This document shows, one piece after another, positions 1-37,099 of a stretch of 37,099 bases of DNA (within the stretch, counting starts at the first letter, position 1; every line of letters begins with the position of its first letter). The translations under genes were made by a program, and so were the position numbers. The stretch lies in assembly GCA_009784985.1 (NCBI GenBank), contig WQXF01000011.1, forward strand, positions 1 to 37,099. Direction: 5' to 3'. The notes under the pieces were generated by a model, which did no database searches, had not been told where the DNA came from, and worked only from the letters and a program-made list of their open reading frames with translations. Source of the stretch: Clostridia bacterium (GTDB lineage: Bacteria > Bacillota > Clostridia > Christensenellales > Aristaeellaceae).

Positions 1-2
1 AA

Positions 3-83
3 GCGGCCAACCGTGCCAAGGCGTTGAGTTACGGATTCAAAGTGGGCCGATCGGGCGCATCAGAAGAAGCAGACACAACATAA
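3..83 (+). CDS. 3' end of an upstream gene, product unknown (partial)
   Basis: A reading frame is open from the left edge to a TAA at 81-83 and encodes the last 26 residues of a basic, Ala/Ser-rich protein tail (AANRAKALSYGFKVGRSG...). The composition looks like real coding sequence, unlike the other two frames. The beginning lies outside the window, so no function is assigned. It precedes the winged-helix-like gene at 180 on the same strand and probably belongs to the same mobile element. Confidence 0.3.
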   Translation, partial: AANRAKALSYGFKVGRSGASEEADTT

Positions 84-179
84 TGCTATAGCCGGTGACA
101 CCGATCCGATCACGCCCGAACTGCCAACCGGGATTCGTCGGCTTAGCTAACCATAGAATCAAGGGCAAGAGGTGGACTA

Positions 180-611
180 ATGCCAAAAAAGAAACTGCCG
201 ACACACGAATCATTTGAAGCTACAAATGCCCATGGTCAATTTGCAAAAATTACCGTTTCTATGATGAGCAGCCTAGCATGGAAATCATTAAAGCCTTCGC
301 AAATGGGCTTGTACCTCTTGTTTAAGGCCAAGTATACCCGGTACAGGAACGGCGACGACAATCGTCGGAACATATCCTTTCCCTTTTCTGAGTACAAAAG
401 GATTGAGACGTACTCGAATCAGCGCACCTTTTGGCGTGATCTCGACGCTTTGATTGATCGAGGCTTTATTGAGGTCGTTGAATCCGGGCGCATGATTGGT
501 GGCCAAAAGAAGGCGAGCATTTACGGTCTTTCTGACGCATGGAAACAGTATGGCTTGGCTGGCTTCCATGTCGATCCTACTAAGCGACGGAACACGGGTC
601 GAAAAAGCTAA
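180..611 (+). CDS. Winged-helix-like protein of an integrated element (143 aa)
   Basis: This gives a 143-residue soluble protein with a basic N-terminus (MPKKK) and tail (TKRRNTGRKS). The middle reads like a winged helix: a helical segment around residues 35-60, a second around 80-105 (TYSNQRTFWRDLDALIDRGF), and a wing-like strand pair (IEVVESGRMIGGQKKASIYGL). That order (helix, recognition helix, hairpin) is typical of small DNA-binding or replication-initiator-like proteins of integrative elements and plasmids. I see no catalytic motif. An AGAGGTGG ribosome site lies just upstream of the ATG. It is the first complete gene of the element that ends at the tRNA-fragment att site near 3257. Whether it is a replication initiator or a regulator cannot be decided from the sequence. 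Confidence 0.55.
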   Translation: MPKKKLPTHESFEATNAHGQFAKITVSMMSSLAWKSLKPSQMGLYLLFKAKYTRYRNGDDNRRNISFPFSEYKRIETYSNQRTFWRDLDALIDRGFIEVVESGRMIGGQKKASIYGLSDAWKQYGLAGFHVDPTKRRNTGRKS

Positions 612-623
612 GGACGTTTTCTA

Positions 624-826
624 TGTGACAAAATGACCGCAACCCTTATGACATTTTGGCTGCAACGAACACCGATATAATCACATTTTATCCTAGCCTG
701 TTGCGTCCAATTGACTGCAACGAAAAAGCGACAGTTGTGTCCATTTTTCCTTGATACTACTGCATTCGCGAACCTTTTTCGGTCAATGAAGATAAGCGCA
801 TTTCGTTGTGTCAAAATGACCACACC
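624..826 (+). repeat. Iteron-like short repeats in a non-coding stretch
   Basis: The ~470-nt gap between 612 and 1083 has no convincing gene but contains two copies of a 20-nt motif: TGTGACAAAATGACCGCAAC (624-643) and TGTGTCAAAATGACCACACC (807-826). A related element in inverted sense lies near 647-667 (ATGACATTTTGG...TGCAACG), and GACTGCAACG lies near 713-722. Each copy is nearly palindromic around the AAA (TGTGTCA/TGACCACA). The spacing behind a winged-helix-like gene suits iterons or operators for that protein. This is inference. Confidence 0.35.
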
Positions 827-1083
827 TATATATATTTACCATCTCACGCAGATACAAAAGTGGTTTTCGAAAAGGGCAAGTAGGATAGCGGTCATGGCAC
901 AGCAAGCGGTCACTATGGAGCAAGTTGCGAGATAGCTTCTGGAGAACAACGACACCCAGATTGCCAGAAGTGTTCGTATGTGGGCGCTTTTCCTGAGAAA
1001 AAACACGCTCAGGAGTCCGTCAAACCCTTATGAATCAATACGTCCCACATAACCCCCCCCCCCAGGTATTTTTGGAGGTGTGT

Positions 1084-1308
1084 ATGAGAAAGCTTGACAG
1101 GTTGTTGCATAAGATGAGGCCGGCCCCCGCAGATATGTTTCGGTTGAAATATAACCTTGACATCCTGACCGACGACGAGCTTCAGTGGCTGAATGATTAT
1201 TGCAAGAATTCTACAGCCGGAAACATTGGTAGCCAACAGGAGCAGCTATATTATAAATCGTTGATGGAAAAGGCGAGAAAGGCGGCGGGAAGCAATGGCA
1301 CGTCGTAG
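1084..1308 (+). CDS. Small hypothetical protein of the mobile element (74 aa)
   Basis: The start is set at ATG 1084 because GGAGGTG (1074-1080) lies directly in front. The upstream in-frame ATG at 1030 has no ribosome site and would read through an 11-base C run (1053-1063). The 74-residue product (MRKLDRLLHKMRPAPADMFR...) is charged and probably helical, with no signal or membrane segment. Its 3' end overlaps the next gene by 14 nt, so the two are probably translationally coupled. Pairs of tiny overlapping genes like this are common in integrative elements and prophages. I do not recognise the family. Confidence 0.5.
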   Translation: MRKLDRLLHKMRPAPADMFRLKYNLDILTDDELQWLNDYCKNSTAGNIGSQQEQLYYKSLMEKARKAAGSNGTS

Positions 1309-1513
1309 GCAACTCAAAATGAGCACCACCGGAGAGGTTCGCCGAGCGATCTCCAGGGTTGCCAATATGGTTTTAAACGATGATATGTCGCCGCAGAGGG
1401 CCAATTCGATCCTGTGTGCTTGCAACTCAATCCTAGCTGCTGTCCGCGTGGACGATCAAGCACGGAAACTGGAGGAACTGGAGCGGCTGATGATGGAAAG
1501 AAAAGAGAAATAG
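1295..1513 (+). CDS. Small helical protein of the mobile element (72 aa)
   Basis: The 72-residue product starts MARRRQLKMSTTGEVRRAI and ends in a charged helix (ARKLEELERLMMERKEK). The basic N-terminus followed by two amphipathic helices resembles small phage or ICE accessory proteins. A heptad-like C-terminal helix suggests self-association. The start lies inside the end of the preceding gene (14-nt overlap), which supports co-translation. No enzyme motif is visible. It is convergent with the XRE repressor at 1524-1832, leaving only 10 nt between the two stop codons. Confidence 0.5.
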   Translation: MARRRQLKMSTTGEVRRAISRVANMVLNDDMSPQRANSILCACNSILAAVRVDDQARKLEELERLMMERKEK

Positions 1514-1523
1514 CGTCGCTCTC

Positions 1524-1832
1524 TTAAGCGTTTCCTTCCCCTCGCAAAGCTTCGGCTAGCTCTTCGAGCAAAAGTCGATGCTTTTTTTCTATCCCTGTTA
1601 CATCAAGAAATTGCCGTGCGCATTGTCCATTTTTATGATCATACAAGAAATCCATCGAAACATTGAACACATGAGCCATCCGCTGGAGTGTTTCATGAGA
1701 TGGCTGACGTGTTCCGTTTTCATATGCCGAAATCATAGCGCGTGTTACTCTAAGCTTCATCGCCAACTCAGCCTGAGTCATCTTTTTATTTTGTCTCAAA
1801 TTCTTGATGGTATCTTCGAAAAGCACGGCCAC
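1524..1832 (-). CDS. XRE-family helix-turn-helix repressor (102 aa)
   Basis: This is a transcription regulator of the Cro/CI (XRE) type. An upstream in-frame start is possible (2069), but GTG 1832 is preferred: GAGGTG sits 6 nt before it and the protein then begins right at the HTH domain (VAVLFEDTIKNLRQNKKMTQ). Residues ~5-62 form the five-helix XRE fold, with MTQAELAMKLRVTRAMISAY as helix 2-turn-helix 3 and NGTRQPSHETLQRMAHVFNV completing it. The acidic C-terminus (residues ~75-102) may dimerise. It faces the two small element genes and diverges from the secreted-protein gene at 2018, whose promoter it could regulate. It is probably the maintenance or excision repressor of the integrated element (inference from position). 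Confidence 0.8.
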   Translation of the reverse strand: MAVLFEDTIKNLRQNKKMTQAELAMKLRVTRAMISAYENGTRQPSHETLQRMAHVFNVSMDFLYDHKNGQCARQFLDVTGIEKKHRLLLEELAEALRGEGNA

Positions 1833-1901
1833 TACTTTCACCTCACTGCAAAATTGTATCTTGAGTAGAGATTCATGTGGCTGCATGAATGATGCTAACG
1901 A

Positions 1902-1930
1902 TTGACATCGGTTCACTGATAGTATATGCT
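1902..1930 (+). promoter_or_regulatory. Sigma-A promoter for the secreted-protein gene
   Basis: TTGACA at 1902-1907 and TATGCT at 1925-1930 are separated by 17 bp, close to the sigma-A consensus. The predicted transcript starts about 80 nt before the start codon at 2018 and runs away from the XRE gene. Confidence 0.6.
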
Positions 1931-2017
1931 CTAAATCAAGCAAAATTCCACTTGGAAGCTCGGAGAGGGCATGCTGTTGACACAAACAACGAAAAATAGG
2001 GAAGGAAGATGCATCCG

Positions 2018-3067
2018 ATGAAAAAGTTCTTCCGGTTAGCTTTATCGATGTTTTTAGCCTTGTCGTCAATGTCTACTCTAGCAGAATCTGCTACCATTCC
2101 TCCCGATGGATGTGATAGCTTTACAATCGGTGAGTTTTCATACAAGGTTCCGTCAGGATGGCTATTTTCGGACGATGATCCAGAAGTACGTATAGCAAAA
2201 CGTCATTTCAAAGAAAAACTTAATAGCATAGCAGGCGGGTATATTTATGTAGGTGTTTGGGATGAAAATACTGAGCGAGGCAAACGCTTAGATTCAGCGA
2301 TTGATATTTACCTAATGCCACATCTGCAAAGGGCACTAAAATCGGATGATTTGATGGAAGATGCCGACATAATTTACTTTAATGCAGACGAGCATTATGG
2401 TGTAAAATACAATCATGTTATGGAGATAAGTGATCAACTCTACCCTAGTAAAGCTATGTTTTTGCTTGGAGATACGCAAGCAATATATGTTGCTTTGTGC
2501 ATACCAGGAAGGCCGGAAGAACAGAGTACATTACTTAACAGTTTAATTGAATCAATTTACGATACAACACCCATTGAATATCCAAATCGTCCAAAACCAC
2601 AAGATGCAGAGTGGTTACAAAATATGTATGTTTTTTTGCGCGAAAAAGAATATGTTGTCACGGGAACAGTGGCTGATGCAACAATTGTCGATTTGAGATA
2701 TCGAGATATTAACTACAAACCCTTCGACGGATTTGGGATTAGCATATCGTATGGATCGAGATTAGGCGATTGTATATCTATAACAATAGATCATGACAAT
2801 GCCTATGCTTGGCAGCGATTGGGAGATATATTTATAGAGGCAGCCAAGCTTGCTGGAGATTTTTCAGCAAAACGCGCCTCCGAGATATTTAACTATTTAT
2901 TGGCTAATAGGTCAGACGAAGAATCGCAATATGCTGATTCTCATTCAGAGATCGTAATAGATAACCAACGTTATGTTTTGAGATTCTTCACCGGAAGCAA
3001 CGGGCGTGTTATTTTTCGGATAGATCGAGACGCTTCATATTTTGACGGTACATCAACGGCAAATTAA
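2018..3067 (+). CDS. Secreted protein of unknown function (349 aa)
   Basis: The protein begins with a clear signal peptide: MKKFF, a hydrophobic core (RLALSMFLALSSM), then a likely cleavage site after STLA. The ATG at 2018 is favoured over the in-frame ATG at 2009 because the ribosome site GGAAGGA abuts 2009 and is properly spaced from 2018. The mature part (~325 residues) is mixed alpha/beta. It includes segments such as FTIGEFSYKVPSGW near the N-terminus and a second half rich in aromatic residues. I see no membrane anchor, lipobox, sortase signal or catalytic motif, and I do not recognise the family. It is low in GC, like the rest of the element, and is the last gene before the att site, a typical position for cargo. 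It has its own promoter at 1902-1930. Confidence 0.7.
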   Translation: MKKFFRLALSMFLALSSMSTLAESATIPPDGCDSFTIGEFSYKVPSGWLFSDDDPEVRIAKRHFKEKLNSIAGGYIYVGVWDENTERGKRLDSAIDIYLMPHLQRALKSDDLMEDADIIYFNADEHYGVKYNHVMEISDQLYPSKAMFLLGDTQAIYVALCIPGRPEEQSTLLNSLIESIYDTTPIEYPNRPKPQDAEWLQNMYVFLREKEYVVTGTVADATIVDLRYRDINYKPFDGFGISISYGSRLGDCISITIDHDNAYAWQRLGDIFIEAAKLAGDFSAKRASEIFNYLLANRSDEESQYADSHSEIVIDNQRYVLRFFTGSNGRVIFRIDRDASYFDGTSTAN

Positions 3068-3108
3068 GCCGCAAACGCAATGTTTCCTATTTCCCACCTG
3101 CCTCCAGC

Positions 3109-3168
3109 CTGTTCATTTCTACCCTTATTTATACCCTTACGGTGAAGGTAAAAGGCAACAATGAACAG
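3109..3168. repeat. Inverted repeat next to the attachment site
   Basis: CTGTTCATT (3109-3117) is repeated as its exact inverse AATGAACAG (3160-3168). Between them are two direct ACCCTTA copies and an inner partial hairpin. The block lies ~90 nt inside the element from the tRNA-fragment att core, where recombinase or excisionase arm sites are usually found. The function is inferred from location only. Confidence 0.35.
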
Positions 3169-3256
3169 CACGCGAGGGAAGGCAATCCTCCAAAAAGCTA
3201 GATATATCAACACACTTCGGTACTAGTTAAAATGCATTAAAACATGCCTTTGCTAA

Positions 3257-3279
3257 TTCAAGTCCCGTCGACCGCACCA
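3257..3279 (+). other. Attachment site: duplicated 3' end of a tRNA gene
   Basis: The sequence is exactly the 3' end of a tRNA: T-loop TTCAAGT (3257-3263), T-stem 3' arm CCCGT (3264-3268), acceptor 3' arm CGACCGC (3269-3275), discriminator A and encoded CCA (3276-3279). The complementary T-stem 5' arm (ACGGG) is absent and no D-arm or anticodon arm lies upstream. A duplicated tRNA 3' end is the standard footprint of tyrosine-recombinase integration into a tRNA gene. The intact tRNA and the integrase should lie left of this window. The acceptor arm implies a tRNA beginning GCGGTCG; a leucine tRNA is possible but unproven. Confidence 0.75.
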
Positions 3280-3286
3280 AACCCAT

Positions 3287-3340
3287 ATAATCCGAACCAA
3301 GCACGACAGCTATTTCCTGTCGGTGATGGGTTCGGATTAT
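3287..3340 (+). terminator. Large hairpin after the tRNA end, probable tRNA terminator
   Basis: ATAATCCGAACC (3287-3298) pairs perfectly with GGTTCGGATTAT (3329-3340), and inside it CGACAG (3304-3309) pairs with CTGTCG (3317-3322). It starts 7 nt after the CCA and is followed by TGCTTTATTT. It is therefore best read as the native terminator of the disrupted tRNA gene, though it could also be part of the att structure. Confidence 0.55.
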
Positions 3341-3439
3341 TGCTTTATTTCGACTATGAGTTCTTTCGCAATGGCATGAAGCAGCGCCCGGAATCCAAGC
3401 CACGAGGCCCGCGCAAGAAGCGAACGGCCGAATAAACGC

Positions 3440-3483
3440 AAAAAGGGGCGGCAACATATCTTTGTCCATGATACCGCCGCTCC
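3440..3483 (-). terminator. Terminator of the HNH gene, homologous to the one at 4506-4542
   Basis: Read on the minus strand, the arm at 3476-3483 (GGAGCGGC) pairs with 3445-3452 (one G-U pair) and is followed by five T. It lies 9 nt beyond the stop of the HNH gene. The 17 bases CATGATACCGCCGCTCC (3467-3483) recur exactly at 4526-4542 in a second terminator, so the HNH gene is bracketed by direct repeats about 1.06 kb apart. Confidence 0.6.
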
Positions 3484-3491
3484 GTTGTACT

Positions 3492-4436
3492 TCACTCAAG
3501 AGAGATTCGTGAAAGAACTTCCAAAAACACGCACACTACTTCATCGCAATCAACATTCATATTCATGTAGTCTGGTGTTAATGCGTCTTTTGTTTCTAGG
3601 ATGAATCCAATTTGTCGTAGCAATAGGTTTTCCTGTTCAATATAATACAGTGGTTCAATCTTAAACTTTTGGCAAGTCTCAATAATGCTGTGCGTTATTT
3701 TATCCGAGATACCCCATCGGTATTTCAGTACATTCATTTTCTTTTTGACCGGAATGAAAGAAGAGTCTGATGAGAATATGTCGTCAAGCTGTGAAATCAG
3801 GGAATACATAAATTCATCGGTTGCAATATCATCGGTTTGAATTATTGCACAAAAGCGATGCTGTGTTAAATCTCCGAATCTTTCCTTCACACACTGAGCT
3901 AAGTAAAACAATCGCAATAAGTCAAGAACTTGCATATCTGTCAAAGATTGCGGAGGTCTAGAAAGTTCGTGTATGTGAGAAATTAAATGCTCTGCTTCAA
4001 AGCTGTTTCCTCGTTTTTTGTTACAATGTTCACAGAGAAGCCGGATGTTGCTAACATCAGATGAGCCACCTTTTGACCATGGTATAATGTGGTCGAAATT
4101 TATCTCTTCGTCCGAAACATTTTTTCCGCATACCTGACATACCCCTTTATCTCGTCTTAGAACTTTGAATTTCACAGGCTGTGGTATAATTCTTGAAATA
4201 TTCCTTAACGTCTTTGTCTCGGTGAGGGGTTCTGCTACTATAAAAACAGGGCATATGTGTCCAAATACTCGGCATCTGTAAAGACTATTCTCCTCTGGGA
4301 GGGGGAAGCCCTCAACTAGTATGCCATACGGACAATACTTCAATTCCCAACAAGGTTTACAAATTGCATTTATGTAATTTTCTGAGATTCTGTTTTGCCA
4401 TTTTTCAAAAGCCAAGGTAATTCTATCTTTTTTCAT
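3492..4436 (-). CDS. HNH endonuclease with an N-terminal cysteine cluster (314 aa)
   Basis: This is a predicted metal-dependent nuclease. The HNH/zinc core spans about residues 90-145: C100-x2-C103, then D115-H116 (NFDHIIPWSKGG), N130 (SNIRLLCEHC) and C135-x2-C138. The order CxxC-DH-N-CxxC is the classic HNH-with-zinc arrangement. Upstream lies a second cluster (C26-x2-C29-x5-C35, later C55 and C62, with CPYG and FGHICPVF) that could hold zinc or an Fe-S cluster. Residues 150-314 are helical and unrecognised. ATG 4436 is preferred over GTG 4448 because the GTG overlaps the GGAG ribosome site. The low GC and the bracketing terminator repeats indicate acquired DNA. Similar stand-alone HNH proteins often sit in defence or mobile contexts, but no partner gene is visible here. 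Confidence 0.8.
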   Translation of the reverse strand: MKKDRITLAFEKWQNRISENYINAICKPCWELKYCPYGILVEGFPLPEENSLYRCRVFGHICPVFIVAEPLTETKTLRNISRIIPQPVKFKVLRRDKGVCQVCGKNVSDEEINFDHIIPWSKGGSSDVSNIRLLCEHCNKKRGNSFEAEHLISHIHELSRPPQSLTDMQVLDLLRLFYLAQCVKERFGDLTQHRFCAIIQTDDIATDEFMYSLISQLDDIFSSDSSFIPVKKKMNVLKYRWGISDKITHSIIETCQKFKIEPLYYIEQENLLLRQIGFILETKDALTPDYMNMNVDCDEVVCVFLEVLSRISLE

Positions 4437-4505
4437 TTCATAGTTCACTCCGCAGACAAAGTGTGTTTATGTAGAATTATATCAGGTGGAGCAGGATTTT
4501 GCACT

Positions 4506-4542
4506 AAAAAGGAGCGGCGATATCGCATGATACCGCCGCTCC
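4506..4542 (-). terminator. Rho-independent terminator of the decayed small transposon gene
   Basis: On the minus strand GGAGCGGCG (4534-4542) pairs perfectly with CGCCGCTCC (4511-4519), a 9-bp GC-rich stem, followed by five T (4506-4510). It lies just past the stop of the pseudogene ending at 4549. It shares 17 identical bases with the HNH gene terminator. Confidence 0.65.
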
Positions 4543-4548
4543 TTACCG

Positions 4549-4722
4549 TTAGTCCTTCGGTTTCCTTTCCACACGTCCTTTTTCCGCTTCCTGCTGCGCT
4601 TTCCACTCGGCAAATTCTCTCTGCCCGTCCTCACTCTCAAAAAGGGCGAGTATATCGGGCATAATACAGCGAGCGATTGCTTCAATCTTGTACTGCGGAA
4701 TATTGATGTTGTTGATTATTTT
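4549..4722 (-). pseudogene. Remnant of a small transposon/ICE accessory gene
   Basis: The minus strand reads through a continuous ~58-codon frame containing INNINIPQYKIEAIARCI, then DILALFESEDGQREFAEWK and an acidic/basic tail ending KPKD with a TAA at 4549-4551. From memory, this resembles a small protein common in clostridial transposons and conjugative elements, where it normally begins with Met just before KINNINIPQYK. Here there is no ATG, GTG or TTG in front of that motif: the in-frame stop TAG lies at 4729-4731 and the codons between are ACG AAA AAA ATA. The start appears lost, so it is scored as a pseudogene; translation from the internal ATG at 4662 would drop the conserved N-terminus. 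Confidence 0.55.
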
Positions 4723-4794
4723 TTTCGTCTACCCAAATCGTGCCCTCCATTATACTCACTTGTCAAGGTGCGGTACTCGTTTCGAGCGAGGTGA

Positions 4795-4977
4795 AAAGAG
4801 GGCTGCCGCTACGTTGCGACAGCCCGATACCTGTACGATGGCAAAATCATCATCACGTTCAACTACAAGGATGGCACAAAAGCCATCACTCTTGAGGATG
4901 TAAAAGGTTCGGATTTGGATTGCCTCGGTGCATTGGAAAGAAAGCCTTGTACCTCAAAGGATACAGGGCTTTTTTGA
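4795..4977 (+). pseudogene. C-terminal fragment of a large serine recombinase
   Basis: In one plus-strand frame, after a stop at 4792-4794, the sequence reads YLYDGKIIITFNYKDGTKAI (from about 4828) and TLEDVKGSDLDCLGALERKP, ending at TGA 4975-4977. This matches my memory of the C-terminal tail of clostridial large serine recombinases of the TnpX/TndX type. The catalytic domain, zinc ribbon and coiled coil (about 500 residues) are missing. A 10-bp hairpin with one mismatch (GGGCTGCCGC 4800-4809 / GCGACAGCCC 4816-4825) marks the left junction. It is a relic of a lost transposon, consistent with the decayed accessory gene beside it. Confidence 0.6.
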
Positions 4978-4995
4978 TATGCAATTTTGATAGCG

Positions 4996-5553
4996 TTAAG
5001 ATGCTTTTTGAAGCACTTCAAGCAGGTGTTTTAAGTTTTCGGCTTGCTCTTCCGCTTTTCTCATTTTATTTGGGACAGAGGTTTTTATCTTATATTTCTT
5101 AGTTTCGTTTAAGAACTCAAATGTAAAACTGGTATTAAACCTACCTTCTCGCACCTTTATGTTCGTTATTCTGTTATAGGGCAAGCTCATTTTATCATAC
5201 ACAACGTATGTTGAACCACGTTTGGACTCTACAAAATAAAAATCTAAGCCCTCATCTCCTACAGTAACAAGGGTTGTGCGATAGAAGAAAAGTACGATAA
5301 ACATGGGTATAAAAGCAGCAAACGTTGTTGTACCCGTCTGCCTGAACGCAAATATGTTAGCAACCGAAATTGCTATGATAACAAATAAACATATCCATAT
5401 GGCGGCAGACATAGGGCGCGATTTAGCCTTTCTGCCAAGCAACGCCTGAAAGCCTTTCTCATTCACTTCCGTGGTAGAACACAAAATAGGCGCATCCGCA
5501 CCGCCCGGTTGGAATGCCTCGATAGCGTCTTTTATTGCCTGGTATTTTGACAT
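4996..5553 (-). CDS. Membrane protein with a PH-like C-terminal domain (185 aa)
   Basis: The start is set at ATG 5553, which has a GGGGAGGGC ribosome site; upstream in-frame starts overlap the hicB end and lack one. Residues 1-50 are soluble and start MSKYQAIKDAIEAFQPGG. Two adjacent membrane helices follow (AAIWICLFVIIAISVANIFA and FAAFIPMFIVLFFY, about residues 53-90). The remaining ~95 residues are beta-rich with a final amphipathic helix (KAEEQAENLKHLLEVLQ). This layout resembles bacterial PH-domain membrane proteins of the YcxB/YdbT kind, whose roles are mostly unknown. A promoter with TTGGCT-17-TATAAT (5588-5616) lies just upstream. Confidence 0.65.
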   Translation of the reverse strand: MSKYQAIKDAIEAFQPGGADAPILCSTTEVNEKGFQALLGRKAKSRPMSAAIWICLFVIIAISVANIFAFRQTGTTTFAAFIPMFIVLFFYRTTLVTVGDEGLDFYFVESKRGSTYVVYDKMSLPYNRITNIKVREGRFNTSFTFEFLNETKKYKIKTSVPNKMRKAEEQAENLKHLLEVLQKAS

Positions 5554-5587
5554 AAAAAGCCCTCCCCATATTGATTTTCGCAAACTC

Positions 5588-5616
5588 ATTATATACGACA
5601 ATGGAATAAAAGCCAA
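5588..5616 (-). promoter_or_regulatory. Promoter of the PH-like membrane protein gene
   Basis: On the minus strand TTGGCT (5611-5616) and a perfect TATAAT (5588-5593) are separated by 17 bp. The start codon at 5553 lies about 28 nt beyond the predicted transcription start. Confidence 0.6.
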
Positions 5617-5636
5617 GTGTGGCCTTGTGATCGATG

Positions 5637-6029
5637 TTAGCTCCCGTTTACGATCACGGTGAGGGCATCCTGCAACACGGCAGACAAGCTCAGATGCCGA
5701 AACGCTGCCTCTTCGTCCAACCATTTGGGGAGGGAGATGGTGCGGCGAACAGCGGTGTTCTTCCGTTGCCTGGCGTAGACTTCGGGATCGGCGTCAATCA
5801 ATGTCACATAGTCGTCTCCATCAACCTGGATTGCGCTTACAGGGCTTGGCGCCGGAATCGGCCTCTCGTACATTTCCTGGGTATCCAGCCACAAGGCAAG
5901 GCAATCTCGCGCCATAAAAATTGCGTTTTCAAGGCCCCTTCCTTCTGTTGTACATTCAAGATCGGGAAAGTCGATGGTGATGCTTCCATCGTCGTTGGGT
6001 GAAAAGATGGCGGGGTAGATTTTTGTCAT
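5637..6029 (-). CDS. hicB: HicB-family antitoxin (130 aa)
   Basis: This is the antitoxin of a type II HicAB module; it would bind HicA and the module's operator. The N-terminal half is the HicB RNase-H-like fold (MTKIYPAIFSPNDDGSITID, then FPDLECTTEGRGLENAIFMA). The C-terminal ~35 residues carry a DNA-binding segment (RRTISLPKWLDEEAAFRHLS...LSAVLQDAL), resembling a ribbon-helix-helix. A GGAAAGGAG ribosome site precedes the ATG. The gene sits 39 nt downstream of what remains of hicA, in the usual toxin-then-antitoxin order, and is transcribed from the minus-strand promoter at 6178-6206. Since the toxin is truncated, this HicB is probably an orphan that may still act as a DNA-binding autorepressor. 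Confidence 0.85.
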   Translation of the reverse strand: MTKIYPAIFSPNDDGSITIDFPDLECTTEGRGLENAIFMARDCLALWLDTQEMYERPIPAPSPVSAIQVDGDDYVTLIDADPEVYARQRKNTAVRRTISLPKWLDEEAAFRHLSLSAVLQDALTVIVNGS

Positions 6030-6068
6030 GTTGCTCTCCTTTCCAGGCGGTTGGGGATACCAGGCTGT

Positions 6069-6155
6069 TTATGGCCGCCTGGCTCTTTGAAGAATTCTCA
6101 TAGCCGTTTTTTCGTTGATTTCCGTGTGGGGCGGGACCTGCTCTTCTCGTTTCAT
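6069..6155 (-). pseudogene. hicA: hicA toxin remnant with an internal deletion (28 aa)
   Basis: A 28-codon frame begins ATG at 6155 after an excellent AAGGAGGTG ribosome site, so it is probably still translated. It starts MKRE and then reads EQVPPHTEINEKTAMRIL, which is the C-terminal part of HicA toxins (typically VPRHTEINEKLAKAI...). A full HicA is about 55-65 residues. The missing ~30 residues are those between the N-terminal MKR and this tail, and they include the dsRBD-like core and the GGxHD motif with the catalytic histidine. The simplest reading is an in-frame deletion that disarmed the mRNA interferase while leaving promoter, ribosome site and antitoxin intact. Confidence 0.7.
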
Positions 6156-6177
6156 CGCGCCACCTCCTTATGTTTTG

Positions 6178-6206
6178 ATCATATTGCACAACTTACGTAA
6201 TGTCAA
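6178..6206 (-). promoter_or_regulatory. Near-consensus promoter of the hicAB remnant
   Basis: Minus strand: TTGACA (6201-6206), a 17-bp spacer, and TATGAT (6178-6183). The start codon of the hicA remnant (6155) is only ~16 nt past the predicted transcription start. The -35 hexamer lies inside the left arm of the inverted repeat at 6201-6239. Confidence 0.8.
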
Positions 6207-6239
6207 GCCCACGAAAAAAATTGCATCGTGGGCTTGACA
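6201..6239. promoter_or_regulatory. Perfect 14-bp inverted repeat spanning both divergent -35 boxes
   Basis: TGTCAAGCCCACGA (6201-6214) and TCGTGGGCTTGACA (6226-6239) are exact reverse complements separated by 11 AT-rich bases. Each arm ends in a TTGACA -35 hexamer, one for hicAB (minus) and one for mgtE (plus). A dimeric repressor, most obviously HicB, bound here would block both promoters. No T-run follows, so it is not a terminator. Confidence 0.75.
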
Positions 6240-6262
6240 CTGTTTCGGCAGAATTATAGGAT
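6234..6262 (+). promoter_or_regulatory. Promoter of mgtE
   Basis: TTGACA (6234-6239) and TAGGAT (6257-6262) are 17 bp apart. Transcription would begin near 6269, leaving a leader of about 24 nt before the mgtE start codon at 6293, too short for an M-box magnesium riboswitch. Confidence 0.6.
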
Positions 6263-6292
6263 AATAATATGCTGGTACGAGGGGTGAAGGAA

Positions 6293-7669
6293 ATGAAAGA
6301 TACCACATTTGCCATCAGCGAAACAATCGCGGTGCTGCTTGCCGAAAAAAAGTACCGCTCCCTCCGCGATATCTTAACAACCATGCGCGCGGCCGATATT
6401 GCCATCATGTTTGATGGCATCTCGGAAACCAAGCTGCCGCTCCTCTTTCGGCTTCTGCCAAAGGAGCTGGCAGCGGAAACCTTCGTTGAAATGGAGAGCG
6501 ACAGTCAGGAGCTTTTGATCCGGAGCTTTTCAGACGCCGAGCTAAAAGCCGTTGTTAGCGAGCTGTTTGTGGACGACGCCGTGGCCATCGTAGAGGAAAT
6601 GCCCGCAAACGTAGTAAAGCGTATTCTTTTGCAGGCCGACCCGGAGATGCGAAAGATGATCAACGAAATCCTGAACTATCCCGATGAATCCGCCGGAAGC
6701 GTAATGACCACAGAATATGTAACGTTGCGCCCCCAAATGACCGTTGAAGCAGCCATCAAGCGCATCCGCCGAACCGGGACGGACAAAGAGACTATCTATA
6801 CTTGTTACGTAACCAACGATGCCCGGGTGCTGATCGGGTATGTATCCCTCAAATCCCTGATCCTCGCCGAGGAGGACGAGCGGATCGAGGATATCATGGG
6901 CACAGACATCATATCGGTCAAAACTTTTGACGATCAAGAAGACGTAGCCGCCGTATTCTTAAAGTACGACCTGAGCGCCCTGCCGGTTGTGGACAACGAA
7001 GGCAGGATCGTGGGTATCGTAACCGTGGACGACGCCATCGACATCTTGGAAGAAGAGGCCACGGAAGATATCGAAAAAATGGCCGCCATCACACCTTCGG
7101 ACAAACCGTACATGAAAATGTCGGCCTTGGAGATATGCAAAAGCCGCTTCCCCTGGCTGCTGCTGTTGATGGTCTCGGCCACATTTACGGGTATGATCAT
7201 CACTTCTTTTGAGCATGCCCTAGCCGCCCAAGTGGCGCTGGCGGCCTTTATCCCGATGCTCATGGACTCGGCCGGAAACACGGGGAGCCAGGCTTCCGCC
7301 ACGGTGATTCGCGCCCTGTCCCTTGGCGAGCTTGTTTTTACCGATCTTGTGAAGGTTGTATGGAAAGAGATACGGATCGCCGTATACTGCGGCTTGGCCC
7401 TGGCCGTGGCATGTTTTGCGAAGGTGCTTGTGATTGACATGTGGATATTGCAAATCGAAAATGTGACCGCTACCGTGGCCCTAGTGGTAAGCGTTACCCT
7501 GGCGCTCACCATCCTGTGCGCAAAAATCATTGGCAGCGCCATGCCGCTGCTGGCGAAAAAAGTTGGCTTTGACCCCGCCGTGATGTCCGCCCCTTTAATC
7601 ACCACCATCGCAGACGCCATATCGTTGATGATCTATTTCCGTATCGCCACGGCAGTGCTGCATATCTAG
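6293..7669 (+). CDS. mgtE: MgtE-family magnesium transporter (458 aa)
   Basis: This is a homodimeric Mg2+ channel/transporter of the cytoplasmic membrane, gated by intracellular Mg2+. Order of domains: the MgtE_N helical superhelix (~residues 20-120, containing DIAIMFDGISETKLPLLFRL), two CBS domains (~125-250, with SALPVVDNEGRIVGIVTVDD in the second), the connecting plug helix, then five membrane helices (~275-458) including FIPMLMDSAGNTGSQAS, the conserved ion-pore region. Length matches the family (~450). ATG 6293 is preferred to ATG 6269: GGGGTG sits 6 nt before it, whereas 6269 coincides with the predicted transcription start. The operator at 6201-6239 couples its transcription to the hicAB remnant. 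Confidence 0.95.
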   Translation: MKDTTFAISETIAVLLAEKKYRSLRDILTTMRAADIAIMFDGISETKLPLLFRLLPKELAAETFVEMESDSQELLIRSFSDAELKAVVSELFVDDAVAIVEEMPANVVKRILLQADPEMRKMINEILNYPDESAGSVMTTEYVTLRPQMTVEAAIKRIRRTGTDKETIYTCYVTNDARVLIGYVSLKSLILAEEDERIEDIMGTDIISVKTFDDQEDVAAVFLKYDLSALPVVDNEGRIVGIVTVDDAIDILEEEATEDIEKMAAITPSDKPYMKMSALEICKSRFPWLLLLMVSATFTGMIITSFEHALAAQVALAAFIPMLMDSAGNTGSQASATVIRALSLGELVFTDLVKVVWKEIRIAVYCGLALAVACFAKVLVIDMWILQIENVTATVALVVSVTLALTILCAKIIGSAMPLLAKKVGFDPAVMSAPLITTIADAISLMIYFRIATAVLHI

Positions 7670-7671
7670 GT

Positions 7672-7687
7672 TCAATACATGTATTGA
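7672..7687. promoter_or_regulatory. Perfect 16-bp palindrome between mgtE and the AraC-type gene
   Basis: TCAATACATGTATTGA is its own reverse complement. It lies immediately after the mgtE stop and ~80 nt before the regulator gene's start, an operator-like position. It is not GC-rich and has no T-tract, so it is not a good terminator. The binding factor is unknown. Confidence 0.4.
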
Positions 7688-7766
7688 GCAAGGATTGTTA
7701 AGCAATTCCGCAAGGAGGGTGCTATACTCCATTTGCAGCTGCCATAACCCGCCAGGAGGTGAGGCG

Positions 7767-8615
7767 ATGGGAAACTTTGATACCGTCAAGCGTGCTCTTG
7801 CATACATTGATGATCATTTGGGCGATCCCATTTCTCTGGAATCAATCGCTACCTTGTTTCATTTTTCCCCTTACTATTTTCACCGGATGTTTTCCATCAT
7901 TGTTGGAAAAACCTTGGCCGTGTACATCCGCGACAGGCGATTGTATTGGGCCTGCCAAGCCCTTTCGGAATCGGATCAACCCATACTGACCATTGGGATG
8001 GACTGCGGATACCCGTCGGCCCAGTCTTTTTCTCGTGCATTTAAGGCTGCATTTGGCCTTTCGCCAAAGGAATATCGAAACCAAGGGTTACGCCCCGTAG
8101 GCGAATCCGTGGATTCTCTGATCATGAAATTCACAAACCGATTGAAGGGAGGAATCCTGGTGAGCCCCAAATTACTCAAAAAGCCTGCCCTGCTCATTGC
8201 GGGAATCTGTGGCGATGGAGATAAAACAGCGGAAGTCTGGGCCGCGTTTGAGGCGTTGATCAAACAACAACCTTTAAACAACAAGCTCTCCAGCGATGGC
8301 TATGAGGTTAGGATATGCGATGAAGAACAGCACATCGTGCATGTGGGATACTTGGTAAAAGACACGCAAGTAGATTCGGTTTACACGGTGATGCCGTTGC
8401 CAGCTTCGGATTATGCGTCCTTTGACGTGTATGTTGCCAATGGATACGATAGCGAAAACAATGCAATGATGGAATGGCTTACCACAAACGAGCAGGGGTA
8501 TTCCGAGCGGTTGCTTGGCAACGCCCATTATTGCGTGGAGTTTTATGACGAGCGGTTCACCGGCAACGAAGAAGGTTCTATTGTAGAAATTTGGATGCCC
8601 ATCAAAAAAGAATGA
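7767..8615 (+). CDS. AraC-family regulator with GyrI-like effector domain (282 aa)
   Basis: A transcription activator of the Rob/SoxS/MarA-plus-GyrI type. Residues 1-105 form the two HTH motifs: ISLESIATLFHFSPYYFHRM and the AraC signature around CGYPSAQSFSRAFKAAFGLS-PKEYR. Residues ~125-282 are a GyrI-like small-molecule-binding domain (DYASFDVYVANGYDS..., ending in EIWMPIKK as GyrI domains do). Such proteins sense drugs or toxic hydrophobic compounds and activate efflux or detoxification genes. ATG 7767 has a perfect AGGAGGTG site 6 nt upstream; earlier in-frame starts do not. No efflux gene adjoins, so the target may be distant or the gene itself via the palindrome at 7672. Confidence 0.9.
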   Translation: MGNFDTVKRALAYIDDHLGDPISLESIATLFHFSPYYFHRMFSIIVGKTLAVYIRDRRLYWACQALSESDQPILTIGMDCGYPSAQSFSRAFKAAFGLSPKEYRNQGLRPVGESVDSLIMKFTNRLKGGILVSPKLLKKPALLIAGICGDGDKTAEVWAAFEALIKQQPLNNKLSSDGYEVRICDEEQHIVHVGYLVKDTQVDSVYTVMPLPASDYASFDVYVANGYDSENNAMMEWLTTNEQGYSERLLGNAHYCVEFYDERFTGNEEGSIVEIWMPIKKE

Positions 8616-8634
8616 CGGCAAATCGGGTTATCGC

Positions 8635-8662
8635 TTGACTTCCTCTGTTTTTCGGTTATGCT
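8635..8662 (+). promoter_or_regulatory. Promoter ahead of the broken ATPase gene
   Basis: TTGACT (8635-8640) and TATGCT (8657-8662) are 16 bp apart. It would transcribe the ATPase pseudogene and, as no terminator is seen before 9636, probably the PLP-enzyme/RidA pair as well. Confidence 0.5.
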
Positions 8663-8695
8663 AAAGTCAAATCTCTGATTTAACGGGGTGCGATG

Positions 8696-9611
8696 ATGTA
8701 TATCTAAAGATCGCTGGAAGAATTGATATTGCGCAGCAGTCAGAGCTTTTCCGCCCTGATTGTTACGGGCCCACGCCAAGTGGGAAAAACAACCATGCTC
8801 CAAAAGCTTGCCGAAAAGGGCCGGGGATATGTATCCTTGGATGATCCGATCGCGCGGGCGATGGCGATAGAAGATCCGTCTCTTTTTCTTGCTCGCCACA
8901 CGCCGCCGGTCATTATTGATGAGATACCTTCCCGGATTTCATCATGAATTGTTTTATGGAAGTTATGTGAACACCTATTTGCAACGGGACATTCGCGATC
9001 TAACGCAGGTTGGCGACGAGCTTGCTTTCCTGCGGTTTATGACGGCTTGCGCGGCAAGAACCAGCCAGATGGTGAACTATGCCGATCTGGCAAGGGATGT
9101 TGGCATTAGCGAACCCACGGCAAAGCAGTGGTTATCCGTATTGGTTTCTACGGGTATCGTTGAGTTGATCCAGCCCTACTTTAACAACACGCTCAAGCGG
9201 GCCATCAAAACGCCAAAGATGTACTTTACAGACACGGGCCTATGCGCTTATCTCACCCGTTGGGACAACGCCAAGACGCTGGAGATTTCGGCGATGTCCG
9301 GCCAATTTTTTCAAACCTATGCCGTTTCAGAAATCTTAAAAAGCTATCATAATGCGGGAAGGTGTCCCCCGGTGTATTATTATCGGGACACCAACGGAAA
9401 AGAGATTGATTTGTTGATCGACGAAAACGGAACCCTTTACCCCATCGAAATCAAACGATCCATGAATCCCGGCAAAGATGCCGTCAAACATTTTTCGGTT
9501 CTTGACAAGGTACCAGGGAAAAATCATGGGGAGGGGGCGGTGATTTGTATGTATAAAGACGTATTCCCCATTAATAAAGACAATTGGATGGCGCCCGTAT
9601 GGCTGATATAG
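8696..9611 (+). pseudogene. DUF4143-type AAA ATPase, inactivated by nonsense codon, deletion and frameshift
   Basis: The pieces match a family of ~400-residue bacterial ATPases (AAA core plus DUF4143). The original frame starts ATG TAT ATC TAA (8696-8707), where the family usually has MYIKR, so codon 4 is a stop. The frame continues with the Walker A segment SALIVTGPRQVGKTTMLQKL and Walker B-like PPVIIDEI, then ends at 8947. A second frame (from about 8930) resumes with LFYGSYVNTYLQRDIRDL and runs through the C-terminal nuclease-like region (FYRDTNG-KEIDLLIDENGTLYPIEIKR) to 9611. The segment expected between Walker B and the YGSY block (sensor 1, arginine finger, ~100 residues) is missing and the halves are out of frame. 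Three independent lesions make it a clear pseudogene. Confidence 0.85.
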
Positions 9612-9635
9612 ACACTTCATGGAGGCAATAAACGA

Positions 9636-10730
9636 ATGCAACTAACCGAAAAACAATTGGCCCACATTGAAACGCCTTGTTTGGTGATCGATATAGAAAA
9701 GGCCCGACAAAACATACTTTCTATGCAAAAGCAGGCGGAGGCATTTGGCTGCGCCCTGCGCCCTCACGTCAAAACCCACAAGATGCCGTTTTTTGCGCAA
9801 ATGCAGGTAGAAGCCGGAGCCAAGGGCATTACCTGCGCAAAAGTGAGCGAGGCCGAGGTGATGGTAGCGGGCGGCCTGCGGGATATTTTCATCGCTTATC
9901 CCATGGTGGGCGACTTTCGTATCCGGCGCGCCCTGGCCCTTTTGCCAAAGGTAGATCGCCTGATCCTGGCCGTGGACAGTGTGGAATGCGCCACCGCGCT
10001 AAACCAGGCGGCGGCAAACGCCGGTGTACGGCTCGAAGTGCGGCTGGAAGTGGATACCGGCGCAAAACGCACCGGCATACCCCACGAGCAGGCGGCGGCG
10101 CTGGCTAAAACAATCAGCGCCCTGCCCCACTTGGATTTAACCGGCATTTATACATTCAAAAGCCTTTTGTACCGCGGCGCACCCACGGGTGATTCCGCTC
10201 TGGCAGGACAGGAAGAGGGCCGGATGATGTGGGATGCCGCCCAGGCGATTCGCGCCCGGGGCGTTGCGCTAAAAGACATCAGCGCGGGCAGCACGCCCAC
10301 AGGCCTATTGGTGGCTCAAACGGGATTGGTGACGGAAATCCGCCCGGGTACCTATATCTTTTATGACGCAACGCAACAAAAGCAGCGGGTATGCACCACC
10401 GATCAAATCGCCGCAAAGATTTATGCCACCGTGGTAAGCTGCCCAACGGAAACATACGCGGTGATTGACGGAGGCTCCAAAACTTTTCCCACGGATTTTT
10501 CTGGCTATGGGGCGGTGGAAGGCCGCGACGATCTACATCTCTCACGCCTGAGTGAAGAACATGGTATGATTACAACAGATAGCAAAAAAATAGGCCTCTT
10601 CGTGGGGCAAAAGCTTTGCCTTGTGCCTAGCCATGTATGCACAGCCATCAACATGCAAAACCAAGTATACCTTTTGGAGCATGGCGAACTGCGCCGTCAA
10701 AAAGTGGATGCGCGAGGCATGTTAGTATAA
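9636..10730 (+). CDS. PLP enzyme of the D-threonine aldolase / D-serine dehydratase fold (364 aa)
   Basis: Fold-type III PLP enzyme acting on D-amino acids: either D-serine (or D-threo-3-hydroxyaspartate) dehydration or D-threonine aldol cleavage. The alanine-racemase-like barrel starts with ETPCLVIDIEKARQNI. PHVKTHK (43-49) carries the PLP lysine K46. The C-terminal beta domain has the metal-binding pair H333-x-C335 in VPSHVC, typical of the zinc-dependent DSD1/D-TA family. The start has a GGAGG site 10-11 nt upstream. The RidA-type gene follows after 18 nt. Dehydration of D-serine releases 2-aminoacrylate, the enamine RidA proteins hydrolyse, so the context favours dehydratase over aldolase (inference). 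Confidence 0.88.
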   Translation: MQLTEKQLAHIETPCLVIDIEKARQNILSMQKQAEAFGCALRPHVKTHKMPFFAQMQVEAGAKGITCAKVSEAEVMVAGGLRDIFIAYPMVGDFRIRRALALLPKVDRLILAVDSVECATALNQAAANAGVRLEVRLEVDTGAKRTGIPHEQAAALAKTISALPHLDLTGIYTFKSLLYRGAPTGDSALAGQEEGRMMWDAAQAIRARGVALKDISAGSTPTGLLVAQTGLVTEIRPGTYIFYDATQQKQRVCTTDQIAAKIYATVVSCPTETYAVIDGGSKTFPTDFSGYGAVEGRDDLHLSRLSEEHGMITTDSKKIGLFVGQKLCLVPSHVCTAINMQNQVYLLEHGELRRQKVDARGMLV

Positions 10731-10748
10731 AGTAAAGGGAGAAAATAT

Positions 10749-11213
10749 ATGGACGTTTACACAAGGTTAAAAGAGCTGGGTTTGGCGCTGCCCAAGGCCC
10801 CGGCAAAAGGTGGCGTATATGCGCCCGTAAAAGAGTTTGGCCAGAACTTGGTATATGTTTCCGGTTGTGGCCCAACCCTTGATACCGCCGTGGCAGGCAA
10901 GCTGGGCAGGGATTTTACTGTGGAGGAAGGCCAGCAATGCGCCCGTAACTGCATGCTGAATCTTTTGGCCGTTTTGGAGGCGGGCATCGGCGATTTGAAC
11001 CTCATCAAAAACTGCGTAAAGATACTGGTGCTTGTGGCCGGCACAGATACATTTTATCAGCAACCGGCGGTGGCCAACGGCGCAAGCAGCCTTCTGGTGG
11101 AATTGTTTGGGGAGGCGGTGGGTGCGCCATCGCGCTCGGCCATTGGCGTAAACGCCCTGCCGGGGAACATTCCTGTTGAAGTGGAAGGGCTGTTTGAGAT
11201 CAAGGGGATGTAG
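10749..11213 (+). CDS. RidA-family protein (154 aa)
   Basis: Member of the YjgF/YER057c/UK114 superfamily, cytosolic trimers that hydrolyse reactive enamine/imine intermediates to ketoacids and ammonia. It is of the longer (~150 aa) subgroup: N-terminal MDVYTRLKELGLALPKAPAK, then the chorismate-mutase-like core with LVYVSGCGPTLDT. The conserved arginine is R129 in GAPSRSAIGVNALPGNIPVE, with the acidic partner E146 nearby. It sits 18 nt behind the D-amino-acid PLP enzyme with its own AAAGGGAG ribosome site, so the two form an operon in which it would clear the product imine. Not all subgroups retain deaminase activity. Confidence 0.9.
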   Translation: MDVYTRLKELGLALPKAPAKGGVYAPVKEFGQNLVYVSGCGPTLDTAVAGKLGRDFTVEEGQQCARNCMLNLLAVLEAGIGDLNLIKNCVKILVLVAGTDTFYQQPAVANGASSLLVELFGEAVGAPSRSAIGVNALPGNIPVEVEGLFEIKGM

Positions 11214-11241
11214 AACATTATATTGTGGTCTCGACTGCTCC

Positions 11242-11270
11242 TTGACACAACATGTTGATTTTGGTATAAT
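11242..11270 (+). promoter_or_regulatory. Perfect consensus promoter of the HD-PRTase cassette
   Basis: TTGACA (11242-11247), a 17-bp spacer and TATAAT (11265-11270) match the sigma-A consensus at all 12 positions. The spacer begins with the 10-bp palindrome CAACATGTTG (11248-11257), a natural repressor site. A promoter this strong on a putative effector cassette would usually need such control. Confidence 0.85.
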
Positions 11271-11313
11271 TTTCGCGTCCAATAGGAACGCTTTTTGAAA
11301 GGAGTGTGCGGAC

Positions 11314-11712
11314 ATGGTTCATCAAGAGGAAAAAGATTTTGTTGAGATGTTTTTAGCAACGCTGTGTTCGATGGATAAACACGAAATCCCTTATGATAAT
11401 GAGCTTTTCTCCAATGGGCTGGCGCAGGCGTCAGAATATTTTAACACGGCGAATATTCCCGATGAGGTAAAACAAAAGTTAGCCCTTCTTTTTATCAAGC
11501 AAACGACATACGGTGAATATTTGAGGATGCAAAACATTATTGAGAATATGAATGGCCGAATCATATCTTTAAAGAATCCCCATTATGTAAGAGCGGAAAT
11601 TAATATGGGCAAAGATTATATAGATTATTTGCATGACAGTATTGACTTAAGGGTCGATCATGATTTTTACCGTGGGATAGCGACCGCATTTTGCGAAGGC
11701 GCTAAAATATAA
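11314..11712 (+). CDS. Helical protein of unknown family, first gene of the HD-PRTase cassette (132 aa)
   Basis: Start ATG 11314 follows GAAAGGAGTG. The 132-residue product is soluble, acidic in its N-terminal half (VHQEEKDFVEMFLATLCSMD) and predicted mostly helical, with no signal peptide, membrane segment or cysteine cluster. The middle (LALLFIKQTTYGEYLRMQNI) and end (DHDFYRGIATAFCEGAKI) show no motif I know. It shares the consensus promoter and lies 25 nt before the 905-aa gene, so the two should be co-expressed. An adaptor, inhibitor or antitoxin-like role towards the large protein is possible but is only inference. Codon usage is AT-rich like its partner and unlike the RidA gene before it. 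Confidence 0.7.
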   Translation: MVHQEEKDFVEMFLATLCSMDKHEIPYDNELFSNGLAQASEYFNTANIPDEVKQKLALLFIKQTTYGEYLRMQNIIENMNGRIISLKNPHYVRAEINMGKDYIDYLHDSIDLRVDHDFYRGIATAFCEGAKI

Positions 11713-11737
11713 CCAAGGGCGGGAAACGAGTATTGCT

Positions 11738-14455
11738 ATGATACAGAATGTATTTGCTGATATGTTTAGAGGTGCGCCGTTTTCTGATGTTTACAGCGAC
11801 ATAAATACTTACACGGCTGGTTTGCTCAAAAACTACCTTGGCCACATCCGCCTTGATCACATCCGGAAGGATTTGGGCAAGAATCGAAAAGAAATTTATG
11901 ATGCTGTTTGGGGAAGTATAGAGTTCACTAGTGCCGAGATGGTCATCATTGATTCGCCATTGCTCCAAAGGCTTAAGATGATCAGACAGCTTGGTTTGTC
12001 CGATTTTGTTTATCCTGGCTCTACATATTCTCGCTTTTGCCATACCCTTGGAGTTACTTCTTTGAGCACACGTATGGCTAAGGTAATCAATAGGATACTG
12101 GATGAAGAGCATAGGCTTTTCCCCGAAAAGAAACGTAAAGCATTATGTCAACTTGTGAGATATGCCGCAATTTTTCATGACGTAGGGCATACGCTCTATA
12201 GCCATGCCAGCGAGAAGTTTTTTGCTGAAAGTGACAGTGCGCGGTTATTCGATACTGTAAGTAAAATGCAAAGAATATTTTCCGAAAAAACACGCTGTGA
12301 AACGGCACTCCATGAATTAATAGCTTGCATGATCGTTAATTCTGATGCAGTGAAAGAGATGATGGAGATTTCTTTGTCAATTCCGGAGGGGGAGCAAATT
12401 GAAGGCCCCTTAGATCAGCATTTGGAATACATAACCTGTTTAATCGTCGGGGTGCCGGTCGATAAGTATATACTTCCTTTTTCTAAAATCATCAATGGCC
12501 CAATCGATTCAGATAAATGTGACTACCTAACAAGAGATTCCCATGTGACAAAAATACCTGTAGCCGTGGACATTTTTAGGCTGATAAACAAACTCCGTTT
12601 AGTAGCTGTAGAAGCCAAAAAGATTAGTTTGCCTGAAATTTGGAACGATCCTGACACAGATAGCAGCCCTTATCTTGAACTTGCTGTAACAAGCTCTGCA
12701 GAGAAAACTTTATTCCAATTGTGCATGGCAAGAAACATCATGTATGGCAGCGTATATTATCATCAAAAAGTATTGACCGCCGAAACTGCACTCCGTGATG
12801 TGCTAAGAAAATATCAGGATTTGTTTCCTGAAGCATTAAGCGTGTTTTCCAAAATACTCGAACTGTCCGATGATTTTTTGGGTCCGCTCATGATTCAATG
12901 GTTGAGAAATCATGCTGAAACGGAAGAGAATCAAGAACAGCAGTCAAAACTGCTGATCCTTGCTGAAAAAATGGAGTCATTGCTAAATCGTTCCTTATGC
13001 AAAAGAGTTTTGAGTTTGACTTTTCCCTATCTGCTTGGCGATAAAACACGCACAAAAATATTTGGCAGGGAAATTATTGAAGCTACAGATCCACGTAAAA
13101 GAGAATGCATGCTTTCGCATATCACCGCAGAGTACATAGAGATTTATAAAAAGAAAAACAACATGGAACCTACTGATGTTGATATCTACTTAGTCCATCA
13201 ACCGATGGAAGAATATGATCCTAAAAGAATCAACGTGCATATAGACCTTGGAAGAGGCCCCAGAAATTACAGAGGCTATTCTTATCTTGAAAGCAAAGAG
13301 TCGAATGATAAGCAGTACTTGCTTGTTACCAATCAACACGATAGGGTTCTATTAATGCTTGCTGCAGAGAAAGCCCTATTTAAACATAACGGCATTAGGC
13401 TAAAAGATGAAAGCTTTGCTTGCCTAAAACATAGTAGCAAAGAGATCGAACAACTCAGAAAAGAACTTTTTGAAATGGGCATATATGATGATTCTGCATT
13501 TCCTTTGATCACAGATGGCGTGCTTAATAAGTATCTGGCAAAGGACCATATTATGGATATTGTCGCCTTGTGCGGAACTTATGAAGGCCCCGACGGATAT
13601 AAGATAACCGAGTTTGAAGTAAATAATTTCCTCAAGCAGTTTATGGCTTGCTGCAGCCAGAAAGACAATGTCAAAACACTCTTAAATGGAATCAAAGACC
13701 TACTTTTGGGCGCTACGCACATCACCAGAAGGGTATTCGTGGAGACATTTGTGCGCAAACTAAAGGAAAAACCTCTTTCACAATACAACATATGCAATGT
13801 AGGACATAAATTGGATAGTGCCGCGCACTTGCAGTATTACTTAAATGATGTCCAACAGCATGTGGAGAATATAGTTATTGTCGACCGGCTGGATGATTGG
13901 CTTGCGAATGCCAATGATGATGATGCAATCATCTTTTATGATGATGGTTCCTATTCTGGACGTCAGATAGTATCCATATTTCAAGAGTATATGGGTATAC
14001 GGTCACGTATGACTGATGAAGAACATGTAACTGAGCTGAGTGATGAGCTAAAAGCGAAGCTAAGGAACAAGAAAATTGTCCTGTTTTTCATCTGCTTTAA
14101 CAAAAAGAATGTTGAAACTATTGTGGGGGAATTTAGGGAAATGGGCCTTGATAATGTTGATATTTGCTATGGGGATGAGATGGATACAAGCCTTTTTGAT
14201 CAACAGCACCCGATTGTAAAAGACACTCTGAAAGCAATTGGGGAAGCTCTTGTGTCAAGCGCCAAGGGAGGTAAGGAAAACTGGGATGCCAAAAGGATTC
14301 AGGACGCTGCATTGGGTTACAATGACGCGCGGCAGATGGTTTTTCTCAAATCTAGCGTCCCCACATATACAATAACCTGTTTTTGGCTTGATGGTTGTAT
14401 TGACAATAGGATGAAGTGGATTCCACTTTTTCAGCGTACAAATAAACCGCTGTAG
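11738..14455 (+). CDS. HD-domain phosphohydrolase fused to a PRTase-like domain, candidate anti-phage effector (905 aa)
   Basis: The N-terminal ~350 residues are an HD phosphohydrolase of the dGTPase/SAMHD1 type: YSRFCHTLGV (R99, H102), FHDVGHTLYSH (H147-D148, H151, H156) and NGPIDSDKCDYLTRDSH (third-motif aspartates around 257-262). All metal ligands expected for SAMHD1-like dNTP triphosphohydrolases are present. Residues ~360-700 are helical and unassigned. Residues ~705-905 look like a phosphoribosyltransferase-type domain: IVIVDRLDD, then AIIFYDDGSYSGRQ (D735-D736...S740-G741), a Rossmann-like strand KIVLFFICFN, and a tail ALGYNDARQMVF...WIPLFQR. That tail resembles PRTase-CE domains of prokaryotic conflict systems. 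dNTP depletion or nucleotide modification on phage infection is a reasonable hypothesis. The gene is intact and AT-rich. Confidence 0.8.
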   Translation: MIQNVFADMFRGAPFSDVYSDINTYTAGLLKNYLGHIRLDHIRKDLGKNRKEIYDAVWGSIEFTSAEMVIIDSPLLQRLKMIRQLGLSDFVYPGSTYSRFCHTLGVTSLSTRMAKVINRILDEEHRLFPEKKRKALCQLVRYAAIFHDVGHTLYSHASEKFFAESDSARLFDTVSKMQRIFSEKTRCETALHELIACMIVNSDAVKEMMEISLSIPEGEQIEGPLDQHLEYITCLIVGVPVDKYILPFSKIINGPIDSDKCDYLTRDSHVTKIPVAVDIFRLINKLRLVAVEAKKISLPEIWNDPDTDSSPYLELAVTSSAEKTLFQLCMARNIMYGSVYYHQKVLTAETALRDVLRKYQDLFPEALSVFSKILELSDDFLGPLMIQWLRNHAETEENQEQQSKLLILAEKMESLLNRSLCKRVLSLTFPYLLGDKTRTKIFGREIIEATDPRKRECMLSHITAEYIEIYKKKNNMEPTDVDIYLVHQPMEEYDPKRINVHIDLGRGPRNYRGYSYLESKESNDKQYLLVTNQHDRVLLMLAAEKALFKHNGIRLKDESFACLKHSSKEIEQLRKELFEMGIYDDSAFPLITDGVLNKYLAKDHIMDIVALCGTYEGPDGYKITEFEVNNFLKQFMACCSQKDNVKTLLNGIKDLLLGATHITRRVFVETFVRKLKEKPLSQYNICNVGHKLDSAAHLQYYLNDVQQHVENIVIVDRLDDWLANANDDDAIIFYDDGSYSGRQIVSIFQEYMGIRSRMTDEEHVTELSDELKAKLRNKKIVLFFICFNKKNVETIVGEFREMGLDNVDICYGDEMDTSLFDQQHPIVKDTLKAIGEALVSSAKGGKENWDAKRIQDAALGYNDARQMVFLKSSVPTYTITCFWLDGCIDNRMKWIPLFQRTNKPL

Positions 14456-14469
14456 AGTGAGAAGGAATC

Positions 14470-16698
14470 TCACGGCTCAGCATCGTCTTTTTCCCCATCG
14501 TCGTAAAACGCAACCCGGTTTCGTCCGCCTTCCTTGGCCTGGTAGAGCGCCTCATCCGCATACCGGATGGCCGTCTCCAGATTGTTTCTGGGCGCGGCAA
14601 AGGAAATGCCAAAGCTTGCGGTAACCGGTATCTCTATCCCCTCAAATACCACGGGGGTTTTGCACACTTCCAGCCGGATGCGTTCGGTGGTATTCATCGT
14701 ATTGGTTTTGTTGTTTGGTTTTACGTCGGTCATTAAGATCAAAAATTCCTCGCCGCCGTACCGGCCAAATATATCGTAGGGCCGGATGGCTTTTTTTACG
14801 CGCCGGGCAATCTCTTTGAGCACCATGTCCCCGGCCAGATGCCCGTAGGTATCGTTTACGGCCTTAAAATGATCCAAATCAAACATGATGGCAAAACAAT
14901 CGATGCCCGTTCGGTTGGACCGGGATATCTGCATTTCGGCAAACTCCAAGAAAAAGCGCCGGTTGTAGATACCCGTAAGGGCGTCATGGTTGGCGATTTC
15001 CTCCAGCTTTTTGCTGAGCCGCACATTCTTTATCAGCAAAAACATGGTAGCAACCAATATCAGCAGCAACACGCCCATAAAGATGGACATGTACAACGCA
15101 CGCTCTTCCGCCAGCTTTTTGGAGTAATCGAATAACCGGCCGGTCCAGCTGATTTCAATTGCGTCGGTGGGCACGTGCTGCTGCGCCTTGTCGATGATGG
15201 AATGCAGCACCTTTTGCTCCTTATGGAAACCAAAATGGGAATTCATGGGCGCGTTTAACTTAATGTTGATCTTAAAACCCGGCCGCCCCCGGTAATTGAT
15301 CTGGTTGAGCAGCATGTGCTCCGATGCCATCAGCAGCGTCACCTCGCCTCTTTCCAGGGCGTCTAGGCAATCGGTGAAACCATCGTATTCCACCAAATTA
15401 TCGTTGTCCGGAAAGAGCTCACGGTATATCTCCGCGTGCCCGGATTGCCGCATAACCCCTACCCTCTCCCGCATCACCTGATAGCTGGCTAGGTTGGGGA
15501 AATCCGCCTTCGACAGGATGGCATAATACGAATGGGAGTAGGGAACCGTGCTCCACAAAAAGTGATCGCTCCTGGATTTGGAGTATAAAAGTTGCGCCAC
15601 CATGGGGATTTCGCCGGTATGTACGCCTTGAAGCAAATCCGCCCAAATGGCGCCTTTGGGGGCGACGGCCTCAAAACGGATGCCCGTAAGCCCGCTGATT
15701 TCCGCCAGCACATCCACGGCGATTCCCTCGAATTGCCCAACCACCTCATTGAAGAAGACAACGGGGTAGTTGTCTCGCTCATAGGCGACAAATACTGTTT
15801 TGCCTTGCTGTGCCAGATCCTCTAGATAGGCCCTTTCCTCCTCTGTAAAAGACCGGTGCAGTTTGTGTTTTGCGTAAGCAAAATCGCCCTCTTTATAGAG
15901 CGCGTACAGCACATCGGCCCCACCCGAAGAAATATACTTATCTACCACCGAAATAAAGGGCAACAGGTCCGGGTTGGCCGTGGTCATGGAAACCGACTCA
16001 TGTACCATGGAGAAAAAAATTGCGGAGTGAATAAAATCGTACTCGGTAAAGGCAGGGTCGGCCACCGCCTCTTCCACAAAGGCATCGATCTCCCCTTCTT
16101 GAAGCAAACGCGCTGCGGTATGATAGTTGTCCACGCTTACGCGCTCAAACGCCATGGGGTAGGCCTTAGCGATGGAATCCGCCGTAACGGTATCCTCCAA
16201 AAAGCCCAGGGTAAGGCCTTCGATGTCTGATTCAGTGCGTATATTTGAATCCGCTAGGGTAAATATCCGCAGCACACGCTCGGCGATGGAATGGCTCATG
16301 CTATATTTTTGTGCACGCTCCGCCGTGGCCGTCAACTCCCCCGTAAAATCCAGGGCTTGGGTGTCCAACCTTTTGATCAGCTCGTCCCACTCGTACATTT
16401 CCGGCACAAAGGGTATCCCAAACAAACCGGTCAAAAAGTCGCCGTATGCAATCGCAAAACCGGCAAAGGAACCGTCGGGCAGGATAAACGCTTCCGTGCT
16501 CAAAAGGCTCCCGTAGGTCAAGCGACCCCTATCGGCTTTAACCGCCTCAATCGCGGCGATTTCTTCCTCGGTTACGCCGGGGATATCCTTGTACGTCTTT
16601 ATGGAATCCATGGGCGAGGTTTTTTCCGGCGGCGCGCCGCACCCCGCCAGTGAAAGCACAAGCAGCATTGTCAGCAAAAGGGCTCCCCTACGCTTCAT
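14470..16698 (-). CDS. Diguanylate cyclase with two extracytoplasmic solute-binding domains (742 aa)
   Basis: Makes cyclic-di-GMP in response to an external ligand. Order: lipoprotein-type signal (MKRRGALLLTMLLVLSLAGC, lipobox LAGC), two tandem SBP_bac_3-like periplasmic-binding domains (~55-290 and ~295-530; the second begins near GKTVFVAYERDNYPVVFFNE), one membrane helix (~534-556, SIFMGVLLLILVATMFLLI), then a GGDEF domain (~570-735) with GGEEF at 648-652. An RxxD product-inhibition site (RPYD, 639-642) lies exactly five residues before GGEEF, so it is probably active and feedback-inhibited. The lipobox would tether the sensor's N-terminus to the membrane in addition to the helix. It is convergent with the HD-PRTase gene; a small hairpin (14457-14473) covers both 3' ends. 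Confidence 0.92.
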   Translation of the reverse strand: MKRRGALLLTMLLVLSLAGCGAPPEKTSPMDSIKTYKDIPGVTEEEIAAIEAVKADRGRLTYGSLLSTEAFILPDGSFAGFAIAYGDFLTGLFGIPFVPEMYEWDELIKRLDTQALDFTGELTATAERAQKYSMSHSIAERVLRIFTLADSNIRTESDIEGLTLGFLEDTVTADSIAKAYPMAFERVSVDNYHTAARLLQEGEIDAFVEEAVADPAFTEYDFIHSAIFFSMVHESVSMTTANPDLLPFISVVDKYISSGGADVLYALYKEGDFAYAKHKLHRSFTEEERAYLEDLAQQGKTVFVAYERDNYPVVFFNEVVGQFEGIAVDVLAEISGLTGIRFEAVAPKGAIWADLLQGVHTGEIPMVAQLLYSKSRSDHFLWSTVPYSHSYYAILSKADFPNLASYQVMRERVGVMRQSGHAEIYRELFPDNDNLVEYDGFTDCLDALERGEVTLLMASEHMLLNQINYRGRPGFKINIKLNAPMNSHFGFHKEQKVLHSIIDKAQQHVPTDAIEISWTGRLFDYSKKLAEERALYMSIFMGVLLLILVATMFLLIKNVRLSKKLEEIANHDALTGIYNRRFFLEFAEMQISRSNRTGIDCFAIMFDLDHFKAVNDTYGHLAGDMVLKEIARRVKKAIRPYDIFGRYGGEEFLILMTDVKPNNKTNTMNTTERIRLEVCKTPVVFEGIEIPVTASFGISFAAPRNNLETAIRYADEALYQAKEGGRNRVAFYDDGEKDDAEP

Positions 16699-16816
16699 AA
16701 CAAATCGCTCCCATAATCAAATTATATTATGATGAGAGTAGTATATCGTATTTTTGTGCCAAAAGGTGGGGGATAACCTTAATTCATATATTAAGTTTAT
16801 GGATGCAGAAGCACGC

Positions 16817-17545
16817 TCACCCAAGCAAACGCAGAACATCCTTTTGGGTTTCCAGCACCCTTTGGGCAATGAATTCCACAAAAGGCCCGTCGTCCACATG
16901 CGCCCTCTCTAGCGCGGCGATATACTCCGCGCGCAAAACCGGCGGTACAATCGCCAGCGTGTAGCCATGTCGAAGCAAGCATAGGCTCATCAGCAGCCGG
17001 GATACCCTGCCATTGCCATCGATGAACGGGTGAATGAAAACAAATCGTTTATGCGCTTGTGCGGCAAATGCCACCGGGTGCAACTTACTTTCGTTCACAG
17101 CCATCCACTCCGCAAACGCAGCCATCATACCGGATATTTGATCAGGCCGTGGAAGCGGGTACTGTGAGCCGGAGATAAACACCTGCTGCGTGCGGTATGC
17201 GCCAGCCTCGGCCTCGTTTATCTGCGAGTAGAACAGCCTATGGAGCTCGCATATATCTTGCTTTGTTAGAGGACTGGAGGCGTCCAGGAGGCCATACATG
17301 GCATCGTATGCCTTGGCATGTCCGGTGGCTTCATAATAATCGCGGATAGGCTTTCCGCCCACCGTGAGACCATCTTCCAGCAGCACCTTGGTTTCGCTTT
17401 CGGTTAGGCTGGAACCCTCCAGTGCGTTGCTGGACCAGGTTAGGCCTACCCGGTAGTAGCCGCGCAGTTGGGACAGCAATGGTTCTTGCAGAGGGCGATG
17501 CTGATCTATCCGCGCCTTGTTTGTTTCGATGCGGTCAAGCGTCAC
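16817..17545 (-). CDS. Fic-domain protein, self-inhibited class (242 aa)
   Basis: Fic enzymes transfer AMP (or other phosphate-containing groups) from nucleotides to hydroxyl side chains of target proteins. The active loop is complete: HPFIDGNGRVSR at 172-183, with catalytic H172 and the phosphate-binding GNGR. An N-terminal inhibitory helix S39-N-A-L-E43-G44 fits the (S/T)xxxE(G/N) signature that occludes the ATP site, making this an intramolecularly inhibited Fic. GTG 17545 is chosen: AGGAGG lies 7 nt upstream, while the longer frame would begin inside the tRNA terminator. The C-terminal helices (~190-242) are typical of Fic/DUF4172-like proteins. It lies directly downstream of tRNA-Val on the same strand; the terminator in between should limit read-through. 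Confidence 0.9.
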   Translation of the reverse strand: MTLDRIETNKARIDQHRPLQEPLLSQLRGYYRVGLTWSSNALEGSSLTESETKVLLEDGLTVGGKPIRDYYEATGHAKAYDAMYGLLDASSPLTKQDICELHRLFYSQINEAEAGAYRTQQVFISGSQYPLPRPDQISGMMAAFAEWMAVNESKLHPVAFAAQAHKRFVFIHPFIDGNGRVSRLLMSLCLLRHGYTLAIVPPVLRAEYIAALERAHVDDGPFVEFIAQRVLETQKDVLRLLG

Positions 17546-17561
17546 TTGGTTTCCTCCTCTC

Positions 17562-17602
17562 AAAAAACCCCGCATCCTCTTGATATGCAAGAATCTGCGG
17601 GG
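17562..17602 (-). terminator. Terminator behind tRNA-Val
   Basis: CCCCGCA (17568-17574) pairs with TGCGGGG (17596-17602), a 7-bp GC-rich stem. On the minus strand it is followed by six T (17562-17567). It lies 15 nt past the tRNA 3' end and 16 nt before the fic start codon. Confidence 0.8.
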
Positions 17603-17617
17603 TTTTCTCCCTCCAAA

Positions 17618-17691
17618 TGGGGTCAATAGGACTTGAACCTACGACCTCTACGATGTCAACGTAGCGCTCTAACCAGCTGAGCTATGACCCC
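17618..17691 (-). tRNA. tRNA-Val (anticodon GAC)
   Basis: The minus strand folds as a standard tRNA of 74 nt: acceptor GGGGTCA/TGACCCC with discriminator A, D-arm GCTC/GAGC, anticodon arm CTACG-TTGACAT-CGTAG (anticodon GAC, reads GUC valine), T-arm GTAGG-TTCAAGT-CCTAT. CCA is not encoded. All stems pair fully. No mobile element occupies its 3' end. Confidence 0.95.
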
Positions 17692-17706
17692 AAGGCGACG
17701 AAACTT

Positions 17707-17735
17707 ATTGTACAAAATCCGCAAAAAAAAAGCAA
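17707..17735 (-). promoter_or_regulatory. Promoter of tRNA-Val
   Basis: Minus strand TTGCTT (17730-17735), 17-bp spacer, TACAAT (17707-17712); transcription would begin about 10 nt before the tRNA 5' end. Confidence 0.55.
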
Positions 17736-17834
17736 GCCTAAGATTCGCGCCCAAATTGTGTGGGAACTTTTTCCCCTAGCCCTCCGTCCAAAGAACAGCG
17801 CGCAATACAAAACAACAAAACGGAGGGAATCATC

Positions 17835-19472
17835 ATGAAACGGTTTTTGTGCATATTGGTATGCCTGGCAATGGCACTGAGCGCCTCGGGCTGCACTATA
17901 CTGACGGATCGGGCTTCGGTAAACGAAAAAGCGGACATCAATGTTGTGGAAAATTTGGAACCGCTGGCTGAGTACGAAGTGGACTACGACGGGGGCATGG
18001 CGTTCAGCCTTGCCGATACCACGATGTTTAGAACAGTGGCGCCCGGGACTGCGTTGCTGCAAGAAGAACCTGAATGGAATTACGACGAATACGCGCCGGT
18101 GATCGAAAGCGGGTTCTCCGCCACCCTTACTAGCCCGCTGTCCACCTTTGCGGCGGATGTGGACACGGCGTCGTACGCCAACGTCCGGCGTATGATCCGC
18201 CAGCAGCGAAAAATCCCCCAGGACGCTGTACGCATCGAAGAGATGATCAACGCCTTTACGTACAACTACCCCCCACCCCAGGGCGACGATCCGGTGGCCA
18301 TCTCGGCCCAAGCCGCCCCCTGCCCGTGGAATGAACAAAACCTGTTGCTCCGGGTGGCCCTCAAGGCGCAAGACATCGACGTGGCCGATCTGCCGCCCTC
18401 CAACCTGGTATTTTTGATTGACGTATCGGGCAGCATGGACACTCCGGAGAGGCTCCCCCTGGTGCAACGAAGCTTTGCGTTGCTCACCGAACAGCTCACC
18501 GCCCGGGACCGGGTGTCCATCGTGGTGTATGCGGGTACGGACGCCGTGGTGCTGGATGGGGTACGCGGCGACGAGAAAGCTAAAATTCTTGAAGCCATCT
18601 ATGAGCTAAAGGCAGGCGGCAGCACCAACGGTGCAGCGGGCATCACCACCGCCTATGAAGTGGCACGCAAGTACACCGGCGAGGGCATCAACAGCCGCGT
18701 GATCCTCGCCACCGACGGGGACTTTAACGTGGGCGTCAATTCAGAAAGCGACCTGATCCGCCTGATCGAAGGCCAGCGCGACCAGGGAATCTTCCTTACG
18801 GTGTTAGGTTACGGCTACGGCAATCTAAAAGACAATAAGCTGGAAGCCCTGGCCAAAAACGGCAACGGAAACGCCACCTACATCGATACCATCCATCAGG
18901 CGCGCCGGGCCCTGGTGGAAGAGATGGGCGCGACTCTAGTCACCGTTGCCAAGGATGTGAAGCTCCAGGTAGAATTTAATCCCGCCGTGGTGGAAGCGTA
19001 CCGGTTGATCGGATACGAGCACCGCAGGCTGGCCGCCGAGGATTTTGCCGACGACACCAAAGACGGCGGTGAGATGGGCGCGGGCCATAGCGTCACGGCC
19101 CTCTACGAGCTGGCGCCCGTGGGCGCGGGTACGGTTCCGGCCATTGAGCTCACCTATCAGAACGCCATCGTCACCGACAGCGCGGATTTTGCGACGGTAC
19201 ACGTTCGCTACAAGGAGCCCCAGGGCGACGTATCCACCGCGATCTCTTATGTGGTAGAGGCAAGGGCTTTTACCGACAAGCCGGATGACGATTTCCAGCT
19301 GGCAACCGCAGTGGCCGCCTTTGGCCAAATGATCTCGGGCAGCAAGTATGTGGGTAGCGCCGATGAGCGAATGGTGCTGGATATGCTGCAGCCCCTGCTC
19401 AGCGGCGATACCGGCGGGCGGATCGTGGAGCTGTATGATTTGGTGCGGACGAGCGGGGGGCTGTACGAGTAA
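17835..19472 (+). CDS. YfbK-like lipoprotein with von Willebrand A domain (545 aa)
   Basis: An exported lipoprotein: signal MKRFLCILVCLAMALSASGC ends in the lipobox SASGC, so it is anchored outside the cell. The order matches E. coli YfbK: an N-terminal region containing TFAADVDTASYANVRRMIRQ and EMINAFTYNYPPP, a VWA domain with a full MIDAS (D196-V-S198-G-S200-M; later T and D in STNGAAGI and ILATDGDFNVGV), then a C-terminal DUF3520-like region to GGRIVELYDLVRTSGG. VWA/MIDAS domains bind metal and protein partners; the role of YfbK itself is not established. ATG 17835 follows CGGAGGG. It has no obvious operon partner and ends in a strong terminator. Confidence 0.9.
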   Translation: MKRFLCILVCLAMALSASGCTILTDRASVNEKADINVVENLEPLAEYEVDYDGGMAFSLADTTMFRTVAPGTALLQEEPEWNYDEYAPVIESGFSATLTSPLSTFAADVDTASYANVRRMIRQQRKIPQDAVRIEEMINAFTYNYPPPQGDDPVAISAQAAPCPWNEQNLLLRVALKAQDIDVADLPPSNLVFLIDVSGSMDTPERLPLVQRSFALLTEQLTARDRVSIVVYAGTDAVVLDGVRGDEKAKILEAIYELKAGGSTNGAAGITTAYEVARKYTGEGINSRVILATDGDFNVGVNSESDLIRLIEGQRDQGIFLTVLGYGYGNLKDNKLEALAKNGNGNATYIDTIHQARRALVEEMGATLVTVAKDVKLQVEFNPAVVEAYRLIGYEHRRLAAEDFADDTKDGGEMGAGHSVTALYELAPVGAGTVPAIELTYQNAIVTDSADFATVHVRYKEPQGDVSTAISYVVEARAFTDKPDDDFQLATAVAAFGQMISGSKYVGSADERMVLDMLQPLLSGDTGGRIVELYDLVRTSGGLYE

Positions 19473-19504
19473 TGGGAAATTGAAAATGGAAAGTGGAAAA
19501 TAAG

Positions 19505-19543
19505 AAAACCCCGGAGCATGTGTGATGTGCGTCCGGGGTTTTT
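19505..19543. terminator. Bidirectional terminator
   Basis: AAAACCCCGGA (19505-19515) pairs with TCCGGGGTTTT (19532-19542), an 11-bp stem flanked by A-run and T-run. It therefore works for the YfbK-like gene (plus) and for the convergent flavin-barrel gene ending at 19557 (minus). Confidence 0.85.
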
Positions 19544-19556
19544 ATAACGAAACAGC

Positions 19557-19979
19557 TCAAATCTCAAAATCTGCAAGCTTAAAGTCCGCATAGAATCTCC
19601 CTGAAGTTGGGGTGAATCTAAGAACACAAAAATCAGGGTCGGTGAAAGATTTTTGTGGATAGGCATTTTTGAATATGCTCTGCCAATATTTTTCTTTGAT
19701 GCTCATTTCGGTCACAATTTCCATATCACCTTTGAGCAAACATCCCTTCCACCATACAATCTTTCGACTGTAAAAATAAACATTGGATTTTTGATTTCTA
19801 CTCATTTCGGCGACAAACTTCGAGGACGTATTCGTACAGAAATACATCTCACTCAACGATTCTCTATATTTGCCGGGAACAACTGCTTTTGTCAGTGGGT
19901 AACCATCTGATCCCACACAAGACAAAATGAATGTGTTAACTTTTTTGTGTAACTTCTCGGCTTTTTCTCTTGGTGTCAT
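19557..19979 (-). CDS. Pyridoxamine-5'-phosphate-oxidase-like flavin split-barrel protein (140 aa)
   Basis: A small protein of the FMN-binding split-barrel superfamily, close in pattern to 'general stress protein 26' types: N-terminal helix MTPREKAEKLHKKVNTFILS, the strand CVGSDGYPLTKAVV, then EMYFCTNTSSKFVAEMSRNQ and NVYFYSR, as in this fold, ending in VLRFTPTSGRFYADFK. Members use FMN or F420, or bind ligands without catalysis; the substrate cannot be told. ATG 19979 has GGAGG five bases upstream; an in-frame ATG at 19991 with a weaker AGAGGA site would add four residues. It is convergent with the VWA lipoprotein gene. Confidence 0.8.
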   Translation of the reverse strand: MTPREKAEKLHKKVNTFILSCVGSDGYPLTKAVVPGKYRESLSEMYFCTNTSSKFVAEMSRNQKSNVYFYSRKIVWWKGCLLKGDMEIVTEMSIKEKYWQSIFKNAYPQKSFTDPDFCVLRFTPTSGRFYADFKLADFEI

Positions 19980-20119
19980 TTTGTCCTCCATTATGTATGT
20001 TCCTCTCTACACCAGACATACCCCTCCCTGCCCACGGCGCATCATGGGCAAGGTATCATTGGCGACGATTACCGTCGCCCCAGCAGTTCAACCTCAATTG
20101 CTGCAAAAAGGGGAACCCT

Positions 20120-20257
20120 TTAGTTTTCGTTTCCTTCCTTCGCTGACAGTGCCTTGACTTTTTGTATTGCCTCTTCTAGGCTACTGCTGTTTTCCATTGC
20201 CATCAAAACCAGGTTTAGCAGTGTTTTGAATTGATAGTCTGTCATTGTATTTTGCAT
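20120..20257 (-). CDS. Small helical protein (45 aa)
   Basis: Start ATG 20257 has AGGAGG eight bases upstream. The product (MQNTMTDYQFKTLLNLVLMA..., then SSSLEEAIQKVKALSAKEG) is two amphipathic helices. It resembles very small 'MTDYQFKALLKM'-type proteins I have seen in Clostridia, whose function is unknown. A good promoter (TTGACT-17-TAAAAT, 20307-20335) precedes it, which supports expression as an independent unit. No partner gene is evident. The 140-nt gap downstream holds only a weak 7-bp hairpin (20061-20079). Confidence 0.6.
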   Translation of the reverse strand: MQNTMTDYQFKTLLNLVLMAMENSSSLEEAIQKVKALSAKEGNEN

Positions 20258-20306
20258 CCTCTCTGCCTCCTGTCCGGCGTACTTGGATCGGCCTACTATA
20301 CTGCTC

Positions 20307-20335
20307 ATTTTACCTTATACCTACTTCCAAGTCAA
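20307..20335 (-). promoter_or_regulatory. Promoter of the 45-aa gene
   Basis: Minus strand TTGACT (20330-20335), 17-bp spacer, TAAAAT (20307-20312). Confidence 0.6.
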
Positions 20336-20440
20336 TTCATGGGCAGCACTTTGCTGCGCTTCGGGTTTTTTCATTACATTGTAGCGTTTAGGCATGTTTC
20401 GCGCTATAATACTGGAAGAGCATTACAGGGGGGGACATAC

Positions 20441-21187
20441 ATGAAGCCGCGCGTGATCACCGAATACGCCATCCATTCGCCTAAAATCCACCGGCCCCGT
20501 TTGCTTGCCGTGGTATCGGATTTACACAACCGCCGCTTTGATGATATTCTTGTGGCCTGCGCCCGCGCTGAGGCGATGCTTGTCCCCGGCGACTTGATCG
20601 ATATTTGCCCCCACCATGCGGCCCTCGGGCTTGATTTTCTGCGCCAGATGGCAGCGCGGATGCCTACCTACTATACCTATGGCAACCACGAAGACCTGTG
20701 CGACGATGCCTTTGAATCCCAAGTGCGCGGCACGGGCGCGGTGCTGCTCAACAACGCCTTCTGCAACCACGACGGGCTGGTGATCGGCGGGCTGCACCTA
20801 TACGACAAGCCGCGCCTCTTTTCCCTGCACGACCGCCGGAACATCGGCGACGGGCTGGTGGGCACGGCCACGCGTATGCTGGGCGCGCTGGAGCAAGAGA
20901 AAGGGTTTCGCCTATTGCTGAGCCACAAACCGGAGTGGTTCGCGCGTTTGGTACGCCAGCGGGATGTGGATTTAACGGTGTCCGGCCACGCCCATGGGGG
21001 GCAGATACGCCTGTTTGGGCAAGGCCTCTACGCCCCGCACCAGGGCGTGCTGCCCAGATGGACCCGGGGCCTGTACGAAGATGACCGCCTGCTGGTGAGC
21101 GCAGGGGCGACCAATACCGAATGGGTGCCCCGCATCGGGAATCCCTGCGAAATCTTGCTGGTGCGGCTGTTGCCGCCACCAGCATAA
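20441..21187 (+). CDS. Calcineurin-like metallophosphatase (248 aa)
   Basis: Dimetal phosphoesterase with all family blocks: SDLHN (D27, H29), GDLID (D51), GNHE (N82-H83), LLSHKPEW and SGHAHGGQ. The DxH spacing, the SHKPEW block and the GHAHGGQ ending resemble the YkuE/LpxG-like membrane-associated phosphoesterases rather than nucleases. There is no N-terminal membrane helix here, so it is probably cytosolic. Substrate unknown. ATG 20441 is used because GGGGGG lies just upstream and the family fold begins soon after; a -10-like TATAAT sits at 20405-20410. The carboxylesterase gene begins 15 nt later, so the two are probably one operon. Confidence 0.88.
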   Translation: MKPRVITEYAIHSPKIHRPRLLAVVSDLHNRRFDDILVACARAEAMLVPGDLIDICPHHAALGLDFLRQMAARMPTYYTYGNHEDLCDDAFESQVRGTGAVLLNNAFCNHDGLVIGGLHLYDKPRLFSLHDRRNIGDGLVGTATRMLGALEQEKGFRLLLSHKPEWFARLVRQRDVDLTVSGHAHGGQIRLFGQGLYAPHQGVLPRWTRGLYEDDRLLVSAGATNTEWVPRIGNPCEILLVRLLPPPA

Positions 21188-21202
21188 AAGGGGGGCAAAA
21201 GG

Positions 21203-21955
21203 ATGGCAGCCCACAGATTTTCCGAGCGGGCGCAGCCCTTTTTGTTGGAGGGCGGCGCCCACGGCGTGTTGCTTCTCCACGGGTTTACCGCCACCCCAGC
21301 CATGATGTACCCCCTCGGCAAAGCGCTACACGCCAACCTGGACGTTTCGGGCCAGCGGCCCACGGTGCAAGGCATCCTGCTGCCCGGCCACGGAACCCGC
21401 ATCCAGGATATGCGCAGCCACGGCGGCTACACGCCCTGGCTCAACGCTGCCATCGATGCTTTTGACGCGCTGGCAGCCCGGTGCGACCGGGTGTCGGTGA
21501 TCGGCCATTCCATGGGCGGCGTGCTGGCGCTGCTCCTGGCCCAGCAAAGGCCGGTACACAATGTAATCCCCATTGCCGCACCCATGCGCCTTTGCCGTTT
21601 CACCGCGCGCCTTGCGCCTTATATCGGATGGGCTATCCCCTTTACGGTGGATAAGCGAGGCCCTGGTGAGGATTGTGATCTGGGTTATGCGGGCATGGCG
21701 GTGTGCCGGGTGGGTGATCTGCTGCGCCTTATGCGCCAGGCGGAGCGTAACTTAGCCCAAATCAGCTGCCCAATTCTTGTGGTACAGCCAATAAACGATG
21801 AGACCGTGCGCGCGGCCAGCGCCAATATCATCTACAATGGCGTAAGCAGCCAGCGCAAGGAGTTACTGTGGCTGGAGCGCTCGGGGCACGGATGCGTGAT
21901 CGGGCCGGAGCATCAGCAGTTGTTTGATGCGTGCGGGAGTTTTTTGCGGGGGTGA
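21203..21955 (+). CDS. Alpha/beta-hydrolase, carboxylesterase Est30 type (250 aa)
   Basis: A serine hydrolase of the small Bacillus-type carboxylesterase / monoacylglycerol lipase group. Oxyanion motif VLLLHGFTATP (22-32), PGHGT (61-65), nucleophile elbow GHSMGG (S103), acid D199 in VVQPINDETV, base H229 in LERSGHGCV. Length (~250) matches the family; a cap subdomain lies around 120-165. It would hydrolyse short- to medium-chain esters or monoacylglycerols in the cytosol. A GGGGGG-type ribosome site precedes the ATG, and the gene follows the metallophosphatase by 15 nt. Its stop is 7 nt from the convergent hicB stop. Confidence 0.9.
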   Translation: MAAHRFSERAQPFLLEGGAHGVLLLHGFTATPAMMYPLGKALHANLDVSGQRPTVQGILLPGHGTRIQDMRSHGGYTPWLNAAIDAFDALAARCDRVSVIGHSMGGVLALLLAQQRPVHNVIPIAAPMRLCRFTARLAPYIGWAIPFTVDKRGPGEDCDLGYAGMAVCRVGDLLRLMRQAERNLAQISCPILVVQPINDETVRAASANIIYNGVSSQRKELLWLERSGHGCVIGPEHQQLFDACGSFLRG

Positions 21956-21962
21956 GCCAGCG

Positions 21963-22325
21963 TTACGTTTGCGGCAAGGCTTGGTCTGCTGCTGGGCTTA
22001 CATATCGGGTAATGGCATTTTCCACCGCACGATTCAGGCTATCACCGTCCCTGATGGCGCGGGCGGCCACCTCCCGGTGTAGCTGGCGTGAGATGCGCAC
22101 GTTAAAGGTTCCGCTATATGCTTTGTCTGGTTGCTTGCCTTTTTCCTCGCAAAAAGCCAGGTATTCATCAACGGATTTCTGGAATTCGCTTTCGATATCG
22201 TCAATGGATCCGCTCTCAAAAGTAACCAAATCGCAAATGCCTTCAACTCTGCCAAAAAGCACATGGTCTTCGGCGCTATATTCGACTTTGGCAACGTATC
22301 CTTTGTATTCCAGCGTGTTAGCCAT
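21963..22325 (-). CDS. hicB: HicB-family protein, second copy (120 aa)
   Basis: The N-terminal ~75 residues show the HicB fold (YKGYVAKVEYSAEDHVLFGR, then FESGSIDDIESEFQKSVDEY). The C-terminal ~40 residues form a ribbon-helix-helix (GTFNVRISRQLHREVAARAI...DSLNRAVENAI), as in COG4226-type HicB. It is only distantly similar to the copy at 5637. No HicA-like gene lies on either side: upstream is a 21-aa frame that overlaps its start by 8 nt (ATGGCTAA). It has a good promoter and an inverted repeat just past the predicted transcription start, as expected for an autorepressor. It may be an orphan antitoxin or a stand-alone regulator. Confidence 0.85.
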   Translation of the reverse strand: MANTLEYKGYVAKVEYSAEDHVLFGRVEGICDLVTFESGSIDDIESEFQKSVDEYLAFCEEKGKQPDKAYSGTFNVRISRQLHREVAARAIRDGDSLNRAVENAITRYVSPAADQALPQT

Positions 22326-22383
22326 TCAAATCGCCGCCTTCCCGCAATTTTTCACAAATGATCTTCACTGCATACGTTTTCAT
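22318..22383 (-). CDS. 21-aa frame coupled to hicB
   Basis: ATG at 22383 to TAA at 22318-22320 encodes a 21-residue basic peptide (MKTYAVKIICEKLREGGDL...). Its stop overlaps the hicB start in ATGGCTAA, a typical coupling arrangement. It occupies the slot normally held by the HicA toxin but shows no HicA motif and has no strong ribosome site. It may be a leader peptide, a toxin remnant, or not translated. Confidence 0.35.
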   Translation of the reverse strand: MKTYAVKIICEKLREGGDLNG

Positions 22384-22419
22384 GATGCTTGCAGGATGAG
22401 GTCTACAATCTCCTCGCCA

Positions 22420-22438
22420 GCAACTATTGTTTAGTTGC
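22420..22438. promoter_or_regulatory. Operator-like inverted repeat of the second hicB
   Basis: GCAACTA (22420-22426) and TAGTTGC (22432-22438) are exact inverses separated by 5 bp. They lie at about +1 to +19 relative to the hicB promoter, so a bound HicB dimer would block initiation. Confidence 0.55.
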
Positions 22439-22444
22439 AATTGC

Positions 22445-22473
22445 AGTATAGCACTCTGCTTTCACGACGTCAA
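22445..22473 (-). promoter_or_regulatory. Promoter of the second hicB
   Basis: Minus strand TTGACG (22468-22473), 17-bp spacer, TATACT (22445-22450). It diverges from the leuS promoter ~56 bp away. Confidence 0.65.
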
Positions 22474-22528
22474 GTATTAAACGATGTCTTTTACATCGGG
22501 AAAATATCGGCAAAAAAGCATAGTTTGA

Positions 22529-22558
22529 TTTGACAACCGCCCCCTTCCCGCGTATACT
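22529..22558 (+). promoter_or_regulatory. Promoter of the leuS T-box leader
   Basis: TTGACA (22529-22534) and TATACT (22553-22558) are separated by 18 bp. The leader RNA would begin near 22565. Confidence 0.7.
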
Positions 22559-22564
22559 ATCTTT

Positions 22565-22793
22565 CATATCAGCGCAATGAACGGGAACCGATGCTTTTCC
22601 CTGGCCAGAGAGCTGCCGGTTGGTGCAAGGCAGCCCAAGGAAGGCGTCTCGCTCGCCCCGGAGCGTGTGGCAGTTGCCGCCGGTTTGCAGCCGTTATCCT
22701 GCCTTGAGTGGGCGGCCTTTTGTATGGCCGTCAACAAGAGTGGTACCACGGAACAACGTTTCGTCTCTTGCAATTGGAGGCGAAGCGTTTTTT
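22565..22793 (+). ncRNA. T-box leader RNA of leuS, ending in a terminator
   Basis: This is a tRNA-sensing antitermination element. Stem I features: AGAGAG and the distal-loop region CTGCCGGTTGGTGCAAGGCAG around 22608-22633. On the 3' side GTCTCGCTCGCCCCGGAG contains two CTC triplets (22648-22650 and 22652-22654); the second is best placed to be the leucine specifier codon. The T-box sequence AGTGGTACCACGGAA (22739-22753) would capture the uncharged tRNA end. The terminator is CGTTTCGTCTC (22757-22767) pairing with GAGGCGAAGCG (22777-22787) plus six T (22788-22793). Uncharged tRNA-Leu should stabilise the antiterminator and switch leuS on. Confidence 0.88.
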
Positions 22794-22820
22794 GTACAAA
22801 AAAGCTTTGGAGGAATCACC

Positions 22821-25250
22821 ATGCGGATCAATCCCTATGCCCCAAACGAAATCGAACCCAAGTGGCAGCGTTTCTGGGCCGAACAACGGGCCTTTTGCGC
22901 AAAAAGCTACTTCTCCCGCCCCAAGTTTTTTGGGCTCATTGAGTTCCCGTATCCTTCGGGCAGCGGCCTGCACGTAGGCCACCCGCGCTCCAACACCGCC
23001 ATCGACATCATCGCACGCAAGCGGCGCATGGAGGGCTACAACGTGCTGTTCCCCATGGGTTGGGACGCCTTTGGCCTGCCCACGGAAAACTACGCCATCA
23101 AAAACAAGATCCATCCCCGCATCGTCACCCAGCAAAATGTGGATCACTTCCGTACGCAGCTGCAAAGGCTGGGTTTCTCTTTCGATTGGTCGCGGGAGGT
23201 GGACACCACCGATCCCGCGTACTACAAGTGGACCCAATGGATCTTTTTGAAGCTGCATGCCCACGGCCTGGCCTACAAAGCCGAGATGCCCGTAAACTGG
23301 TGCGTGAGCTGCAAGTGCGGGCTGGCCAACGAAGAGGTTGTAGACGGCGTATGCGAGCGGTGCAATGGCGAGGTGGTGCGCCGTGTGCGCAACCAGTGGA
23401 TGCTGCGCATCACCGAGTACGCGCAAAAGCTGCTGGACGGGCTGGACGATGTGGACTTTATCGAAAAGGTCAAAACCCAGCAGCGCAACTGGATCGGCCG
23501 CAGCGAGGGCGCGGAGGTTGATTTCGCCATTGAATCCAGTGAAGACACCAGCGATGTCATCCGCGTATTTACAACAAGGCCGGACACGCTTTTTGGCGCG
23601 ACATATATGGTGCTCTCCCCCGAGCACCCGCTGGTGGACGCGCTCATCGCCCGGGGCACGGTAACCAACGCCCAGGCCGTGGCCGAATACCGGGCCGCCG
23701 CCGCCCGCAAAAGCGACTTTGAGCGCACCGAGCTAGCCAAGGATAAATCCGGCGTACCCCTGGAGGGCGTATGCGCCATCAACCCGGCCACCGGCAAACC
23801 CATCCCCGTATGGATCAGCGACTATGTGCTGGTAACTTACGGCACGGGAGCCATCATGGCCGTGCCCGGCCACGACACCCGGGACTGGGAGTTTGCCAGC
23901 AAGTTTGGCCTGCCCATCGTGGAGGTGGTGGCCGGCGGCAACGTGACCGAAGGAGCCTACACCGACGTAGCCGACGGTGTGCTGGTGAACTCCGGCTTTA
24001 TCAACGGCCTGCGGGTGGCCGAGGCCAAACAAAAGATCACCGATTGGCTCATCGAAAAGGGGCTGGGCGAACGGAAAGTCAACTACAAACTGCGGGATTG
24101 GGTGTTTAGCCGCCAGCGGTACTGGGGGGAACCCATCCCCATGGTGGAATGCCCCTGCTGCGGTTTTGTGCCCGTGCCCGAGGATCAACTGCCCATCACC
24201 CTGCCCGAGGTGGAGCGTTACGAACCCACGGACAGCGGCGAATCCCCGTTAGCGGCCATCACCGATTGGGTAAACACCATTTGCCCCAAATGCAACGGCC
24301 CCGCCAAGCGCGAAACCGACACCATGCCCCAGTGGGCCGGTTCCAGCTGGTACTTTATGCGCTACGCCGACCCCCACAACGCCGACGCCCTGGCTTCCAA
24401 AGAAGCGCTGGCTTACTGGTTGCCGGTGGATTGGTACAACGGCGGCATGGAACACACCACGCTGCACCTGCTCTACAGCCGGTTCTGGCATCGTTTTCTG
24501 TACGATATCGGCGTGGTGCCCACCCCGGAACCCTATCAAAAACGTACCTCTCACGGTATGATCCTGGGCGAAAACAGCGAGAAGATGTCCAAATCCCGCG
24601 GCAATGTAATCAACCCCGACGACATCGTGGACGTAATGGGGGCCGACGCCTTCCGCCTGTACGAAATGTTTATGGGGGCCTTTGATCAGGCCATTCCGTG
24701 GTCCACTAAGGGTGCCCACGGCTGCCGCCGCTTTTTAGACCGGGTTTGGCGGCTGCAAGAAATCCTAACCGACAGCGAAGAGATTTCCCCAGCCTTGGCC
24801 GCCAGCGTACACGGGGCCATCAAAAAAGTAACCGAAGACTACGAACGCATGAAGTTTAACACCGCCATCGCCGCCATGATGTCCCTGGTGAACGACCTCA
24901 CGGCCGCGGGCAGCGTAACCCGTGGCGAACTGCGGGCGCTGTTGCTGATCCTAAGCCCGGTTGCGCCCCATATCGCCGAGGAGATGTGGGAAGCCAACAG
25001 CTTCGGCGGAACGATATATGCCCAGCCCTGGCCCGCCTGGGACGAAGCGGCGCTCCACGCCGACACCGTAGAAATCGCGGTGCAAATCAACGGCAAGGTG
25101 CGCGGGCGCATCGATGTGCCCGCCGATATGACGCCCGAGCAGGCCGCCGAACAACTGCCCAGCCACGAAAAGGTGGCGGAATTGCTAGCCGGCAGGCCGA
25201 TCCGCAAACTGGTATTTGTGCAGGGAAGGTTATTAAATATCGTAATATAG
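22821..25250 (+). CDS. leuS: Leucyl-tRNA synthetase (809 aa)
   Basis: Class I synthetase charging tRNA-Leu. Signature motifs: PYPSGSGLHVGH (HIGH equivalent at 51-54), EKMSKSRGN (KMSKS at 588-592), a zinc-type cluster CVSCKCGLANEEVVDGVCER with a later Cys, and the CP1 editing domain with TTRPDTLFGATYMVLSPEHP and GTGAIMAVPGHDTRD. The C-terminal anticodon-binding part ends with ...RKLVFVQGRLLNIVI. Length (~800) is normal for bacterial LeuRS. ATG 22821 is chosen because TTTGGAGGAATCACC precedes it and the family begins near MRINPYAPNEIE; upstream in-frame codons fall in the T-box RNA. It is GC-rich, in contrast to the mobile regions. Confidence 0.98.
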   Translation: MRINPYAPNEIEPKWQRFWAEQRAFCAKSYFSRPKFFGLIEFPYPSGSGLHVGHPRSNTAIDIIARKRRMEGYNVLFPMGWDAFGLPTENYAIKNKIHPRIVTQQNVDHFRTQLQRLGFSFDWSREVDTTDPAYYKWTQWIFLKLHAHGLAYKAEMPVNWCVSCKCGLANEEVVDGVCERCNGEVVRRVRNQWMLRITEYAQKLLDGLDDVDFIEKVKTQQRNWIGRSEGAEVDFAIESSEDTSDVIRVFTTRPDTLFGATYMVLSPEHPLVDALIARGTVTNAQAVAEYRAAAARKSDFERTELAKDKSGVPLEGVCAINPATGKPIPVWISDYVLVTYGTGAIMAVPGHDTRDWEFASKFGLPIVEVVAGGNVTEGAYTDVADGVLVNSGFINGLRVAEAKQKITDWLIEKGLGERKVNYKLRDWVFSRQRYWGEPIPMVECPCCGFVPVPEDQLPITLPEVERYEPTDSGESPLAAITDWVNTICPKCNGPAKRETDTMPQWAGSSWYFMRYADPHNADALASKEALAYWLPVDWYNGGMEHTTLHLLYSRFWHRFLYDIGVVPTPEPYQKRTSHGMILGENSEKMSKSRGNVINPDDIVDVMGADAFRLYEMFMGAFDQAIPWSTKGAHGCRRFLDRVWRLQEILTDSEEISPALAASVHGAIKKVTEDYERMKFNTAIAAMMSLVNDLTAAGSVTRGELRALLLILSPVAPHIAEEMWEANSFGGTIYAQPWPAWDEAALHADTVEIAVQINGKVRGRIDVPADMTPEQAAEQLPSHEKVAELLAGRPIRKLVFVQGRLLNIVI

Positions 25251-25275
25251 CCGCACCCCCGCATTCTGCCCCTGG

Positions 25276-25369
25276 GACCAGGGCCAAGGCCCTGGTCGGT
25301 TAAGGGGGGTAATGGGGGGTGCAGGGGGGAGGTAGGGGGGAAATCGAAATCCCCCCTCCTCCCTCCTGC
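25276..25369. repeat. GC-rich hairpins downstream of leuS
   Basis: GACCAGGGCC (25276-25285) pairs perfectly with GGCCCTGGTC (25288-25297) around two bases. About 25 nt later a purine tract with GGGGGG (25335-25340) faces CCCCCC (25351-25356), and the adjoining GGAGG/CCTCC tracts extend the stem imperfectly. The first hairpin lies 26 nt after the leuS stop but lacks a T-run. The G-rich tract might form a quadruplex. Other than this and the folT leader, the 25251-25669 gap holds no gene. Confidence 0.45.
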
Positions 25370-25444
25370 GTCCCCGTTCGTGGTAGCGAAATATGTACAA
25401 AACCGAATTGAATAGGGATATTTCGCCCTTTGGAAACCTTCGCC

Positions 25445-25473
25445 TTGCACTTCGTATTTATATGCAGTATACT
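25445..25473 (+). promoter_or_regulatory. Promoter of the folT leader
   Basis: TTGCAC (25445-25450) and TATACT (25468-25473) are 17 bp apart. Transcription would start ~20 nt before the riboswitch. Confidence 0.6.
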
Positions 25474-25500
25474 GTGCCCATCCGCTGTGATTCGTAAGAA

Positions 25501-25613
25501 GGGCAGGAAAGGCTAACATGCGTTAAGTGCTTCCGCTCGGGGATCGATCGGGAGACGAAGAGGGCACACGATTCCACGTGCCTTCGCGGTAGGTTGGCTG
25601 CATCCCACTGTCC
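25501..25613 (+). ncRNA. Tetrahydrofolate riboswitch
   Basis: The core matches the folate aptamer as I know it: GCGTTAAGTG (25520-25529), GGGGAT, CGAAG, and CGCGGT followed by a TGCATCC-type strand (25599-25605). The outer stem P1 is GGGCAG (25501-25506) with CTGTCC (25608-25613), one G-U pair. It lies directly before a folate-type ECF transporter gene, the most common location of this riboswitch, which supports the identification. Confidence 0.8.
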
Positions 25614-25622
25614 GTCGGTTGG

Positions 25623-25668
25623 ACACCTTCACGAATCCCGTCAGGGAAAAAATGTGGAGGTGTTTTTT
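25623..25668 (+). terminator. Riboswitch expression platform: terminator that also contains the folT ribosome site
   Basis: ACACCTTCAC (25623-25632) pairs with GTGGAGGTGT (25654-25663, one wobble) and is followed by T at 25663-25668. The ribosome site GGAGGTG (25656-25662) of folT lies inside the 3' arm, so the stem could block both transcription and translation when tetrahydrofolate is bound. Confidence 0.7.
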
Positions 25669-25669
25669 C

Positions 25670-26206
25670 ATGTCTTCTTTTCGCTCTCTTTTTCGTGATT
25701 CCGCCGCGGAACTGCGCAAGCCCCATACGCTGGTGCTCACCGCCTTGCTCACCGCGCTACAAATCGTAACTATGCTGTTTGCGTTGGATGTACTGCCCAC
25801 TCTGCGCATCAGTTTTGCGTTTGTTTTCCAGGCAGCTGCCGGTATGTTATTTGGGCCGGTGGTGGCCGCCATGCAATGTGTGGCGGCAGACTTGATCCGA
25901 AGCTTTTTGTTTCCCGTGGGCGCCTTCTTTCCGGGATATACACTCACGGCATTGCTCACCGGCGTGGTGTACGGCTGTTTCTTTTATCGGAGACCCGTAA
26001 CCTGGCCCCGGGCGCTGTGCGCCAAGGGGCTGGTGAATGTGGTGTTGCATATCGGCCTCAACACGTTTTGGATGTCCCTTATGCTCAACCAGGGCATTTG
26101 GGCCATCCTGCCCGAGAGGGTACTCAAAAACCTAGGGTTATTGGCACTAGAAGTGCCGCTGCTGGTGATCACATACACCATTTTATTGCGGATTCCGCGC
26201 CGTTAG
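25670..26206 (+). CDS. folT: Folate ECF transporter S component (178 aa)
   Basis: Substrate-binding membrane subunit of an energy-coupling-factor folate importer; it works with the shared EcfA/EcfA'/EcfT module, not encoded here. About six membrane helices start at LVLTALLTALQIVTMLFALD, followed by LRISFAFVFQAAAGMLFGPV (the typical S-component ISFxF...GxxFGP pattern), VAAMQCVAADLIRSFLFPVG and FFPGYTLTALLTGVVYGCFF. Length (~180) is typical. ATG 25670 follows GGAGGTG with 7-nt spacing; the longer frame would start inside the leader RNA. The upstream riboswitch identifies the substrate as a folate. Confidence 0.88.
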   Translation: MSSFRSLFRDSAAELRKPHTLVLTALLTALQIVTMLFALDVLPTLRISFAFVFQAAAGMLFGPVVAAMQCVAADLIRSFLFPVGAFFPGYTLTALLTGVVYGCFFYRRPVTWPRALCAKGLVNVVLHIGLNTFWMSLMLNQGIWAILPERVLKNLGLLALEVPLLVITYTILLRIPRR

Positions 26207-26316
26207 GCATTCGCTACCCACCCTTATCATTTTTTTAATAATGCGCAAAAAGAGAGAAAATGGGGTATACTATCATCGGGTTTTTATATGCCATTGTTGC
26301 CTGAGAGGAGAATTGT

Positions 26317-28824
26317 ATGAGCACCCCCGCAAAAAAGCCCGCCAAAAAATCGGGCCGCCTCTTTACCATCCTGATCATCTCGCTGGTGGCGGTGGGCATC
26401 GGTGTTATCGTTTACCCCTTTGCGCTCATCGCCATCGACGAATACACCAAAAACCAAATCGTAGCGGAATTTGAAAGGGAGTTCCCCATTTTCCGCGCCG
26501 AAGAGGATTTTGAAATGCTGGACGAAGCCGCCATCGCCGCGATGCCGGTGGTATCGGTTCCCCGGTGGACCTCCGAGGAGGTGGCCTCTGCCAATGCGCT
26601 ATTGGATGGAACCAGCGTGGAGCTGGTGGGCGATCTGCCCATCGACCTGCCCTTTGCGCCGGTCACCATGCCGCCCATCATCATAACCCCCACCGCAGCG
26701 CCCCTTGCTGGTGTGGCAACGATTCCTTATGGAGATATGGCCGCCGTTGAGCCTGGGCAACATCTGGCCTCGCTGCCGGATCCGCCCATGGATGTGAGCG
26801 GGGCCTTGCTGGCCCAGGTTCCACCCGGTAACGAGCAGGTGCTTGACCTAGCCAGCGCAAGCGCGCTGCAACCCCAGGTGGGCTTGGGCAATCAGCCTAT
26901 CGCCCAAGAGGGCGCAAACGCGGCCCAGCCCTTGGCCGGATTGGAAAGCCAGGCCATCGCCCAGGCGGGCATAGACGCACCCCAAACTCTGGCCGGGTTG
27001 GACAGCCAGGCCATCGCCCAAGCGGGCATTGACGCGCCCCAAACTCTGCCCGGATTAGACAGCCAATCCCTGGCCGGGTTGGAAGGCCAACCCATCGCCC
27101 AGGCAGACGCAAACACGTCCGAACCCCAAGCCGGGTTGGACAGCCAGGCCATCGCCCAAGCGGGCATTGACGCGCTCCAGCCTTTGGTTGGCTTGGATAG
27201 CCAGGCCCTGGTCGGTTTGGAAAGCCAGCCCTTCGCCCAGGCCAGCATTTATGCGTCCAACGCCCTAGCTGGGTTGGCCACCCAGCTCACCGCCCAAACA
27301 GGCGCCGAATCTCAGCCCTTGGCTGGGCTGGACAATCAATCCGTTGCCCAGGCTGCTCTGGATGCGCCTCAATCCTTGGCCGGATTGGATAGTCAACCCA
27401 TTGCCCAAGCGGGCATAGACCCGCCCCAATCCCTGGCCAGCTTGGATACCCAAACGGCTGCCAACACACCCCAAACCCAGGCCGACCCCGTTATCCAACA
27501 CACCGGCCAAACCGCCGCCAACGCATCCGAGCCCTTAACTAGCCTCAGTACCCAGTCCGGCGTGCAAGCCGGTGGAACGCAAGGGCAGCAACCAGTGTTA
27601 TCGGCTTTAGAAGGCACCCTTCCGGTATCCAACGAGAGTGTTTTATCAAAAAATGAGGCCAGTGAGGGCAATGAAGGCAATGTGGCCTCTCCCCAACTAA
27701 CGCCAGCTCCTCCTACTCAAGCGCCTATTGAAATATCTACCCAAGCGCCTGCTGAAGCACCTACCGAAGCGCCCCGGGAAACAGCCCTTGCCCCAGTGAA
27801 TGAAGCCGTAAATGAAGCCGTAAACGAAGCTATAAATGAAGCTGTGTCCGAAGCAGATAGCCCGCTAGGGCCCGTGGACCCACGCACCGCCTTCCAATTG
27901 CGCGACGCCGCGCCCGTGTATTACGAAGATTTTGTGCGAATACTCGACGAGGCCAACGGGCTGGCCGCCGGGCTGGCCACCTTCTCCCCGTATTCGGAAG
28001 AAAGGCGGCAAGTGGATTCCCCCACCGAGCTTACGGTGGCCAGCATCAACAGCCAGGTTAGGGCAGTGCGCAACCTGCTGAACATATTCCAAACCCTGCC
28101 CAGCGCCCGGGATGCCGTGGCTCCCTTTATGAGCGCCAACGACCCGTCTGTGGTATACAACGTGGCCCTGCGGGACGGCGTACAATTCCTGGCCGCCGAT
28201 CTAACCGCCCTGGATCAAGTGGTGAACCAATTTGCGCGGATCAAACGTTTCCCCCGTGCGCGGGATCAAATTCAGCTCGGATTCGACCACTCCGTGGAAC
28301 TGGTGGATCAAACGCTGAACCTGCTGGACTACATGGCCCTGCAATTGAACGAAAGGGATACCGAAGCCTACCTGCGCAGCCGCTCCGCCTCCATGGTGGG
28401 CGAAACCGAAGCGGTGTATCTGTTGGAACTTCCCTCCTTGCGACTCAAGATCGGCTGCTTCCCCAACGTTACGTTTGAGCAGATGTACAGCGGCATGCGC
28501 AAGGGCGCGGCGCTGTATCCGCGGGTAGGCACGCCCAACACCAACACCAATATCTCCATGATCGCCCACCGCTCCGGCTCAGCCCCCTTCTTTGAGGATA
28601 TAGACAAGCTGAAGTCCGGCGATACCGTGCTGCTGCATACCCGGGGCCTGGGCTCCTACCGTTACTTGGTGGAGCGTGTGTTTGTGGTGGAAGAAGACGA
28701 TTGGACCCCCATGCACACCTTGGGGTATCCGGCGCTCACGCTGGTTTCTTGCGAGGAGTACCGGGGCGTGATTTACGGCAGGCGCATTATGGTGCACTGT
28801 AAGCTGGTAGGTATTGCGCGGTAA
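26317..28824 (+). CDS. Sortase with a very long repeat-rich extracytoplasmic region (835 aa)
   Basis: A membrane-anchored cysteine transpeptidase. A basic N-terminus (residues 1-13) precedes one membrane helix (FTILIISLVAVGIGVIVYPF, ~15-36). Residues ~130-185 are a linker. Residues ~186-395 are imperfect repeats of ~18-20 residues built on LAGLDSQAIAQAGIDAPQ. An Ala/Pro/Glu-rich stretch follows, with EAVNEAVNEAINEAVSEA (~493-510). Residues ~525-690 are helical. The C-terminal ~140 residues are a sortase: H751 (IAHRSGSAPFF), C812 (LTLVSCEEYRG) and R822/R823 (YGRRIMVHCKL), all three catalytic residues present. Typical sortases are 200-300 residues, so the extra ~500 residues are unusual. The start has a GAGAGGAG site. 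Confidence 0.85.
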   Translation: MSTPAKKPAKKSGRLFTILIISLVAVGIGVIVYPFALIAIDEYTKNQIVAEFEREFPIFRAEEDFEMLDEAAIAAMPVVSVPRWTSEEVASANALLDGTSVELVGDLPIDLPFAPVTMPPIIITPTAAPLAGVATIPYGDMAAVEPGQHLASLPDPPMDVSGALLAQVPPGNEQVLDLASASALQPQVGLGNQPIAQEGANAAQPLAGLESQAIAQAGIDAPQTLAGLDSQAIAQAGIDAPQTLPGLDSQSLAGLEGQPIAQADANTSEPQAGLDSQAIAQAGIDALQPLVGLDSQALVGLESQPFAQASIYASNALAGLATQLTAQTGAESQPLAGLDNQSVAQAALDAPQSLAGLDSQPIAQAGIDPPQSLASLDTQTAANTPQTQADPVIQHTGQTAANASEPLTSLSTQSGVQAGGTQGQQPVLSALEGTLPVSNESVLSKNEASEGNEGNVASPQLTPAPPTQAPIEISTQAPAEAPTEAPRETALAPVNEAVNEAVNEAINEAVSEADSPLGPVDPRTAFQLRDAAPVYYEDFVRILDEANGLAAGLATFSPYSEERRQVDSPTELTVASINSQVRAVRNLLNIFQTLPSARDAVAPFMSANDPSVVYNVALRDGVQFLAADLTALDQVVNQFARIKRFPRARDQIQLGFDHSVELVDQTLNLLDYMALQLNERDTEAYLRSRSASMVGETEAVYLLELPSLRLKIGCFPNVTFEQMYSGMRKGAALYPRVGTPNTNTNISMIAHRSGSAPFFEDIDKLKSGDTVLLHTRGLGSYRYLVERVFVVEEDDWTPMHTLGYPALTLVSCEEYRGVIYGRRIMVHCKLVGIAR
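26871..27470 (+). repeat. In-frame tandem repeats inside the sortase gene
   Basis: About ten imperfect copies of a 54-60-nt unit encode (L/A)AGL(D/E)SQ(A/P)IAQAG(I/A)DAPQ. Some copies are shortened or lack the IAQ half. Third-base differences between copies show that the protein repeat, rather than only the DNA, has been conserved. Repeat number is likely to vary between strains by slippage or recombination. Confidence 0.85.
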
Positions 28825-28963
28825 CCGGAATCCCCCCGCCACTGCGGTGGCCCTCCCCCCTTTAACAAGGGGGGTTAAGGGATCTTAGCAAAGTCTATAT
28901 TCTAAACCCTACCTCCCTTGTTAAAGGGAGGAGGACCGCCGCAGCGGTGGAGGGATTCTGCCG
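28825..28963. repeat. Imperfect palindromic intergenic repeat (MITE/REP-like)
   Basis: The left arm (CCGGAATCCCCCCGCC..., 28825-28877, including CCACTGCGGTGG and CCCTTTAACAAGG) is mirrored by the right arm (28906-28963, including CCTTGTTAAAGGG, CCGCCGCAGCGG and GGAGGGATTCTGCCGG). The ~30-nt centre is AT-rich. Both arms contain small internal hairpins. This type of palindromic unit with CCCTTTAACAAGGGAGG is, from memory, scattered through many clostridial genomes. It separates the sortase gene from the DUF951/signal-peptidase operon and holds no gene. Confidence 0.7.
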
Positions 28964-29007
28964 GGCGATTTTGGCAATAGCAAGATTGTTGCATTCCATA
29001 CTTTATC

Positions 29008-29036
29008 TTGTAATTACCGAAGGGAGTTGTTATAAT
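29008..29036 (+). promoter_or_regulatory. Promoter of the DUF951-signal peptidase operon
   Basis: TTGTAA (29008-29013), 17-bp spacer, TATAAT (29031-29036). Confidence 0.65.
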
Positions 29037-29070
29037 AGGGCGGCGACTTTGGACTTGGAGGTCGTAACAA

Positions 29071-29277
29071 ATGGACGAGCTGCGGTTGGGTGACCTGGTG
29101 CAAATGCGCAAAACCCATCCCTGTGGCAGCGATCGCTGGCGCATCATTCGCGTTGGCGCGGACATCAAAATTAAGTGCGCGGGTTGCAGCCGCATCGTGA
29201 TGCTGGATCGACAGGAGTTCCTAAAGCGCATGAAAAAGCTGCTGGAGCGTGCGGAAGAAGGTATCCCAAATCCATGA
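29071..29277 (+). CDS. DUF951 family protein (68 aa)
   Basis: A short conserved Firmicutes protein of unknown function. The family pattern is complete: LRLGDLVQMRKTHPCGSDRW, then IIRVGADIKIKCAGCSRIVM and a basic C-terminal helix (DRQEFLKRMKKLL). The two CxxC-like positions (C in HPCGS and CAGC) suggest metal binding or a small SH3-like barrel. A TTGGAGGT ribosome site precedes the ATG. The stop codon overlaps the next gene's start (ATGA, 29274-29277), so it is translationally coupled to the first signal peptidase. Confidence 0.9.
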   Translation: MDELRLGDLVQMRKTHPCGSDRWRIIRVGADIKIKCAGCSRIVMLDRQEFLKRMKKLLERAEEGIPNP

Positions 29278-29813
29278 CCCTCGCCGCCAAAAAAAAGAAG
29301 CGTATACGGCGTCCACCGGCCTGGCTGCGCCCGGTGAGCGCACTATCGGCCGTGCTGGCGATCATATTGTTGTTGTATGCGCTGGTACTTGATTTGCGCC
29401 CGGTGCAAGGGGACTCCATGGAGCCCACGCTGCACGAAGGGGAGTGGGTGCTGATCCTTAGGCCAAGCTTTGCCCTACGCGGGCCAAAGTACGGAGATTT
29501 GGCCGTGTTCATCCCCGCCGCCGTAGGCGACGCCTGGATCAAACGGGTGGTGGGTCTGCCCGGCGATGTGCTCCACGCAGAAGAAGGCCGACTATACCGC
29601 AACGGCGAGCCGGTAAGCGAGGGATACTTGGCCGAAACCACGCCGGCCTTCTCCGCCATCAAATCTTGGAGCAATGAGTACCTGGTATTGGGCGATCACC
29701 GAACCAACAGCTCCGACTCCCGGGAACAGGTGATCGGCGCAATTCCCCGCAACCAATTGCACGGCAGAGCCGTCTATGTAATATGGCCGCCATCAGCATG
29801 GCGCCCATTATAA
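29274..29813 (+). CDS. lepB: Type I signal peptidase, first of three (179 aa)
   Basis: Membrane-bound serine/lysine protease that removes signal peptides from exported proteins. A basic N-terminus and one membrane helix (~17-40, SALSAVLAIILLLYALVL) precede the catalytic serine S48 (QGDSMEPTL) and general-base lysine K90 (WIKRVVGLPGD). The C-terminal box GDHRTNSSDSR (140-150) is present. The ATG overlaps the DUF951 stop. It is the most divergent and shortest of the three: box E begins GDHR where the others have GDNR. Confidence 0.92.
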   Translation: MTLAAKKKKRIRRPPAWLRPVSALSAVLAIILLLYALVLDLRPVQGDSMEPTLHEGEWVLILRPSFALRGPKYGDLAVFIPAAVGDAWIKRVVGLPGDVLHAEEGRLYRNGEPVSEGYLAETTPAFSAIKSWSNEYLVLGDHRTNSSDSREQVIGAIPRNQLHGRAVYVIWPPSAWRPL

Positions 29814-29844
29814 CAGACATGTTTTATAGAAAGAAGGCACTTTT

Positions 29845-30471
29845 ATGGCCGAAATCACTCCAGCGTCGAACGCAAGCCGTGTAAGGCGCTCCAAAAAAGA
29901 CCGGAAAAACAAACCCAAAAAGAGCCTAAAGCGCGAGATCCTTGAATGGACGCTCACCATCGCGCTGGCGGTGGGCTTGGCCCTGGTAATCCGCACCGTA
30001 TGGTTTGAGCCCGTGCGCGTGGAAGGCAACTCCATGCTCAGCACCCTGGCCAACGGCGAGCTAATGATCGCCACCAAGTGGGATTATTTATGGAACGACC
30101 CTCAGCGGTTTGATGTGGTGATCTGCAAATACCCTGACCGCAACGCCATCTTTGTAAAGCGCGTGATCGGCCTGCCGGGCGATACCGTGGAGATTCAAAG
30201 CGGCAAACTGTACATCAACGGCGAGGTGATCGATCAGCCCTTTGATTTGGTGCCCGACACCCGGGACTTCCCCTCGGGCGCGTACACCAACAAAAACGCC
30301 GTGGTGCCCGAAGGCCACTTTTTTGTGATGGGCGACAACCGCAACAACAGCAACGACAGCCGCAACCTGGATGTGGAAGCGCTGCCCCGCAGTATGATCC
30401 GGGGTCATGTGCGCTACGTGGTTTTTCCCTTTGACAAGATTCGCCCCATACTCGATTTCAGACCCGAATAG
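29845..30471 (+). CDS. lepB: Type I signal peptidase, second of three (208 aa)
   Basis: Same enzyme family: a long basic N-terminus (RRSKKDRKNKPKKSLKR), membrane helix ~33-52 (LEWTLTIALAVGLALVIR), catalytic S63 (VEGNSMLSTL), K105 (FVKRVIGLPGD) and GDNRNNSNDSRN near the C-terminus. All catalytic boxes are intact. It begins 31 nt after the first copy, with AGAAAGAAGG upstream of the ATG. It is much closer to the third copy than to the first, so copies two and three probably arose by a tandem duplication. Confidence 0.93.
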   Translation: MAEITPASNASRVRRSKKDRKNKPKKSLKREILEWTLTIALAVGLALVIRTVWFEPVRVEGNSMLSTLANGELMIATKWDYLWNDPQRFDVVICKYPDRNAIFVKRVIGLPGDTVEIQSGKLYINGEVIDQPFDLVPDTRDFPSGAYTNKNAVVPEGHFFVMGDNRNNSNDSRNLDVEALPRSMIRGHVRYVVFPFDKIRPILDFRPE

Positions 30472-30497
30472 CATGACAAACGAAGGGAGACGCCTCC

Positions 30498-31301
30498 GTG
30501 GACGACAAAAACAACCCGCGGCTACAGTCCGCACGCCCGCGGCGCAAGCCCACCGCAAAAACCGATCCAAAGATATGGAAGGAAACATTGTTTCCTGACG
30601 ATTTTTCACCTGCGATTCATCCGGATTCTGAAGTTGAGCCCATCGCCTACGATGAGCTGCCGCCCACGGTACAAGCCGGGGAGATCATCGAGGATATACT
30701 CGAAGCCGACGCCACCGGCGAGGGTGTCGAGCGGATCACCAAGCCCAAAAAGAGCGGCTACCGCGAACTGCTGGAGTGGGTGATGGTATTTGCCGTGGCG
30801 GCGGCCCTGGTGATGCTGGCCCTGCGCTTTATCGCCGAACCCATCAAGGTAGACGGCCACTCCATGGAAAACACCCTTTTGCCCAACGAATACGTGCTGG
30901 TAACCAAATACGAGTACCTATTAGAACCACCGATGCGTTTTGACGTGGTGTCTTGCAGGTATCCCCATAACAACAAAACCTTTGTAAAGCGCGTGATTGG
31001 CCTGCCGGGCGAAACCGTGGCGCTGATCGACGGCGAGCTATACATCAACGGCCAGCACATCGAGCAGGACTTTGATCTGCGCAAGGAATGTGAGGATTAC
31101 GGCCCGGAGACCATACCCGCCGGGTATTATCTGGTGATAGGCGATAACCGCAAGGTAAGTATAGACAGCCGCGACCCATCGGTAGGCCCGTTGCCACGCT
31201 CGGCCATCACTGGCCATGTGCGGAGGGTGATCTATCCCTTTGAGAGCATGCGCGCTATCGAAGCGAAACACCGCTTGCCGCAAATCGAAATGGAAAACTA
31301 A
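30498..31301 (+). CDS. lepB: Type I signal peptidase, third of three, with long acidic N-terminus (267 aa)
   Basis: Starts at GTG 30498 after GAAGGGAG. Residues 1-85 form an unusual cytoplasmic extension: basic first (QSARPRRKPTAKTDPKIW), then strongly acidic (EIIEDILEADATGEGVE). The membrane helix lies at ~92-110 (LEWVMVFAVAAALVMLALRF), followed by S122 (VDGHSMENTL), K164 (FVKRVIGLPGE) and GDNRKVSIDSRDP. All catalytic boxes are present. The extension is absent from the other two copies and could recruit a partner. The gene ends the operon, followed by a terminator at 31326-31355. Confidence 0.92.
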   Translation: MDDKNNPRLQSARPRRKPTAKTDPKIWKETLFPDDFSPAIHPDSEVEPIAYDELPPTVQAGEIIEDILEADATGEGVERITKPKKSGYRELLEWVMVFAVAAALVMLALRFIAEPIKVDGHSMENTLLPNEYVLVTKYEYLLEPPMRFDVVSCRYPHNNKTFVKRVIGLPGETVALIDGELYINGQHIEQDFDLRKECEDYGPETIPAGYYLVIGDNRKVSIDSRDPSVGPLPRSAITGHVRRVIYPFESMRAIEAKHRLPQIEMEN

Positions 31302-31325
31302 AAATAGAAAGTGGAAAATTAGGTG

Positions 31326-31355
31326 CGGCGGAGCATATAGCTTTCGCCGTTTTTT
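31326..31355 (+). terminator. Terminator of the signal peptidase operon
   Basis: CGGCGGA (31326-31332) pairs with TTCGCCG (31343-31349, one wobble) and is followed by six T (31350-31355). Confidence 0.75.
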
Positions 31356-31422
31356 CTCTGAACTCCATGGTTCTATACTCCCCCCTGTTTGCATATAGAG
31401 AAATGGACGGGCTATCGGGTTA

Positions 31423-31989
31423 TCATTTAAATTGGCCGCGCAAAATGGCGTAGAGCTCCACATCCACGTAGCGGCCCTTGTTGTACAGGCGGCCATACAG
31501 CGTACCCTCCCGGCGCATGCCCACCTTTTCCATCACCCGCCCGGAGGCCGGATTTTCGCTCTCGTGTTGGGCTTCGATGCGGTGCAGGCCCATGGTGTGA
31601 AACCCAAACCGCAGGGTTTCGTGGAGGGCCTCGCTCATGATGCCCTGATTCCAATAGGAGCGGGCCAGGGAGTACCCCACCTCCGCCGAGTTGTGATCGT
31701 GGTTCCACCACATAAAGCCGATGGTGCCGACCATCTTGTTGTGGGGTTTGTACACGATGCCCCAGCTGCTGGGCTGGTCGCCACGGTATTGCCGGTGCAA
31801 AAAACGCACGTAGTTGCGTGCGTCGGCCTCACTTCGGTAAGGCTCCCACAGCACATGGCGCGCCACCTCGGGATCCCGCCCATAGGCGTACAGATCGCGG
31901 GCGTCGCTCATGGCCACTCTGCGCAATAACAGGCGGGGCGTTTCCAAGGTGGGCATACGCTGAAAGAGTGTGGCTTTTGCATTAAACAT
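31423..31989 (-). CDS. GNAT acetyltransferase, RimJ/RimL type (188 aa)
   Basis: Transfers an acetyl group from acetyl-CoA to an amine, often a protein N-terminus. Family order is intact: TPRLLLRRVAMSDARDLYAY at the N-terminus, then MVGTIGFMWWNHDHNSAEVG, AEVGYSLARSYWNQGIMSEA (the acetyl-CoA loop region), RFGFHTMGLHRIEAQHESEN and NPASGRVMEKVGMRREGTLY. These are the characteristic blocks of ribosomal-protein-type GNATs. Substrate unknown. Its ATG lies inside the end of the 47-aa gene (ATGTTTAA, 8-nt overlap) and no clear ribosome site of its own is seen, so translation is probably coupled. It is the last gene of the minus-strand cluster. Confidence 0.9.
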   Translation of the reverse strand: MFNAKATLFQRMPTLETPRLLLRRVAMSDARDLYAYGRDPEVARHVLWEPYRSEADARNYVRFLHRQYRGDQPSSWGIVYKPHNKMVGTIGFMWWNHDHNSAEVGYSLARSYWNQGIMSEALHETLRFGFHTMGLHRIEAQHESENPASGRVMEKVGMRREGTLYGRLYNKGRYVDVELYAILRGQFK

Positions 31990-32125
31990 GGCGCACCGCC
32001 CCCCCCGGCATGGAGGGGGTCAGCGGGCGGTTGACATGCCGCTGGGCGCCTTGTATCAGCACCGCGGCGCCCAACAATGCCATCAATATCATTACGATTA
32101 AAAAGGCCCGAAAGATTTTATTCAT
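31982..32125 (-). CDS. 47-aa single-span membrane peptide
   Basis: ATG at 32125 follows a strong GGAAGGAG site. The product is MNKIFRAF, then a hydrophobic span (LIVMILMALLGAAVLIQGA, ~9-27), then a short basic/proline-rich tail (HVNRPLTPSMPGG). The start overlaps the stop of the GH2-like gene (ATGAATAA) and its stop overlaps the GNAT start (ATGTTTAA). Both overlaps are 8 nt, a coupled arrangement that supports real translation. Orientation is probably N-in with the tail outside. Function unknown. Confidence 0.6.
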   Translation of the reverse strand: MNKIFRAFLIVMILMALLGAAVLIQGAQRHVNRPLTPSMPGGAVRHV

Positions 32126-34403
32126 GACGTACTCCTTCCGTAACAGTTATCTTTGCGTTAAGGCATTCCACCGCCGCGCCCAGCCCCACCGGCAGGCGTT
32201 CGCCGGGCAGCATTGCGCCCCAAGCGGGCAGCTCTGGCCGGGCAAAGTGCCCGCAGCTTACGCCTAGGGCCAAGTGGCTGCCGGTGTTGGCCAGGGCCTC
32301 CCCGTCCAACCAAAGGGTGGTTTGTGGCGCATGGGTTAATGCCTCTTGCAACGAACGCAGCCCCACACAAAAGACCGTGTCTGTACGGGCTTCTGATTGG
32401 CCCCCATTGTACACCTCCAGCCGCAGCAGCACGGCGCCGGGATCATCGGGCAGTTGGGCGGCCATCCGGCCCAGCATGCCCGTTTGGCAGGGAACCTCCC
32501 AGATTTCTTCGGCCAACGAAAACCCTGCCTGATCGTACAAGGTGGCGGTTACGGTTCGTTTGGATGCCGGCCGGGTGGCTTCGGGGGATACCAGGAGTTG
32601 CACGCCCACATCCAACCAGGTGCGCACCCAATTGGCCGTCCGATCCACAATGAGGCAGGGATGGAGGGGCGCGTAGGCGTCGCGCAGGGCGTAGTAAGCC
32701 GGGCGGCGCGCGCCAACGCTCTCTAAATCCCTCTCCAGAATGGCGTCGGAGGCGTAGCCCTCGTTCACCTGCCCGGCGCTCCCGGCAAAAAATCCGGCCA
32801 CGCCCCGGCCCCGGGTACGCTGGGCCAAGTAACGCAGCCCTTCGGCCTGCAAATAGCGGCTCAGCAATGCCGTACGGTCCAGGGAATCCGCCACGCCCCG
32901 GCCAAACCACAAAGGGGCTTCGGGCAACTCCAGGCAGGTGAGGGGGCCGCCCTGGGTTTCCCAAAGGGGCCCGCCACGGGGCCAGGGCAACCCGTACAGC
33001 TTTTCGGGCGCACTCAGGGCCGCTAGGCCCGTAGAGCGTAGCAGGGCGTCGTCGTCATTGGCGTAGCGGGGCATAAACTCGGGCCCCAAGTAACCCAAGG
33101 GACCGGCCACATTGTAACACTGGCGCTGCCCTAATTCCTTCCACTCCGGATAGGGGATGGGCCCGCCCGGTGTGATGCCCACAAAGGGCCGGTCGTCGCC
33201 CAAAGCGGCCAGCACCTCGCCCATGTTGGCTTCGGCCTGCTCGGGATCGGCTCCCTCCAAAACTTCGGCGGGCAGCGCCCATTGGGCCACGCAGGGCCTA
33301 TGCATCAGCCGCCGGGCCGTGGCCTTCACCATGGCCCCGTCGATGGGCAAGCCTTGCCACACCAACATGCCCAAATGATCGCACAAGTCATAAAAAATCT
33401 CTTCTTGAGGGGCGGCGACGTACAGACATTGTATGCCGGATTCCAGCAACGCGGCGATCTGGCCGCGCACCCAATCGGGCTTGCTGGGGTGCCAGATGGG
33501 CGCAACCCAGGCCACACCACGCAATTGAACCGGCTTTCGATTCACCGCCCACAGACAGGGGGGGAACTTTGGCCAGGCACGCTGGGAGTTGACCCGCATA
33601 AAACCCACCCGCTGATGGGCCAAGTCGCAACCCAGATGCCCCCACAGCACGGTAAGTTTTACATGATACAGGGCGTTGGGGCTGCCCGGCGTCCAATCCA
33701 CGGCATCGGCCACGTTGAGTTCGTGGGCAAATTCGGTTTCTTCTTCGCCCAGCTCCTGCTCAAACAGGCGCAAACCCAGGGGCTGCTCACCGTGGGAAAG
33801 AGCATAACAAAAAGTGTATGTGCCCGAGGCGTAGGGCAACACCCGGCCCACCGTAATCAGCGAGGTTTGTACATGATCGGGCCGCACGCCAAATTGGGCG
33901 ATCAATAATCGGTTCACGCCATGGAGCCATACCCCGCCCCGGATACCGGGCAGGATGGCCCCCAGCCGAGTCTCAAAGGGTTCGGCGGCAAAATGTACGG
34001 TAACAGTCAGTTTTTCCTGCCCCGGAACCACATGGGAGGTGATATCGGCCCGCAGGGTTTCACCGGCAGTGCAATTAAAGTGGGCCACCGGCGTTGTGTT
34101 CACATGGAGCGCACCGTACCCAAACAGCCCCTCGATTTCGATATAGTGGCGTTCGGCCACACATTCGTCTAGCAACAATTCGGCAGTGAGTGCCCAGGAA
34201 TGCTGGGTGATCCAGGTGTACCGTGTTTCGTCCACACGGCTGGCGGGATTGGGCTTTGCCTCCGGCTCCGGTTCCGCATCGGGATTCTGAATGCCTGCAA
34301 GGCTCACGGCCTCGGCCACGCTGCCCGGCACCGGGCAAGATACATCCACGCATCCCGCGCCGCTAAGGGCCCACATTTGTGGAAAAGGCTTTCTTCTAGC
34401 CAA
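32118..34403 (-). CDS. Glycoside hydrolase family 2-like protein, probably not a standard enzyme (761 aa)
   Basis: The layout resembles beta-mannosidase-type GH2 proteins: an N-terminal jelly-roll sandwich (WALTAELLLDECVAERHYIE, then VAHFNCTAGETLRADI), Ig-like domains, a barrel region (WAVNRKPVQLRGVAWVAPIW; LLESGIQCLYVAAPQEEIFY) and C-terminal beta domains. In GH2 mannosidases the acid/base lies in a HPSxxxWxxxNE block. The counterpart here is HRPCVAQWALPAE, so the Asn-Glu pair is not conserved, and no clear nucleophile block is visible. It may be a carbohydrate-binding or degenerate relative, or have a shifted active site. There is no signal peptide. TTG 34403 is chosen because GGAGGTGAT lies 3 nt upstream (GGAGG is 7 nt away). 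Confidence 0.65.
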   Translation of the reverse strand: MARRKPFPQMWALSGAGCVDVSCPVPGSVAEAVSLAGIQNPDAEPEPEAKPNPASRVDETRYTWITQHSWALTAELLLDECVAERHYIEIEGLFGYGALHVNTTPVAHFNCTAGETLRADITSHVVPGQEKLTVTVHFAAEPFETRLGAILPGIRGGVWLHGVNRLLIAQFGVRPDHVQTSLITVGRVLPYASGTYTFCYALSHGEQPLGLRLFEQELGEEETEFAHELNVADAVDWTPGSPNALYHVKLTVLWGHLGCDLAHQRVGFMRVNSQRAWPKFPPCLWAVNRKPVQLRGVAWVAPIWHPSKPDWVRGQIAALLESGIQCLYVAAPQEEIFYDLCDHLGMLVWQGLPIDGAMVKATARRLMHRPCVAQWALPAEVLEGADPEQAEANMGEVLAALGDDRPFVGITPGGPIPYPEWKELGQRQCYNVAGPLGYLGPEFMPRYANDDDALLRSTGLAALSAPEKLYGLPWPRGGPLWETQGGPLTCLELPEAPLWFGRGVADSLDRTALLSRYLQAEGLRYLAQRTRGRGVAGFFAGSAGQVNEGYASDAILERDLESVGARRPAYYALRDAYAPLHPCLIVDRTANWVRTWLDVGVQLLVSPEATRPASKRTVTATLYDQAGFSLAEEIWEVPCQTGMLGRMAAQLPDDPGAVLLRLEVYNGGQSEARTDTVFCVGLRSLQEALTHAPQTTLWLDGEALANTGSHLALGVSCGHFARPELPAWGAMLPGERLPVGLGAAVECLNAKITVTEGVRHE

Positions 34404-34486
34404 TGGATCACCTCCAATCAACAAGCCCCTTGGAAAAATTTTCGCAAAACTCTATGTACATGCAACGGGTTCCGGCTTTGGCTCGT

Positions 34487-35056
34487 CTATATAGTATCGC
34501 CCAACACCCTATGGGCCATGAGCAAGCCCAGCGCGGTTTTTCCATCGTGAATTTCGCCGTTGAGCACCCGGCTCACAGCCTCTTCCAACGGCAAACGTTC
34601 TACGTGCAAAAACTCGCCGGTATCGGGCCGAGCTTCCCCTTCCGATAGCCCGGTGGCCAGGTACAAGCTGATGCGCTCATCACAAAAGCCAGGGGTGGTG
34701 AACATCGTGGTGAGCAACCGCCAGTGACCGGCGGCAAGGCCGGTTTCCTCCCTGAGTTCCCGTTGGGCGCAGGCCAGGGGATCCTCCCCGGGGTGGTCGA
34801 GTTTACCCGCCGGAAGCTCCAGCATCAGCTCGTCCACAGCGGGCCGGTGCTGGCGCACGAGGGCCACAAAACCGCCCGCATCCACGGCCACCACTGCTGC
34901 CGCGCCGGGATGTTTCACTACCTCCCGTTGGGCAGGCGATCCATCGGGCAGGCGCACCCGCCATTGCTCCACCCGGATCAACGCGCCTTGAAAACGCGGT
35001 TCCCTGCCTATTATCTCCTCGCGTAGATCAGGGCGGCCATTGTCTTGGTATATCAT
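34487..35056 (-). CDS. NUDIX hydrolase, ADP-ribose pyrophosphatase type (189 aa)
   Basis: Hydrolyses nucleoside diphosphate sugars such as ADP-ribose. The Nudix box is GKLDHPGEDPLACAQRELRE followed by ETG, with the metal-binding REXXEE intact; the Gly-to-Glu spacing is one residue longer than the textbook box, a variant I know from other NudF-like proteins. The N-terminal strand GALIRVEQWRVRLPDGSPAQ and the block VALVRQHRPAVDELMLELPA before the box are typical of the ADPRase branch. The ribosome site before the ATG is weak, so the start is less certain. It lies 83 nt upstream of the GH2-like gene on the same strand. Confidence 0.9.
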   Translation of the reverse strand: MIYQDNGRPDLREEIIGREPRFQGALIRVEQWRVRLPDGSPAQREVVKHPGAAAVVAVDAGGFVALVRQHRPAVDELMLELPAGKLDHPGEDPLACAQRELREETGLAAGHWRLLTTMFTTPGFCDERISLYLATGLSEGEARPDTGEFLHVERLPLEEAVSRVLNGEIHDGKTALGLLMAHRVLGDTI

Positions 35057-35146
35057 ACTTACAAAGATACGCCGCGCACGGCGCCCTCTCCTGCATATCT
35101 CCTATTAGATTTGGAAAGAGAGGCAGCAATTCCTATCTGGCACGCA

Positions 35147-35175
35147 TTGACAAGTCCTAATGATTCGCGTACAAT
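35147..35175 (+). promoter_or_regulatory. Promoter of the SH3-repeat protein gene
   Basis: TTGACA (35147-35152), 17-bp spacer, TACAAT (35170-35175). Leader of about 70 nt before ATG 35250. Confidence 0.7.
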
Positions 35176-35249
35176 AATACTGATGTTTGTGTAGCTAATT
35201 TTGTCGGATTTTTTGCCGATGCCCTATAACAACGAGGAGGAACTCAGCC

Positions 35250-37099
35250 ATGAAAAATCTATTCAACAAAGTATTCATTTCCCGGAGGGTGGTGGCCGCC
35301 CTACTTAGTGCGCTGCTGCTGGCGGCGCCCATCGGACCCCTGTACGCCGAGGACGTAGGAGGGGATTTTCTGCTGCCATGGGAGACCACGGCCGAGCAGC
35401 CCGCCATTTTGCTGCACTGGGTGGATGAGGGCGGCGACTGGGTATCAGCGTACGCCGCATATCAGGGGATGGCAAATGGTGTGCACACCTATTGGTTGCA
35501 AATCACCGATCCCTTTGTGCTGGAGCACCGCCTGGGTTCCATGGCCTACACTGTGACCCACCAGAACGAGGGCGATCTGTTTGAGCCGGATCCAACGGTG
35601 GGCATCAACTTTACCCACCAACTGGATGTGCCGGTGCTGATCACCAACCTAACGCAGTTACGCTCCTGGATACTGATTGTGTCCAGTATGCCCATGCCCG
35701 AGATGGAGCCGGAGCCCACGGAGGAGCCCGCACCCACCGAAGCGCCCGCGCCCACTGAAGCGCCTCCTACCGAAGCGCCTCCTACCGAAGCGCCTCCTAC
35801 TGAAGCGCCTCCTACCGAAGCACCGCCCACTGAAGCGCCTCCGCCTGCCGACGATTCCCGCGCGCTGGACACCTCTTTTACCAGCTATGCCACAGTGCCC
35901 AGCAAGGCGAACCTGCGCGCCACCGCCGAGGTGATGAACACCAACGTGCTGGACGTGATCCCCGCCGGTGAGCTGGTGTATGTGGACGGCAAGATGGCCA
36001 TCCCCGGCACGGAGCACGATTGGTACCGGGTAAATCGTATTACCGTGGACAATACCACCGGCTTTATGCGGGCGGATGTGCTGCAATTTGTCTCCGATCA
36101 GGAAGCGCAGCAAATTTTGGGCCCAAGCGCCCAAAGCGAACCGGAAGCTGCCACAGCCATGATCACACACCTTAGTTCCTCGGGCGAGGTTGAACCCGAT
36201 TTTTATGAGGGTTTTGTGCTCACCCTGCCGCCCATTAGCGATCCCTACGGCACCCTGCCCCTGCAATCCATGCCGGGCGATAACAATCCCCAGGCCGTTT
36301 CCATGGGCGAACTGGGCCCGGATCTGCTCCTGCGGGTAGACGGCCAAACGGAGATCGACGGCGTGCTATGGTACCATGTATATTCGCCCTTTGCACCCAA
36401 TGAATTCCAGGGCTGGGTGGCGGCTTCGAACTTGATGCCCATCAACGACGAGATGGCCGAGCCCTTTTTGCAAGCCCAGGTCACGCCCGCCCCCACCGCT
36501 CCGCCCGCCACACCGGTGCCCCTCGATCCCACGCCGGAGCCAGTGATCACACCTGAGCCAGTCGTAACCGCCTCGCCCACGCCTGAACCGGTGGTAACCC
36601 CTGAGCCGGTGATCACCCCTGAACCAGTCGTAACCCCTGAGCCGGTCATAACGCCCGCGCCCACGCCCCGGGAGGAGTTTCCCGCCCCCACCGAGGCTGG
36701 CCCGGTAGACCGCTACGGCTTTACCCTTGAAGGCAGCGTGAACCTGCGCAGGGATCCCAGCCAAACCTCCGACTCGGTGGATAGGCTCACCAGGGATACC
36801 AAGGTATGGGTTTCCGAAGCGATAGTCAATACCAGGGGCGAATTATGGTACAAAGTAACGGCCATGCGCGACAACGGCGGCCGGGCCAACAGCGGCTATG
36901 TTATGGCAGGTTTGGTATCCCTGATGAACAACCAGGAGCAAGCCGCGTATATCGACGCGGTGAACCCCAACACACCGCCCACCCACGCGCCAACCCCAAC
37001 CCCCGCACCAACGCCCACCCCCACCCCCCCCCCCCCCACCCCTCCCCCCCCCACCCCCCCCCCCCTCCCCCCCCCACCCCCCCCCACCACCCCCCCCAC
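35250..37099 (+). CDS. Secreted multi-SH3-domain protein with Pro-rich linkers (partial, >616 aa)
   Basis: An ATG with a GAGGAGGA ribosome site opens a frame that runs off the right edge. It has a signal peptide (basic start, then VVAALLSALLLAAPIGPLYA, cleavage after LYA-E). Residues ~150-205 are a linker of PTEAP repeats. Three bacterial SH3-like domains follow: one from ~SKANLRATAEVMNTNVLDVI, a second containing DGVLWYHVYSPFAPNEFQGW, and a third from GSVNLRRDPSQTSDSVDRLT to SGYVMAGLVSL. A second linker has TPEPV repeats. Such domains usually bind peptidoglycan, so this is a wall-associated protein. The last ~40 residues read as almost pure proline because the DNA becomes a C tract; that part is doubtful. 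Confidence 0.85.
   Translation, partial: MKNLFNKVFISRRVVAALLSALLLAAPIGPLYAEDVGGDFLLPWETTAEQPAILLHWVDEGGDWVSAYAAYQGMANGVHTYWLQITDPFVLEHRLGSMAYTVTHQNEGDLFEPDPTVGINFTHQLDVPVLITNLTQLRSWILIVSSMPMPEMEPEPTEEPAPTEAPAPTEAPPTEAPPTEAPPTEAPPTEAPPTEAPPPADDSRALDTSFTSYATVPSKANLRATAEVMNTNVLDVIPAGELVYVDGKMAIPGTEHDWYRVNRITVDNTTGFMRADVLQFVSDQEAQQILGPSAQSEPEAATAMITHLSSSGEVEPDFYEGFVLTLPPISDPYGTLPLQSMPGDNNPQAVSMGELGPDLLLRVDGQTEIDGVLWYHVYSPFAPNEFQGWVAASNLMPINDEMAEPFLQAQVTPAPTAPPATPVPLDPTPEPVITPEPVVTASPTPEPVVTPEPVITPEPVVTPEPVITPAPTPREEFPAPTEAGPVDRYGFTLEGSVNLRRDPSQTSDSVDRLTRDTKVWVSEAIVNTRGELWYKVTAMRDNGGRANSGYVMAGLVSLMNNQEQAAYIDAVNPNTPPTHAPTPTPAPTPTPTPPPPTPPPPTPPPLPPPPPPTTPP
37018..37099 (+). repeat. Near-homopolymer C tract at the window end
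   Basis: The last ~80 bases are almost entirely C with scattered A and T. A short CCNACN-type proline/threonine repeat precedes it (from about 36970), so slippage from a real Pro/Thr linker is possible. A poly-G read artefact on the other strand at a contig end is equally likely. Confidence 0.7.

Follow-up and report, generated by a model that had tools for sequence, protein, structure and literature searches.

A small tyrosine-integrase element in the 3' end of a tRNA-Leu(GAG) gene, beside the probable remains of an earlier serine-recombinase element

The border described here is almost certainly the product of two insertions at one tRNA end: a small tyrosine-integrase element, E1, entered the 3' end of a tRNA-Leu(GAG) gene, and a serine-recombinase element, E2, now decayed, had come to lie at the same end, probably before it. 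The window, by which we mean the whole 37,099-nt stretch of clostridial DNA that was analysed, lies on contig C11 of a genome of 2.86 Mb in 206 contigs. The sequence itself shows both pairs of ends and how they are oriented, as well as the arm repeats and the kinship of the integrase. E1 has its ends on two contigs, C9 and C11, with its middle missing from the assembly. An earlier note on this DNA had taken a tRNA fragment at positions 3257-3279 for the right border of an integrated element; this holds for E1, but what follows on the right is an E2 remnant and not plain chromosome (Table 1).

Table 1. Features of E1 and E2 in the window
Feature	Positions	Strand	Remarks
E1 right-hand end as assembled	1..3277		Runs into assembly gap; other end C9:1-2548 (integrase, excisionase-like HTH gene, tRNA)
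E1 gene, 143 aa	180..611	+	No family match
E1 small ORF	1084..1308	+	Overlaps 1295-1513 ORF
E1 small ORF, 72 aa	1295..1513	+	
E1 XRE/Cro-type repressor (HTH_3)	1524..1829	-	
E1 putative secreted cargo protein, 352 aa	2009..3067	+	Signal-like start, no family match
E1 arm-type site AAGGGTATAAATAAGGGTA	3120..3138	-	Tandem repeat, 12-bp spacing; sole genomic partner C9:2447-2465, beside integrase
E2 attL	3250..3298	+	tRNA end joined to right half of serine-recombinase attP; centre GC 3274-3275
E1 attR core, 21 nt	3257..3277	+	Displaced tRNA-Leu(GAG) 3' end, identical to C9 tRNA end
E2 startless ORF	3277..3435	+	Displaced serine-recombinase C-terminal tail, PNPYNPN...GDGFGLLLYF...FFRNGMKQRPESKPRGPRKKRTAE; stop included
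Hairpin (AATCCGAACC ... GGTTCGGATT)	3289..3338	+	E2 attP outer arm and second inverted copy inside tail ORF
HNH endonuclease gene	3492..4448	-	Inside E2 remnant
Small E2 gene (FESEDGQREFAEWKAQQE)	4552..4728	-	Beside same tail ORF in other genomes
E2 serine-recombinase C-terminal remnant	4795..4974	+	Chromosomal codons after 4931
E2 attR	4906..4954	+	Centre GC 4930-4931, then terminator-like sequence similar to that at E1 attL on C9

Results

The displaced tRNA end and its partner

On the forward strand, positions 3257-3279 read TTCAAGTCCCGTCGACCGCACCA, which comprises a T-loop, the 3' strands of the T-stem and the acceptor stem, the discriminator A and CCA. ARAGORN made no tRNA call at 3257-3279, there is no 5' tRNA half, and the sequence immediately upstream (...TTGCTAA) is not of tRNA; chance matches to the 23-nt segment numbered zero in 100 shuffles of the window. 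Its sole other copy in the genome at up to three mismatches (C9:2526-2548, minus strand; identity 22/23) forms the 3' end of an intact tRNA-Leu(GAG) gene (C9:2529-2608, minus strand), which begins with GCGGTCG and has the same orientation as the displaced fragment, as is characteristic of islands in tRNA genes. The claim of a tRNA 3'-end att site at this border is thus borne out by its partner at the intact tRNA: the earlier note had expected a second copy of the core in the genome and a complete tRNA starting GCGGTCG, and both are present. It had also foreseen an identical copy of all 23 nt; the copy exists, but the core common to both places is 21 nt long (window 3257-3277; C9 2528-2548, minus strand), the window then reading CA-CCA where C9 reads CA-CTA.

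The predicted integrase, too, was found: a tyrosine integrase inside the element adjoins the C9 tRNA (~1266-2438) and is convergent to it, with its stop codon ~90 bp past the tRNA 3' end. Its reading frame is intact, and it combines the Phage_integrase, SAM-like and arm-binding domains. Beyond it come a 255-aa ORF, an HTH_17 excisionase-like gene and, at the contig end, a gene fragment matching phrog_1709, a phage family of unknown function; a lysA-type decarboxylase lies on the opposite side of the tRNA. The element does extend to the left of the border as had been proposed, but the intact tRNA and the integrase, expected to the left of the window, are on the other contig.

The two ends are further paired by arm-type repeats. 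The integrase-tRNA interval on C9 holds the tandem repeat AAGGGTAAACTGAAGGGTA (C9:2447-2465), and its counterpart lies on the minus strand 118 bp inside the window core. The pattern AAGGGTA-N5-AAGGGTA has exactly two occurrences in the 2.86 Mb, one inside each E1 end, where, judged from sequence, these repeats would bind the integrase. A direct repeat at exactly 12 bp is present in 31 of 37 related integrase-tRNA intervals, whereas the other spacings between 8 and 28 bp occur in 1-6 intervals each. Across the 37 intervals the arm sequence varies by integrase (AAGGGTA, TGCGGTCA, AAGGGAAA, TTGTGGTC) and the 12-bp spacing is fixed.

Relatives and gene content of E1

We scanned 76 relatives of the integrase from named genomes, most of which are convergent to a tRNA at ~80-290 bp, the isotypes differing between them. 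Five of these elements are complete on single contigs (3.7, 6.6, 6.8, 7.5 and 8.6 kb); in all five a second core is present, and the matching arm pair lies 107-128 bp inward of it. The nearest integrases (L085 at 72%, L037 at 64% and L039 at 60%) are all at tRNA-Leu(GAG), and the elements of two of them are complete (L037, 6.8 kb; L039, 8.6 kb). All Leu(GAG) members of the integrase tree, the C9 integrase among them, fall into one clade of six with 99% support, which further includes L097 at tRNA-Val(CAC) and L038, for which no adjacent tRNA was found. L037 encodes a terminase small subunit, a DnaD-like loader and a sigma factor, and L039 a VapE-type primase-helicase.

Among the E1 proteins in the window, a convincing family match was obtained for the XRE repressor only, and the E1 genes gave no defence-system assignment beyond generic HTH matches. 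The 5.8 kb of assembled E1 ends, from which the middle is missing, contain no relaxase or conjugation genes, and the assembled parts have no satellite-type replication module or terS of the kind seen in L037. A search by end overlap among the genome's contigs retrieved none that bridges C9:1 and window:1, and comparing the surroundings of tRNA-Leu(GAG) in other genera for synteny with the genes of C9 and the window yielded nothing useful. As known from its assembled ends alone, E1 may be a satellite, an ICE/IME or a prophage remnant. That it is real but defective, with only its ends remaining and no mobility left, is an unlikely reading, though one to be taken seriously: the assembled 5.8 kb lack any replication or transfer gene, but the integrase frame, both arm pairs and both cores are intact, and since related elements measure just 3.7-8.6 kb the missing module could fit into the gap. 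An excised circle of E1 was not observed.

The right flank of the border

The terminator-like hairpin that had been noted 7 nt past the CCA is real (RNA fold of 3289-3338, -27.3 kcal/mol, z -4.9), but it is not simply a tRNA terminator, as it sits in E2 coding sequence. In frame with the CCA, the flank encodes the peptide PNQYNPN..FPVGDGFGLFVYF..YFRNGVRRKP.SKPRGPRKKK, which has no start codon of its own and none consistent with it inside the tRNA. When the tRNA end plus window 3280-3369 was used as a query, the same flank was recovered behind intact tRNA-Leu genes of other genera that are without E1. It also stands behind tRNA-Leu of four anticodons, tRNA-Arg(ACG), tRNA-Lys(CTT) and tRNA-Ile; its first part recurs behind tRNA-Val within this genome. 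The lengths between the hairpin arms vary mostly by multiples of three. The C-terminal half of the tail shows codon-position differences of 128/100/284, from which it follows that coding constraint has acted on it. Rfam gave no match in 3000-3600, and the tail peptide alone had none in phages, plasmids or NCBIfam.

These data bear on whether the flank could be the native 3' flank of tRNA-Leu with its terminator, kept in relatives, with no second element at all. The stability of the hairpin and the E1-free tRNA-Leu genes of other genera would agree with this; but the recurrence of the same flank behind tRNAs of so many kinds, the in-frame length changes and coding-type variation, the continuation of a serine-recombinase frame and the pairing with a second att site, detailed below, make it very improbable, and we rejected the native terminator as an account of the flank.

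In the same genome, tRNA-Val(TAC) and tRNA-Val(CAC) genes (C27 ~8475-8530 and C35 ~19792-19850; L140 and L143) have the same hairpin behind them, with the initial residues of the E2 tail, P[FL]NQDNPNL[IV]PIGEGFGFV; these flanks are likely further E2 scars.

The E2 remnant and its rebuilt attP

E2, as preserved, extends over ~3274-4931; it is decayed and probably older than E1. A fuller counterpart is offered by L196, where a DUF6061 gene comes after the tail stretch and then, at ~5 kb, a 524-aa serine recombinase with Resolvase, Recombinase and Zn-ribbon domains that ends in ...GSDLDWFGAP plus a few residues. The window keeps only a C-terminal remnant of such a protein (~4828-4930, ...GSDLDCLGA), corresponding to about the last 50 codons of the body. 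A HicB-like antitoxin gene lies just past the E2 remnant (5637-6029, minus strand).

By joining 25-26 nt of the recombinase end, as the left part, to the remainder from the tRNA side, we rebuilt a 49-bp attP with inverted arms, GGTTCGGATT...GGTGCACCAAAC...AATCCGAACC (in outline, GGTTCGGATN-N29-AATCCGAACC), through which the recombinase frame is continuous into the tail peptide in all five pairs translated. Seven attL/attR pairs, among them L229 (tRNA-Ile) and L209 (tRNA-Ala), were compared: attL equals attR at attP positions 25-27 in every one, the corresponding figures for mismatched pairs being 30, 22 and 22 of 42. Agreement starts exactly at position 25, the centre, in six of the seven, and the shared run always spans the centre; hence, these ends have a ~50-bp attP with inverted arms and only a very short central core in attL and attR. 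The targets are tRNA 3' ends in 6/7 pairs, L195/L208 being the one that is not.

On the simplest reading of these sequences, E2 would be a serine recombinase with attP inside its own gene, losing a tail of ~35-55 residues on integration. The viral contigs, phages and plasmids searched contained no excised E2 with an uninterrupted gene, an absence that is no proof, and a scan of viral contigs found no rejoined attP. We tentatively go further and suggest, as a proposal that we would not yet favour over its negation, that E2 exemplifies a family of large serine recombinases with attP within their own reading frame, for which the acceptor/CCA end of tRNA genes of several isotypes serves as the target. 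Each integration would then cost the recombinase its conserved basic C-terminal tail and give it chromosome-encoded residues instead; in this way the protein would report, and possibly switch with, its integration state, integrating while it has the tail and staying or excising once the tail is gone.

Proposed history of the locus

We advance the following course of events, in which the direction of change, the role of the arms and any present mobility are inferred. The starting state would have been a tRNA-Leu(GAG) gene with its native terminator, now at ~4932-4975; in a by-eye comparison this segment equals the terminator-like sequence at the E1 attL in 33 of 38 positions. E2 probably came first, leaving its tail (3277-3435) behind the tRNA CCA and its recombinase body at ~4.9 kb. 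E2 is the source of the CCA at 3277-3279 and would subsequently have decayed until the HNH gene and the small gene were left. The rebuilt E2 attB reads GACCGCATTGG; therefore, the tRNA may have had no encoded CCA before E2. The genome encodes a CCA-adding enzyme domain (PF01743), and many of its tRNA genes are without an encoded CCA.

E1 would have entered later, by recombination of an element-borne 21-nt copy of the tRNA 3' end with the chromosomal tRNA. The tRNA would thereby have been rebuilt on C9 with the element's copy, CCA giving way to CTA, and the chromosome's own 3' end, CCA included, would have been moved to window 3257-3277 and the letters that follow. The integrase might act through the pairs of 12-bp-spaced arm repeats in the two ends, aided by the HTH_17 excisionase-like protein. 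That the fragment is instead a decayed tRNA pseudogene or a chance similarity tied to no element is scarcely credible, for although displaced tRNA fragments can outlive their element and the middle of E1 is missing, an integrase stands beside the partner tRNA, the arm repeats uniquely pair the same two places and the arm-to-core distance agrees with that in complete relatives.

The rebuilt tRNA-Leu(GAG) ends in CTA and the displaced copy in CCA; L085 is likewise without CCA (CTT). It seems that an encoded CCA is gained or lost when an element integrates.

Discussion

E1 is a well-made case of a common thing, a tRNA element known by one end whose predicted partner was then found; E2 is the more unusual of the two. 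Islander-type genomic islands in tRNA genes with tyrosine integrases (PMC4383910) and IMEs such as NBU1 at tRNA-Leu (PMC5704250) share with E1 an intact tRNA with a correctly oriented displaced 3' fragment, an integrase beside the tRNA and a target restored by the element's copy. E1 fits the Islander definition (PMC4383910) except for contiguity. In contrast to those islands, its restored tRNA has CTA and not CCA, its arm repeats stand at a fixed 12-bp spacing, and it is known from its ends. This fixed spacing could help to match the two ends of an element that an assembly has divided between contigs.

For E2, a likeness is offered by the streptococcal serine-integrase ICEs at rumA, whose integrase gene contains one att end in its 3' part and has its C-terminal end exchanged on integration (PMC4701971). 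Both features appear to recur in E2, whereas E2 differs in targeting a tRNA acceptor end, in losing a conserved basic peptide and in that the tRNA regains (A)CCA. The location of attP inside an integrase gene that integration alters is shared with two tyrosine recombinases: IntP of the Myxococcus phage Mx8, as cited in PMC4383910 (ref. 24), and the archaeal SSV-type suicidal integrases, described as exclusive to archaea (PMC8371274). E2, in contrast, works with a large serine recombinase, whose catalytic part is kept when the tail is lost; an SSV-type suicidal integrase was ruled out for E2 on account of its serine family.

As of 2014, according to PMC4383910, no serine recombinase was known to have a tRNA gene as its target, and among open-licence papers we found no report of C-terminal exchange of serine integrases at tRNA genes, though later reports may exist. 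Here, at least six serine-recombinase elements lie at tRNA-Leu, tRNA-Ile and tRNA-Ala in metagenome-derived genomes and virome contigs. The significance of such elements is threefold: (i) the startless ORF behind the CCA is a recognisable footprint that lets them be found in bulk; (ii) they provide serine recombinases with a predicted attB in conserved tRNA ends; (iii) control of the direction of recombination by the tail becomes testable.

A likeness to PICI-like phage satellites comes from the gene content of L037 and L039, and none of those genes is in the assembled E1. In these two elements the terminase small subunit is encoded at L037 7232-7675 (minus strand) and the VapE-type primase-helicase at L039 3936-6353 (plus strand); no capsid or large-terminase gene was recognised among the proteins scanned in either, one weak head-protein-family match in L037 apart. 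At 7-9 kb, both are candidate phage satellites in gut Clostridia. In L037, moreover, 30 bp of the tRNA 3' end, CCA included, are duplicated in tandem at the element's tRNA end (11243-11302). At the far element end of L071 (275-599), three tRNA-Ser core copies lie exactly 162 bp apart, as if short units had piled up in tandem.
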